A stretch of DNA of 64,000 nt from Anadara kagoshimensis (Eukaryota > Mollusca > Bivalvia > Arcoida > Arcidae), in contig CM037870.1 of NCBI GenBank assembly GCA_021292105.1, positions 19,995,424 to 20,059,423 of the forward strand, given 5' to 3'. The translations under genes were made by a program, and so were the position numbers. Positions 1 through 64,000 of the stretch are shown one piece after another. Position 1 is the stretch's first letter. Every line of letters starts with the position of its first letter. The notes under the pieces are model-generated. The model was not told where the DNA came from. It did not search any database and saw nothing but the letters and a program-made list of their open reading frames with translations.

Positions 1-336
1 GAGGATTGGTGTGTAAGCGATTTACGTGGAATATTCCTAGAATACCAATGTTCTTACGGGAGTGATTACGTCAAATATTCCCGGAATAGCGTCATTTTAG
101 AGGAAAGCATATAGCGATTCGAATCTGCATCGAATAATAATAAAATGTTCCTCAAAAACTGTAGGTGGTATCACGATAAAGAACTATCGCTTGTCTTAAT
201 CATGTTTAAAAATTTTTTTTTAATTTTTCAGACCACAATTTTTTTTATAATTTTTTTTTCAGACCACAATATTTTAATTTTTCAAACCAAAAAATTAAGT
301 AACTCAAATCCGTAACAATCTATTTGCTTTGATATA
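1..336. other. Non-coding, no gene seen
   Basis: No open reading frame or known element is recognised. A short direct duplication of a TTTTTCAGACCACAAT motif with T-rich spacers lies at about 226-280. The rest is unexplained AT-rich sequence. Confidence 0.5.
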
Positions 337-412
337 GGAATGAGGTTGCCAAATGTGTTAAATAACAATCTTACGATTCGATGACCTTATGTTCGAGCCC
401 CGAGACGGATAG
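337..412 (+). repeat. tRNA-like SINE head (Ser/Leu-type)
   Basis: GAGGTTGCCAAATGTGTTAA resembles the A box of a class II (Ser/Leu) tRNA. GTTCGAGCCCC about 40 bp downstream is a good B box. The acceptor stem does not close, so this is more likely the tRNA-derived head of a SINE than a tRNA gene. Only the head is recognised and the 3' limit is unknown. Confidence 0.35.
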
Positions 413-899
413 CTTCATATTTATTTGAGATTAACGTATGTAGTGTAATTAAGTTGTAGAAATATATAACTAAAGCCTGCTGGTTGATACTTGTACTTTA
501 TCCAGGTGTCGTTACTGGTAGTCTGTGCGGCATGGGTGGTGAGTGTGTCCCGTCGTGGTATTCCAACAACTTTGGACTGCTTGTCCCAGAACTGGATTCA
601 GTCCTGTTGTATCTGTCGTGTGTGTTTGTATGACGTCTATGCGTGTCTAAGTGTATATGTGTATTGTTAGGGTTTAAATACCAACAACCTGTAGATGACC
701 AACAGAATAACATCATATTCATCCTGTTTTTGGTTTATCACCAATGTTTACAGGATTTAAGAATGAGATGTCATTTTATGAATCGTTATTACTAACTAAT
801 TACAATTAAGTTCACATTAGCACATTTAAATTTGTTTACCAAATCCTAAAGGGCTGAATGTATCAATATATTTCATTACACTACATCTACCAGGATGCC
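413..899. other. Non-coding, unexplained
   Basis: This stretch is locally less AT-rich around 500-700, with an open frame of 74 codons on the minus strand that resembles nothing I know. No repeat shared with the rest of the window was noticed. Confidence 0.4.
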
Positions 900-1131
900 A
901 AAACAACTGGTGTCTGTTCACCTTGCGGTGACGAACACTAAGATGAACCCAAATTTTGTGTATGCGACACATCATATTTTACGTTTGTTCCAAGTTTGGT
1001 GAAATCCATTCATAGACATTGCATATAAGGAGTTGACAAAATATTTCGACGTAAAACCAGACAGACGAATGGGCGGACAGGAAATTCTTTTAATCCCCCA
1101 AACGTTAGTGTGTATCTGTGTGGAGGGTATA
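900..1131 (+). repeat. Dispersed non-coding repeat ending in GACGAATGGGCGGACAGG...CCCCC
   Basis: The end of this stretch has a run of GACA/GACG/GGCGGAC steps followed by ATCCCCC and a GGAGGGTATA motif. The same architecture occurs at 38480-38705 and, reversed, at 62752-62815. The preceding 170 bp read like the body of the same kind of repeat (toxic-shock-like prose such as 'gtgaaatccattcatagac' is absent from any gene). This is similarity of architecture only and the copy is diverged. Confidence 0.3.
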
Positions 1132-1984
1132 AATATCCAGGAAAATTTTACATAATTTCAGGGTAATCAAAACACAAGTTCTTAACGAACATGATATAAA
1201 TTTTCATATGTTCGCTTTGTTAATTTTCCTATCTTATGTCAAGCACGTAAATTGATTTTTATTGAAAATTGCTATAATTCAGTCTGAAAATTTATGAGTT
1301 AAGTCATAGCAATAAAATGTCATTTAAATCCCAATGTGCAAAAAGGTGGAAATAAAAAATTTGAAAGGCTTCTATATTAATTATTCAAAAGAGATGCCGA
1401 TTTAAATGTCAGGCTATGAAAATATAACTTTCTGATAGAAAAAAATCTGAGCAACATGCAGTATAATCAGAAATACTTCCGTCAGAAAATCAAATGTTTA
1501 AAACATCAAAAATAAAATATTCATAACTTGTCTCTACGCTATAACCAAGCCTTTGAATATCGGCTTTACTTTCCATGTTTTATTTATAGATAAATGAAAT
1601 TTCGAAATTTCAAATACTCATGATAAAATGTACAGTGTGTTTCAAAGTATCTCGTTCACTCATTGCAGCCTAAAAAAGAATTTTGTCTAAAAAGAGTGGC
1701 TTTGTTACTTAGAAGTTTGGTTTCTCTGATCCCAAAAATGATTCATTTTGCCTATTGACCTCCGTATTGAGATGGAAATAGGCCTAATCCTGGAACCAAA
1801 TATTGTTTGAGCTTTCATCCACTTTGAAAATACCATATGACTATTATATCAGAAAGTTGATGACGCCGTCGATGACATCACAAAAGGTGAACTGACTGGT
1901 GAATATTCCGCGTACTTTTTGTGATATAAAAATAATGCATGCTGTCAGTGGTACCTAAATTTGTTATTCGTGTCCATTTTAATA
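1132..1984. other. Non-coding, nothing recognised
   Basis: AT-rich sequence without long open frames, splice-flanked exons or repeats shared within the window. Confidence 0.5.
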
Positions 1985-2258
1985 GGACTATGGTAGCTCA
2001 GTCGATAGAGTCCTTGCTCCGTATATGGGAGGTCGTGGTTTCAAACCACGGCCGGGTCTTTCCCAAGACTTGAAAAAATAGGTAGTAACTGTTTTTCGGT
2101 AAGCACTCGACATGTAGAAATGAAAGTCCTTCAGAAGAGACCTTAATAACCTATGTTTCATGTAACAGCAGGCGTAAATGTTAAAATTTCTGCCACTTAA
2201 CCATAGCTGGTGACACCTCGATATAAGTCAAATGTTTCTAACTGGGACACAAACCCAA
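1985..2258 (+). repeat. tRNA-derived SINE (V-core-like family), diverged copy
   Basis: The head has a tRNA A box (TGGTAGCTCAGTCGATAGAG) and a B-box region (GGTTTCAAACC). The body then follows the window's SINE family: AGACTTGAAA, GGTAGT, AGCACTCG, GAAATGAAAGTCC, and the tail CGATATAAGTCAAATG...ACTGGGAC. The body is closer to the copies at 53384 and 55736 than to the copies at 3064 and 8093, which suggests two subfamilies. It resembles bivalve V-type SINEs such as RUDI, but I cannot confirm that name from sequence alone. Confidence 0.75.
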
Positions 2259-2570
2259 TTTAATTAAATCAGACATGTCACGGTGTCCTTCAGAAGAGAC
2301 CTTAACAACCGATTACCCCATGTCACGGCATGCGTAAAGGTTAAAATTTCTGCCACTTAACCATAGCTGGTGATGCCTCGATATAAGTCAAATGTTCCTA
2401 ATCGGGACGTAAATTTGCATTGAATAAATCATTTTATGGAAGAAATAAAAAAAAAATTTGAAACTCTGTATATAACATCAGTCGGTGATGTCTCGATATA
2501 AATCAAATATTTCTAACTGGGACGTAAATTCCCATTGAATCAATCATTTTATGGAAGAAATGATCAAAAT
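2127..2570 (+). repeat. Tandem duplication of SINE 3' body
   Basis: The SINE segment that begins GTCCTTCAGAAGAGACCTTAA occurs at 2127 and again at 2285. Both copies run through CCACTTAACCATAGCTGGTGA to the tail. A third partial copy of the tail (GGTGATGTCTCGATATAAATC) follows near 2485, with a shared ATCATTTTATGGAAGAAAT flank at about 2427 and 2546. The SINE 3' half is thus present about 2.5 times in tandem. Confidence 0.75.
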
Positions 2571-3063
2571 TTTGAAACGCCCTATAGATAAAATGATAGG
2601 ATGTACATGTTAAATTGGCTTTAATTACTCGGATGTTTACCACAGAAGATGAATCAGAGATGTAATTATTTTCCATAAAGATTCCATCAATTAATTAAAC
2701 GCGTGATTACAGAAATGTGATTTTTATTGATGATAATTGAAATAATTGAAATTTTCTAAACTCAAAGTAAACATTTGTCGTATTTCAACATTGAGTACTT
2801 CAGTTAATTAATGAGTATAAAAATGGTTAGTTACTATTGCATTTCGGATAAATGATTAAATGGATGATAAAACTTTAACATTTACTTAATAACACTTAAT
2901 TAAAAATTACGTAAATACTACCATCCCCGTTTTTCTGTCTGTAATGGAAATTCATGTGTTTGACTAATTTGCCAATTTACATTTTCAACGTTCTTACTTT
3001 TAAGATTACGATTTAAACATGGACCGGCATTTTTATTGGATGTTCTTCATGTCAATATTCAGA
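2571..3063. other. Non-coding, nothing recognised
   Basis: AT-rich spacer between two SINE copies with no coding or repeat signal that I can identify. Confidence 0.5.
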
Positions 3064-3396
3064 CCACTGCGGTAGCTCAGTTGCTAAAGTACTCGCTCCG
3101 TAGTGGGAGGTCGTGGGATCGAACCCCGACACCCAAGACTTGAAAGTGGGTAGTGACTGTTCCTTCGCCAAGCACTCGGCATTACTAAATGAAAGTCACG
3201 GCTCTTTTGGATGGGAACTTAAAATAAACGAGGTTCCGTGTCACGGTGGGTTTGGCACGATAAAGACCCTGCTGTATAATATCATCAGCACAACGCATAG
3301 GTTTATTTTCTGCACCTTCGCCTATAGGTGGCGACGTCCTGATAAATGTGAAATATTCTTGACTGGGAGTTATACACCATTACTCAACTCAACTCT
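3064..3396 (+). repeat. tRNA-derived SINE, near full length
   Basis: It begins CCACTGCGGTAGCTCAGTTG (A box) and carries GGGATCGAACCCC (B box). The conserved body includes CTTCGCCAAGCACTCGGCAT, AACTTAAAATAAACGAGG, GTCACGGTGGG, GGCACGATAAAG and CACCTTCGCCTATAGGTGGC. It closes with GAAATATTCTTGACTGGGA and an ACTCAACTCAACTC tail. The open frame of 104 codons across it is a chance reading of the repeat. Confidence 0.85.
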
Positions 3397-3424
3397 CAAT
3401 ATCCATTCTTTAATTCTATTTTCA

Positions 3425-3600
3425 TAACTGGTGGGTGTAGCTAGATAAACAAAGAGATGCTTACCCTACCAGAGCACTCGGATTCACTTCTCTGGCTTAA
3501 CTCTTCCGGAGCCTTGCGTCCCTGATGGAAGTTCACGTGTTTAACTTTTTATTTGTATGCTTGTGGGTTGTGGTTTGGACATAGTCAAGTGTGTTTATGT
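3425..3600 (+). repeat. Repeat A (5'-truncated retroelement 3' end), diverged
   Basis: GTGGGTGTAGCTAG, GCTTACCCTACCAGAGCACTCGG, TGATGGAAGTTCACGTGTTTAAC and the 3' end GTTTGGACATAG...GTGTGTTTATG follow the Repeat A 3' untranslated consensus. It lies 29 bp after the SINE tail. About 40 bp are duplicated internally around the GGAGC motif. Confidence 0.7.
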
Positions 3601-5192
3601 TCAAATATTAAGTAAGGTTCATTGGCATTGCAAGATAAGGATATTTGTAATCACAATAAAAGATTAAATAGATAAATATAGATGAATTGCATAAAAATAC
3701 AACAACACTAAGATAAAGTGTATGTGATGGGACGACCATAACGATAGAACGCCCGGAAGTGCGATGTCCATTTTTTTTAAAAGTTATAAAGACTAAGACT
3801 CAAAATAAAAAAACGGAAGTAATAATCCATTTCCTTTGAACGGACCAAATTGTAAAAGGAAATGTTTTCAAATAATGGTTGATCTGTTAAAATAAGGTTT
3901 AAACAGACTCGAAGCTGACAAATGCGTACTTTGAAACGGTCACAGCAAGCACGACTATAGGACAAGAGAATAAAATATCTAAAACTTAATACTTTGGCAT
4001 TTGTGACTGAATGGTCTAATGTGCCTTTATAAGTCACAGCGTCTCTCACCACCTAAGTTTGAGTTCCACTCGGAACAGATGCTAGTTAGAGGAAATTTTT
4101 GATTCACTTTCCGAAGCTAGTAAAGTAGTTTTCTCCTGGCATTTTGGTTGCAATCACCATTCGAGAACTTACCGCCTCGAAAAAATGGCAGAATCTTGAC
4201 TGCGTAAAAAATCATTATTCTACTCACTTTATAATATGGAACCTTTTCGATATATTTATATACTTTAGATAGAGTAATTTCGCGAGAACTCTCGGTCGAA
4301 ACTGCATTTATCTCGCAAATATTCCCAGAATCACGAACATTTAAAAGCCAAATTTGCAAGCATGCCCGCAATCGTTTTTGGTCATGGAAGTTATATATAT
4401 TATAAGAAAGATCCATCGCGGATTTTAATATTTACTTGAATTGTGGTCGACAATTTAAATATTTGCAAAATGACGCTTAGGATCGGCACGCGAAATATGA
4501 TACTCGCGAATTCAAAGTAGTCTACATCATTGTCTTTGACATTTATTTCAGTATGATTGTGTTTGTAATTCATACAACGTAAAGTCTCTTACACTATTTG
4601 AGTATCGATTACTCCCTATGTTTACATTCAGTTTAATCCAATACGCAATAATTCTTTTTTATTGTTTTGCTGAATAGTCTTCATATTGTCTTAATTTCAT
4701 TTTGTGATCACGTTTTACCGCACATGTCTGTTATTTAAAACGTAGGCTGGCTTAAATTGGACACGTTAGTACCCCCGCAATTTATTTCAGACTCCCACAC
4801 TCCGATTATTGTATGTTATTATAGGAACTTTATATTAACGACGACAGACCTCGTTTGATTTCACAATTTTTCACTCTAATTACTTATGATTTTATAGTAT
4901 TTGATGCTTAAAGACGCATCAGGTACAGTACAGACCTTTCGAATATTTCACATCGAAATAAAGTCGATGCACGGGTACCAAGTGGCAAAGATATGAACAG
5001 CAAGTTAACGAAAACCAGCATATAGCTGGCGGAAAAATTGTCAAGATACAGCTATCGATGGGGGTAAGATAAGCTGCCAAATTGGGCCATTTGTAAACTT
5101 AATGTTAAAATTTCAACATGCCTTACTGTATGTTTATTAAGCATATAATGGTATTTAATTGACAATCTTTCGAACTAGTGTACATGTGCTTT
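3601..5192. other. Non-coding, no gene supported
   Basis: Open frames of 91 and 99 codons on the minus strand (3777-4052 and 4117-4416) have no recognisable domain and biased low-complexity composition. Several CTCGCGAA/TCGCGAG motifs at about 4280-4510 hint at a decayed MITE, but no closing inverted repeat was found. Confidence 0.4.
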
Positions 5193-5270
5193 GCATCTGT
5201 GGCTTAGTAGCTAATCGTGAGCTTACGGATCACAATGCCTCTAGCCGAAAAAGGTTTCAATACCGGACAG
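5193..5270 (+). repeat. tRNA-like SINE head of a different family
   Basis: TGTGGCTTAGTAGCTAATCG fits a tRNA A box and GGTTTCAATACC at 5253-5264 fits a B box at normal spacing. The 160 bp that follow, to about 5428, are open in both strands (89 and 72 codons) and may be the SINE body. No second copy was seen in the window. Confidence 0.4.
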
Positions 5271-8092
5271 ATTATTTGCGAGCAAATTTGACTGTCTTCG
5301 CGTATTCCGGAACTGACGACATCTTGGTTCGGGGGAAAGGCTTCGATGGTTTCTGTCATCACCCAAGAATATATGCGATAGTTTCGACCAGAGTGTATTT
5401 CTCTAATAATCCATTCCTCCAATCATAGATTGCTTTTATGTATTTATTCATCCAACAGAAAACATTACACAAACATGTTTGTCTCTACGTGACGAAATAC
5501 ATATATAAATTTCAATATTCACCCAAAAATACTTCAAATCATATCGATGGCAAAAATAATAGTTACTACGTGCGCACGTCATTTAAAATATATATTTCAT
5601 GTCACTTCTGTGCCACCGTACTTTTGTTAGTCGTATGTTTCTCTATACTACAAGTTATATTATTACAAAAATCATATTCTGATTGCCTATCTGATAAAAC
5701 TTTGTGTTAGATCAGAGAACGTCACCATTTGTGTATAATTAGAACAACCTACTAGACCTCCCTCTAATTGCAAATGGTAATTAAACCAGGACGTGCTTAC
5801 TGGCTTAAAACAATATGACAATTTCATAGAGACATTTACAGCCCAATAACATGTACTTAGCAACGGCATCTGTAAGTCTCGCCATGTCACTAACGAGAAC
5901 ACTTACATACGGGTCCAAAATCAGAAGATTTCAAACTCTATCGTTAGTTCAACAAACACAGAAATAAATCAAACAACAGCTGCGTCAATGCGTCTCATCG
6001 GTTTATTGATAATTACGTCTCTTTGGGAAATGTTCAACGAAAACTATAACATTACACTCGTACTCACCAGAGTACAGTGCCAAATATCCGTCTGGTGAAT
6101 GTAGTGATTTTCTCTCTGTGAACTCCTGCATCTTCAACCAGCCTAGAACTACTAACCGTCTCGATATAAGTAATAAAAAAGTTGGACTTAAAACGTTGTC
6201 AATCCATTCCACATATTAAAGTAAAAAAAATTGTGACTTTGGCTTAAAACACCATAAATATATCTTCCACCATCTTCTGTATAATAAACGATATAAGTAA
6301 AAAATTGAGATTTGGTCTTAAAGACCATAGATCCATCTTACTAATTTTTGCTACAACAAGCTGACTACACAGTTTTTAGCTTGTTAGTATCGCCAAGTGT
6401 TGCACTTTTAAATGGCAATTTGGGATTTAACTACATAATGATACGGTGATAACGTGTGTATCTGAAAAAAAATTACGCCAACATTCATTTGCAGCAAAGT
6501 CATGGTAATATTATTGTAAATTTCTTAAATGATCCATGTGACATACATGTAGGATAGGTAATATATCTGCTCGAAATTTCTGGTGCACGTGTACAGACCC
6601 ATGGTCATCAAAGCAGATCGAATTTTAAAGATCGGTCTATAAGTCTATTTTAAACGCCTTCAGTAGAATCATAGTTCTTAATAAATCAATGGAACAACAC
6701 TTATATATGGAATTTCAGACAAAAGTGATTTGTCGTACTAGGTTATGTTTATATTGGAAGAAGTCTTCGTAGTACAATAAATCGAAAAGGTAAGTCATTT
6801 ATGATATAGAATTGATGGATGGTGAGATCGATCATTGTAAAAATCATCACGTATTATTGTTTTTGAATGCTGTAACTAAAATAAGCAACGGTTACCGTAA
6901 TTTATAATCAGTGGCCCCAGTTTGTAGTTGTCTCTTATGAACTTCTCTCCTTTCTTTTAATTCTTAATTGGCGTGGTTGATTAGTTTCTTGATTAAATAT
7001 TGTTTTACGTTACAATGATTGAGCTATCCGTAACGAGGAGTTTTTATTTACTTAGGAGTCGATTCATACAGGAGTTGCACCCTGGTTAAAATCATGTGTT
7101 GAGGTAATATTGTCCAGATTTAGAAGAAACTAGTTTAGATTTTGCTTTTGGGATAATGATTTGGACATTGATTGGTATGTTTGTGTTTATACAGGTACAT
7201 GGTGTGTTCGCTTTTTTGAATTTTTGGTCTGTATTTGAAATCTAATTTTTATTAGTACATCTACCTGTGATGTCGCAGATGAACGTCACAGTCTAGTGTG
7301 TCCATTATACACAGTGCTATGATTTAACTTTTTTATCAACTCAAATAACATTACATTTCTTTAAAAATATATACATTTTTTAATATCCATTTATTTGTTT
7401 ATTTATAATTATTTTTTGGTTTTATTTTAGTCCCATAGTTATATTTGTTAATACACACATATTTGTATTTCTTGAAGTATAAAATGTGTCAATTTGTCAT
7501 TTTATATTATGAATTGAATAAATTGATTGAGAGAAAGAGAATTTACAAACGGCATCAACTCTGTATGGAACGTTAAGGTATTGTTTCTTTATCAAATGTA
7601 TGTTGCAATTATATTCGGACGGTTGTCTGGTGGTTTTTTAGCTCATCGGAACGGATTTTAACCCCAAGAACAGTTGAAGAAATCAATAGTAAATTATTTA
7701 CAAGTTGTGTAATCACAATTTTAAATTTGAACATCAAATCGCATATTTGTACTTTTACGGTAAATACCCCTAATCCTTTATCAAGGTTACAATGAATGTT
7801 AGATCATGTAATAACATCAAGTTTAGGTGATGTTGACATCAATGTATCAAGATGTCTATATTATGTGATGTATCGGCGTAGAAAATGACATTTATACTGA
7901 TACTAGTAATCCGGGAAGATAATATAAAGTATACATTTTAACATAAAATTAATGTTCTCTAGCCTTCAGTACAAGCCTGTTGAAAGTTTTTAACATTGCT
8001 TTAACGAATTCGTTGCCAAATTGGCAGCTCATCTTAGGACACTTATTTGCTATATATCGGCGACTGCTACCAATCTCTTGTCAGATTTTTAA
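5271..8092. other. Non-coding, nothing recognised
   Basis: No long frame, domain or shared repeat was identified. At 6165-6330 a short motif (GATATAAGTAA...AAAACACC/AAAGACC) recurs twice in diverged form. Confidence 0.45.
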
Positions 8093-8410
8093 CCACTGCG
8101 GTAGTTCAGTTGGTAAGAGTGCTCGCTACGTAAGTGGGAGGTCGTGGGTTCGAACCTCACCGGGTCTGATATAAGACTTGAATGTGGGTAGTAATTGTTC
8201 TTTCGCCAAGCACTCGGCATTACGAAATGAATGTCACAGTTCTTTCGGATGGGAACTTAAAATAAACGAGGTCCTTAGTCACGGTGGGCTTGGCACGATA
8301 AAGAACCTTGCTGTAAATTGCAATCAGCGCAACGCACAGTCATACTTTCTGCACGTTTGCCCGTAGCTGGCGACGTCTCGATGTGTAAAATATTCTTGAC
8401 TGGGACGTGT
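8093..8410 (+). repeat. tRNA-derived SINE, near full length
   Basis: The tRNA-like head (8097-8170) has A box GTAGTTCAGTTGGTAAGAG and B box GGTTCGAACCTC. The body has CTTTCGCCAAGCACTCGGCA, TTAAAATAAACGAGGTCC, GGGCTTGGCACGATAAAGAA, GCGCAACGCACAG and GCTGGCGACGTCTCGATG. It ends TATTCTTGACTGGGACGT. The open frames across it are readings of the repeat. Confidence 0.85.
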
Positions 8411-8835
8411 AGATTGTCAGTTTTTGATGTTTTACCTCTGTTTAAATGCTTCGAGCTTTATGGTGCAAGGATCACTGATGTGTTTTACTTGATTCCAAAG
8501 CCATGTCTGTTAAACGGAGTTTTTCCATCTCTAGCGTAAAAGCTGACACAGCGACCAACATTTTTACTCCATGACCTTGAATGTTTATATGTCTGTGTTT
8601 GTTATGCTAACTAGCAAAATAATCATTATCCAGCAAATATTTAATCTGCTTAGGAAAAATGATCATGCAATATTTTATGATTTTGTCAAAGAGTGCACAA
8701 AAGCCGACACGATTAAAAGACCCATACGTCAAAATACAAAACAATACAAATTTAAATTATTTTTGTTTACTGTGTCTCATAGAATGAGAAAATGCAAAAT
8801 ATTTCCAAGTTTTTTTCAATTTCAGCATTGTTTGC

Positions 8836-9345
8836 TTAGCATACTCCGCATGTGTGTAAACTTAGCACCTACTTTATAATATGCCTTGAGGTTCAGTACT
8901 AGTATCAAGGGTCCAAATAAATAAATGTGTGTGCCTTATCTCGCCTTTAATGTTTTGATGTTTCTGTCTTGGTGAAGTAAAATTGTTTGTTGACAAGTAC
9001 AGGTTTCTTCAGCTATACTCCGCATGTGTGTAAACTTGTCACCTCTCTACAATGTCTGGAGTTTCAATACCAGGGGTCCAAATATGTGTGTTGTTTTCTC
9101 GACTGTATTGTTTGGATGTTTCTGTCTCGTTTTTGTTTAGGTTACATTAGTTGTTGACAAGTAGAGGTTTCTTCACCTATACTCCGCATGTGTGTAAACT
9201 TGTCACCTTCACTACAATGTCTGGAGTTTTAATATCAGTGCTCCAAATGCGTGTCTTATTTCGTCTGTATTGTTTGGGTATTTCTAACGCGTTCCCGGTT
9301 AGGTTACATTCGCTGTTGACAAGTACGTGCCTTTCAGCTATATAA
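8836..9345 (+). repeat. Three-copy tandem repeat, unit about 165-174 bp
   Basis: The landmark TACTCCGCATGTGTGTAAAC recurs at 8842, 9016 and 9180. Each unit continues through ACAATGTCTGGAGTTTCAAT-like, GGTCCAAAT, TGTATTGTTTGGATGTTTCT and GTTGACAAGTA. The third unit ends near 9340. Units differ by many substitutions, so the array is not recent. I see no coding capacity. Confidence 0.8.
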
Positions 9346-9545
9346 AAATCAATTTCAGTTTATGCACAAAATGTTTACAATGTTATTTTTGACAAAATGG
9401 TTTTATCTTTGATATGAGTTGATTTATTATGTTTTACGCCCTAATCACCAACCACTTACAAGCAAACTGACAACATTGTTAACTATGATCTGACCAAGAT
9501 AGATTCCAACTAAATTTATAAATTATACGAATAGGTCTATTATTG

Positions 9546-9690
9546 CAATCAAATACAAACATAAAGGTCCATGTTCAAACCACAATCAAAAGCAAAGCAA
9601 AAGAAAAAAAACAACTTTGAAATCAAATCAATAAATGGAAGTGAAGCCGGATGCTGCGGAAGTTGCCCACAACCGCAACGTGTAAGATCA
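9546..9690 (-). repeat. Repeat A fragment
   Basis: It begins with the reversed 3' end (AATCAAATACAAACATAAAG, CCATGTTCAAACCACAATC, AAAGCAAAGC) and continues to GGAAGTGAAGCCGGATGC and CGCAACGTG. A 10-base A run replaces part of the middle. Confidence 0.65.
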
Positions 9691-10044
9691 AAATTGAGAA
9701 TGAAATGAACATGAGACTGTTGCTTTCCGAATTTTTTCAATTCAATGCCTATTGCCTATGTACTTTATATACATCTACGACCTTTTTCTCCCTCGTTGAA
9801 TTCAGTCATAAACGCTAAGGAGATTTACCATGTCAACAGGAATACCATAAGAGAAATAAAATAGAAAATAATTAAATTTTCTTTGACATTGCTAGAGCAG
9901 ATTTCTACTATAAATCGTATTTTATCTTGTACTATACTGATCAAACGACATGACCAAGAACTAATAACCCTCTGATATATTCAATATGTATTATATTTGT
10001 TTCGGTCCTTTTTAATGTAATGAATGTGTATAGACAAATTTAGA

Positions 10045-10256
10045 GAGTTGAGTTGAGAAACTGTGTTTTACTTCACTGTCAAAAATATTTCACTTACATG
10101 TATATCGAGACGTCGCAAGCTATAGGCGAAGGTGCAAAAAGTTTACCCGTGCGTTGCGCTGATGGCATTATACAGCAGGGTTCTTTATCATGCCAAACCT
10201 ACCGCGACACGGGACCTCGTTTATTTTAAGTTCCCAGAATACAGGAGTTACTGTCA
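10045..10256 (-). repeat. SINE, head-truncated
   Basis: The reversed tail GAGTTGAGTTGAG is followed by AAATATTTCACTTACATGTA, CGAGACGTCGCAAGCTATAG, GTGCGTTGCGCTGATGGCAT, CAGGGTTCTTTATCATGCCA and GGGACCTCGTTTATTTTAAG. It stops before the tRNA-like head, the usual 5' truncation of a retroposed copy. Confidence 0.8.
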
Positions 10257-10373
10257 TAAAATAGGGTAAAAATCAACTGGAAATTTCAAGATTGACTGTA
10301 TTAACTTTTTTGACAAATTTTCAGAAAAAAATAAATTTAGTTATCATTTTTCAAGGGGAAAATTATTTGGTTA

Positions 10374-10445
10374 TAATCAAACCCAAACAAACCAGCCCAT
10401 GTTCAAATCACAATCCAAAAACCAAAGTAAAATTTTGAAACTAGT
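10374..10445 (-). repeat. Repeat A, short 3' end only
   Basis: About 70 bp match the reversed 3' terminus (CCCATGTTCAAATCACAATC, AAAGTAAAATTTTGAAACT). Another Repeat A copy lies 38 bp away in the same orientation. Confidence 0.65.
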
Positions 10446-10482
10446 TATTAATAGGCTATAAAATGTAGATTTAAATGTATTA

Positions 10483-10920
10483 TCAAAAACAAACATACCA
10501 ATCCATTTCCAAACCACAATCCAAAAGCAAAGTATCAGGGGTTCAAAATTATGTTTTGTAATGGAAGGTCCAGGACCTTTTGCCTTTATTTTTGGCAGGT
10601 CCCACATAAAGTTTTGAAAGTCCAATATCAACATTGAAAGATCCATGTGCAATTATGTAATTATATTGAAAAAGTAGAATTATTCTGGTAAAAATGGCAG
10701 GTCCATCGGACTTTTACAATTTAAATATCAATGGTCCCAAGGTAAAATCAATAGGTCCCGGACCTCGGACCCAGGGAATTTTGAACCCCTGAGTATATTT
10801 TGAAACTGGTTAATTAGTTGAAATGCATATATACTTCAACCAGGAAAGTAAGACCGGGTGCTCCGGAAGGGTAAGTACCTCCTGTTTAACTAGCTACACC
10901 CACCACGTGTAGAATTAATA
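10483..10920 (-). repeat. Repeat A copy split by a MITE insertion
   Basis: The reversed 3' end lies at 10483-10535 (AAAACAAACATACCAATCC, AAACCACAATCCAAAAGCAA). The copy resumes at 10797 (TTTTGAAACTGG) and runs through CTTCAACCAGGAAAGTAAG, CCGGGTGCTCCGGAAGGG, CTCCTGTTTAACTAGC and ACCCACCACGTGT. Joining the two parts across the insert restores the family order, so the intervening 256 bp arrived later. Confidence 0.8.
10536..10791. mobile_element. 256-bp MITE inserted in Repeat A
   Basis: The ends are CAGGGGTTCAAAATT and its exact reverse complement AATTTTGAACCCCTG. The copy of AGTAT at 10531-10535 and at 10792-10796 is a 5-bp target duplication. The CAGGGG terminus is typical of hAT superfamily ends, although hAT duplications are usually 8 bp, so the superfamily is uncertain. 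The interior has no open frame and repeats AGGTCC/GGACCT motifs in both halves. It is non-autonomous. Confidence 0.8.
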
Positions 10921-12423
10921 TAATAAAAAAGAACTCAAATTTCCTAATTTGTTGTCATCAGCTTAAAATAGACATAAAATTCATATTCTGTGTTTTTATA
11001 GTTTTGTTGACTCACCATAGCAAGCCAAATATTGCGTGCAAACAAACATTTCTACAACCTTCCATCGAAAGTAAAAATGCCTATTTATGTGATTATAAAC
11101 TTGTTTATGAGAAATATGATGAATAAAATTTGATAAAAATCCACAAGTTAATCGTGCATGGCGATGTATATTAAATTATATAATGGAAATTTACATTTTA
11201 TCAGCTGGTGATGAAGCCATGTGTGTTTTACTCTTTGTGTGCTCTGGGGTTAAAATGACAGCAATATGCCGTAAATTGTATTTGTATTAGCGTGTTGTTA
11301 GTGTCTGTTGTTATCAAGTGCATGCAATTCTGATTCATTGTTTTTATTGCCCTTTAAATGTATTTGAGGAGATATTTACCATATTCTAAAAATAATAGCA
11401 TTTAATAGAAATAGGTTGAAGTGGAATTAAACAAAGTCGGTTTTTGAAATGGTGGAGGAAAATCATAATTCCTGAATAATAAAAAGCGACCTGCCAATTT
11501 TTTCATATAATGATCTCTTGATTGGGATTCGAATCCAGAAGAGGCATTGCAATCCTCAAACTGGCGGTATAGAATCTAGTCAAAAATGCATACTTTAATT
11601 TGTATAGCAAACAATGGTAAATGCAACTAAGTTAAAAGCAAGGCATGGTAAACAAATATAAGTAAGACATTAAAACAGGATAATAAATTGTATAAAGGGC
11701 ACTGATTCAAGTAGTTGGTAAAAGTGCCCAAGTAGTTGGTATAAAAACTAACCAAAATTAAAGTAAAGTGATTTAATTTGTTGCTAAAAAAACTTGTACA
11801 TGTATTGCTATTGTAATTAAGAAAGCAAAAGCAAAATAATAATAATAATAATAGAGAAATGAAAAAAGAAATCAATTGATTACAATGACATAATTTTCGA
11901 GATATTGAAATAAATAATTTTAATGCATTGTTCATGATAACATTGCGTGAAGAGCAAATATAAGCAGAATATGCGTGTCCAATCTAAATCCGTTCGAACA
12001 AGTTTTTTTGTATTGTTTGGATGACCTGAACATGAGCCAATTATTATTGACCAATCAAAATCCTTAAAATAAGAGTTTTGTTTAAATATTTTGGATACAG
12101 TAGCTCTAACCAGTTCACTTATTTTACAACCAGGGTCCCTAAATACACATTAATAGAATGTCAGTACATATGAAATTTCTTAATTTATATTATAGAGAAG
12201 CAGTATTGTCCATTAAATGAATGTATTGGAACTGAAAACTATGTAATTCAATTCTGTCAAGTTAAGCTAGATTTTACTTCCTGGTTTTAGGTGAGCTGGG
12301 TTTTCCCAGAAGAGCAGTAAAACGGTTCAAAACAGTACAAATGTGTTACAAAGCTGACACAAATACAGGAAGTTTGGTAGTAGACAAGAAAAGACAACAC
12401 AAAACGTTCTTAAAAAGTCAAAA
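10921..12423. other. Non-coding, no gene supported
   Basis: The 102-codon minus-strand frame at 11627-11935 is F/L/N-rich low-complexity translation of AT-rich DNA. No repeat shared within the window was recognised. Confidence 0.4.
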
Positions 12424-12625
12424 TGACGTATCGCCGACCACGCCCACAATGTTCCGACACTGGCAGCAATCACAGTACCAAAGCAGCGTTACGGCAACTA
12501 ATGACGCACTAATGTCAGTGACGTTATAAATGGCGCAATTCAGACCGAGTTTTCATTCTTTTTGCGTGTAAATCCAGTATCAGGCCATTTGTCGGAACAT
12601 TGTGGGCGTGGCCGGCGGTACGTCA
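12424..12625. mobile_element. 202-bp MITE with about 36-bp terminal inverted repeats
   Basis: The left end TGACGTATCGCCGACC...GTTCCGACA mirrors the right end TGTCGGAAC...GGCGGTACGTCA with two mismatches in about 36 bp. The core is CACGCCCACAATGTTCCG on the left and its exact reverse complement on the right. The interior has TGACGCACTAATGTCAGTGA and TTTTTGCGTGTAAA. There is no open frame across it. A second, diverged copy lies at 27005-27187 in the opposite orientation. No clear target duplication was found. The right end abuts a Repeat A copy. Confidence 0.8.
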
Positions 12626-12790
12626 ATTACACACGTGACGGATGTAGCGAGCTAGACAAGAGGTGTGCACTGCGTACACTCCACAGCACCCGTTCTCACT
12701 TCCTTGGTGGAAGTTCAAGTGTTTAACTTAAGTTTCAAATTTAATTTGCTTTTGTATTGTGATTTAGGCATGGATTGAAATGTTTGTTTC
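12626..12790 (+). repeat. Repeat A copy abutting the MITE
   Basis: It starts ATTACACACGTGACGGATGT immediately after the MITE and runs through CAAGAGGTGTGCACTG, CTCACTTCCTTGGTGGAAGT and GTGTTTAACTTAAG to GGCATGGATTGAAATGTTTG. The upstream half of the repeat is absent, so it was truncated before or by the MITE insertion. Confidence 0.7.
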
Positions 12791-13464
12791 TAATTCTCTT
12801 AGTTCATGTAATTGTCACAGCTATCGATGGCATAACAAAACACTATAAAACGAGACATACATAAAAGAAAGACGACGAACTTTGGTGTAAAACTAGGATA
12901 AAGCAATTTGTATTCTTAATCATGTTTTCACTGTTTCTTTTAATTGTCTACAATTTATTTTAAAAAAATGGAAACAATGTACAAAAAATGAAATTAACTT
13001 CCCAAGTCGGTTTTTGTAGCGCTTTAATAGATTGTATTTAAGCTAAAAGTTTAAAAGTTATTAGGCTTGCTCGCTCATTTAAATTGAATTGTTACGTTCT
13101 CGAGATAATACTAAACACATTTTTACAGACAAGTGTATATTGCATGCCATATTGCGTTCTTATGCACTATTAAGTAACGAGTTTTAAAAACGAAAGCACT
13201 AAGCTGTAATATCGAAAGGACAAACGAACCAAAATGTTGATGGAACACAAACACTGTCTTATCATGCACCTTGTTTTATTTGCATAAATTAAGCTAAAAT
13301 AAAGTGCAAATATAATTATTGATAAAAAAAACAAATGACCAATAACATAATTAATTGACATCATATGATGGGTATCGCTTGCAACAGAAAGGCGCCAACT
13401 TAACGGGTCATATGATTTATCTTTTACTATATTCGAGCTGTTTTCGACATGCAAGAGCTTGGTT

Positions 13465-13665
13465 TCATACATCAAAGACATAGAGACCGGTCCGTGTCTA
13501 AAACACAATCGCGAAAGCATAGTAAAAACGTTAAAACCCCGCAGGCTAAAGACGCTAACTTCCACTATGAATTCAGAATGAAATATGGAAAATCAACTAT
13601 TTTCAAGACAATTTTGAAAATAGAAACATCATACTTGTCGGCAATATTGTGGTGAAGGCCATACA
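13465..13665 (-). repeat. Repeat A copy, diverged
   Basis: CCGTGTCTAAAACACAATCG, AAAGCATAGTAAAAACGTT, ACTTCCACTATGAATTCAGA and GACAATTTTGAAAATAGAAA...TGTCGGCAATATTGTGGTGA follow the reversed family order. The 131-codon minus-strand frame at 13170-13565 overlaps it and is not credible as a gene. Confidence 0.55.
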
Positions 13666-14543
13666 ATATTTTTTGAAAGCCTTGGCTTGCAATTTCAATG
13701 TACATTGTCTTATATCAACATATACAAAGAAGATTAAGAACAGGGATTAAAATATAGTTTTGTCGCTATATTTATTGTACACGAAACTTTTTAGAGAAAA
13801 AAAAAATATTTCTTAATCGCTGATATATTAAACAAGAATGGAATAAACCGTGCACAAATAATGATTATTTATTGAAGTTTACACAGCTTTATCTATTGAA
13901 GCCGTACAACTTTACGACTTTGTTGCATGACGTTGTAATCGTAACACGCACGCATGTCATATATATGGTGAGATAACTATCTTTCAGAAGTCGTTTACAA
14001 AACTAAATAGATTCGTTCTTGGTAGAGGTTACTTATTGGTCATTTACAGTCAATTGGTCAAACTGATATGGTCATTATTTATATATTTTCAGGATATCAC
14101 AGCGATAAAGTAAACTGCGTGAGTATTACTATATATATACGTGTGTGTATGTGTGTGTCAAAATCCTTACTTTGTATTTGCCATGTAGGTGCTTGTTTTT
14201 GTATTCAAGAGTTTATCATGAGTTAAGGGGTTACTTATGGGCAGGACGGTTTTCAGTTTTATTTTAAAGTTATATTCCATATTTTCAAGTTTACTATAAT
14301 ACATTTATAAAGTTAGTAAACACTGCCCAAATCCGCGGTTTTTTGAGAAAATCTTGAACATGCCTCTAATTAAATGCTGTTGGTTTTTCTTTTGCAATTT
14401 TGCTTTATTTGACCTTCCTTAGATTAATTGATCAATTCAATTGGGTTTTTAGATCCCAGTCAAAAATACATGTATTTCATTTTATCGATACATTATCAGT
14501 TATATATGGAGTGTAGTAATTTTTAACTTTCCCGTTTGTAAAA

Positions 14544-14680
14544 GAGGGTTCTTTAGCGTGTTACTCTTGACACGCAACGCTAACCGTGACACGGCATCGG
14601 TCCCTTATTTTCTAGCTTCAACGCTTTTACTTCGCTTTTGGATTTTGGTTTTGACGTGAATTGAAGTTTTTTTTATTGTT
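14544..14680. repeat. SINE body fragment next to a Repeat A 3' tip
   Basis: AGAGGGTTCTTTAGCGTG and AACCGTGACACGGCATCGGT at 14544-14610 resemble the reversed SINE centre. TTTTACTTCGCTTTTGGATT followed by TTTTGACGTGAATTG at 14620-14665 resembles the forward 3' tip of Repeat A. Both matches are short and diverged. Confidence 0.4.
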
Positions 14681-16459
14681 ATCGACTACTGTAAAATATA
14701 CATATACCTCAGTTCGTTGCCCCTATTTGTTAATATAAGGAATGTCATTATTTACACGTTTCGACGATTATCGATGAAGATATATAAAGAACGATTAACA
14801 TGCTTCACCATATGACAATAGGCGAAATGGCAAATGCTAAAAATGAAGTTTTACTTATAGTTCATTCAAATGTTGGCATTATATAGGGATATTGCAAAAC
14901 AATCGTGGAAACTTAAAAAAATAAACATTGGGACTTTAAAATTTGGCGATAAGCGCGATGGCCAAACCTTTGACGGATATAACAACTAAGTGTCGTTGTG
15001 AATTATTGTCAGACAACAGAAAGGCATGGCTATTGGTAAGGTTGTTCTTTTAAACTATATTTTTGATAACTGCTAAGAATTAAGTGGATAGTTAAAACCT
15101 TTCTCTCTTCAAGCACACTTTCAGCACATCAGTTGATTGTAACTGCACGATTACCGTCTAAAGTTGGATTGTGAGTTCGATGTTCAGTGATGGCTTTTTA
15201 CATACGTATATTTTATTTCATGCATGTCGACTTTATGCTTCGTGCTCTTCATTATTTTACCCATTGACGAGAGTAAATGTTAGTCCCTGTGGCTACTTTG
15301 TCTAAAGCATTAAAGCATCGGATTATGGATCACGTCACCTATCATCACCTATTTAATTTTGGCTTAAATTTCAAGCAGATAACAAGAACGTTTGTCAGTT
15401 CGCTTGTCGATGATAGTAGGTATTCATTGTGATCTCGAGTTCCTTTTCAACCACCTGATGTAAGCGATTCGGAAAAGGTAAACAAATATTGACTGGAATG
15501 TAAGAAAACTCCATTATATCAGTTTATAATGAGCGAGGTTATTGAACTTTTTTCCTAGACTTAATTGCCTTCTTTTTAACGAAATCTTATTAATCATATT
15601 TATTGAATTTCGCACGCATATAAAGCCTTTTCTGACTAATTATTTTCTATGAGGAATTGTTTAACACGATAGAACCAGGAGTATTAGACTCTAGTTGGAT
15701 GAAATTTCGTCAAAATATTTAAGTAGTGTAATTTACAATTGTCGTTATTCGCCTACAATACTAAACTTGCAATACTTCATAACCGTTGGATCTATTGTTT
15801 ACAATATAAAAAATTATGCTTTCATTACGGAAAGTTTATACAACGAAGCAAGTATTATGTCTCTGTATAAAAATATCCTTACTGTAGTTCCACAAATTCA
15901 GTGCACATGGAAAATGAAAGAATAAAGTCGTATTTTCCAACGAATTCACAAAATTTGTCAAAACTTAATACAAAATATACTGACCTAATAGGAAAAATAT
16001 TTTTAGTCATGAAAAAGTGAACTTTAGTTTGTGCATTGAGCAATTTTTTAACTTTTTAACAAAACAACAAATTTGACTAGGTCAAAATTATCCCTTCTGT
16101 ACCTTCTTACTCGGACAACTATAATTGGAATATTCATGATGATCACACCTTGGAAAACCCCGAACAACAATGACCTACCTGACCCTAAATGCCCTGATGT
16201 AACTTTGAATTAGGCCCAATTGATGTATAAACTTGATCAAATTTCCAAAGTTTTCGCAAAATTTCTCTATGTACAGGAGAACTGAATAATAATGTTTTTA
16301 ATTAAAAATATAATTTGGATTAGGTCAGTGCATTTTATTAATAGTTTAATGGAAACATTTTCAATTAAAAGAAATAAAAAATTAAAGCCATGTGCACTCA
16401 ATTTATGGAAATACAGTAGTATATAATTAAACGTCTCACTCTAATACTTTCCATCGATA
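14681..16459. other. Non-coding, nothing recognised
   Basis: No domain-bearing frame or shared repeat was found. A weak tRNA-like string lies near 15287-15345 but lacks a convincing B box. Confidence 0.45.
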
Positions 16460-16600
16460 AAGTTTACACGTGGTCATGGTGGGTGAAGCTCGCTAGACAG
16501 GCGGTCCTTGAGCACCCGGCCTAATCCGTCTTAATTTTCAGTTTTTACTTTGCTTTTGGATTATGATGTTAACATAGATTGGTATGTATGTTTTTCATCT
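16460..16600 (+). repeat. Repeat A copy, 3' part
   Basis: ACACGTGGTCATGGTGGGTG, GAGCACCCGGCCTAATCCG, GTTTTTACTTTGCTTTTGGA and ACATAGATTGGTATGTATG match the forward family. Confidence 0.7.
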
Positions 16601-17549
16601 TCTACAAAATCAAAATAAATGTTTTCACAGTATATTGTTAATGATTACTTAAATAGCCTGTTCATCTCGACAGACATATTATATATAATATGACCATCCA
16701 TATGCAAAAAGGGCCCCTAGGTAAAACATTTAGAATTTCACGATTTGTTTTATATTCTTGAACCTGAAGCACCAACACAAGTTTTTCAAAAAACATTGAT
16801 AAAGGTGTAGTTGACTGTTGTGGAGAAATTATCATAAAAAAAAAGAAAGTCTTGTTGTCATAACAGACTATATTTGTTTTCATTATTTGCTGTTTTCTGT
16901 ATTATGTTTGCATTGTTGTAAGGTTTCATTTTTCGCTTACGTAACGTCATATATATTTCGTTTTGTCAACCCACTGAACACTAAATACATGGTTTTGATT
17001 ATAAATTAAACTTTCTAATATACTAAGCTGTTATTTGGATAAATAATCTTTAAGCATTAAGCAATTCGACTGACACTAATTGGACTTGACTTGTCTATTT
17101 GGACTAGTCCATAACGGAATGTACTACTAATGGGCTTCAGTTAAATTGTCAGAGGCAAGATTGGTTTTAATGGTCATTGACCTTAAATTTGTGACAGTGT
17201 CAAAGAGATAGAAGCCAATAATCAAATTATCATGCAAATCCTTTTTATGATATATTTGTATGGGGTTATGTCAAGAAAATTTTTTAATTACTATGACATC
17301 ATAATACGTTGACGTGGTGATTTTGACGTCACGAATTCTGTTAAATATACTGTAAACATATTTATTTTAGCGTGTATTACTTTAAGTGCAAATTTGAAAT
17401 TGTTTAAATCCACATGGATTTGAATAAGCGTGATTTTCATGGAGCATCTCGTACTGAATTTGGCGGCGGATTTTAAGTATCTGTAATGATATACCGGTTA
17501 AACCGGTGTGAAATTTGTGTGTTATTTAAATTTGTATGTGCTTTTCACC

Positions 17550-17665
17550 ATCTTGAAAAACAATTTGGTGTCATAATTTCAATAATGGTCAAAAGACTAC
17601 TGATGAGGAATTGTATCCCAAAATGGCCGTCTAGAGGTATAATATGTAATTTTAACCGCAGTGCT
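17550..17665 (+). repeat. Degenerate hammerhead-repeat fragment
   Basis: ACTACTGATGAGGAATTGTA at 17597 carries the hammerhead CUGAUGAG box and stem II 5' strand. The partner box is CCAAAAT instead of CCGAAAC, so the invariant G is lost. GGCCGTCTAG and GGTATAATATG follow as in the other copies. It is an inactivated relic of the family best preserved at 63150-63610. Confidence 0.65.
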
Positions 17666-18493
17666 ATTTGGTCTTTTTGCCGTTCATACTAGTCCTGTTT
17701 TTTCAGTATTTTTGACAGAACTGATTTGTTTTGTTAAGCTATTAAGACTTGTTTTTTCTACTTGCTGAAAAGTAATGGTTGACCAAAGCATTTAAGCATA
17801 TTTTATTTAAAATTCATTGTTTCAATTTTTATGCGATATATTCAAATGCATATTTTATTTAAACTGAAACCATCATTTTTATAAATTTTTATGCGATACA
17901 TTCAAAATTATGTTCAATTGTCAATACGCAAAAACAGTACGTCATTCGATATACAATGGAAATAATTGTTCCACAAAAACGTATGGTTGTGTAACGTTGA
18001 ATGCTGAAAAGACATTAGTTTGCAGCTTTACGCTGTTACTAGCAATAAAGTAGCCCTTACGCTTTTGACCATGATTCGGAAATTAAAGTGATAAAAATAT
18101 ATATCTGTTGACGTTTATAAATTTCATATTTTTTATATTTTTGAGGGTATTTTTTTCTCTAAAAAAGTGTCCAGTCTGAATTTGATCTGGCCATCTGCAT
18201 AAACACGTGAATATTTTCCTATTAACTTCCCACACTGAACTACTTAATGTTTTTGCATCTTTACGTGAGCGGAATACATCATGAATTTATCATAATTTGT
18301 TTTTGATCGATGATTAATAAGGACTATATACTACTGATGTCTGAATGTAGAAATGTTATATAAACGCCATTCTAATTTTTTTTATAATTTTTTTTTCAAA
18401 AAGAGAATGATTTATCAATAATCATGATTTGTTATGTAATTTTTGCAAGTACTTTATTTCATAAGAATCGAACTTCTTAGTTCTAACTTATAT

Positions 18494-18870
18494 TCCAAAT
18501 CAAAAACAAACAAACCTATTTCTGTAGAAATTACAATTCTAAACTGATACTAAGACTGAAATATTGAGTAAGATACATGTATGTCTAAAAGAGCAGTGGG
18601 TGGGTGCATTGAAAACATAAATTTTGTGATGTTGAATTTGTCTTTTTATAACATTAAATATACCGGTCGATGTTTCAACTAACAATCTAAAAAGCAAAGT
18701 AAAAATAGCAATTAAGTGATCATTTCCCAAGGAAGTGAGACCGGCCAGATGCTTCGTTAGTATAAAAACCTCTAGCTTAAGAATTCGAATTCAAAGAATA
18801 TGGGACTTTAGATATATCCAAGGTAATTTTGCAAACAAGGACAATATACAGTATTGTAATGACTGTAAAT
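18494..18870 (-). repeat. Repeat A copy with internal insertion
   Basis: The reversed tip AAATCAAAAACAAACAAACC lies at 18497. After about 145 unexplained bp the family resumes at 18660 (ACCGGTCGATGTTTCAACTA, AAAAGCAAAGTAAAAA) and runs through CAAGGAAGTGAGACCGGCCA to TATATCCAAGGTAATTTTGC and ACAGTATTGTAATGAC. The inserted stretch has no recognised ends. Confidence 0.55.
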
Positions 18871-19269
18871 AACTTTAGATCTTTGATATGTCTATGCTTG
18901 CAATATCACCGATCGAGTCAAAATATTTCATTTGTATGAAATGTGAGGTAAATATGAAGGTGTGCAGGTATAATCAAGTAATACAAAGTTCGACGTTCTG
19001 AAGTATTTTTATAACTAATATAACTAATATTACCGAGAAATATCTGACAAGTGATATGTGTTTAGCAATATGTATCTGCATTATGATGTAATTCAAAGAA
19101 AAGGTTACTGATAACTCGGTACTTCTTGTATATCACACTGTAAGCAAAAATTTTTCACGCAAGTATTATTATATCTTTAACCTTAAGCACAGTGTTTTAA
19201 TCCTCTATATAATTTGTAAGCTTAGTATTCCAATACATCTATTTTACAAGCACGATTTCTATTATCGGT

Positions 19270-19560
19270 TTTGTAAGCTGGTGTATGTTTTTCCGAGGAT
19301 ATCACAAATTCAGTCGACAATAACCGTGTATTATTGTCAGAAATATACAATAATCTATGAAATGTAAAATTCTTCAAAAACTATGGTATATTCTCTCATG
19401 CAAAGTGTTTTCTTAGCTAGCTATATTTGGTAAAATATATTTTGTTCCGGTGGGTATCTTTTTAACATGGGTTTCGCAGTTTTGGTCCAAGAACTACTGA
19501 TGAGGAATTGTATTCCAAAACGATCTTATAATGCTGTAAATTTAAATTAAGTCTTGACTA
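19270..19560 (+). repeat. Hammerhead-repeat copy, ribozyme core mutated
   Basis: It begins with CCGAGGATATCACAAATTCA and contains TATTATTGTCAGAAATATAC, CAAAAACTATGGTATATTCT, CATGCAAAGTGTTTTCTTAG and TTTGGTCCAAGAACTACTGA. The CUGAUGA box is at 19497-19503. The second core box reads CCAAAAC instead of CCGAAAC, and the stem I partners no longer pair, so self-cleavage is not expected. About 290 bp correspond to one unit of the tandem at 63150-63610. Confidence 0.75.
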
Positions 19561-20240
19561 ATAGAAGTTTTTCTTTAAGCATTCATGTATTTCAGATACT
19601 TCCATTTATTTATTCTACCTGTTTTTGACAATATCAGCAAAACTATCTTTATAATCTGTTAGTCTCTATAACATTGACATTAGAACTTTTGACATTTAAA
19701 TGATATTTTGTTATTCTCCATAACAATGACATTAAGATTGTTAACCTGTTTCAAGGCAATTTAATTCCAACCTAAAAGGCCATATTTACCAATCAATTTT
19801 AAAATCTTTAATATTTTCTAATTCCTAGGATATGATTAAGTCAATGTTTTTATCTTCCAAAATCTCCTAGTGCCTAGAATATTTACAGCAATAGATTACA
19901 TATTTATTGATATTTTTGTTCACTATATAGCCATGTTTGCATAAGCTAATACATTTTAGCAATGTTAACTTTCACTTCATTAAAGACAGAAATTAATTCT
20001 TAAAAAACGCATCATGATGCAACACGTATTATTGATCAATTTAATCTGCTTATCGTGTTAAATGTTTAAGTTCATAATATAGATCGGGTAATAAGTAATA
20101 TTCAGTGATCCTTATTCAATCTGAAATATATCCTTTACAAAAGTATTAAACCCTTTTTGATATCTAAATTTGCCCATTCACTAAGCTCTATATTCAGTGT
20201 TAGCGTGCTGCGTCTTCTTTGATATTGTCTGTTTTGTTTG

Positions 20241-20480
20241 TAATCAAAACAAACATACAAATCCATGTCCGAATCACAATTCAAAAGCAAAGTAAAAACT
20301 TAGCTAAGGTTAAACACGTAAACTTCCAATGGGGAATGAGGCCGGGTGCTCCGGAAGTTAAAGAACATCTTGCTTGTAATCAAAATAGTGTAAAAGAAAC
20401 ATGCAGCTATGGGACGTCAAATATACCCAGGGTAATCCTGGACACAGAGGCATCAAACTTATCAACAAAACTATTTTACG
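20241..20480 (-). repeat. Repeat A copy
   Basis: AATCAAAACAAACATACAAA, TCCATGTCCGAATCACAATT, CAAAAGCAAAGTAAAAACTT, GAGGCCGGGTGCTCCGGAAG, GGGACGTCAAATATACCCAG and ATCCTGGACACAGAGGCATC follow the family. The open frame of 95 codons over it is a repeat reading. Confidence 0.8.
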
Positions 20481-20519
20481 CAGGTGTATTGATGCAAAGA
20501 TGCTGATAAGAAACAATCT

Positions 20520-20765
20520 TTCCAGTCTTAAAGCACAATTTAAAAAATGAAAAAACCCAAATTAAGTTAAAACTTCAAAGTCCAAGGGTGAAGCGAGTCC
20601 GGTTGCTCCTGAAGGGTAATAACCTCCTGTGTTGTTGCTAAATCTACAACCGCCACATTTGAGATTAAAAGAAACATAGAACTACGCGACGTAACAAATA
20701 TCCAAGGAAATTTCTAGATACAGAGACATCATACGTATCAACAATATTGTAATGATGGCTATTAA
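20520..20765 (-). repeat. Second, more diverged Repeat A copy
   Basis: It lies directly behind the previous copy in the same orientation. TCCGGTTGCTCCTGAAGGGT, TAACCTCCTGTGTTG, GATACAGAGACATCATAC and ATCAACAATATTGTAATGAT match. Two adjacent copies of different divergence suggest insertion of one next to the other. Confidence 0.7.
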
Positions 20766-21630
20766 ACTTGTTTTCTGTATTGTTGATCGTCTTTCAAGGT
20801 ATTTATATAGTACCAGATGGACATTTGTCAATTTCATTTTCGGAAATTCATGGCTGTCGTCGCAGCTTTGAACTAATGTTTTTTTATTTATGTATCATCT
20901 CGCATGTTTGGCTGATTTGCAAAAAAAGTCTATTCATGTTGACATTATTTACCTTGACTTTGATAATAATTTTGTCAAAGACACAAATAAAGACAACTTA
21001 TAGCATGTGGATCCCATCGATCACTTTAATCTGCTAATCCTATTATCGTTGCTTTCATTACATAGACCAGGATATATTAGATGTATGAAGGTAATGTTGT
21101 TCTATTGTTCGATTAATACGGAACAAAATTGATTTTGAAAAAAAATTTTACTTGCTGTATTTTTAAAATAAAAAAAGCATTTTATTTTAAAGATGTACAT
21201 TTATAGACAACTGGTTGTAAATACGCATAAGTGTACTATTTTATCATTTTTTTCAAGTTGTAAAATGTCTTCCGTTCTTGAACTTAAAAACACGTATATC
21301 CTTGATAATAACAATTGCAACCAGGAAGAAGATATAAAAAAGGAAATGAAACGAGTACAGTAAACAAGATAAAAAAACGTTTTCCTTTAAAGATAATTGA
21401 AATAATTAAGGCTTAACAATCTTTTTGTAATTGACATTTTGGGAATGGATTTACGAGGAATGTTAACCGATACTAAGCTCCTGTTTCATGAGGTTTGGTA
21501 TTTCACTTTTCAATTTCGGTAACATTTACGTGTCACTCTTAAGATATAACTTTCCATTTTTAAAATTCAGGAATTGTCAACATTTCGAACATCATTTGGA
21601 TTAAAATTTTTCTCTGACAATACAATGTAT

Positions 21631-21640
21631 CCCCCCCCCC
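21631..21640. repeat. C10 homopolymer
   Basis: Ten consecutive C residues in otherwise AT-rich DNA. It has no apparent link to a gene. Confidence 0.9.
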
Positions 21641-22182
21641 TGCATTTATTATATCCTCTGGGATGCTTAGTGCGCCAACAGAGGTTGTGATTATTATAAC
21701 TAAACCTGTTTAATTTTACAGCATTGGACTACCGTTATAATAATATTCCCTATCAGTAGTGCTCGGACTAAAACCGTGGATATCAAAATTTTTTAATTTG
21801 AATTTTTATCCTATTATGCTCATAGATCTTGTACCCGGAAACGGCAAATGCAATCTAAACACATGACGATACCTGCAGACTCTATTGGTCATAATTACTC
21901 ATTGTTGATTTATCATACCAGGAAGTGCAAGCGTGACACGCAATACACTTGATCATAAGAAAAATAAAAGACGAGATTTATCATAGATTATATTTATTAG
22001 ATAAAGGATGCGGGAAGTTGTCGTTGTGCAACTGATTGCGAAATAAAACTTTATGAACCTCACTGATTACCTAAATGACCTCCATTTTATATTTAGTATG
22101 TGATGATAAGTACATAGTGTTGTAGTTCTATTTTTATTTGCCACTAGTTGTTTGTCAAACTGACTGTACTGATTCTTCTAAA

Positions 22183-22370
22183 ATGTCTCATAGTTCAATG
22201 TTCCTTTCACTCAATTTTGATTACACACGTAGCGGGTGTAGCCAGCTAAACAGGAGGTGCTTACTCTTACGGGGCGCCCAACCTCATTTCCCTGGGTTGA
22301 AGATAATTTTTTAGATGTTACTTTGCTTGTGGATTGTGGTTAGGGCATGGATTAGTATGTTGTTTTTGCC
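22183..22370 (+). repeat. Repeat A copy
   Basis: GTCTCATAGTTCAATGTTCC (the family stop-codon region), TTTTGATTACACACGTAGCG, AGCTAAACAGGAGGTGCTTA and CATGGATTAGTATGTTGTTT are present. It is 5' truncated just upstream of the family stop codon. Confidence 0.8.
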
Positions 22371-23594
22371 TGACTCTACTATACTTGCATTGTAAAAGGT
22401 GGGTTTCAGGATATATATTTTAATAAAGTTGTTTCAATTTTGCAGTGTTAGACGGTCGTTTCCGAATAAAATTTCTCATAGCTAATGTTCAAATCAGAAA
22501 TTGGAGAAAACTAAAAAAAAATTAAGATATGAAATTTTAAGACGGTAGACTTTACTTTATTTTTTATAAGGATTAGAGGTTCTTTATTTTCTGAACACCT
22601 AGCCTTGCGACCCTAGTGCTTTACTTCACTTTGCCAGTTCTCAAAATTTTACTAGGCTTTTGGATAAAGTAAAAGAGTAAACACCTCCTTCAATATTATG
22701 AAGCTGTCTGAACCATACCAGAAAATGCGACGAAATTAATAAATAATAGTAGCAAAATTTAATGTTTTAAAGACGACAACTGTATCCGTGAAATTCGTTC
22801 ATTATACTATGCATCTTCGTATAGTCACTATACAAAAAAGGAAAAGGACACCGTGCCCTCAATATACTTGAGGAAAAGAGAACACAAAATAATATTACGG
22901 CTAAAAAGTGACCATGGTGTGAAAATTAATTATAATTCACCTTCGCATGTTAAATTACCCAATAATTTACCTATACATAGTACATATATAGCAAGGGAAT
23001 TCACTCTCTTAAAAACCACAGACGTATTCAACTAAGACCAAATTTCAATGGATAAAACACAAATTCACAGAAAAATATATATTTTGAAATTATACCAAAA
23101 AAAAAATAAATTTAAACAAATTGCAGTTTTGTATTTTTGTTTGTCAAATTAATTAAAAACTAGTTGTATGCAATATCCATGGTAATGTCATAATCGGAAA
23201 AAATCTTCTCAACTGAAATGTCATTTTGTTGCCAGAAAGATGTTAATTATATTGTAAGAAGATCCGACTTATCCACAAAAGCACGATATCTTAAACATAT
23301 ATAGAACATTGACCTAAACAAACATCGTAATAAAGTGAATTAGGCCGTGCTTATTTTGTCTGTTTTTGTCACTTTGGTGCTATTGTATTTGTGTGTTGGG
23401 GTGTTAAACCCTTGTATATAAAATCAAACAAAACATATGTATCCGTTTACATTTTTGCTATCAAGACATTTATGTCTGATTATTTAGGGAAAAATACAAT
23501 TTCTGAAACGTGTTTAATGCATCAAATAAATAATTAATAACGAAACCGTTATTGTAATATTTTCAATATAATAATTAATTGGTTTTATTTTAAT

Positions 23595-23885
23595 GAGTTG
23601 AGTTAAGTTGAGTAATGGTGTCTAACGACCCAGTCAAGTATATTTCACTTATTTAGAGACGTCGCCAGTTATAAATGAAGGTTAAAATTTTGCCTGTGTG
23701 TTGCGCTGATGACATTTTACAGCAGGGTTCTTTATCGTGCCAAGCCCACTGTTACATGGGACTTCGTTTATTTTAAGTTCTCATCCGAAAGAACAGTGAC
23801 TTTAATTTCGTAATGCCGAGTGCTTGGCGCATGAACAGTAACTGCCCACCTTCAAGTCTTGTGTCAGATGTGGTCGGGGTTCGAA
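23595..23885 (-). repeat. tRNA-derived SINE, nearly complete body
   Basis: The reversed tail GAGTTGAGTTAAGTTGAG is followed by CCAGTCAAGTATATTTCACT, GTTGCGCTGATGACATTTTA, GGTTCTTTATCGTGCCAAGC, GGACTTCGTTTATTTTAAGT, GTAATGCCGAGTGCTTGGCG, AAGTCTTGTGTCAGATG and GGTCGGGGTTCGAA (the B box). It breaks off inside the tRNA-like head. Confidence 0.85.
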
Positions 23886-24817
23886 TGAATGAATATATTT
23901 AAACTGTTGCTTTTCTGTTTCTGGTAGATCAGTTTTGTTCAAAATTTAGAGAAACACAAAAACACACAACTGTGTCTTTAAAAGGTTTTTGACTGAAAAA
24001 AAGTTTGATATACGATGCAATGTATTGAATAGCATACGATTATACCTCATTTTTCTTAATCTAGAAATATTTCTGAGTTTTGATTTACATAAGTAAATGT
24101 ATAGTTAATGTCAACATATATGATGAATTGGATATTTCAATACATTTCTAAAGGTCAAATTTAAGTAGTGTTAAGAAGGTAACATTAACAATAATACCTG
24201 CCAAGATATATGCTATGAAATATTAGTAATGGTCCTAAAAATCCACCACGTCACATAATACTATATCTGTATATCGTCGAAGTAGTTTTGTACTTCAAAC
24301 AATGTTTCTCAAATTGGTCGTTACACCTCTGCGATGTTTCATCTAATTTAATTTCATTCTATGAAATGACAAAGAGAAATGCATGTTACATGTTTTGTCC
24401 GATATCTATTGGTCATTGGAACATATAGGATTGTTGGTTTATGTTTTGGTATGTATTCATCAACAAATAATTAGATAATTAGTGTTTCTAAAAGTTTTAT
24501 AACCACGCCACTTGACATTGATTCAAGTACCTGTGTTAACGTCGGGAATTTTATATTTCTTCAAATATGCGTTTTCCATGTTTGGTTGGTTTATCATTAC
24601 CTTAGTTTGAAATATGTTTTAGTGTTGCAATTGCCTTATTTGTTTTTTTTTTTTTTCGTTATTCACCACCTTTTTTAACCTTGTTTATTATACAAGAAAT
24701 AAAAAATGCAACGTTTAAGAACTAATATATGCGATACGTATGTTTCATTATATTACGTAATATATATTAGTTTTGTTAAAATGTTTTGATTTATATTTTG
24801 GCTTTTGCATTTGTAAA

Positions 24818-25055
24818 TCAAAATCAAACATACTAATTCATGTCCAAAAAAGTCAAAACTGAAGCTGGCAAATTAGGTGATATACGTGAACTTCCACCAG
24901 GGATGTCAGGCGGGTGTTGCAGAAGGGTACGGTAGCTAACTACACCCGTCATGTGTGTATTCAAAATTTGAAATGAAAGGAAAATGGAATGATTGAACTT
25001 TAAATATTTCTAGGTTATTTTGGATACAAAGACATCGACAATATTGTAATGACGT
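24818..25055 (-). repeat. Repeat A copy
   Basis: AAAATCAAACATACTAATTC, CGTGAACTTCCACCAGGGAT, GCGGGTGTTGCAGAAGGGTA, CTAACTACACCCGTCATGTG and ATACAAAGACATCGACAATA follow the family order. It lies about 250 bp before the receptor's putative splice acceptor. Confidence 0.75.
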
Positions 25056-25279
25056 CCATAACACTTTTAAGACTCATGAATATATCCAAATTTTAAGTAT
25101 TTTTTTCTGGACTAAAAAATCGTGTATCTAAGAATAACTATACTCACTGCTTAATTTGCAAGACTAATTGGCATCTACTTGCTTACTAGTCTAGTTAAAA
25201 ATTAGTTTATTCGATCTTTTTCTCAGAATGTCGTTTTTCACATTTACATTGAAAAAAAATCATTGATATAATTAACTGT

Positions 25280-25309
25280 CTCATTTTTTGTCTTTTGCTT
25301 TAATTTCAG
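25280..25309 (+). promoter_or_regulatory. Putative 3' splice site upstream of the receptor
   Basis: A pyrimidine-rich tract ends in TTTAATTTCAG, followed by GTTGAAGACGGG. This is a good metazoan intron acceptor with AG at 25308-25309. It would place an intron in the 5' untranslated region and leave the recognisable receptor coding sequence in one exon starting at 25310. It is inferred from the motif alone. Confidence 0.55.
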
Positions 25310-25528
25310 GTTGAAGACGGGAGCGGTTTTAATTCGTAGCTTGAGAGGCAAAGACAATTTAAACCGATTGTAAATCACTGGAATCAATTGACTTCTTCAC
25401 ACCAAACTGACGATTAGTTTTCGTCTGGTGGACGATTCATTTCTCTGGGAAGTCAGGAAATATATATCATTAAACGAATCAGGTCTTAGGTTTTCCTGAT
25501 TCATCTTGAAGTGTTCGGTTAGATAATT

Positions 25529-26785
25529 ATGAATGATTCTTTTACAGGTTTTAAAATATCACCTAATGTTTCTCTTCTTAATGCATCAACATATCTATAT
25601 GAATCTAGTACATTTGAACTTAATACAACAATGGGTAACTATGTATCGTCAATCGGTGAAGTTTCGGAACTTAAAAAATTTGAAAGTTGGTATAAACCTA
25701 TACACGGCTACCTAGCAGCAATTGTGTGTGTTTTTGGAGTTGTTGCAAATATTTTAAATATTGTGGTTTTGACTAGAAAGAACATGCAAACTTCGACAAA
25801 TGTGATTTTAACAGGTTTAGCGATTTCGGATGGATTAACCATGGCGGCGTATTTTCCATGGGCATTAATCATGTATATAATTTACGGCACTGATATCAGT
25901 CCAGAAAGAGATACTTTAAACACGGCAAGATTTCAAATGGGATATGCTATATTTAGTGTCATTGTGCATTCAATATCTATCTGGCTGACAGTAACTCTAG
26001 CCGTATTCCGTTATATTTTTATTCGTTTCCCTCGCCGTGGAGCTCGTTACTGTAACATTGAGAGAGCTAAGGTAGCAGTTGTAGCCGTGTCTATAGTTGT
26101 AAGCATAGTGTGTATTCCAAATTCGGTAAATTATAAACTATATAGTGCAGATGTTAGTAAGTTTCCAGAATTGGCTAAAAAGGGCATTATAATGGGACAA
26201 TAAATTGGGTAGATGTGAAGAAGGAAAGTGAGATTGATAAATTTTTGAATAAATTCAATTTTTGGGTACAAGCTATACTGGTAAAACTTTTACCTTGTGT
26301 CATGCTAACAATATTCAGTTTTTTACTTATGAAGACAATGAGAGATGCCGAAAAGAGAAGAAAGAAATTGTTAAACAAGACCCCATTATCAGATGGAGAT
26401 ACGAGTGGGGCAACAAGCAGTGGAGGTGGAAATGGGAAGAAAATGAAAAAGAGCAGAAGCAACCGAACAACAAGAATGCTTTTAACTGTTGTAATATTAT
26501 TTATAGTTACGGAAACTCCACAGGGAGTTCTTAGTGTCTTAAGCGGACTTATTGAAACTTTTTTCCATAATGTTTATATTCCACTTGGAGACTTGCTGGA
26601 CATAGTGGCCTTGATCAACAATGGAATTAACTTTGTATTATATTGTACTATGAAGTAAACAGTTCCGTGATACATTTATCAAAGTATTTTTGAAAGATGT
26701 TTTCCACAAGGAAACAAATGGAAGAAAAACAACCACTTATATCACAACTCCAACAACAATGGCTACAAGAGACTCTGATGTATGA
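25529..26785 (+). CDS. Myosuppressin/dmsr-1-like neuropeptide GPCR, with two compensating frameshifts
   Basis: A seven-transmembrane receptor of the rhodopsin class that would bind an amidated neuropeptide at the plasma membrane and signal through G proteins. The N-terminus has four N-glycosylation sequons (Asn2, 13, 18, 32). TM1 is HGYLAAIVCVFGVVANILNI, TM2 follows LTRKNMQTSTNVILTGLAIS, TM3 ends WLTVTLAVFRY in the DRY position, TM5 is FWVQAILVKLLPCVMLT, TM6 has RTTRMLLTVVILFIVTETPQ and TM7 ends NFVLYCTM. These strings are diagnostic of the myosuppressin/dmsr-1 group. Frame 1 (25529-26203) stops after TM4. The same protein continues in another frame through TM5-TM7 (26215-26658), and then in a third register through helix 8 (QFRDTFIKVF) to a stop at 26783-26785. 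A missing A in the A-run near 26180 and an extra A near 26653 would explain both changes. The result would be about 418 residues, normal for the family. Start chosen as the first ATG after the acceptor. Confidence 0.85.
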
Positions 26786-27004
26786 AGAAGAGGATTTTTT
26801 TTTATTTTGTACATATGAATATTTAATATATTAGTGTTGTTAATATCAATGCATTTTATATCATTATTGGCAGGAAAACTAATCAAAAATTTTCTTAAAA
26901 TGTCTTGTAGAAATTTTATAAAATAAGTTAAGGATAAAGAAAACAATACACGCTTGACCCAAATTTATATATTTATATACTTTTTCAAACGCCACTTAAT
27001 TGAA

Positions 27005-27187
27005 TGATCGTCAGCCACGCAAAGGACTGTCATACTTGATGTACACGCAAAAAGAATGAAATATCGGCCTGAAGTGTGCCGTTTAATGACGTCACTGACA
27101 CTAGTATATCATTAGTTGTCGAGGCGCCGCTTTGGTATCATGATGACGGTCAGTCGGGACATAATAGGCATTGCTAGCGATAGGTCA
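27005..27187 (-). mobile_element. Second copy of the long-TIR MITE
   Basis: GATCGTCAGCCACGC, TACACGCAAAAAGAATGAAA, ATGACGTCACTGACACTAGT, CATTAGTTGTCGAGG, GCTTTGGTATCATGATGAC and GTCGGGACATAATAGGC...GCGATAGGTCA match the reverse complement of 12424-12625 along its whole length. Both terminal inverted repeats have decayed, so it is older than the first copy. It lies 0.2 kb downstream of the receptor. Confidence 0.75.
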
Positions 27188-27685
27188 ATTATTTTTTAGT
27201 ACCCTAACGTACAGGCTAGATGCCATACCCGAAAATGTTTCTGCGGACATATTGATTTTTTTTGGTGATGGAACACGATCTCCAAATATTTTTGCAAGAA
27301 ATAATGACACATCATAGGTATCTGTATCTAAAGCAAATGATAAATTCTGTTAAAGATTAAGAGGTATAGTGTCACTCTCATGGTTTTGTATTCCATTGGC
27401 AATTTTTAGACACTCTAACATTTTGGTTGTAAAATATTGAAAGTTTTTTTTTAAGTAAGTAGTTTATTTTCGCTTTATTCGCGATGTATTTATAAATCGC
27501 GAACAGGTGTGAGAAAGCACAAATTCATGTTTAGTAATGTTATATGATTGATATATGACATTTATTTCATTGTTGTTCAGCACAGTCCTGATTAAAAGTT
27601 TAACACTAACTCAAAGTGTTTAGGACCGGTGGTCGGAATACTTCCAAGACAAAGATAGCAGCTGCTAAAAAACTGTAGCGATATA

Positions 27686-27876
27686 CTGTAGATTGGGAAA
27701 TTTTCGCGTCATGTAATTTTAGCGTGAACGCACTTTAATATTTATTTGCGTCTTTTAATTTTCGCATGATCGCGACTTTGTAGTTATAATTTAAATTACT
27801 GCATATTTTTCGCGACACGTTTCACTCGCGAATTAACTCCAAAATAAAACGCTCGCGAAAATTTCCCAATTTACAG
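27686..27876. mobile_element. 191-bp MITE with TA target duplication
   Basis: The ends CTGTAGATTGGGAAATTTT and AAAATTTCCCAATTTACAG form an inverted repeat that extends through TTCGCG/CGCGAA with one mismatch in about 24 bp. TA flanks both sides (27684-27685 and 27877-27878), as expected for Tc1/mariner-type MITEs. The interior is rich in TCGCG/CGCGA and has no open frame. Confidence 0.85.
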
Positions 27877-28386
27877 TAGTCAATGAATGATCGAGATGAG
27901 CTGTCGATTTGTCTTTACGTTAGCTTTGTGTTAAACTTTTGACAAGTCTGTATTGAACTTCAAATGCATGATGTACTTTATCATGCATTGTAGCTACTTT
28001 TTGTCGCAAACCTCTCAATTTCACATAATATAAAACTAATACGAAGCTTAATGAAATTTCAATAGTTCTTTAAACTGTGATGCTTGTGGGAAATACAGAT
28101 CATATTATGTTAAACATGATCTTATATGCTTCTGGGCTTCAAATCCGTCCTTTTACTATCTCGCTTTTATACCTTGAAAGTATAATTACAAACTGTTGTT
28201 ATATTCTCGCAAACATCATATGCAAAATGGTACAACACTTTAAACAATATAAGCTACAATACAATATCATTATTTAGTATTGTGTGTAACAGGTGACAAT
28301 AAAATAAAATGCATCTATCATAACATATGTCTTTTGAAACCATGAAATGTTTATAGGAGTATATCATGGCCGGCTGTGTATAAATA

Positions 28387-28806
28387 TTGGATAATAAGAT
28401 GATATTTTATGAAAGTTTTCATGAAGTTCCTAAACTTCATGAAATCCGTAATACTACTTGTAAATTGCAGACCTGTTTCGAAAAATTAACACAAAGCCGA
28501 CAATCTCTCATTATGTATATATCGACAAATTTTCGACAGGTGTTATCTATTTCTCAGCAGATTTACGGACACGCATCAGCCAAGTTTGACTCATTTTCCT
28601 TATCGGTGTTCGACAGACATGAATTGCAGTACATTAAAAGACTGCAAAGAACAAGGAACAGTGTTCAGGCTTCTGTGAATAGCTTTTCTTCGGTTTGGCA
28701 AGCTTTAATACAATGTTGGTCATCGTATACAGAAAGTTTAATCATTTTGTGTATTATAATGGAGTATAGATATTATCATTTTTATGTATTAGAATGTATT
28801 ATTTAA
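28387..28806 (+). CDS. Unrecognised ORF, 139 codons
   Basis: I do not recognise this protein. Residues about 15-105 look less like random AT-rich translation than other frames here. They have mixed composition, alternating charged and hydrophobic residues suggestive of helices, and few homopolymers (for example QVLSISQQIYGHASAKFDSF). The C-terminal 25 residues are hydrophobic. There is no signal peptide. It lies 1.6 kb downstream of the receptor on the same strand. It could be an exon, a decayed element or chance. There is no strong start context or splice evidence. Confidence 0.25.
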   Translation: MDNKMIFYESFHEVPKLHEIRNTTCKLQTCFEKLTQSRQSLIMYISTNFRQVLSISQQIYGHASAKFDSFSLSVFDRHELQYIKRLQRTRNSVQASVNSFSSVWQALIQCWSSYTESLIILCIIMEYRYYHFYVLECII

Positions 28807-29940
28807 GAAATGAATTGTTGATTTAAATTAGATTAATTTATAACGCAGAGTCGAGATGTGAATTAAACAATGAAGTTTTTTTTCACTTAATCAAGGTAAT
28901 ATAAACAAGTCAGGAGTGTAGATGAAATATGAGTACCGAAAGAAAACCACAGGCTAGCAAACAGATCATCTTTTTTGCATAATGATATGTCTGAATCATT
29001 CGATTTCAAGTGGTACTAATTATAAGAACCATGATAAATTAACCGGCGCCATTTACAACCGCTTGGACACAAAATAAACATAAGTCAACATTTAAATTAC
29101 ATTTAATTTTGAAATTGCAATATTTCCCTTTGGACAAATTAAGCCATTTAAGACTCTTTGAAAAAATCATCAATGAATAAAAAATTCTATTGTGAATTGA
29201 GGAAAATTTTCATATCAATTATTTTTCGCGAAAATTGCCATTTTAAGATATCCGTGCACTTTAATTTTTCACACTCGGTGAGTGACGGTCAGTAAAAATG
29301 CAAAGTACTTATTAAAATAATAAATTTCCACAAAAAATGTTTTTGTGTCTTGTTTCTTTCGCTAATTCACGCCAAAAAATCCACAGGAATTTTTTTCGAT
29401 AAACAGTACTAATTGCTTCAATAATTATACGTTGCGCTTACTATAAAACACGTATAGTATTTTTTATGTTCACACACTTCATCTGAAATATTTCCCAAAA
29501 TGAAATATTGCATACAAATTTGTGTAAATACCAAACGCATGTCGTAAAGTTACAATATAAATATAGAGTTTTGTAACTGACATGGTATGTAAAATCATTT
29601 CATCATGTTCAAATTAATAACATTCGTTTTAACCTTCTTCGTTTTTCATTATTGAGTAAATGTTAAACTGTTTCCATGAAATATAGACACACTGACATGT
29701 AGTGTGCACTACAATTTGTCAGCTATTTTTATGGTATCAAGTTAATTACATTTCAAAGAAAAGCAGTTCTTTCACTTAAACCTTGAAATCAATTTATCTC
29801 CGTTGACATCGGTAATTTCATTAACAAATGATGGGAAGCTGTCGAACCCAATTTAGACAACGTATGGGTAATTGGTATATGTATTATACAATAAATTCAT
29901 CACATAAAAATGCTGTAATCGCTTTCTTTTTTAAAGAAAA
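28807..29940. other. Non-coding, nothing firm
   Basis: ATTTTTCGCGAAAATTGCC at about 29220 and scattered CGCTAATTCACGCC-like motifs resemble interiors of TCGCG-rich MITEs such as 27686-27876. No paired ends were found. Confidence 0.4.
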
Positions 29941-30080
29941 GAAATCAAGTAAAAACATACCGGTCCATGTCCAAGTAACCATCCAAACAGCTAATTAAAT
30001 ACATTGAAAACTGACTAGTCATGTGAACTTCAACCAGGGAAATAAGAGACCAGTTGATCCGGTAAATAAAGCTAGATAAA
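29941..30080 (-). repeat. Repeat A copy, diverged
   Basis: AAAAACATACCGGTCCATGT, GTGAACTTCAACCAGGGAAA and GAGACCAGTTGATCCGGTAA match the reversed family, with the middle degenerate. Confidence 0.6.
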
Positions 30081-31639
30081 TTCAGCACGATGTAGCTGAA
30101 AATATGTACTTGGTTATAAACAATGCAACCAAGATACAATAAAGTTTAAAGTTTCCATATGTAAACTTTATACTCCATATTTATTGAAAACTAAATGATA
30201 GTAGTAAAGACATTTCCATTAACAACAGAGTACTGACAGCCTTGAAACACTTTTTTAATTATCTACCAACAGTATGCTTTAGTTCAAGTTTCATTTGATT
30301 AAAGATATTTGCAATAATGGTGTCAATGGAATGCCTAGATAATGCTGCGTTTAAGAGGATCAATGTCAATCAATTCTGTGTGAAATGAAAGAAATGTTTA
30401 TTAAACAAAAACTCTCCTATTTCTTAACAGTGATAAGATTGTTTTCCTCTTATCTGGGATTTCCGGGCTTACAAAGAAAATCGAAAAGAATCACTCTCGT
30501 CAACTTGTTGAACCTATCACTTCATCTTTTTAGCTTCATTATAAAGATGAGCTCTTCTTAACTAAAAGCGAATATCGAAAAGAAAAACTGAGAAAATGTT
30601 TGTCAAGTTGATTTACCTTAAACATAATTTTTGGCTTTATTTTCACACATTTTTTTAATTACAGACGAGTTGTAAATTAATAGAGACTACATCAATATGT
30701 CAAAAAAATGTTTCAAACTTGTTAACTTAAAACAACTTCTTTGTTTAACATGAAGCTGTCATCGTTTTATTTTTAAAAAATTAATACAATGTTCTTGGTC
30801 AGCAAAAAGGTGTCCTTCCTTTAAAGGACTCTGTTATAGCTTTTACATAGCTGAGAGGTATACCTTACTCCACTGTGCATTCGTTATTTTGTTGTTGTTT
30901 TTTAAATTTGTGTTCCTAATTATAGTGGTAATTGCCAAGTACAGTCTTTTCGCGTCATATTACATTTTAAACCTCAATATGAATGGCCTAGTGAAGAAAA
31001 TATTTTGATGTCTGTTGATTTTTTTTTTTTTAGGAAATTTTGTATGACCCTAAAAATTCAGGAAATTTTGTAAGACCCTAAAAATTCTTATTGCTTTGGA
31101 TTCATTTATTCTAATAATATGCTTGCAAATTATTTACACATTGTATAAACAATACTACCGGAATAAATATTTTAATTGTTTTGCATTTTTCTATTCTTGT
31201 GCTTTTTCATTTATAATATGTGATACTGCGTACATCATTACCACCATTTTGGTAATGCTTTGGTTCTCTCGTCAAACTATATTCCAGATGCTGGCTGAAG
31301 TTTTAAGGATATATTTTAAATATCAAAATAATCTCAAAACAGCGCGAACATTTTTTGAAAGGGTACATGTACAATGTATATGATGCTCATACAAATGTTC
31401 ACAAGGTACTGTCACATAGCTGTAAGTCATAATTGTGTTTGTGTGTGATCTTGCTTTCAAATATTTATATGAAACACTATCATTAAAATTATATATATAT
31501 AAGTAATTATGTTTTAATCAAAATGTTGATAAATAGTTAAGTTATAAAATGATATAGTATTGTTAACGTTAATTGTATCATATAATCTGATTGTCAATAA
31601 AAAATGTTTGAAAAATTTATGAACCAGCTTTGTATTTCT
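30081..31639. other. Non-coding, with a short tandem duplication
   Basis: A 28-bp sequence, AGGAAATTTTGTATGACCCT plus AAAAATTC, is present twice at about 31033-31088. A 95-codon frame at 31096-31383 is cysteine-, tyrosine- and phenylalanine-rich with no domain. Nothing else was recognised. Confidence 0.4.
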
Positions 31640-32770
31640 CAAGCACAGTACAGGCCAGTCGAAAGGGGGGAGACACAACAGTTTAACAAAAGATGAATCA
31701 GAAGCTCTTGCATCATTAATGAACAATGATAATATAACAATAAAAGAAGCTGATAAAGGCGGTGCCGTAGTGGTGATGGATACCGAATTCTATAGAGATT
31801 GAATAATTAAAATGCTATCAAACGTTTTCTAGACAATTGTTTTATCATCTGTGATTACGAAGAATCCTGTCTAGATGATTACATTCAGATGTTAAATGAA
31901 CTAAATCCAAACATTAAATTCACGAAAGAAATAAGTGAAACGAAAATACCATTTTTAGATTTTCTTGTCGAGAAAAAAAGAAAACGAAATATCACCAGAT
32001 ATCTATTTCAAACCAACGGACACACACCAGTATTTACATTTCGGTTTATGCCATCCAAGACATACAAAAAGGTCAATACCATACAATTTAGCTAGAAAAA
32101 TTTGTACCATAGTCAGCGATAACGACACAAAAATACAACGTTTGGATGAACTTAATAACAAGTAATCGAGGAACTCTTAAATCTGCCAAGACACGAAAAC
32201 GCCGAAATAAAGATTTTACCGCCAGTAACAACAAACAATCTGCGAAACAAAAACATAACACCCACAATTAATCAATTACAAGAAGTACTGAAACAAAATT
32301 TAACCACCAAAGAAATATTCAAAAAGTTAAAATTCATAAACAGCAAAAGACAATCAAAAAACCTAAAAACAGTGATTTGCAAATCAAAATTCGCGAGGAC
32401 AAACACTTTTGTGTGACAAAATGTGGCGATCCAAGATGTGGAACATGTTTGCATTTACAAGAAGGAAAAGCTATTTTAAAGGCAAAACATTCACAGTAAA
32501 CGCAAAAAAAGTCTTGTCATTCACAAAATATGATATATGTGATTTCTTGCCCGGATTGTAATGAATTTTATATAGGGGAAACGGGTTCAACACTTCGCTC
32601 TCGGGTAAGAGTGCAGAAACAACAAATACAGATTCCTGAATACAGGAAGATAAAGTTAAGTGAACACTAAGATAATTGCGAGAAAAAGAATTTTTTATAT
32701 TCCCCTTATTTACAGACAATGCATTTGAAAGAAATTAAAAATAAAAATATTTCATTAGAACTCTTATGCC
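31640..32770 (+). pseudogene. Penelope-like element: RT and GIY-YIG endonuclease remnant
   Basis: A decayed retrotransposon polyprotein that originally copied RNA into DNA and nicked target DNA. In order: the N-terminal Penelope RT motif KEADKGGAVVVMDTEFYRD at about 31741-31797; then a jump to RFLDNCFIICDYEESCLDDY (31820s), which corresponds to the palm motif with FLDN where a YxDD-type DD is expected; then NELNPNIKFTKEIS and FLDFLVEKK; a linker; a cysteine motif KCGDPRCGTC (about 32420); and the GIY-YIG nuclease YVISCPDCNEFYIGETGS with STLRSRV (32528-32610). The fingers and upper palm are missing between about 31800 and 31820, an internal deletion. Stops and frame changes occur throughout, so it is dead. 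Family assignment from these motifs is firm; exact ends are not defined. Confidence 0.85.
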
Positions 32771-32814
32771 GAAACTTAATAGTCTAACATAATTACTTCC
32801 CTTTATAATGACGA

Positions 32815-33194
32815 CATCGTATTGTTTTATGTGTGATTCCTCAAGTTCTGATTCATATTTAGACTTATACCTGAATTATGACGCACACGAAAGGCTACAT
32901 TTGAAACTTTATGACAAACGTGATGACTTCAATTTTTCTATTGTCAACTTTCCTTTTTTATGCAGTAATATACCTGCTTCTCCTGCTTATGGTGTATTTG
33001 TTTCCCAATTAATACGCTTAGTAGAGCTTGTTCAATGAAGTAGGCTGCTTGCAAATAAATTGTTGACTCGGGGATATTGCAAGCCTAGGCTTATCAAGGA
33101 CCTCAAAAAGTTTTATGGCCGTCATCACAGTATTGTTGATAAGTTTGATGTCTCTGTGTCCAGGATTGCCATGAATATATTTGACGTCTCATAG
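32815..33194 (+). pseudogene. C-terminal end of a reverse-transcriptase retroelement (parent of Repeat A)
   Basis: The frame reads SYLDLYLNYD, YDKRDDFNFSIVNFPFLCSN, IPASPAYGVFVSQLIR, then an in-frame stop (33036) in place of about ten residues. It resumes in the same frame with RLLANKLLTRGY, KKFYGRHHSIVDKFDVSVS and a final stop TAG at 33192-33194. These strings are the hallmark of the region after the catalytic palm in a widespread animal RT family that I associate with Penelope-type RTs lacking a GIY-YIG domain. The subfamily is less certain. The last 50 codons lie inside Repeat A, so Repeat A is this element's 3' end. The element is truncated at its 5' side next to the GIY-YIG Penelope remnant. 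Confidence 0.75.
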
Positions 33195-33396
33195 TTCCAT
33201 GTTCCTTTCACACAATTTTGAGTACACACGTGGCGGGTGTAGCTAGCTAAACAGGAGGTGCTTACCCTTCCGGAGCACCCGGCCTCACTTCCCTGGTGGA
33301 AGTTCACGTGTCTAACCTAACTTGTCACTTCCAAAGTTTTTACTTTGCCTCGGATTGTGATTCGGACATGGATTAGTATGTTTGTTTTTGTTTATT
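33035..33396 (+). repeat. Repeat A, longest copy: C-terminal codons plus 3' untranslated region
   Basis: It covers the last codons of the RT-type protein (stop at 33192) and a 3' untranslated region with TGGCGGGTGTAGCTAGCTAA, CAGGAGGTGCTTACCCTTCC, GGAGCACCCGGCCTCACTTC, TGGTGGAAGTTCACGTGTCT and the terminus GACATGGATTAGTATGTTTG. All copies share this 3' end and start at different points, the pattern of target-primed reverse transcription with 5' truncation. A 60-codon frame runs antisense (33125-33307) and is also open at 42583-42765. Confidence 0.85.
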
Positions 33397-33498
33397 GGCT
33401 AAATGACGTCATCACTAGTTTCTTTGTTACTATGTTATGAATGTTTCTATGTAAAGCGTCTGAAGATGAAATGAAAATCGTGTTGTACTCATTTATTT

Positions 33499-33553
33499 AA
33501 TTATATTATATTATATTATATTATATTATATTATATTATATTATATTATATAT
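33499..33553. repeat. (TTATA)n microsatellite
   Basis: About ten perfect pentanucleotide copies, about 100 bp after the Repeat A 3' end. Confidence 0.95.
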
Positions 33554-36045
33554 AAAGAGATACCACTCCACAAAATAGTATTTGTTCTCAAAACCACGGT
33601 AATTAAACTGCTCAAAATTATGGATTTTACTGTAATTATTTTAAATTAGAATCGATATTTCAAACCTCAGAAACGTTAACTCTGACTAAGGCCTCAATAG
33701 ATCGAATATCACATTTTTAGTTTAATAAACCCTTTATCAACCTTACCAAAAATCAATTAACGTATATAACAATATCTTAAATGTATGAACTATGCAATAG
33801 CTAGAGTATACGACACACAAACAAAACAAAACGACGAAAAACAAAATATAAAAAAGTTAATATCACTAATGTTCTAACCCCCTACCCTTTTTGTACGGCT
33901 GACTTTGATCCAGTGATGTGTTTCAAGCACTTTCAAGAATTTGTGCAATCAGTGGTGCCTAAAACGAGAATTTAAAACCTTACTGCTTTCATTTTACTGA
34001 TAAATTCGAAATCTTATTAATCAAACTAAAACCTTCTTCCACCACGTGTTTTGGTGTGGATTGGTATGCCATAGAACGTTCACACTAATTTCTTTTGGTT
34101 TTTTTTTTTTGCATCTCATTTTTATATTTATTCAATTGAATTTGATAGAATTTTAATAATATATAGTTACATCGGAGACACATCAAATATCAATTCCTTT
34201 TTCAGAGAGCATTCAAGGAAACGGCAAGATTATTAAATAACATGCATTATAGGTAGATTTTTTTTATTTATTTTAACATCGATCAAGGACTCAAAAAAGC
34301 TGGACTTGTCCTGAAATGGTTTCAAGTTTGTAAAAAGGTTTTAAATAATTCCACAATGTATAGAACCATTCTGCGTTCTTTGAATTTTCAAAACTGTTTT
34401 TAAAAAAAAAAAAAATTAACAAAATCTGATGAAAAACTTAGTTTAGAGACCGATATGGGGAAATATTTATAAATTAGAATCACTATAAAGTAGATCGATA
34501 AAACCAACCAAGTTCGGAAGTCTAAAAATGGATAAATATTCATTATATAATTTCATAAAGTGATAAGGAAATCTTTGATACATATAGAAACATTATTATT
34601 GTGAAGTACCGTGGTTCTTGGTTAAAAACCTAGGATGAACTGGTTTCACAAAAAGGAACTCTTTGTACAGATTGCGTTAAACAGTATATCCAAAGTCTGG
34701 AAAAAGCTTCCAAAATTGAGGGACGTAATCATTGAAATAATTATATAAAACTAAGTGCTTTATTTATTTTCAATTTAAAGTTTACCAAACAGGGAAGAAC
34801 CGATACCTCATTCTCCACATGTAAGCACGTTTGGGTACATGTAAACACGTGTTTATAGGATGTTAACACTAAATGTTGTTTTTGCATTTCTGCATCCCAC
34901 TTTTAAATGTATTCAATTAAATTTTATGTTCGTTAAAATTGGCGTAGTAAAATCTGAAATGTTACACCGAAATATCAAAACAGTTTATGTTACAGAGGCA
35001 AATCGAATATAAGATCTGGATTGATGTAACATCAAGAAATGTTTGTCAATGGAAACAAAAAAACGTGAAGTTGAATTAATGTGGGCGACTAGTTTTGCAA
35101 ACTTTGCGTTTCTTGATTTTTGGCATAAACATATTTATTTATTCATTTCATAAACATGTATATAGAAACATTCCCTGAATTTTGAGGTTGAAAACTGAGA
35201 AGTGATTTTCAATATAACATGATGTTTTATTGTATTAAACTATTTTTGAGAGCAAGTGAAGTTATAGGACTATAATTAAATTTGCTCTTGTTTACTGGCG
35301 TATGAATATTGTAGCATATGGAACTACTTGTAGCTAAGGTAGGTAAACAAATAAACATGGTCGCCCTCCATAACAACATACCTGTTAAACGAGATTTAAC
35401 GAGATTAGTCATTCTGTCCTAAGAAATTAGCAAATAATATCAATAAATTCCCTTGAAAAAAAAAGCAAACTAAATACAATTTTACACTTAAAAAACTGGA
35501 CAAAATCTTAGCATCCACAAATCAACATGACAAAAACAAATTGTCTGCTTTTATACCTGGAGCAATACACATCACAGCAAAGTAGCAAACACTTTACCAA
35601 GTGTGAACATTTTGATATCTATCGATCTATGAGGAATATGTCAAAGAAATCAACTTTGACGAATTTGAAACACTGGTGGTCGCCAGCTCTGTAACCAACA
35701 TAATTGACAAACACTGCAAATACCCTGAAATGTCATGCCCATCTACAAACACAAATACAAGATTTAAAAGAGACAAAAGAACAGATGGACACTATTTGAT
35801 GCGATGCAAGGCAATCCGTGGCAACCAAAAAATCACCGTTTGTGGATAATTTGTTTGGGAAGATATGCGAATAAATATGCAACATAATACATCTACATGG
35901 ACACACAATATACGACTGTTGTGTCACACTGTGTAATAGACAATTAAACAATAATAATTACTAACAATAAAAAAACCGTTCACACGTTATATAATGAAAA
36001 TATTTTAAACAAATCCACTATATTCAAAATAAATTTATAAATAAT
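33554..36045. other. Non-coding, nothing firm
   Basis: CCACCACGTG...GTGTGGATTGGTATG near 34045 may be a Repeat A tip. At 35640-35830 the plus strand can be read as a decayed coding stretch with CPSTNTNTR and DGHYLMRCKAIRGNQ, faintly like the zinc-finger lead of Merlin/ISXO2-type transposases, but too broken to call. Confidence 0.35.
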
Positions 36046-36205
36046 TATGGGTGTAGCTATCGAAACAGGAGTTGCTTACCCTTCTGGAGCACCCGGCCTC
36101 ACTTCCCTTACGGAAGTCACGTGTCTAACCAAACTTATCAGTTCCAAAATTTTTACTTTGCTTTTGGATTGTGTTTCGGACATGGATTAGTATTCTTGTG
36201 TATTA
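36046..36205 (+). repeat. Repeat A copy, 3' part
   Basis: GGGTGTAGCTATCGAAACAG, CTTCTGGAGCACCCGGCCTC, GGAAGTCACGTGTCTAACC, TTTTTACTTTGCTTTTGGAT and CGGACATGGATTAGTATTCT match the family. Confidence 0.85.
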
Positions 36206-37274
36206 TAATAAATAAAGACCTTAAAATATGAAGGCCAAACTGTAAACACAGTACACACACAACACACTATGGATCTTTTTTTCAGAATGGAGAAAAGAAA
36301 AAAGCGGTAAAGAAATTGACATGACAAAGATTGAGCCAACTCCTGAAGTGAATTAAATGATATAGTAGCACAATTCTTTTGTGTACTAAGACCAAAAGCA
36401 ACGAAAGGGACAAATGTATGACAGAAATTCGGTAATAAATATTAGAGCTACAGAAACCTATTGAAAAGAACAAAAAATTTAAAAAAGCAAATGACATATT
36501 AGATGGACTATTAAGAGAAAAGGAGTAAGAATAGGAATGTCCAAACCTGTAAAACACACACAAATTAGGGGGGGGGAGATACGACTTGCTCAAAATTATC
36601 GAATATCTGTTATGTCTCATCATCTCAAATAATCCTCAAGCAATGCGTATGGTATCAACTGGTCGTAAAGTTTATAAAACAGTACTTCGTTGAATTCCAT
36701 CACCAGTTGAAAACAAATTCTTTTGAATTTCACCATGACGAGTCTAATGATTATGTCACCAATATGATTTACCATCAAATACAACAAACATTTTCGAAGA
36801 GGGTTTGTCAAGTACTTAACAGAAAAACGCATGTATGATCCTGATGGCAACAGTTTTCTAGTCAAGTTTTTTTGTAAGAAAATCACGGACAAAAATTCAA
36901 AAAGTTTATGTACCCAGTATAATAAAGAAACTCTGTGATCACACCATTTGGTACACAACAAAACCGCTAATTTGTTTCTTTTTATCTGATATTTGCCAGG
37001 AAGCCAACATTCAAACTCCTCACATCAATACAACATCTGAATGATGAAGGATACGAAGCACGCCATATGTTTATGTTCAACAACAAAAATCAATCCTCAC
37101 TGCGATCTTGTAGAATAGCGTCTACGTGTCAAAAACAGGAACTCACCAACTCTATTTTTCTATAGGGTTGAATAAATATCAAAAGGACCAGCAATTTCAT
37201 GTGGTGTCATAATTTTTCAAGCAAAACTGCCCGTATGAAACGAAAAGTGTCATGTAGCAACAATTTACAAATGT
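36206..37274. other. Unexplained, possibly decayed coding DNA
   Basis: Two 113-codon minus-strand frames (36282-36623 and 36620-36961) overlap by a few bases but show no domain. The plus strand contains interrupted mixed-composition stretches (36640-37150). A G7 run occurs at about 36569. It may be a relic of an unidentified element. Confidence 0.25.
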
Positions 37275-37620
37275 AGTTAAAAACAAACTAATACATGTCC
37301 AACTCACAACCCAAAGCAAAGTGTAAACTGTGAAACTTGCAAACAAGGGCATACACGTGAACTTTCACAACGTTAGTGAGACCGAGTGATCCGGAAGGTA
37401 CGCGCCTCCTGTTAAACTAGCTACACTGGCCACGTGTGCAATCGAAATTGGTGATGAAAGGAAAATAATACTATTGCACTTCATATATTTCCAAGGTAAT
37501 TGTGGATAGGGACATCCTATCAACAATATTATGATGATGTCATCATGACGATTTTAAAACTTCTTTAGGGGAAGCCTGAGGTTGCAATATCCCTGTGTCA
37601 ACAATTCATTTGCAAGCAGC
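37275..37620 (-). repeat. Repeat A copy, long
   Basis: The reversed tip AAAAACAAACTAATACATGT is followed by ACACGTGAACTTTCACAACG, GAGTGATCCGGAAGGTACGC, TGTTAAACTAGCTACACTGG and ATCAACAATATTATGATGAT. It then enters the coding part and ends TTCATTTGCAAGCAGC. The C-terminal codons are frameshifted in this copy. Confidence 0.85.
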
Positions 37621-38479
37621 GTCATGCAGATTATTTTTGTAATCCATCTTTCAGTTTCTGTGAAAGCAAGTCAATTTGATTGTTGTTATTTTTCAAGATA
37701 TCGGCTTTTGAAACGTGTGAAAAAGCTTTTGAAACGTGTGAAAAATAACACACAAACACAACCATCTCCCAAAATGATAAAAGGATGATATTCTTTCTAT
37801 TTTATTATTTTCAAAATATGTATAAAAACAACACCAAAAGAATGCAGATTATATTGCATTTGAGTATACAGTTGATATTATTAAGCATGCATTTTATGTA
37901 CCATGCACCCACGGGCAAACCTTGTATAGAAATATTCATGACAATATATCCATTAATCTCTTCATTTCATCTTATACTTTCAGGCACTACATATCCTTCC
38001 AATACATGTAAGCGAACGTGTTGTATAATGAGTGAGTTGTTTCACTTAATATAGAACTTAAATTATTTTAAACTTTTTAAAACTGAAACCATGTATGATT
38101 TCCGTCACGTACACCTTAAAATAATTGCATATTGTTTTACAAAACAAGAGAAATGTTATTATTATTTTTATAAATCTTTAGCAAGAAAAAAATCCCTATT
38201 TATTATTGCCGGATAGTCGTCGAGCATGCGCACGTCTTTATATCGCCGTTATAATTAAATTATGCATCGATTTTGATAAATCTATCATCATGGGCAAAAT
38301 ATTTTCAGCTTTAAATTGATATATTTAGCTATAATACCTCTCCAGATAACTGGGATACATCTGGGTTCAAACATACAAATATTAACTTTAGCGAGCATTA
38401 CGAAGTAAAAAGTAGTATATTCCCATTCACCAGACTTAAATTAAATAATAACTAGAAAAACTGTGCGCCACAAGCTCAC

Positions 38480-38705
38480 AAAAAATATCCCCCGCTCCCA
38501 AAAATCCATCAGATCAAATTTTTAAATAGGAGGTGCACATCTACATCATAGCACAAAGATTGTGTAAAAGTTTCATGAAAACCCATTGAAGGGTTTAGGA
38601 GGAGTTGCGGATAAGAGATAGGTACCCTAAGGTGTAACGGAAGGACACACGGACGGACACTCCTATCACTATATACCCCCCACTTTTTAAGCGGGGGTAT
38701 AATAA
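38480..38705 (+). repeat. Dispersed repeat ending in a TATACCCCC/GGGGGTATA hairpin
   Basis: The tail ACACACGGACGGACAC is followed by a hairpin whose arms are TATACCCCC (38672) and GGGGGTATA (38693-38701). A reversed partial copy with the same hairpin lies at 62752-62815, and a diverged relative at 900-1131. The body contains TTTCATGAAAACCCATTGA. No protein is encoded. Confidence 0.6.
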
Positions 38706-38864
38706 TTTGTGTACTACAATTTGTTGAAGTTTAAGGTTTTGAATTCAGTCGTAAATATGCATTTAAGAAATTAGTAATGACCATACTACAGCAACTGGTT
38801 TAGCTAAATAATTTCAACATGTAAAATAATAAAAGAAATAATTTTGACATTATATTAAATTATG

Positions 38865-39980
38865 CTTTTTTACTGCTCAGATGATAAACTAAAAAGAGTG
38901 TTCACCCTAATTAACCATATTCAAACAGCATTCGAGATGTATTTCCAGCCTTACGAAACTAAATCCGTAGATGAAAGAATGGTTGCCTCCAAACATAAGT
39001 TTTCAGGGATGAAGCAATTAGATAAGCCTATCTGTTAGCCGATACTGTTACTGGCTACACTAATTTTTTTTTGAATACCTTGGTAAAAAATTGAACTTTC
39101 TTTTATATAAAGCCAACGGTCTAATGTTGCTCTTGAGTTAACTAAGCCACTTTTTAACCAGGGATATAGGTTATACACTGATTGTTTTCATACCTCACTT
39201 CATCTTGTCAAAGACCTTACTACAGATCTTTACATATTCGATTGAAGCCATTAAAGCTTATAGCTCTGCAATGCCACTATGTTTTGAAAGAGATGTTCAT
39301 CTGTTTAATAAGTGTGCAGTTCATGGGGATTTTAGATGACATAGAATAAGTTTGCAGTTCATGGGGATTTTAGATGACATAGAATAAGTTTGCAGTTCAT
39401 TGGGGATTTTAGATGACATAGAGAAAGTACTTTTTTGCAGTGGAAAGATTGTAGAACAGTCACTTTTATCTCTCCAGTTTACAAAGGTTGGTCTATGTTT
39501 GAGGACGATATCTGAGAGGTTTAGGTTTAAAAGGAAGAGTCTAACAACCACGGGTTGTACATGATTATAACAATGGTATGGGAGGTTGTGGATAAATCTA
39601 ACCAGTTATTAAATAAATACCCATGGTATATAAGATCTCAACTTCACTGGTGGAAAGTACTTATTCATTATCTTGATATACTGGTTGTTAATTCTTATAT
39701 CTTGCTACACTAGTTTAGTTTTGTAAATCTGAGGAGATTGAAGGTGTTACTCATAACTTTGGTCAGTAAGAGTTCAGGCAAATCTTTGCCTTATCATTGC
39801 TGGATATTAAAGCTAGTAAGTAAACATGCCCATGATATCCGATTCTTCTTTCTGCAGAGTTTCATCTAGAATGCAGGGATTTTAATATTCAAGCGTGAAA
39901 AACAAATATCACTGTTCTGTATGGAAAGTACCTCTTTGTTATACCAAAGGGAGTAACTGTTTTCAAAGATGGCACTCCAA
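38865..39980 (+). pseudogene. piggyBac (PGBD4-like) transposase relic
   Basis: A decayed cut-and-paste transposase. The plus strand reads KLKRVFTLINHIQTAFEMYF, then SVDERMVASKHKFSGMKQ, the piggyBac block containing the first catalytic Asp. After frame breaks come ALELTKPLFNQGYRLYTDCF (second Asp region) and HTSLHLVKDL. Later DKSNQLLNKYPWYIRSQLHW with HYLDILVVNSYIL appears, and finally a cysteine/histidine C-terminal domain (KYHCSVWKVPLC...CFQRWH at 39900-39975) in which one cysteine has become Trp. The N-terminal third is missing and stops and frameshifts are frequent. A three-copy 38-39 bp expansion interrupts it at 39315. No terminal inverted repeats were found. Confidence 0.8.
39315..39428 (+). 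repeat. Three-copy 38-39 bp tandem repeat inside the piggyBac relic
   Basis: GCAGTTCATGGGGATTTTAG and ATGACATAGAATAAGTTT are repeated with starts at 39315, 39354 and 39392. Copies are nearly identical, so the expansion is younger than the decay of the surrounding relic. Confidence 0.95.
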
Positions 39981-40972
39981 AGAAGGTAAAATGGTAAAAG
40001 AACGGTCTCAAGTACATTACCGTAACAGCGATTTCAAGTTAATTTGTCTCGTCCAAAGTCGAAGTTTTATAATCGATGGTCTTATTACATGCTTGCACTT
40101 ACTTTGTGCCATCCATCCGTCTTATTTCTTTCAAATTATTATTTATTTTTTTTATTATTGTAAAACATTGTAACAAAAACATGCTGTTTAGCTGCTGAAT
40201 ATTTAAATTTGCCTTAGTAGACAGGTGTGGAAATTGTTTAGATTGTCATTTTACCTATACACTTGAACGGTTGTCATTCTGGTGTTATTTTGTTTTTATT
40301 TTTTTTTTTACATAATATACAAGTGACAAAAACACAAAGACATATACATTATTGTTCAAGAAATAAAAGATGACAGCTGAATCATATGTGGTAAAAGCAC
40401 CGTTAAACTTTGAAACTTGGTAGAATGTGTCCGTAGCCTTTGACCCTTTGGTTGCCATGAATATTAATCAATTTGCAAAATTAAATAGACTTATTCAAAA
40501 AACCGAATATTATTAAAGAACAGAAATACATTGATCACATTTCTGCACAATGAAAAACAGCGTTGCACATGTGTTATCCAAAAGACAAATTTTCACCTTG
40601 AAATATGCATTTGCTTTTTTACCTTTGAACCAAAATCACGTGACCATGTTCGCTGTATTTAGAACAGTTTATGTAAGTATCATATTCTCTAAGTACTGTA
40701 TTGTAAATAGTTTCCTTAGAATATCTGAACTGTTTCGCTATCAGAAATAGTGAAATAGCATTTAACCTTAAAATTAAGTGAAATATGCACGTGACCTTTG
40801 ACCTTCTAGTTACCATAGACAATAAAAGATATATTTTTCAATATTTAAAGTAATAAAAATCGTTAAAGAATTTGTGGTCATTTGATTCTATTTTTAAACA
40901 ACTGTGTCCAATACATGACAGATTTGTTATAAAAATTTGAAAACCTATTAGGATTATAAATAAAAAAATTAA

Positions 40973-41655
40973 AAGTGCGTAATAACGCGAATTAATGGCG
41001 TTATAACGGTTTTTAAACGCGTAATAACGCGAATTAAAAGGCGTAATAACGCGAAATAAAAGTGTATTAACGCAAAATTAAAATGCCTACCATAATGATG
41101 TGGAGGTTCTGGGGTTTAAGCTCTATCCCCACTTTGTGTGTGTTCCCTGCATAACTATATGTAATGTAATAAGCAGTTTTATATGTTTTATTTCTATGAA
41201 AATCCAAAAACTGCACATCACCCGATTCTGCGCTGAAATGATCATACATGTACTATTTCAGTAAAAAAGGTTTCTTTTCAGTGTTAAAGTTTTTTTTCAC
41301 AAAGAGTATCATTTAATATATGGGGATGAAAATCGTTTAGGTAATCTGAAATATATACATTCATAAGCATTGGTAATATACACATGCTATTTATTAATTA
41401 GTTCCTGCTCAATTGTCAATCGCTAACTTGTAACAATGACTAAGAGACATCTGTGACATCTTAGTGTGAATATATCAAGGTTTAATCACTTGCAGTTGCC
41501 TTAAGCTGTCTAAAAGAATTCAAACTAAAACCAATCTTTTTGTGGTGAGGGTTGTTAACCTTTGGAGAGAAACAATGCTCCAGGGAAGTGACTGCTCTAT
41601 ATATTGACAAAATTTTAACGCCTTTCACTTCGTGTTATTACGCCTTTTATTGTTC
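40973..41655. mobile_element. Inverted-repeat element with GCGTAATAACGC subrepeats
   Basis: The left side has three to four units of GCGTAATAACGCGAATTAA between 40976 and 41084. The right side has AACGCCTTTCACTTCGTG and TTATTACGCCTTTTATT at about 41617-41655, the reverse complement of the inner left units. The internal 520 bp have no domain. The structure, terminal inverted repeats built from short subrepeats, resembles a small foldback element. The outer ends are not exactly defined. Confidence 0.6.
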
Positions 41656-41825
41656 TTGAGTCCAATAGACTTTCGTACAAAAAGACATTTTTTACCATTA
41701 AATTTTTTAATCCTTTGGACTTTTGACCCTGGTCTCGTGAACCTCACTGCTACTTTTAGAATTGGTAAGCATTTTTTTAACATTGTCTGCCATGTTCGCT
41801 TTGTAATGGTACCAAACATTATATT

Positions 41826-41915
41826 AAAAAACAAACATACAATATATAACCCATGTCTGAATCACAATTCAGAAGCAAAGTAAATACTTTGCAACTGACA
41901 AGTTAGGTTATATAT
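41826..41915 (-). repeat. Repeat A, 3' end only
   Basis: TAAAAAACAAACATACAATA, CATGTCTGAATCACAATTCA, GAAGCAAAGTAAATACTTTG and AACTGACAAGTTAGGTTATA match the reversed 3' terminus. The copy then breaks off after about 90 bp. Confidence 0.8.
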
Positions 41916-42089
41916 CTTATATTAAGGGTGCATTTAACATTTATAAATGTGACACCGAAATTCCACGTAAAACAAGCATTTATCATAAACTGGAAAGGGT
42001 TACCACAGTGACTGCAAACTAATTTCGGACATGCATATATTCTCTTACCCAAAAGGAAAAATTGAGGTCTTTTTGAGTGATGTGAAGTA

Positions 42090-42330
42090 ATGATGTTTTA
42101 GGATCCAGTCAAGATTCTTTCACTCAGATCGAGGTGGCAAGTTCTCGGATGATGGAGGAAACTGGAACAAGCAGACTGATAATTTTTATTAGGATCTCTC
42201 AAAGTAGGATTCGCGCTGATGCGTCAATGTGCATTTCAAAACACTCCGCCGCCACCGAGACCGAAAATGTATGTCACATTGCCCGCCCATTTGCTAGTTC
42301 CAAACCACCATCGTTTGTTTAGATAGCAGT
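42090..42330 (-). repeat. Possible SINE-related fragment
   Basis: GGATCCAGTCAAGATTCTTT, CACTCAGATCGAGG resembles the reversed SINE tail (CCAGTCAAGAATATTTCACT...). The rest is less AT-rich than its surroundings and does not match the SINE body, so it may belong to another family sharing that tail. Confidence 0.35.
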
Positions 42331-42529
42331 TGGATTTAATGGCATATGATTTTTACATTTTATAGTAAGTTTTATTAGGAACAGGAGCAAGCATATTCAA
42401 ATCGCCACAGGAAAATAGCATAAACCGTCAGTTCTGTACCACAACACATGGTATGAAGCAAGCAAAACACTGAAATTTGCCACAATATGGAGACACAGAG
42501 TTGAAGTTTTTTTTATTTCACTAAGGAAA

Positions 42530-42855
42530 TACTATTGCAGGCCTAGTCTTATCAAGGCCCTCAAAACGTTTTATGGCCGTCATCACAGTATTGTTGACAA
42601 GTTTGATGTCTCTGTGTCCAGGATTGCTCTGGATATATTTGACGTCTCATAGTTCCATGTTCCTTTCACACAATTTTGATTACACACGTGGCGGGTGTAG
42701 CTAGCTAAACAGGAGGTGCTTACCCTTCCGGAGCACCCGGCCTCACTTCTCTGGTTGAAGTTCATGTGTATAACCTAACTTGTCAGTTCCAAAGTTTTTA
42801 CTTTGCTTCTGATTGTGATTCGGATATGGATTAGTATGTTTGTTTTTGATTGATA
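42530..42855 (+). repeat. Repeat A copy, long and well preserved
   Basis: The 5' part encodes FYGRHHSIVDKFDVSVSRIA and ends in the family stop codon. The 3' region carries TGGCGGGTGTAGCTAGCTAA, GGAGGTGCTTACCCTTCCGG and GGATTAGTATGTTTGTTTTT. The antisense 60-codon frame (42583-42765) is open, differing from the 33125 copy at only a few residues. Confidence 0.9.
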
Positions 42856-43252
42856 TGAAGATCCCGTTGATCACGACTCATTAATTTTCGTTATGATAGT
42901 CTGACGATGATATAAATTTACAAAAAACTAATAATGATATATATATATTTACAGTTAGTAATATTTATTAGTTAAATAATGCAGTTTATCTCTTTTTGTA
43001 GTGTGACTGAAAAATCTTAACGTAATAGACAAAGTTCGCTTTTTTCAAAACGGGGTTATGTTGATAGATATTCTAAGCCCAAGTGTTGACATTTCGTTGT
43101 CTGGGATTGATTCTTTTTCTCCCACGGGGCATGCGATTTAGTTCTACTACTTTTGAGAAAGAGAGTTCGGACAGGAGATTACTGAATTTCCATAAATTAA
43201 TTGCACATAGTTTTAAAGTAATAATTTATAAAACCGTTTCTTTCAACTATAA

Positions 43253-43559
43253 ACCAGTGCAGTAGCCCCGTATACGTAATTGGGAGTTTGTGGGTTCAAG
43301 CCCGACCGAGTCTGACCTAAGACTTGAAAGTGGGTAGTGACTTCTTTCGCCAAGTACTCGGTATTACGAAATGAAAGTCACAGTTCTTTCAGACGGAAAC
43401 TTAAAATAAATGAGGTCCCGTGTCATGGTAGGCTTGGTACGATAAAGAACCCCGCTGTATAATGCCATTAGCGCCTCGTACAGGAAAAAATTTTGTATAG
43501 CGACCATTTGATATAAGTGAAATGTTCTTGACTGGGACGTTAAGCACCATTACTTAACT
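43253..43559 (+). repeat. SINE copy with deleted A box
   Basis: ACCAGTGCAGTAG jumps to CCCCGTATACGTAATTGGGA, so about 25 bp of the tRNA-like head, including most of the A box, are missing. The B box GGGTTCAAGCCCG and the full body (TAAAATAAATGAGGTCCCGT, GGTACGATAAAGAACCCCGC, TTCTTGACTGGGACGTTAAG) remain. It could not be transcribed from its own internal promoter. Confidence 0.8.
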
Positions 43560-43627
43560 AACATTTTAAACTATAATAAAACGCTTAAGATGAAATCACT
43601 TATAATAACTATTAATAAAAAGACCTA

Positions 43628-44340
43628 TTGATATTTTTAAATGATAAGACCTGCTTCCAGTTTTATTATACATGAAGAAATGTTTGAATACTGATAAAGT
43701 TTTTACACAATGTGGACCTCATTAAAAGTTGTTTAAGTAAAGTATGTTAAATAGCGATATTATGACAGCATTGCCTTGAATTGAAAGATAGAGAAATTTC
43801 TATTGTCCAAAGATGCAATTGCTATAGTTAAAAACATTTATATTTTTAATTTGCAAAATGTGGAAAAAGACCCTTTTTAATGCAAGTATTTAAAATATTT
43901 GAAATGACATCATGTGTAACAGGTATTGCTATTTTCTAAGTGTGATCATCATGAGTATTACAAATTTGACATTAAACTGAATATAGTTCAGAAAGAAGGT
44001 ACACCAAATAATGATGTGAACATAATTTTGTATTTATGTTTTCATATAATTTTGATGGAAAGTTTGATTTTATATTCATGTGTTATGAATTCATACAGAT
44101 CTTTTACCTTGTATAAATACGTACCAATGACCGCTGGAAAGTGTAAAGGTCGCTGGTAAATGCAACATCTTTTTTGTGTTTTTGTCTACCTTTTGGAAAA
44201 TAAACCGTATCATATTCCATATTAAATTCACGATATGATTGCGCAGACAAAGATATTGTCTATCTAATATATTTCTTAATATATACAATGTTCCTATTTT
44301 GTTATTTCTATAAAACAGATTTCTAATTATAGGTTTTCTC
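43628..44340 (+). repeat. Local duplication, first copy
   Basis: About 0.7 kb that recurs at 44822-45556 in the same orientation. Shared strings include AAGACCTGCTTCCAGTTTTA, ACAAATTTGACATTAAACTG, AATTTTGTATTTATGTTTTC and CCGCTGGAAAGTGTAAAGG. Open frames of up to 83 codons are not conserved between the copies, which argues against a gene. Confidence 0.85.
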
Positions 44341-44454
44341 AATTCAAGCCTTGGTCGTATGGGTAAGGTGAATACAATCTATTGTATCTAATCATATAAA
44401 AAACACAACAAATCAATGCGTGTCCAAACCTCAGCCGCAAAATAAGTAATCAAC

Positions 44455-44812
44455 AATAAAAAACAAACATACTAATAATGAGTAAACCATGTCCGAAGCA
44501 CAATCCAGAAGCAAAGTAAAAACTTTGGAACCGACAAGTTAGGTAAGACACGTGAACTTACACCAGGGAAGTGGGGCGGGGTGCTCCGGAATGGTAGGCA
44601 CCTCCTGTTTAGCTAGCTACACCCACCAATCAAAACTGTGGGAAAGGAACATGGAACTATGAGACGTCAAATATATCCAGGGCAATCCTGGACACAGAGA
44701 CATCAAACGAATCAACAATACTGTGATGACGGTCATAAAACGTTTTGAGGGTCTTTATAAGCCTAGGCTTGTAATATCCCTGAATTAACAATTTATTTGC
44801 AAGCAGTCTAAC
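44455..44812 (-). repeat. Repeat A copy, long, between the duplicated blocks
   Basis: The reversed tip AAAAAACAAACATACTAATA, with a 10-bp insertion before CCATGTCCGAAGCACAATCC, leads through GGGGTGCTCCGGAATGGTAG and GTTTAGCTAGCTACACCCAC to the coding end. There the minus strand reads LLANKLLIQGYYKPRLIK, then SIVDSFDVSVSRIALDIF and the stop. The last codons are intact in this copy. Confidence 0.9.
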
Positions 44813-44821
44813 TATTAATAA

Positions 44822-45556
44822 AATGAAATAAAAGACATTGATATTTTTAAAAGAAAAGACCTGCTTTCAGTTTTATTATACATGAAGAAATTTAGTGAAA
44901 ATTGTTTGAATACTAATAAAAGTTCAATGTGGACCTCATTAAAAGTTGTTTAAGTAAAGTAAGGTCAAAGTAATGTTAAGTAGCGATTTTATGACAGCAT
45001 TGCCTTGAGTTAAAAGATGGAAAAATTCCTTTGTCCAAAGATGCAATTGTTATAGTTAAAAACGTTTATATTTTCAATTTGCAAAGAGTGGAAAAAGAAC
45101 ATTTTTCATGCAAGTATTTAAAAGTTTTAAAATGACCTCATGTGTAACAGGTATTGGTATATTTCAAGTGTGATCATCATGAGTATTACAAATTTGACAT
45201 TAAACTGAATGTAGTTCAGAAAGAAGTCGCGCCAAATGATGATGTGAACATAGTTTTGTATTTATGTTTTCATATAATTGTCATGGAAAGTTTGATTTTA
45301 TATTCATATGTTATACAGATACAGTAGCTTGTCTTTTACCTTGCATAAATACGTACCAAATGGCCGCTGGAAAGTGTAACGGCCTTTGGAAAATGTAACA
45401 TCTTGTTGTGTTTTTGTCTACCTTTTGGAAAATAAAGAGTATCATATTCCATATTAAATTCACGACTTGAAAGCGCAGACAAAGATATTGTGTATCTAAT
45501 ATATTTCATGTTGCTATTCTGGTGTTTCTATAACACAGATTTCTAATCAAAGGTTT
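44822..45556 (+). repeat. Local duplication, second copy
   Basis: Matches 43628-44340 with scattered substitutions and small indels. It includes a 17-bp segment (AATTTAGTGAAAATTG region) absent from the first copy and a rearranged stretch around 45310-45340. Confidence 0.85.
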
Positions 45557-46638
45557 TCCCATCGCTAATGCAATATTAAACAGCATCATTATAACAATGC
45601 AAAAAATTGTATGGTAGCGTACTACTTTTTTCGTTAAGGTCATGTAAATAGTATACCCCTATTATAACAATATTCCAATTTTTGACCCATTTGATAGTTT
45701 TTGGAACATTGTAAATCATTTCAAAGTTCCTAAATCAAACTTTTCAGACATTTTCCTGAGAGATTTTGCTGTCTGTATCAATATAGAGAAATATGGGCTT
45801 ATGTTAATGTTAATATAAGAAAGTTCGTTGTTATAGTCAAATCAATGATTAAAATTACTTTTTCGAACAAAAATAATTGAATTTCAACTTTTTTTAATAA
45901 TAACAAATGTAAAATTTTATACACAAAAAGTTTCAACGGCTAAACTAGTTATAGGATGGGCATTAAATTTATAAAGCCAAAATTTGTAGACCTCCTTGGC
46001 TTTCTTTTGCTGGCGTCATCTGCAAATATAGAACTAATTAAAAATAAACTAAAGAATTTTTGTCATAAATACATGTTTCTCATAGTGCAATGTTACAATT
46101 ACAATAAATCCTCAACGATTCCAACAATTTTACATATTTTAGAAATATTTTCAATCGAGATTTTAACGAGACTAGAATATCGGAAAATCTCTTACTTATT
46201 GATACCAGAACCAACGTCCTTAGATGACATTTATGCTGACTTACATTATATTAGTAATATTTTGTATTTATTATATTCTGAGCGTGTACAAAAATTCTTT
46301 AATGAAAAACAAACATTATCTAGACGGTTTTTTTTGTACCCGCATTAAAAAGCTAGTAATTTCCTTTGTTCTCGACTCATGAACATAGCGAGTTGCTGAA
46401 ATCCAACTCCTCTTAATTATAAAAAGATCTCATTCTGAATGATCTAATCTTTATTTTGTTATTTGATGTGGTCAACACGTTTTCTTATTCTTGATAGTCA
46501 GTAGCTTGACATTATTATGTTTTATGAAGTTTTTACCCGTCACAAGATGATATTTTTGAAATATAATCTTTGTTATACCTAATTTATTTCTGAACCGATT
46601 TGGTGAATATCGGTCATACTTTTAAACGTACAATGACA
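45557..46638. other. Non-coding, one weak ORF
   Basis: A 130-codon plus-strand frame at 45956-46348 is rich in I, L, Y, N and K with no recognisable domain. AT-rich DNA yields such frames by chance, so I do not call a gene. Confidence 0.4.
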
Positions 46639-47559
46639 CAGTGTGGGAACAGAAGTTCAATCAAACTGTATAGTCGCCGGTAGCTCTATTTTCTGAAGCA
46701 ACGAAGGAAAACAATTAGGTAAAACCTACGAAGAATTATCCAAAATTATTGTTTTTATGGACCGTTTTGCGATTTTTCATACGGACATGGATCCCACTAA
46801 GTGAGAAATCAAAACTGATTTCCTATCAATTTTTGTAGATTTTTTCCCATAAAGATGCAATGTATTAAAGAGCATATTAGTAACAAAATATTCCCTGTTG
46901 CAATTAGTAAGAAATCAAACAGTAAATTGACTGGACTATATTTGCTTTTCGTTAACATATGGAATTTAAAAAAAATATGCAGTATTAAAAAATCAGCAAC
47001 TAGGTGCAAAAATCACAATAAATAATGAAATAAACATTGAATTATTTTGTTTTAACCTGGACAGAGAAATTATACGCTACTTGTACAGTATGATCCAAGC
47101 TACCTGTACAGTAAACAAACAACTTCCGCGGTGCAAAGAAAAAAAACTTATGTTTGCGATAGCTGTCTACAGGAGCGTGATTACTTCTTAATGAATGTAC
47201 ACCTTTATGCTATACGTTGCCCGAAGGATTGTTTGTTTTAATAGAAAGTACAACATAACGGAGAATTTATGTGTTTTCCGTGAACGGTCGGGGGGTTTTG
47301 TTGCTTTTCTTGTGTTTAAGTATCGTTATTGTCGAATATATGCAGGTATATATGATAGCGATTTCTAGAAATGGTGTACAATTTTTTATTGTCAAATTCC
47401 TCTATAAAAGTTTGTTCAGGGTATTACAGTATATGAATAATGTTACTTAAAAAGTACTCGCCAACCGTTTTAGTCATCTTCACTTTCTGTCGTTTCTCGC
47501 TTCAGAAAACAGAGCTACCGACAACTGTACAGTTTGACTGAACTTCCGTTCCTACACTG
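46639..47559. mobile_element. 921-bp element with 61-bp terminal inverted repeats
   Basis: The left arm 46639-46699 (CAGTGTGGGAACAGAAGTTC ... GGTAGCTCTATTTTCTGAAG) is the reverse complement of 47499-47559 (CTTCAGAAAACAGAGCTACC ... GTTCCTACACTG) with about seven mismatches. Termini begin CAGTG, seen in hAT-type ends. Flanks (AATGACA and AATAAGA) give no clean target duplication. There is no transposase frame inside, so it is non-autonomous. Confidence 0.75.
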
Positions 47560-47785
47560 AATAAGAGTATATCAGACAAACGGACATAGAGAAAAGCGTT
47601 TATTTGGAAAGTTGTTCCCATCATCCTCTTGAAACAGCGGTTCCTGAAGTTGGTTGTGTCTTATCGATCGCTTACGAAATGGAACTAAATTCGATCAAAC
47701 CGCATACACAATTGCCGAATTGTCTCCTAAAAATTCAAACGCAATCATACCGTTCAATGATTCAATTATCTAAATCTAAAACAAT

Positions 47786-48015
47786 TTAAAAACAATAAAA
47801 AATTCTAATTAAGTTCGACTCGTGACATTTCACCAGGGTAACGAGGTCAGGTGGTCAGGAAGGGTAAGCACCTCTTTGCTCACTAGCTAGACACGCAACG
47901 TTAGAAAACAAAATTGAGAATGAGAATTTAAAGTTGAAAAATTCCGACGTCAAATATATCCAGGATAGTTTGGGATACAGAGACCTCAGACCTATCAACA
48001 AAATAATAACGATGA
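47786..48015 (-). repeat. Repeat A copy, diverged
   Basis: CATTTCACCAGGGTAACGAG, GGTGGTCAGGAAGGGTAAGC, GACGTCAAATATATCCAGGA and GGGATACAGAGACCTCAGAC follow the reversed family. Confidence 0.7.
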
Positions 48016-48044
48016 AAGTCTGTAAGTTTGAGTGCAATGATAAT

Positions 48045-48245
48045 CAAAAACAAAAATATGTAACCATGTCCAAATCACAAACTCAAAGCAAAAAAAAAAA
48101 AAACAACTTTGAAAACTGGCAAATGAAGTTAAAAGCGTGAACTTCAACCAGGGATGCGAGACCGGTTGATCCGAAAGGGTAAGAACCTTCATAAGGGTGC
48201 AATATCCCCGCGTCATAAAATTACTTTTACGCAGCCTACTCTGTT
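48045..48245 (-). repeat. Repeat A copy with internal deletion
   Basis: AATCAAAAACAAAAATATGT, CCATGTCCAAATCACAAACT, a 14-A run, CGTGAACTTCAACCAGGGAT and CCGGTTGATCCGAAAGGGTA. The copy then jumps to TGCAATATCCCCGCGTC and TTTTACGCAGCCTAC at the coding start, so the middle is deleted. It follows another copy in the same orientation. Confidence 0.75.
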
Positions 48246-48759
48246 GTATAAAGATCGTGTTTTACGCACGTCGTTGGTTGTATACATGCGTGTAAACTAA
48301 GAATAAAACTAAAACATTTAAACAGCAGGATAACTTTTATATTTTACATTGACAATACAAAAATAGTTACATAATGCCAATGCTTTCAAGATCAGTTACC
48401 TGTCCCCAACCAACCACCTAAGAGCTTTAAGTGAAACTAAATCCAAATTAATCGAGTTTACAAGGGATATAACGCCAAAAGACAATAGAATCTAAAAAGG
48501 GACTCGTATTGAGATCAAATAAATACTATTTGCCGGTCAAGCAAACAAATACACCTTTATGCATGCTGAGCATGTCATGATTGAAAGCTAAATTTGTTCA
48601 TGCGATATATAACTTCAAAACCGAAGTCTGTTGTCCTTGATAATAGAACTTGTAAAAGGCATCTAATACATGTAACTCCCAGAACACCCACTGTTCAGCG
48701 TCATAGTTTGTGTTTTTTTATTTATTATGTTTTGTTCTTTCACACGTTTATTGTGTCGT

Positions 48760-49075
48760 GTTTTCGGTTAGATATAAATATCACAATCTCAGTAGGAAAT
48801 AATTGTGTATTACTGTCATAAATTTATTATTGTGTTAATTTTCTGCTTGTGAAAATTTGAAATTCCTCAATAACTAGGGTATACTCCCTTAAGAAAGTAT
48901 TTCCTTAGCTCAATTTGGTAAAATATTTTTTGGTCCTTTAGGTATTTTTGCAAGATCTTGAAAACTATTTTAGTTTTATAATTTTGGTTCAAGCACTACT
49001 TATGAGGAATTATATTCAGACGACCATCTTGTGCTGTAAAATTGAAACTGGTATAATATGTAACAATATTATTTT
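48760..49075 (+). repeat. Hammerhead-repeat copy, ribozyme core mutated
   Basis: It matches the 304-bp unit of 63150-63610: AATTGTGTATTACTGTCATA, GAAATTCCTCAATAACTAGG, GTATACTCCCTTAAGAAAGT, TTTTTTGGTCCTTTAGGTAT and TTTGGTTCAAGCACTAC. Stem I mostly pairs (AGCACTA with TTGTGCT), but the core boxes read CTTATGA (48999-49005) and AGACG in place of CTGATGA and GAAAC, so activity is not expected. Confidence 0.75.
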
Positions 49076-49984
49076 TTCCTTAAACTTATATCTGGCAAAA
49101 TTTATTTTATGGCACAGCAGATGAAAAGTTTCACCTATCGTGGCACGCGCGACCTTTATCAGTATGCATGCCTGACTATGGGTAATTAGTTTACTACCTC
49201 CTGGCTGTAGTAAAAAAGTGACAAGTAAGAAAAATGGGAATCAACAAAGTAAGTATAACAAAAATATATTACTGTTATTATGGGGAAACCTCCATTTTTC
49301 ACAATTTGAAAAAATGAAATTAGCCAATCACTTTAAGACAATGGCAGGTTCTGGTTATGGCTACACAAGAGAGCACTGACATTGCTTCATCTTATGCTGT
49401 GCTGCTAGGGAAACGTACAAATGACACGCCACTCACAATGAAATGGGTATGGGAATTTAGGTCACGCTGACCACAAGTAAAAATTTTTTTTACCTAGGGC
49501 AATGGAATTAGCACGGGCAATGGTGACCAAAGAAAGTCTTATCAATTGTTAGCTATTGAAAAAAAATTCTAAACTCCATATCATTGTTAATCTACTTTTA
49601 TGTATTTTTATGCATTGTTCTGTAAAACGTATTATTAATTCATAGGTATATAGACTTATACATAATGACTGACAACTATTATTATTATTATCTGCTATTA
49701 TAAATATTAACATATTTTCTGTAAATAAAATTTCTTAAATTAAAAGATGCCATCATTGTTTGCTGTTTACACGACGAATTAATGAAAATGTGATTTGGTT
49801 AGCCTGAGTACTGAAAGCATTTGACCATGTGACGTCATATGAGAAAATGGAGAACGCCAACCAGACAAAAAAATGAAGTCTTATGCAAGTAAATATAGTT
49901 GTTTTAAATATTTAAGAAGAATTGATGATGAAATATATTGTAATATTCCAAAATAGGTACATAACGCGTTATTTGATTTTTATT
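49076..49984. other. Non-coding, nothing recognised
   Basis: A stretch at 49120-49520 is less AT-rich but has no continuous frame or shared repeat. Confidence 0.45.
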
Positions 49985-50299
49985 GAGTTGAGTAATGGTG
50001 TTTAACGTCCCAGTCAAGAATATTTCACTTATATCCAGACGTCGCCAGCTATAGGCGAAGGTGTAGAAATTTTTCCTGTGCGTTGCGCTGATGGCATTAT
50101 ATAGCAGGGTTCTTTATCGTGCCAGCCCACCGTGACACGGGACCTCGTTTATTTTAAGTTCCCATCCGAAAGAATCGTGACTTTCATTTCGTAATGCCGA
50201 GTGCTTGGCGAAATAACAATCACTACCCACTTTTAAGTCTTGAACCTACGACCTCCCACTTACGAAGCGAGCACTCTACCGACTGAGCTACCGCAGTGG
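49985..50299 (-). repeat. tRNA-derived SINE, full length
   Basis: The best complete minus-strand copy. It runs from the tail GAGTTGAGTAATGGTGTTTA through CCAGTCAAGAATATTTCACT, GACGTCGCCAGCTATAGGCG, GTTGCGCTGATGGCATTATA, CCACCGTGACACGGGACCTC and CCGAGTGCTTGGCG to the head, which ends GACTGAGCTACCGCAGTGG (reversed A box). The B box region (AAGTCTTGAACCTACGACCT) has a small deletion. Confidence 0.9.
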
Positions 50300-50415
50300 T
50301 TGATTTTTATTGACTTCATCCGTTAAAATCGTGATTCATGGCCCAACGAGGATATTGCATGAATGTATGTTACAATCCATCGCACAAACATTGTAAATGT
50401 AAATGTTAAATTTAA

Positions 50416-50600
50416 ATAAAAAACAAACATACTTTTCCATGTACGAATCAAAATCCAGAAGCAAAGTAAAAAGTTTGGAACCTACAGGTTAGACACGTGA
50501 CATTGGGTGCTTCAGAAGTGCAAGCACCCGCCACGTATGCAATCAAAACCGCGCGAATTGAAAGGAACATGGAACCACTGGACGCCAGACACATAAAACA
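50416..50600 (-). repeat. Repeat A copy with internal deletion
   Basis: AAAAAACAAACATACTTTTC, AAAATCCAGAAGCAAAGTAA, ACCTACAGGTTAGACACGTG, then TTGGGTGCTTCAGAAGTGCA and CACCCGCCACGTATGCAATC. The GTGGAAG and CTAGCTA segments are missing. Confidence 0.8.
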
Positions 50601-51716
50601 ATATATTGCGAAAAGGTAAATAACAAATACATTAGTAATCATAAAAGACTATAAATTGATTTTCATCTGAAAAATAATGTACTATATATACCAGGGTTTT
50701 AAAGTCATATGAACTCTTATTGGTATTTTGATATTTGACCAATCAATTACGGTATAAAAGTCCTATTTGACCTATCAATTACGGCATGCAGTCTTGATGA
50801 GACCATATCCAGGGATTCAATGTCCTACTGCCCTAGAGTAAGGTATTAAATATAAAAACCCAGGAATAATATTTGAAATAAATCCCCACAGCCTCGTGTC
50901 ATATCAGAAATTTAATGATGATGATAATAAAATTATCCCTAGGTTAAATCCGTATTTATATCACCCGTGATTATGAACAAGGTCTAACTAATCGATAGTT
51001 TTCTTTTTTTGTACGTATGTACTGCACACTACCATGTTCATTTTATCTGGGGACGATATCAGAGCAATTACTGAAAAACTATCAAATTAAGATTTGGCAA
51101 GAAGTTCTGAGGAATTCATTCCAAACGTTACTTCATCTTTTCGTAATTTTATGTAGGAGCATAAATTTCCCGAAATATCATCTCGTTTGGGTTTGTATAA
51201 AATAACTAGATGGGTAAATAAAAATCAAATCTCAATTGAATCCTATCCTAAAAATAAAGGCAAATAATCATTTCTGTTATAAAAATATGTTATTTTCGTA
51301 TTGACTTTTTGACCGATTTAATAATTTTACGCACAAGAAATTTATAGTTACGCAAATTAAATGTAATAATTGTCCCCGTGCCTTGCGACATAATTCGGAT
51401 TTTAATAAAAATGTGTAGTGTGGCTATAAATTAATTTCTTAGTAAGGCAACATTTGTAAAATCAAAGATAGGAAAAGACTGGAAATATATTATTTGCGGC
51501 AAACTTTTAAGTCACTGAAAAGACATGTCAAGATGTTGAAACACCAATTTAAAAATATCCAAATCATTTTAGCAAATTTAAATGAAAAGATTTTAACTGA
51601 CAAATGTATTACTACTTAACACTGCTTTAGTATTTTTACATTTTTTCGTAATAAAAATTCAAATTAATTAAAACATATTTAGTATTATTAATAAAACTTG
51701 ATCATAATCTGGATAT

Positions 51717-51910
51717 GATTGACGTCCAACTGTTCCATGTTCCTTTTATTCTAAATTTTCATTACACATGTGGCGGATGTACGTAGCTAGCTATACAGGC
51801 GATCTTTCCGGATCCCCAGGCCTCACTTCCCTAGTATAAGTTTACGTGTTTTACGAATTTTACTAGTTTTCAATGGTGTTGTAATGGGAAGGACTTAGAT
51901 TCTGTTTTTG
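51717..51910 (+). repeat. Repeat A copy
   Basis: GACGTCCAACTGTTCCATGT, CACATGTGGCGGATGTACG, CCCAGGCCTCACTTCCCTAG and TTTACGTGTTTTACG match, with a small TAGC duplication. Confidence 0.7.
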
Positions 51911-51939
51911 GGGATCCAACTTCATACATGTAGACTAAA

Positions 51940-52100
51940 TAAAAAAACTCATACCGGTTCATGTTCAAACCACAATCCCAAAAATCAAATAAAAACTAGA
52001 ACTGTCTCTTGTAGTCTATTGAATAAAAAACCCATATCGGTCCATGTTTAAATCACAATCCCAAAAATCAAATAAAAACTAGAACCGTCTCTTGAGAGCC
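51940..52100 (-). repeat. Tandem dimer of a Repeat A 3' tip
   Basis: The tip ATAAAAAACTCATACCGGTT-like, CAAACCACAATCCCAAAAAT, CAAATAAAAACTAGAACTGT occurs at 51940 and again at 52021 with few differences, so the tip was duplicated in tandem with its TCTCTTG flank. Confidence 0.65.
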
Positions 52101-52350
52101 AAATACCTCCCGCCCCCAACATTCAATGTTTTCCCCGATCTTGACCTTTAAGTTATGACCTTGATTCAATTTCATGACACACATTTGGACCATGAAGATT
52201 ATCCATGTGAAGTTTTATGACAAACGTCCAAAGCAACTATGAGATATGTCCCGGACAATATTTTACAACTTTTTACTCGGACGGTCATTAATTTTGGTGA
52301 TTCCTATAAAGCTCCCTTCAAACTATGCGGGAGTGGGGCAACAAAAATGA
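52101..52350 (+). repeat. Dispersed non-coding repeat, family uncertain
   Basis: CTTGATTCAATTTCATGACA, GTGAAGTTTTATGACAAACG and GTCCCGGACAATATTTTACA, followed by ACTCGGACGGTCA, read like the body and GGACGG tail of the hairpin-ended repeat at 38480-38705, though the hairpin is reduced to GCGGGAGTGGGGC. Low confidence. Confidence 0.3.
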
Positions 52351-52691
52351 CTTGTTTTTTGCATTTGGTCTATAAAATTTTACATGGTCATGAATGACAT
52401 GTTTATTTAATTTTTAAACTTTAGTAATAAATTGTACACATACTATTTAGACCGAAAGACTATAAATTAGATGCCCATTTATGATATCTATCACCATCCA
52501 TAATTTTTTTATTGGGACTTTCCAGCAGCCGCATGCATTTTTATAGTATGTTGCAAAATCGCAGAGTTTATTATTTTCCATTGCAATAGGCTTTATAAGC
52601 TTGTCAAATTAATGCAAACTTCAAATAAAATTGAACAGTTGTATACGAAAGCTTGTTAGTGCCATTTTGTAAAAAAGAAAAAAAAATATTA

Positions 52692-53363
52692 AGTCGTTTA
52701 AACAAGATACTAAGTCGTTTAAACAAGATACTAAGTCGTTTAAACGAGATACTAACTCGTTTGAACAAGATAATAACTCGTTTAAACGAGATGATTAAGT
52801 CGTTTAAACGAGATACTAACTCGTTTAAACAAGATACTAACTCGTTTAAACAAGATAATTAAGTCGTTTAAACGAGATACTAAGTCGTTTAAACAAGATA
52901 ATTAAGTCGTTTAAACGAGATACTAAGTCGTTTAAACGAGATAATTAAGTCGTTTAAACGAGATACTAACTCGTTTAAACAAGATACTAACTTGTTTAAA
53001 CGAGATACTAAGTCGTTTAAACGAGATAATTAAGTCGTTTAAACGAGATACTAACTCGTTTAAACAAGATACTAACTTGTTTAAACGAGATACTAAGTCG
53101 TTTAAACGAGATAATTAAGTCGTTTAAACGAGATACTAACTCGTTTAAACAAGATACTAAGTCGTTTAAACGAGATAATTAAGTCGTTTAAACAAGATAC
53201 TAAGTCGTTTAAACGAGATAATTAAGTCGTTTAAACGAGATACTAAGTCGTTTAAACGAGATAATTAAGTCGTTTAAACAAGATACTAAGTCGTTTAAAC
53301 GAGATAATTAAGTCGTTTAAACGAGATACTAACTCGTTTACACAAGATACTAACTCGTTTAAA
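52692..53363 (+). repeat. Left subrepeat array, 32 units of 21-22 bp
   Basis: Units centre on TCGTTTAAACGA or TCGTTTAAACAA, joined by AGATACTAA (21-bp period) or AGATAATTAA (22-bp period). The self-complementary GTTTAAAC core is present in nearly every unit; units 4, 31 and 32 deviate. The 69-codon frame over the start of the array is simply a translation of the repeat. Confidence 0.95.
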
Positions 53364-53383
53364 AGGAAGGAGACCTAAAAAAA

Positions 53384-53518
53384 ACAGGTGACCCGTGTCA
53401 CGGCAGGCGGGGCATGTCATTAAACACATTCTCTGTGCATTGTCTTGAGCACCCTGCAATGGTAAACAGATGATCAATAGCTGGTGACGTCGCAATATAA
53501 GTGAAATATTCTTGACCT
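53384..53518 (+). repeat. SINE 3' fragment inside the foldback element
   Basis: CAGGTGACCCGTGTCACGGC, GTGCATTGTCTTGAGCACCC and AATAGCTGGTGACGTCGCAA, then TATAAGTGAAATATTCTTGA, follow the 1985-type SINE body and tail without the head. Confidence 0.7.
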
Positions 53519-53568
53519 AATTTTCCTTTGTATTGATATCATTATGTATGCAGTGTGGGGTTTAGGTA

Positions 53569-54813
53569 TACGAGGGGGTACGAACATACGAGGGGAAGGA
53601 ACAGCGTATTCAGCCAAGTGTAACATACACCATTCCACCATTTTAAACATATCAAGTTTATTTGTCTCAATATATTTGTGTAATTCTCAAAAGCATTCAA
53701 AGTTGGTGACCATCAATCAATGATGGAAAATCAAAATGTTGAGTTTAGGGCAGTAATAAAGTTCCTCACAATATAGGGATCAAATGCCAAAGAAATTCAC
53801 CGGCGAATGGCGTACGGTGACAGTGGTCCTGCCTATTCCAAAGTAACAAAATAGTCAGCTGAATTTACACTGAAAGATGACCCACGGTCAGGTCGGCCAG
53901 CTGATGTCATCACAAAGGAAATTGTCACGTCTGTGGAGACCCTCATCACGAATGATCGTCAAATTAGGATTGATGACATAGCTACATGTAGGGAGTGTGA
54001 CATTTCACATGGAAGTGTATACACAGTTATCCACGAGCATTTTGGGATGTCAAAGTATCCGCAAGATGGGTTCCAAGAATTAATGTGAAGGATCGCTTCA
54101 AAAGATTCCAGTCAAGTCGGGAGCTTCTTGGCTTTTATAATAATAACCCGGAGAGCTTCCATTTACGTTTAGTAACTGGTGATGAAACATGGATTCATCA
54201 TTGGGACACAGAAACCCAAAAAAGAGTCCATGCAATGGAAGCACCCTGGCTCAATCCCACCAAAGAAATTCAAAACCAAACCATCACCAGTCATGGCCAC
54301 TGTGTTTTGGGATTCTTAGGGTGTTCTATAAATCAATTATAAACCTGCTGGAATCTCTACCACTGGGGCTTACTATGCTGATCTAATGAATCAGCTGAAA
54401 GCTGCTATTAAATTGAAAAGGAGGGAAAAGTTGAGCCGAGGGGTATTGCTTCTTCACAACAATGATCCTGTGCACAAGTCAAGGATTGCACAAGCAGAGA
54501 TTCGTGAATGTAAGTTCGAACAACTTAATAACCCACCTACAGTCCCGATTTGGCACCCAGTGATTATTTCCTATTTAGAAATTTGAAATCTCATTTACGG
54601 GGAATCAGATTTGCTGATGATGATGTACTTAAGGCTCTCACAGAGGCATAGTTTCAGGACCAAACCGAAGACTTCTATTTTAAAGGTATAGACAGTCTGA
54701 AAGAAAAGTGGGCTAAGTGCATTGGGGACTGTATTTAAAAAATAATAATAAAATGTATGGTTTGCTGCAACAATATATACCCCGTTCTATGAACTTTTTT
54801 ACCTCCTCTCGTA
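53569..54813 (+). mobile_element. Dead mariner element inside the foldback element
   Basis: The ends TACGAGGGGGTACGAACATA and (reversed from the right) TACGAGAGGAGGTAAAAAAG form degraded terminal inverted repeats. TA precedes the left end (53567-53568). The right flank reads TC, a decayed TA. The element carries the broken transposase at 53723-54738. Confidence 0.75.
53723..54738 (+). pseudogene. mariner transposase, inactivated
   Basis: A DD34D-type mariner transposase broken by stops and frameshifts. In order: MENQNVEFRAVIKFL start; NAKEIHRRMAYGDSGPAYSK helix-turn-helix region; DDPRSGRPADV linker; first catalytic region VTGDETWIHHWDTETQ (about 54172); YKPAGIST and GAYYADLMNQLKAAI; GVLLLHNNDPVH, where the family has HDNAPVH, so the second catalytic Asp is Asn; then, in a shifted frame, YSPDLAPSDYFLFRNLKSHL with the third Asp. 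The end is LKEKWAKCIGDC. At least four frame changes or stops show it cannot be functional. Length matches the family at about 340 residues. Confidence 0.9.
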
Positions 54814-54815
54814 TC

Positions 54816-54883
54816 CGTACGTATTTGTCACACGTGTGTGAAGAATTCGTACAAATCTTTCACACGTGTGACGTATTCGTACG
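54816..54883. repeat. Hairpin-forming inverted repeat
   Basis: CGTACGTATTTGTCACACGTGTG-like arm (54816-54838) faces CACACGTGTGACGTATTCGT (54861-54883) around a loop of about 22 bp, with three mismatches in 23. It starts three bases after the mariner terminal repeat. Confidence 0.8.
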
Positions 54884-55149
54884 TGCGACATCTGCGGTTC
54901 AAAAACGCTCGAAACAATTTCAAACTTCTGAAGTTTAATTCTATTAAGGATTGAAATTGAAGTACATTTTTGAATGTGGAAAAATTGGAGTGCATTTTTC
55001 AATTTGGGAAAGGGCGGATACTTTTTATTGAGATCTTACATTTTTCCTAATACTTTACACTTTGTTAAATTATCATTATTTTTAATAATGTAAACTTATG
55101 ACAAGTTTACAAAAATTCATCATTTTAACACAATCACTGTCACTTCATT

Positions 55150-55375
55150 GACCGCCTCGGTGGCTTCGTATTGGAGCGTCTGACTCGAGAGCCGAAGGTT
55201 GTGAGAGTTTTAATCCCTTTCGGTTCATGTACAATGTATAAGACCGAATCTTTAAGATACGGTTTTCTTCACGAGATAGAGAATCGACTATATGGGGTTC
55301 AACCAGTATAACGATAATGGGGAGAGGCATGCTTGTCTGCGGCATACTGACTCAGTGAGCTAGCACTTTAAAGTT
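55150..55375 (+). repeat. tRNA-derived SINE of a second family
   Basis: GACCGCCTCGGTGGCTTCGT gives an A box, CGTCTGACTCGAGAGCCGAA an anticodon-arm-like segment, and GAGAGTTTTAATCCC a decayed B box. The body contains AAGATACGGTTTTCTTCACG, GATAGAGAATCGACTATATG, CAACCAGTATAACGATAATG and GAGAGGCATGCTTGTCTGCG, and ends near CAGTGAGCTAGCAC. No other copy is seen in the window. Confidence 0.6.
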
Positions 55376-55384
55376 GTCATGAGT

Positions 55385-55510
55385 GTACATTTGTGACCAA
55401 CATTTACTACATTTGTGACCAAATACTACATTTGTGGTTCGTTACTACATAATATGTGACACTATTTTGTTCCATTTGTGACAGTTACTACATTTGTTGC
55501 AGTTCCTCAA
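55385..55510 (+). repeat. Degenerate ACATTTGTGACC/TTACTACA tandem repeat
   Basis: ACATTTGTGACCAA, TTACTACATTTGTGACCAAA, TACTACATTTGTGGTTCGTT, CCATTTGTGACAGTTACTAC and ATTTGTTGCAGTT make about five imperfect units of 18-25 bp. Confidence 0.8.
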
Positions 55511-55735
55511 AATAGAGGTCCCACAGTGCGCGCTAGTACAAGACAGGCTGCAATAAACACTCGTATACCTCAAGGTTATACGAACCTGCTCTTATATCAT
55601 TGATCTTTGGAGATGATTAAACTTGATTTCTTTTTCGGAGAGCAACAAGATAAGATATCTAAGACGATGTTAAGCAACACGCATGCGAACACAATATGGA
55701 CCCTTTAGTGACAAAATGGCTAAAAGTAACAGTCT

Positions 55736-55942
55736 GCACTCGTCGGCAAATATCCTTTCGCACTCGGCATTTAGAAATGAGTCACGGGGTCCTTCGGAAG
55801 AGACTTTAAAAAACCGATGTCTGGTATCACAGGCGTGTCACGTAAAGAACCCTGCCTGCATATTGCTCTGAACGCACTGCAAAGGTCAAAACTGCTACTT
55901 ATAGCTGATGACGTCTAGATATAAGTGAAATATTATTGACTC
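55736..55942 (+). repeat. SINE body and tail, 1985-type subfamily
   Basis: TTTCGCACTCGGCATTTAGA, GTCACGGGGTCCTTCGGAAG, AGACTTTAAAAAACCGATGT, GTAAAGAACCCTGCCTGCAT and GCTGATGACGTCTAGATATA, then AGTGAAATATTATTGACTCA. It is followed by a short (ATCA)n stretch that may be the retroposon tail. Confidence 0.75.
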
Positions 55943-56265
55943 ATTCAATCAATCAATCAATCAATCGTGAACAAATAAAAACCGCATGTTGTTTGTTAAT
56001 AAAGTCATGTTGCACTATGACTAGTTCAGCTAAGGAACAGTTGAGAAATTTCGTGAATAATTTTATTTGGTAATGTCAAGAAGACTATTTGTCTGGAGCC
56101 CCACTTTTTGGACTTCATTTGGCGTCGAAATTGTCAACGTCTACTGAAGTCCGGACTTCGTTAGGAATTGCTACATGCCCGTTCTTTTTCCTTGACCGTG
56201 TATGTATGGAATGTACGGAATGTATGGTGGCTAATGAAATTATCTCGTTATAAAATCATAATGTA

Positions 56266-56632
56266 TTATCTTGTTTAAACGACTTAATTATCTTGTTTAA
56301 ACGACTTAGTATCTTGTTTAAACGACTTAATTATCTCGTTTAAACGAGTTAGTATCTTGTTTAAACGACTTAGTATCTTGTTTAAACGACTTAGTATCTT
56401 GTTTAAACGACTTAATTATCTTGTTTAAACGACTTAGTATCTCGTTTAAACGACTTAATTATCTCGTTTAAACGAGTTAGTATCTTGTTTAAACGATTTA
56501 GTATCTCGTTTAAACGACTTAATTATCTTGTTTAAACGACTTAGTATCTCGTTTAAACGACTTAATTATCTCGTTTAAACGACTTAGTATCTTGTTTAAA
56601 CGACTTAGTATCTTGTTTAAACGACTTAATAT
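56266..56632 (-). repeat. Right subrepeat array, about 17 units
   Basis: The reverse complement of the left array: TTATCTTGTTTAAACGACTT and AGTATCTCGTTTAAACGACT units of 21-22 bp, with one further degenerate unit (TATCTCGTTATAAAATC) at the inner edge. The outermost units and flank are identical to the outer end of the left array. Confidence 0.95.
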
Positions 56633-56674
56633 TTTTTTTTCTTTTTTACAAAATGGCACTAACAAGCTTTCGTA

Positions 56675-59600
56675 GTTTTATCATAATCGACAGTGCGTTC
56701 CTTGAGTAAATTATCTGTAGTGGGTCCAGGTCACGTGACTATACGATGTAATCGACCGGGAAACGCAGGGAAACAACCACCTTTTCAAATCAAGAAAAAA
56801 TTTAATAATCAATTGTATTTTAATAAAATACTTGTATAAATTAACATTTCACGTTGGAAATCACACGTATGTATTAAGTTAAAGTTAAAAGTAGTTGTAT
56901 CCAGCATCTGAAATCTTTTTTTTTTTTTTTTTACTTTGCGGTCTAAATCTTGTCCGTTTACGAAGGGTCGCGGTTTTTGATTGGATATCCGGAGCTGGTT
57001 TTGGAATACTTTTTCTAGATTGACAAATATAAATAAAGCTTACATCCTTGTCTAACAACATGAACAAGTAGCGTTTGTTACATTCGCATTACGATGACTT
57101 TCACAGTGTTTGCACTGGTCTCGCATGTCCCATGTTGGAATGATGCTCCTATATTAAAGGACATATTATTTTTTCAACAGTTAGTGTTTGATATTTTGAG
57201 ACATTTATTACTTTTAAACACTGACCATACATGTAGTTTTTATTTTGAATAAAAACAACTTTTTCAAAAATAGTTGTGCAGAACTTTGCTCAAGCCATTA
57301 ATTTTAGGTTAGGCGTGTTGATGACCAGCGAGTATTTAAGTTAGTCGATGGGAATTTCTAATTGAAAATGGTCTGCTTCTGAGATTGTAAAACCCCTTTG
57401 AATCAACTATTTGCTTCATCGTTTAAAGTATTGTCTAAGGTGGAATTAGTTAAATAAATTTTGTTTCTTGAACTTTGTTCTATTCTTCTCATTGCAACAT
57501 CTTGAAAATATTCGGATGTCCACAATTTAAGTCCAAGCGCTATTGATGGGGAATTTAACTTTGAAACGACAGTCATGTGCTGCAAAAATTAAACGGGTTT
57601 AGTAACAAACAAAGAGTTATTCAGCTGCTTAGCTTTAGAGTAGGGTTGTCAGCGAGTATTGGAGTCAATGGAAAATTCAAATGACGATTGTAACACGTTA
57701 AAAATTACAAATTTAACATTGCGTTTCTATTTTAAACATTTTTTCCCACAAAATTTTCCCCTTGTAATATTTTTTGTCATTTTAACTTCGAATATCGATC
57801 TGTTTTTACTTTCTTCTTTTCAATGTTTATTTCGTTGTTATGAAAGTTGAAAATTAGGTCATATGTTTTTCTGACATGTTATCACTAATTATTTTTGACA
57901 TTTTCTAGCTAGCCATCAGTTTTGGTTAGTATTTTCCACATAGTTGCTTCTGAATAAAGACAACTATCGGATGCTATTGCTGATTTTCCTGTTAGGAAAT
58001 CTGTGGGAATCGCATTTCTTGGAAATGTGGTTAATACTATTCAAGTGCGTAAAAGACAAAGTCCCAATATCATAAAAACATGGTATCATAACTCTTATTA
58101 CATACGAACTGTGTATTGTTCGCATTTATTTCAAACAACGTTCATTTAACTGGCTATATTGAAGCGTAATACTAAAATTTGTAATTTTCAATTTTTAAAA
58201 AATTCAGTAAATGACAGAATAAAACAAAAATAAATTTGAATTCATTTTATTCGGATCCTGTAAGGTGACGTGTAAAAAAATTATTTTGAAATAGTTATTT
58301 CGTAATTTCGAGCTACCACTATTTTGAAAATACGAAAGCACTACGTACGAAACACTTTCGAAATAACTTTTAAAAGTTTTTAACACATTGAATCTTCAAA
58401 AGGACTGTTAAAGTATTAAAATTTTCTTAAAGGTATTTCTATATAAAAAGTGCTTAAACTAATTCTTAAAAATTTTAAATGGGTCTTAGAAATTTCCCTA
58501 GATACAATTTTTTTCAGTCATACTATTACATTTTAAGCAAAATTTAACTAGTAGGTCAAGCACTGTTGAAATAACATAAATAACGCCCATCCGGTATGCA
58601 GATGAGGTGAAAAATGGTAAAAGTTGCAAAGGTGTGCTGATCATATCAAATTTAAGCCTTTATCGTATAAATTTTATATAGTGCATTTATGGAGTTTCCA
58701 GATTATGCACCTGACAACTTTTTTTACCGCGGATTGTTTTAAACAACAAAATCACGACAATTGGGCTTTTGCGTTTCACCTGGAAGGTTGTCAGAATCAC
58801 TTCTGTATTCTACACGCATAGAATGCCCTTTAAAATGGGCAGAAATCTATTTAGAAAAGGTTTAGGTTAAATGTAAAATTATATACGATTAAACTTCTTT
58901 ATTTCCCATTGTGTTTAACTCTAAATAATGACTTAATTATACTTTATAGACATTTGCAGTTTGAACAAAAAGATTTAATGAAATGGCACAGGGAGTGCTT
59001 GATGTCACATTAAAACTCTTTTCTCTTCCGACTTAAGCTTAAAAAAAATTCTTGATACAAAACGAAATTGTTAAAAAATGACCTAAATACTGAAACTAAA
59101 TTTGTTAGACATTATGAAGTTATTACTCTTTTTCTCTTGAGTAATGAAAACATTAGCTGTTGTAACCCTAGGTAATAAAAGTCAAAAAAGAAAAAAAACG
59201 AGTAACAAAGACGGAACAGACATTTAAATGTCATGATAATCGATAAATGGTAAAAAAAATGTACATAAATGAAACTACACAAAAAAAGTTAAAGGAAAGA
59301 AAAACAGAAAATAAATGGAAACTTTTTTTATTTCCACAAAGAAAATATCTCACTGTAGATGCCAAGTAGCGTACAATTAATAATTTTTAAAAAGCATTAT
59401 CTTCAACAAAAAAGAGAAGTGACATTTTTTTTCAACATAGAAATGTTGCGTAAAGATTAATATTGCGTGACGTTGAGCTAGCTATCTAGCGACTTGTATT
59501 ATAAAGTACAATGGTTTAAGATTATGAATTACGTTTTTGACCTATAGCATTTTTATAACGGCATTTGTATCGAATTGTGTTTTGGTAGTACTCTTTTGAA

Positions 59601-59756
59601 GTTCATGTTTTTGCATTTTATTTTTTAAAAAATAATATGCAATAAAGAAATCAGCAGCTGTGTGACATTTGCAGTGTAATTTAACTTTTTTCTCATTTTT
59701 CTGGACATATTTAAAATTGTTCATTTTCCTCTTTTTTAAATTTGATTTAAAAAAAG
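56675..59756. other. Non-coding, nothing firm
   Basis: A diverged CAGCGAGTATT...GTCRATGG motif recurs at about 57326 and 57651. Near 58270-58375 there is a run of ATTTCG/CGAAAT steps with partial inverted symmetry. No frame with a domain was recognised. Confidence 0.4.
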
Positions 59757-59895
59757 CCGTGTGTAGCTAGCAAGACAGGAAATGCTTACCCTACCGGAAT
59801 ACCCGGCTACACTTCCCGGTAAAAATGTTTAACTTACCATTTTCAAAGCTTTCCCTTGGAATCGTGACTTGGACATGGATTTTTTTGTGTTGATA
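59757..59895 (+). repeat. Repeat A copy, 3' part
   Basis: GTGTAGCTAGCAAGACAGGA, AATGCTTACCCTACCGGAAT, CCCGGCTACACTTCCCGG and GACTTGGACATGGATTTTTT match the family. Confidence 0.75.
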
Positions 59896-60489
59896 CATCT
59901 TTTTGCAGTTGCTGAATTGTAAGTGGCTCTCTATTTATATCTCGCATAGCATGTGTCATTGACCATCAAGCAATGGGTAAGGATATTTGAAATACAATAC
60001 CTGTATACTAGCATATATCACGAACGGATTCAACAACATTTCTAAATTTCGCTGCCAGTAGACTGTATCTTTTCAGGAACCAACACACGGGAGCTCATCT
60101 AAAATTTTAATTGGCCCAATTCCTATCTAGACCATAGCATAAGAATACCAATGCTTCTGTTGTCGTTTTGTTATTTCAAAGATCATTTATATAAAATGTC
60201 TTGCCTTTTCTTTGCATCTTTAAGAAACTTTTCTTTTTGTGCCGTTTTTTATTGTTTTCTCATCTTCATTAAATGCCATGGAACACCATTGCATGTAATA
60301 TATATGGATATGTTTAAACAAATTTCAGGTGTTTTGTAGTTTTAAGTATTATAAAATACAGATTCAACATGCATTTGTTCATTTTACATGTTTCAGGAAA
60401 CATTACTTTTTTAATTATTTTTTTAGTTAAATGTTGAAAGCTATGAATTCATCATTGATCCAAATTTGATTTAATAATTAATATTTTAT

Positions 60490-60725
60490 AATCAAAAACA
60501 AACATACTAATCCATGTCGGAATCAAAACCCAGAAGCAAAGTAAAACTTTGGAACTGACAAGTTAGGTTAGACACGTTAACTGTGAGTGAGGCCGGGTGC
60601 TCCGGAAGGATAAACACCTCCTGTTTAGCTAGCTACACCCGCCACGTGTGTAATCAAAATTGTGTTGAAGGAACATGGAACTATGAGACGTCAAATATAT
60701 CCAGGGCAATCCTGGACACAAAAGA
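60490..60725 (-). repeat. Repeat A copy
   Basis: AATCAAAAACAAACATACTA, GAACTGACAAGTTAGGTTAG, GGCCGGGTGCTCCGGAAGGA, TGTTTAGCTAGCTACACCCG, CCACGTGTGTAATCAAAATT, TGAGACGTCAAATATATCCA and GGGCAATCCTGGACACAAAA follow the reversed family closely. It enters the coding end before breaking off. Confidence 0.9.
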
Positions 60726-60748
60726 AATACAAACATTTTAATAACGTT

Positions 60749-61199
60749 TCAAAGAGTCTGACACTTGAGTTTCCTGATATCTTCCATAATCTTTACCATG
60801 GATCTGAAACCAGACTGTGGCTTGTTTATAGAAGAGTAACAGACTGGAACAAAGTGCGACTGGTAGTCTCCATACCGTTTTGCGATGTCGTGAACAGACC
60901 GCAGTACTGTGGCTGGGTGATCGTTAAGATATTGTGAAGGCTTTCCAGGGTGTTGGATACTAAGATCCTTCGCCAGATGCTCATGCTTGATGGTGCCTAA
61001 TCCATTACCATACCATGCATAATCTAAGTAGGTAATCACCAAGGCCTATCTTGTTTATTGCTGGTGACCTTTCCCCTATGTCTGCTTGGTTGAACAACCT
61101 ATATGAGCATCTAATATGATATCGGGAAAAGAAGGAACCTGGCTGTTTAGATGCTGTAAATATCACAGACTTTGTCCGTCTGAAACGTTTGCTCAGCAA
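60749..61199 (-). other. Unrecognised open stretch, two overlapping minus-strand frames
   Basis: Frames 60749-61042 (97 codons) and 61005-61199 (64 codons) overlap in different registers. The first has mixed, protein-like composition (for example HPATVLRSVHDIAKRYGDY and HFVPVCYSSINKPQSGF). Part of the plus strand is open too (60662-60937). I cannot name a family. It could be a frameshifted remnant of a transposon protein or chance. Confidence 0.25.
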
Positions 61200-61790
61200 C
61201 TAATAAACACAGCCACTTCAAATTTTATATGCGAGTTCAGTATAAGGTCCCTTACTTCAAGTATCGATTTCAAGTTTGCTGGGTGGCGTCTACTTCCTGT
61301 TTCCCGATTTACTTTATTTTTTCAATATTAATAGTCAATGGTGGTTTATTTCTCAATTCTTATGGTCAGTGGTTCACAATTTCCGTAACAGTTTTTTCAG
61401 CAACTACTTATCACATCCACTTGAAATTTTGTATGCGAGTTCAGTATGGGCTCCTATAGCGCATGTTATTTCAAGTCTGTCGGTTATCTACTTCCTTTTT
61501 CAACATATATGGTTAGTGGTTGAAAATTTTCTTAACAGTTTTTTTCAGCAACACTTGAAATTTTGTATGCGAGTTCAGTATGGGGTCCTATACCGTGTGA
61601 CTAATTTCAAGTCTGCCGGACAAGTACATTCTGTTTCTTGACTTATTTTATTTTTGACATATATGGTTAGTGGTTTAAAATTTTCGTAAGTTGTCTCAGC
61701 AACTACTTATTGCAGCCACTTCAAATTTTGTATGCAAGTTTAGTACGAAAACCTTTGCCGCAAGTACTGATTTCAAACCTTATCGATATC
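61190..61790 (+). repeat. Four-copy tandem repeat, units about 150-207 bp
   Basis: The landmark TCAGCAACTACTTAT...CACTTGAAATTTTGTATGCG and AGTTCAGTATGGGGTCCTAT recurs at 61190, 61397, 61547 and 61699. Units also share ACATATATGGTTAGTGGTT. Unit lengths differ through internal deletion. The 121-codon frame at 61276-61641 crosses unit boundaries and reads as repeat translation. Confidence 0.8.
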
Positions 61791-62751
61791 GATTGTATAT
61801 TAAATGAACTGTAGCTCACAAATTTCTTAGTTATTTGTTCCACGTACTAGACCGGGAACAGCTCAACTTACTTTGAGGGTTTTACTTAGGGACCGGTTTT
61901 ACCGATATCATTTCAACCTCCTGGATGGCGACATGAACAACTCTTTCTCAATGGCTGATAAGGACGTCATTCCTGGTAACTCCTAGCCCAGCTGGTATTC
62001 GGGTGGTTTGATTGCACTCACAAAAAGGTCGGTGATTAATTTGGAGTTAAGGGACGTGTTTGGATAGTGATGGCTACAGTTCACGTAATAAAACTTTTCG
62101 ATAAAATATGTAACCTTGAAATAGCTTCGCTTTAAACTGTTTATCGCCTAAGTTTTTATTGCAATTAATCGTTCAATTTCTAAACCTTCGCTTTTCTGAA
62201 CAATTGTGTCCTATATTTCTGTATTCCTATCGGGGATAACAGAATGGGTTTAATCACATATACAAGTCATTCCAATCATTTAAGCGACTCTTAATAAGTT
62301 TTTTCCATATCCCATTATCCGAATGAAGCTCAAGCATGAAAACGCCGGAAATTAAATGATAGTTAAGACTAGAATCCCTAAACAGTAATGCGTGCTAACA
62401 TGTTGCGCTGCCCAAGGTAATTGTGTCACTCTTAATGTAAAGCAAATCAAGATTAAGGTTTTTGTTGGAATATAGAAATAATATTTCTGAAATGGTTAGA
62501 ACATTAACAGTAACATAAATCCTAATAAAGTTTGACCACCCAATTACAATATACACATCTTTAATCAAAGACCTTGTTCCTGCAGTTCAATGTTCTATTG
62601 CCCTTGAATATTATATTAATAGTATTGAATAGTAATTTTAATTTTAAAAAAAATACCAAAATCTTGAAATTGTATTTGAAAACATCATCATTATCGTTAA
62701 ATTTTAGACTTAGCAAAAGGCAGTAATAATTTACAGCCTCTTACCAAATAC
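61791..62751. other. Non-coding, nothing recognised
   Basis: No domain-bearing frame, shared repeat or paired inverted ends were noticed. Confidence 0.45.
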
Positions 62752-62815
62752 CATTATCCCCCTAAAAATTTGGTGGGGGTATAGAAATTGGGTCCATCGT
62801 TCGTTCGTTCATCCA
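62752..62815 (-). repeat. Partial copy of the hairpin-ended repeat
   Basis: The arms TATCCCCC and GGGGGTATA surround TAAAAATTTGGT. They are followed by GGGTCCATCGTTCGTTCGTT, the reverse of a (ACGA)n/(ACGG)n tail. This mirrors the end of 38480-38705. Confidence 0.55.
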
Positions 62816-63218
62816 TTTCAAAAGAAGCTTTGAGATGTGTTTAAATTACATTAGAAAAAAGAATAATAGTAAAGTAAACCTTATCTATAGGATGAAGGTG
62901 ACCTTATATCACACCAATGAAACAATTCCCGTACATTTCAGGTGAAATCTAAGTGTAAATAATAAACCTTTGAAACCATATGCTTTTCAGATACCATTTT
63001 CAATACATGAAAAGCCTTTTTTAAATTTTGCATTTAAAATTACAAAATACGAACTTTAATAATAACTTTGACCGATTTGATATTTCTTATTTTACCCTCT
63101 TTCCTTTTATTTACTTTTACATATGTTAATGAAATAATGACAAAAACTTAAAGTTAAATATATTTTGGTCCTTTGGGTAAGTTTTTCAAAATCTTTTTGG
63201 TTTCATAATTTTGGTCCA

Positions 63219-63264
63219 AGCACTACTGATGAGGAATTGTATTCCGAAACGGCCGTCTAGTGCT
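63219..63264 (+). ncRNA. Hammerhead ribozyme 1, intact core
   Basis: Stem I is AGCACTA (63219-63225) with TAGTGCT (63258-63264), seven pairs. Core box CTGATGA is at 63226-63232. Stem II is GGAAT/ATTCC with a TGT loop. The second box GAAA is at 63246-63249. Stem III is the very short ACG/CGT with a GC loop, and the cleavage triplet GTC ends at 63257. All invariant residues are present. ACGGCCGT at stem III is self-complementary, which would let two molecules pair and form a dimeric ribozyme, as proposed for minimal stem III hammerheads. Confidence 0.85.
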
Positions 63265-63522
63265 GTAAAAATTAAAACTGGTATATGTAATTTAAACCCC
63301 CGAGCCGATATCTCTGCTGGTGGCTGGTGCCCCGAGGATATCACTAACTCAGTAGGCAATAATTTGGTATTATTGTCAGAAATATAATATAATTGTCTAA
63401 ATTTCCTGCAAGTAAAAATTTGAAATTTCTCAAAAACTAAGGTATACTCCCTCATGCAAAGTATTTCCTTGGGTAAGTTTTCAACATCTTCAAAATAATT
63501 TTGGTTTCATAATTTTGGTCCA

Positions 63523-63568
63523 AGCACTACCGATGAGGAATTTTATTCCGAAACGGCCGTCTAGTGCT
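63523..63568 (+). ncRNA. Hammerhead ribozyme 2, one core change
   Basis: Same layout as the first: AGCACTA/TAGTGCT stem I, GAAA box at 63550-63553, ACGGCCGT stem III and GTC cleavage triplet ending at 63561. The first box reads CCGATGA instead of CTGATGA, changing a conserved uridine, and the stem II loop has TTT for TGT. Activity is probably reduced. Confidence 0.75.
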
Positions 63569-63954
63569 GTAAAAATTAAAACTGGTATAATATGCAATAT
63601 TAACTCTTAAGAACAACTATCAGAACGGGTTAAAAAAATGATTGAGATTCAAGAGTGTCCTGATTTGAGGACATTTAAGGAGTGGCACATAAGATAAGCA
63701 AACCTGCATATACATTTAAGCAATTGCTTTTTAAAAAATAGAAAAAACCAATGAGGAGACAGTTTAGAAATTTGCAGGCCCACTACACAAAAGTGAACAA
63801 GAGAGGAATTAGGAACGGTCATACTAGGTCATAGACAGTCAGTTTTACATGAGTGCACAAGCACTGAAGCATAAAATATTATGAAGGTACATCGTCATAT
63901 ACAAAACATTACCCTACAATGACAAATTTACATGACACATTATTATTAATGTAT

Positions 63955-64000
63955 CTTTGCATGTGGATATTTCCCAGAGGATATCACAAACTTAGAATCC
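63955..64000 (+). repeat. Start of another hammerhead-repeat unit, cut by the window end
   Basis: TTTGCATGTGGATATTTCCC, AGAGGATATCACAAACTTAG resembles the CCGAGGATATCACAAATTCA start of the unit at 19290 and 63333. The rest lies outside the window. Confidence 0.55.

Follow-up and report, generated by a model that had tools for sequence, protein, structure and literature searches.

A hammerhead retrozyme of Anadara kagoshimensis with scattered 5′ ends and a 3′ end fixed about 38 nt beyond the predicted ribozyme cut

Copies of a hammerhead retrozyme in the bivalve Anadara kagoshimensis end at one fixed point about 38 nt 3′ of the predicted ribozyme cut and begin at points scattered around the unit, a manner of ending that is new here. 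We conclude that reverse transcription, begun at that one internal point, very probably gives rise to the copies. Penelope-like elements of the same genome have comparable ends relative to their own hammerhead-like motifs, and insertion of the retrozyme by way of an RNA circle and a Penelope-like helper is the best explanation, which we hold with about even confidence, the circle, the helper and any present activity all being putative. Passages of a 2020 review (PMC7761336) describe the metazoan repeats as showing no conserved motif that points to a helper, and the enzyme that spreads them was at that time an open question. The fixed end, about 38 nt beyond the cut, and the comparable Penelope-like ends are a clue to it, and the question becomes testable in vitro and in other genomes.

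The insertion in the window and its two hammerheads

The window, by which we mean the whole analysed stretch of 64,000 nt (C14:19995424-20059423 in an assembly of 1.115 Gb and 36 contigs), carries one insertion with two hammerheads as well as older copies and fragments of the same family. Unit positions are numbered from the first base 3′ of the predicted cut.

63153..63604, + strand: 5′-truncated retrozyme insertion of about 1.3 units, running from unit position 228 to about 38 when mapped by BLAST on the 339-nt unit
63219..63264, + strand: hammerhead copy 1, from sequence reading and Rfam; predicted cut after 63257
63523..63568, + strand: hammerhead copy 2, from sequence reading, Rfam and pattern search; predicted cut after 63561
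63258..63561, + strand: 304-nt unit between the predicted cuts, from pairwise alignment to the 339-nt reference unit (from locus L006)
63300..63352, + strand: predicted stem-loop, unit about 46-98, coordinates converted from unit positions
63562..63599, + strand: 3′ tail of about 38 nt, from the copy 2 cut to the insertion end, from end mapping and tail counts
48778..49063, + strand: older copy of 83% identity with a broken hammerhead core, its end at unit position 36
19277..19540, + strand: decayed copy, 74% identical, from mapping to the unit
17542..17642, + strand: decayed fragment, 78% identical, from mapping to the unit
57492..57593, + strand: decayed fragment, 75% identical, from mapping to the unit
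21709..21794, − strand: decayed fragment, 75% identical, from mapping to the unit
22432..22479, − strand: decayed fragment, 79% identical, from mapping to the unit
63952..64000, + strand: beginning of another decayed copy, 68% identical, which extends about 240 bp beyond the window end (L001 2263-2548)

Read from the window sequence, copy 1 is a type I hammerhead with an intact core: a 7-bp stem I (AGCACUA/UAGUGCU) is followed by CUGAUGA, a 5-bp stem II (GGAAU/AUUCC) with a UGU loop is followed by GAAA, and a stem III block, ACGGCCGU, which consists of 2 bp and a palindromic GGCC tetraloop, is followed by GUC, 3′ of which the cut is predicted. The first-pass annotation had credited this copy with the same core, the same stem lengths, a GUC triplet and a minimal, self-complementary stem III, and all of these hold. 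Its second copy with one core substitution is likewise found, CUGAUGA being changed at its second base to CCGAUGA, in addition to one loop change, and the distance of 304 bp that it had given between the copies is borne out by a 101-nt repeat that is 96% identical.

Hammerhead_1 (RF00163) is the best Rfam family for copy 1, although the score in a search of 601 nt, 28.1 bits (E 9e-5), lies below the gathering score of 34; copy 2 reached 14.5 bits (E 2.8), and a search of the whole window at the gathering score reported no match of any kind. The first-pass annotation had named the covariance-model threshold as a check on copy 1, which the copy formally fails. This is, however, the wrong yardstick for copy 1, because a 35-nt hammerhead pattern with up to two mismatches occurs at 9,585 places in the genome (4,855 plus 4,730), compared to 0 for the reversed control. 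A chance hammerhead-like sequence, which is what a score of 28.1 bits under a gathering score of 34 could point to, is refuted by this copy number, and we give it practically no credence. As copy 1 falls below the gathering score, other copies of the same sequence should escape standard annotation.

A looser 25-nt core pattern, again with up to two mismatches, matched 6 times in the window against 3.24 expected, and since 10 of 100 shuffles also reach 6, the window alone does not rise above chance. Fold energy gives no support for the hammerhead either, as the hammerhead folded by itself shows no exceptional stability (z −1.0, with equal stability in 32 of 200 shuffles). The exact 25-nt hammerhead pattern was found 0 times in viral contigs and 0 times in prokaryotic contigs, and variation within the hammerhead is too low for a covariation test. 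Cleavage as a dimer, which the first-pass annotation had suggested, is possible for this predicted ribozyme on the ground of its weak palindromic stem III and of the description, in passages of PMC7229834, of axolotl hammerheads with a weak stem III and dimeric action. The same passages state that most invertebrate hammerheads cleave efficiently without dimer formation.

The locus maps as a single 5′-truncated insertion and not as a tandem of 304-nt family units. Its mapping is 452 nt long, the true 3′ end probably being at about 63598-63600 and the final matching bases being due to chance. By our reading, two hammerheads are present because synthesis went beyond one unit. What the first-pass annotation had said of the kind of element, a retrozyme, stands, as the family is multi-copy, partly tandem, non-coding, low in GC and of type I, and what gives way is its unit and its boundary. 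The 304-nt segment that it had proposed as the unit shows two gaps, of 33 nt and 3 nt, and one extra base in a pairwise alignment with the 339-nt unit, and a family unit of 304 nt is rejected, the units elsewhere being about 339 nt; the boundary that it had placed at the cut lies, in genomic DNA, about 38 nt further 3′.

The window contains other repeats. A 21-bp repeat, ATACTAAGTCGTTTAAACGAG, forms two arrays (52679-53363 and 56265-56632) that have opposite orientations, flank about 3 kb and look like the ends of another element, and a 162-bp tandem repeat (2.1 copies, 84% matching) occupies 8987-9326.

A dispersed family with one 3′ end

Units of the C1 array are 338-339 nt apart, and the array at C3:9334936-9339030 has at least 13 junctions at a spacing of about 339 bp. 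The unit has a GC content of 34%, where retrozymes lie below 45-50%, and is devoid of protein-coding capacity, as no stop-free stretch in three joined units exceeds 83 codons, a length reached on the opposite strand. Its length falls within the 150-450 bp of retrozyme repeats, and it occurs in dimers to multimers, with most tails lacking a following unit. The copies are dispersed, with 15 contigs represented among the matches listed (40 places). Classed by these sequence features, by the type I hammerhead with its intact core in copy 1 (scoring below gathering in Rfam) and by its copy number, the family is a very abundant, newly found member of the metazoan (non-LTR) retrozyme kind. Target-site duplications of retrozymes exceed 4 bp when present. 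Here, one perfect case of 28 bp was found (L037), and the mean over 44 copies is 5.5 nt as compared to 4.93 nt in shuffled controls (s.d. 0.16), with L037 making up much of the excess; apart from it, duplications are close to random.

We examined the ends of the copies in a set of 60 loci, which overlap removal reduced to 46 and which gave 68 mapped stretches, 51 of which were counted (at least 90 nt long and at least 85% identical). All 46 loci were found via the ribozyme region, and very short copies without the ribozyme fall outside the set. The 3′ ends of 44 of the 51 copies lie at unit positions 36-43, and those of 47 at 28-43, the remaining four copies ending at 75, 80, 199 and 325; this distribution departs from a uniform one with a Kolmogorov–Smirnov (KS) p of 5e-35. 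Ends at 33-42 are also found in 8 of the 17 stretches that were left out, the other 9 ending elsewhere. The 5′ ends span positions 55-332 and are compatible with a uniform distribution (KS p 0.15, 45 copies). The scatter of the 5′ ends led us to reject an element in which both ends are fixed.

Genome-wide pattern counts, which are independent of the 46 loci, agree with a fixed end. With up to two mismatches allowed throughout, the tail pattern occurs at 17,953 places (5 for the reversed control), and only 2,026 of these (11%) continue with 10 nt of the next unit, whereas a control pattern upstream of the ribozyme occurs at 11,875 places and continues for a further 10 nt at 8,294 of them (70%). 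The counts drop with distance 5′ of the fixed end, from 17,953 in the tail to 11,875 before the ribozyme and 2,768 at about 51-76, nearly one unit upstream of the end, a comparison that confounds truncation with the mutation rates of the patterns. The tail ends in neither poly(A) nor a simple repeat. Sixteen of the 47 fixed-end copies are longer than one unit, and in the arrays that were read the units continue through position 38 with no break; synthesis thus seems to begin inside the template.

The predicted stem-loop at unit 46-98 lies directly 3′ of the putative reverse-transcription start; it is conserved, and too invariant for a covariation test. Two loci, L016 and L018, end at +75 and +80, within this predicted stem-loop and 37-42 nt beyond the main end, and may hint at a counterpart of the optional tail of 30-40 nt of Penelope-like elements.

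The ribozyme differs at 29 of 3,969 bases and the rest of the unit at 468 of 12,567 in raw counts, and at 13 of 1,978 versus 31 of 2,431 (p 0.047) when loci L001-L030 are compared over the searched region alone. We make no use of this contrast, because the loci were chosen by similarity in the ribozyme region and L091-L093 came from exact ribozyme matches.

Penelope-like families of A. kagoshimensis and their ends

Minimal hammerheads have reportedly been described in Penelope-like elements by Cervera in 2014 and by Lunse in 2017. In the A. kagoshimensis genome at least 50 matches to GIY-YIG were found, 150 of 248 candidates having been scored. RVT_1 and GIY-YIG share one open frame in L074, L079 and L067, which represent three families, the RVT_1 match of L074 lying below the curated cut-off. 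In members of each family a hammerhead-like motif lies downstream of the open reading frame (ORF): that of family 1, CTGAAGA..AAAGCGCTA with a 9-bp stem I, is present in L064 and others and absent from L074 itself by exact pattern; family 2 (L079 and others) has the core of family 1 with a 6-bp stem I, and family 3 (L066, L067, L068) has CTGATGA..GAAACATGTC. These hammerheads were found by motif and by eye, those of families 1 and 2 having first been spotted by eye and later listed by pattern, and their activity and cut sites are assumed. Hammerhead scans of 30 GIY-YIG loci found a retrozyme copy in L065 and a Penelope motif in each of L066 and L068, and an Rfam search of five Penelope loci at E ≤ 1 gave no hammerhead and 17 microRNA, snoRNA and scaRNA matches, all below gathering.

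Measured from the assumed cut, elements of the three families end about 39-71 nt past it overall, as compared to +38 in the retrozyme. In family 1, L064, L070 and L076 diverge at about +39 to +44, and L086 and L090 have a further 30 nt in common beyond this shorter end; all 40 of 40 other matches to a family 1 query stop at +42 to +57, a range blurred by (TA)n and one that includes L090, which merely differs from the query at that point. In family 2, L081, L082 and L088 enter (TA)n at +40 to +54, and three loci, L079, L080 and L087, continue in common sequence beyond this shorter end. The family 3 end lies at about +64 to +71: of the 38 matches starting at query base 1, the query itself excluded, 25 end at query base 243 and all 38 within 234-253. 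The Penelope ends are thus less uniform than the retrozyme end. The extensions of L086/L090 and of L079/L080/L087 resemble, by analogy, the optional tail described for the Penelope-like class; for the Anolis element PAc, passages of PMC11167929 report internal initiation at two adjacent sites with an optional tail of 30-40 bp between them, the start being located in a stem-loop.

The retrozyme has no ORF of the size that would hold a reverse transcriptase and a GIY-YIG nuclease, and it ends a short distance, about +38, past its predicted hammerhead cut. It is therefore Penelope-like in its 3′-end behaviour and not a Penelope-like element. When the retrozyme was compared with the 30 GIY-YIG loci, no clear sequence match lay at the Penelope tails; the comparison returned retrozyme copies in L065 and L079 and one chance match in L084.

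Several further observations concern these elements. At 2198-2224 of L076, about 290 nt beyond a Penelope-like hammerhead motif, a stretch matches 29 nt of the retrozyme that cover the ribozyme cut region; it is probably a short retrozyme fragment. L070, L081, L082 and L088, from two of the families, end in long (TA)n tracts, which suggests such microsatellites as targets. Family 3 (L066, L067, L068) frequently occurs as inverted pairs that face outward and whose repeats are separated by about 1.95 kb, as at C3:3385568-3392656 and C4:16808610-16813322, and one such pair (C14:20101461 and 20104231) lies about 42 kb beyond the window end.

Template, helper and relation to known systems

As the copies end about 38 nt past the cut and not at the cut, the template seems to be continuous across it, being either a ligated circle or an uncleaved multimer. 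A linear cleaved unit would yield copies that end at the cut, so linear cleaved monomers are apparently not the template.

We propose the following cycle. Multi-unit transcripts would be cut by the hammerhead, as its intact core suggests, and the unit RNA would be closed to a circle, as mussel retrozymes are reported to do. A Penelope-like reverse transcriptase with a GIY-YIG nuclease would then begin cDNA synthesis at a nicked target, from a single point within the template, about 38 nt beyond the cut junction, and synthesis would travel a variable distance around the circle before stopping at random. Of this cycle, the genome itself displays the fixed 3′ end, the scattered 5′ ends, the run-through beyond one unit, variant sharing within arrays overall and the comparable Penelope-like ends. 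A circular template together with a Penelope-like helper is our best reading and not a demonstration, with a probability that we place at even or slightly lower. Uncleaved multimers would fit the 3′ end equally well, the tails of the two kinds of element differ, and the Penelope ends appear less uniform. More broadly, and with somewhat less than even confidence, animal retrozymes may be parasites of Penelope-like elements: the two would have in common a 3′ architecture of a hammerhead and a start about 40 nt past its cut, and the helper's target-primed rolling-circle reverse transcription of a ribozyme-made circle would produce arrays in one step.

Variant sharing bears on the choice of template. 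Rare variants, gaps counted, are common to units within arrays in 172 of 913 cells (18.8%), compared to 888 of 46,654 (1.9%) between loci, with a maximum of 4.0% over 500 re-pairings. The measure used 55 elements, namely the 51 counted copies and four extra arrays, L091-L094, of which L091-L093 came from exact-match lists. Sharing is uneven (40 of 73 in L003, 0 of 15 in L018, 0 of 39 between the window's own two copies), and full units of L092 differ from one another at 14 to 18 positions per about 337 nt. Within-array sharing fits one circle copied several times; local duplication or conversion could also give it.

The same retrozyme and class of helper might instead use an uncleaved multi-unit transcript, the hammerhead being unnecessary for insertion. 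Internal initiation alone would explain the fixed 3′ end, hammerhead mutants of the Anolis element are described in passages of PMC11167929 as still inserting in vitro, and the divergence of the L092 units and the lack of shared rare variants in the window's two copies point the same way. Over all arrays, however, sharing is about ten times higher within an array than between loci, as repeated copying of one circle would give, and we regard an uncleaved template as unlikely, though worth serious attention.

A SINE-like element moved by a tail-recognising LINE, with the hammerhead as a passenger, is quite unlikely. A fixed 3′ end with 5′ truncation is the pattern of LINEs and SINEs, and the one 28-bp target-site duplication would suit such an element. 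Against it, the 2,026 places that run seamlessly past the end point indicate that the start seems internal to the template, and poly(A) and simple repeats are absent from the end of the tail. To our knowledge, initiation inside the template is not usual for LINEs. An internal start is, by contrast, reported for a Penelope-like reverse transcriptase in passages of PMC11167929. Ordinary satellite DNA evolving by unequal crossing over, with the hammerhead as a relic, would account for long arrays such as that on C3, and is very improbable and rejected in its simple form, given dispersed, truncated copies with one fixed 3′ end and a next unit after only 11% of tails.

Among the open-licence papers listed in literature searches, no title or abstract opening mentions a fixed insertion end for animal retrozymes. 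The closest known kind, likened by description and not by sequence, is that of the metazoan non-LTR retrozymes and especially those of the mussel Mytilus galloprovincialis, for which passages of PMC7229834 report about 5,000 hammerheads, repeats of about 350-390 bp and circles in tissue, and which resemble the present family in their type I ribozyme, non-coding units of similar length, arrays, low GC content, thousands of copies and a genome that contains Penelope-like elements. The same source notes that mussel hammerheads are without most nucleotides of the tertiary contacts between loops 1 and 2, and regards Penelope-like elements as a strong candidate helper for animal retrozymes (PMC7229834; Cervera and de la Pena 2020). 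What sets the present family apart from the mussel account as given in those passages is a 3′ end that is fixed about 38 nt beyond the cut, together with 5′ ends that scatter.

Penelope-like elements such as PAc (passages of PMC11167929) are similar in that reverse transcription starts closely after the hammerhead and copies are in tandem. In PAc, however, the cut is at 26 nt of the ORF and the start at 111-118 nt, which by subtraction places the start about 85-92 nt past the cut, as compared to about 38 nt in the retrozyme, and the retrozyme differs from Penelope-like elements in having no protein, a 5-bp stem II and a different tail sequence. The repeats of newt and axolotl (330-350 bp), a vertebrate family compared by the description in PMC7229834 only, likewise have a weak stem III with a tetraloop and a similar unit length. 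Finally, the LTR retrozymes of plants, as portrayed in passages of PMC7229834 and PMC7761336, are also non-autonomous and hammerhead-bearing and have a circular RNA intermediate, which is reported there, but they differ in their type III hammerheads, LTRs, primer-binding site and 4-bp duplications.
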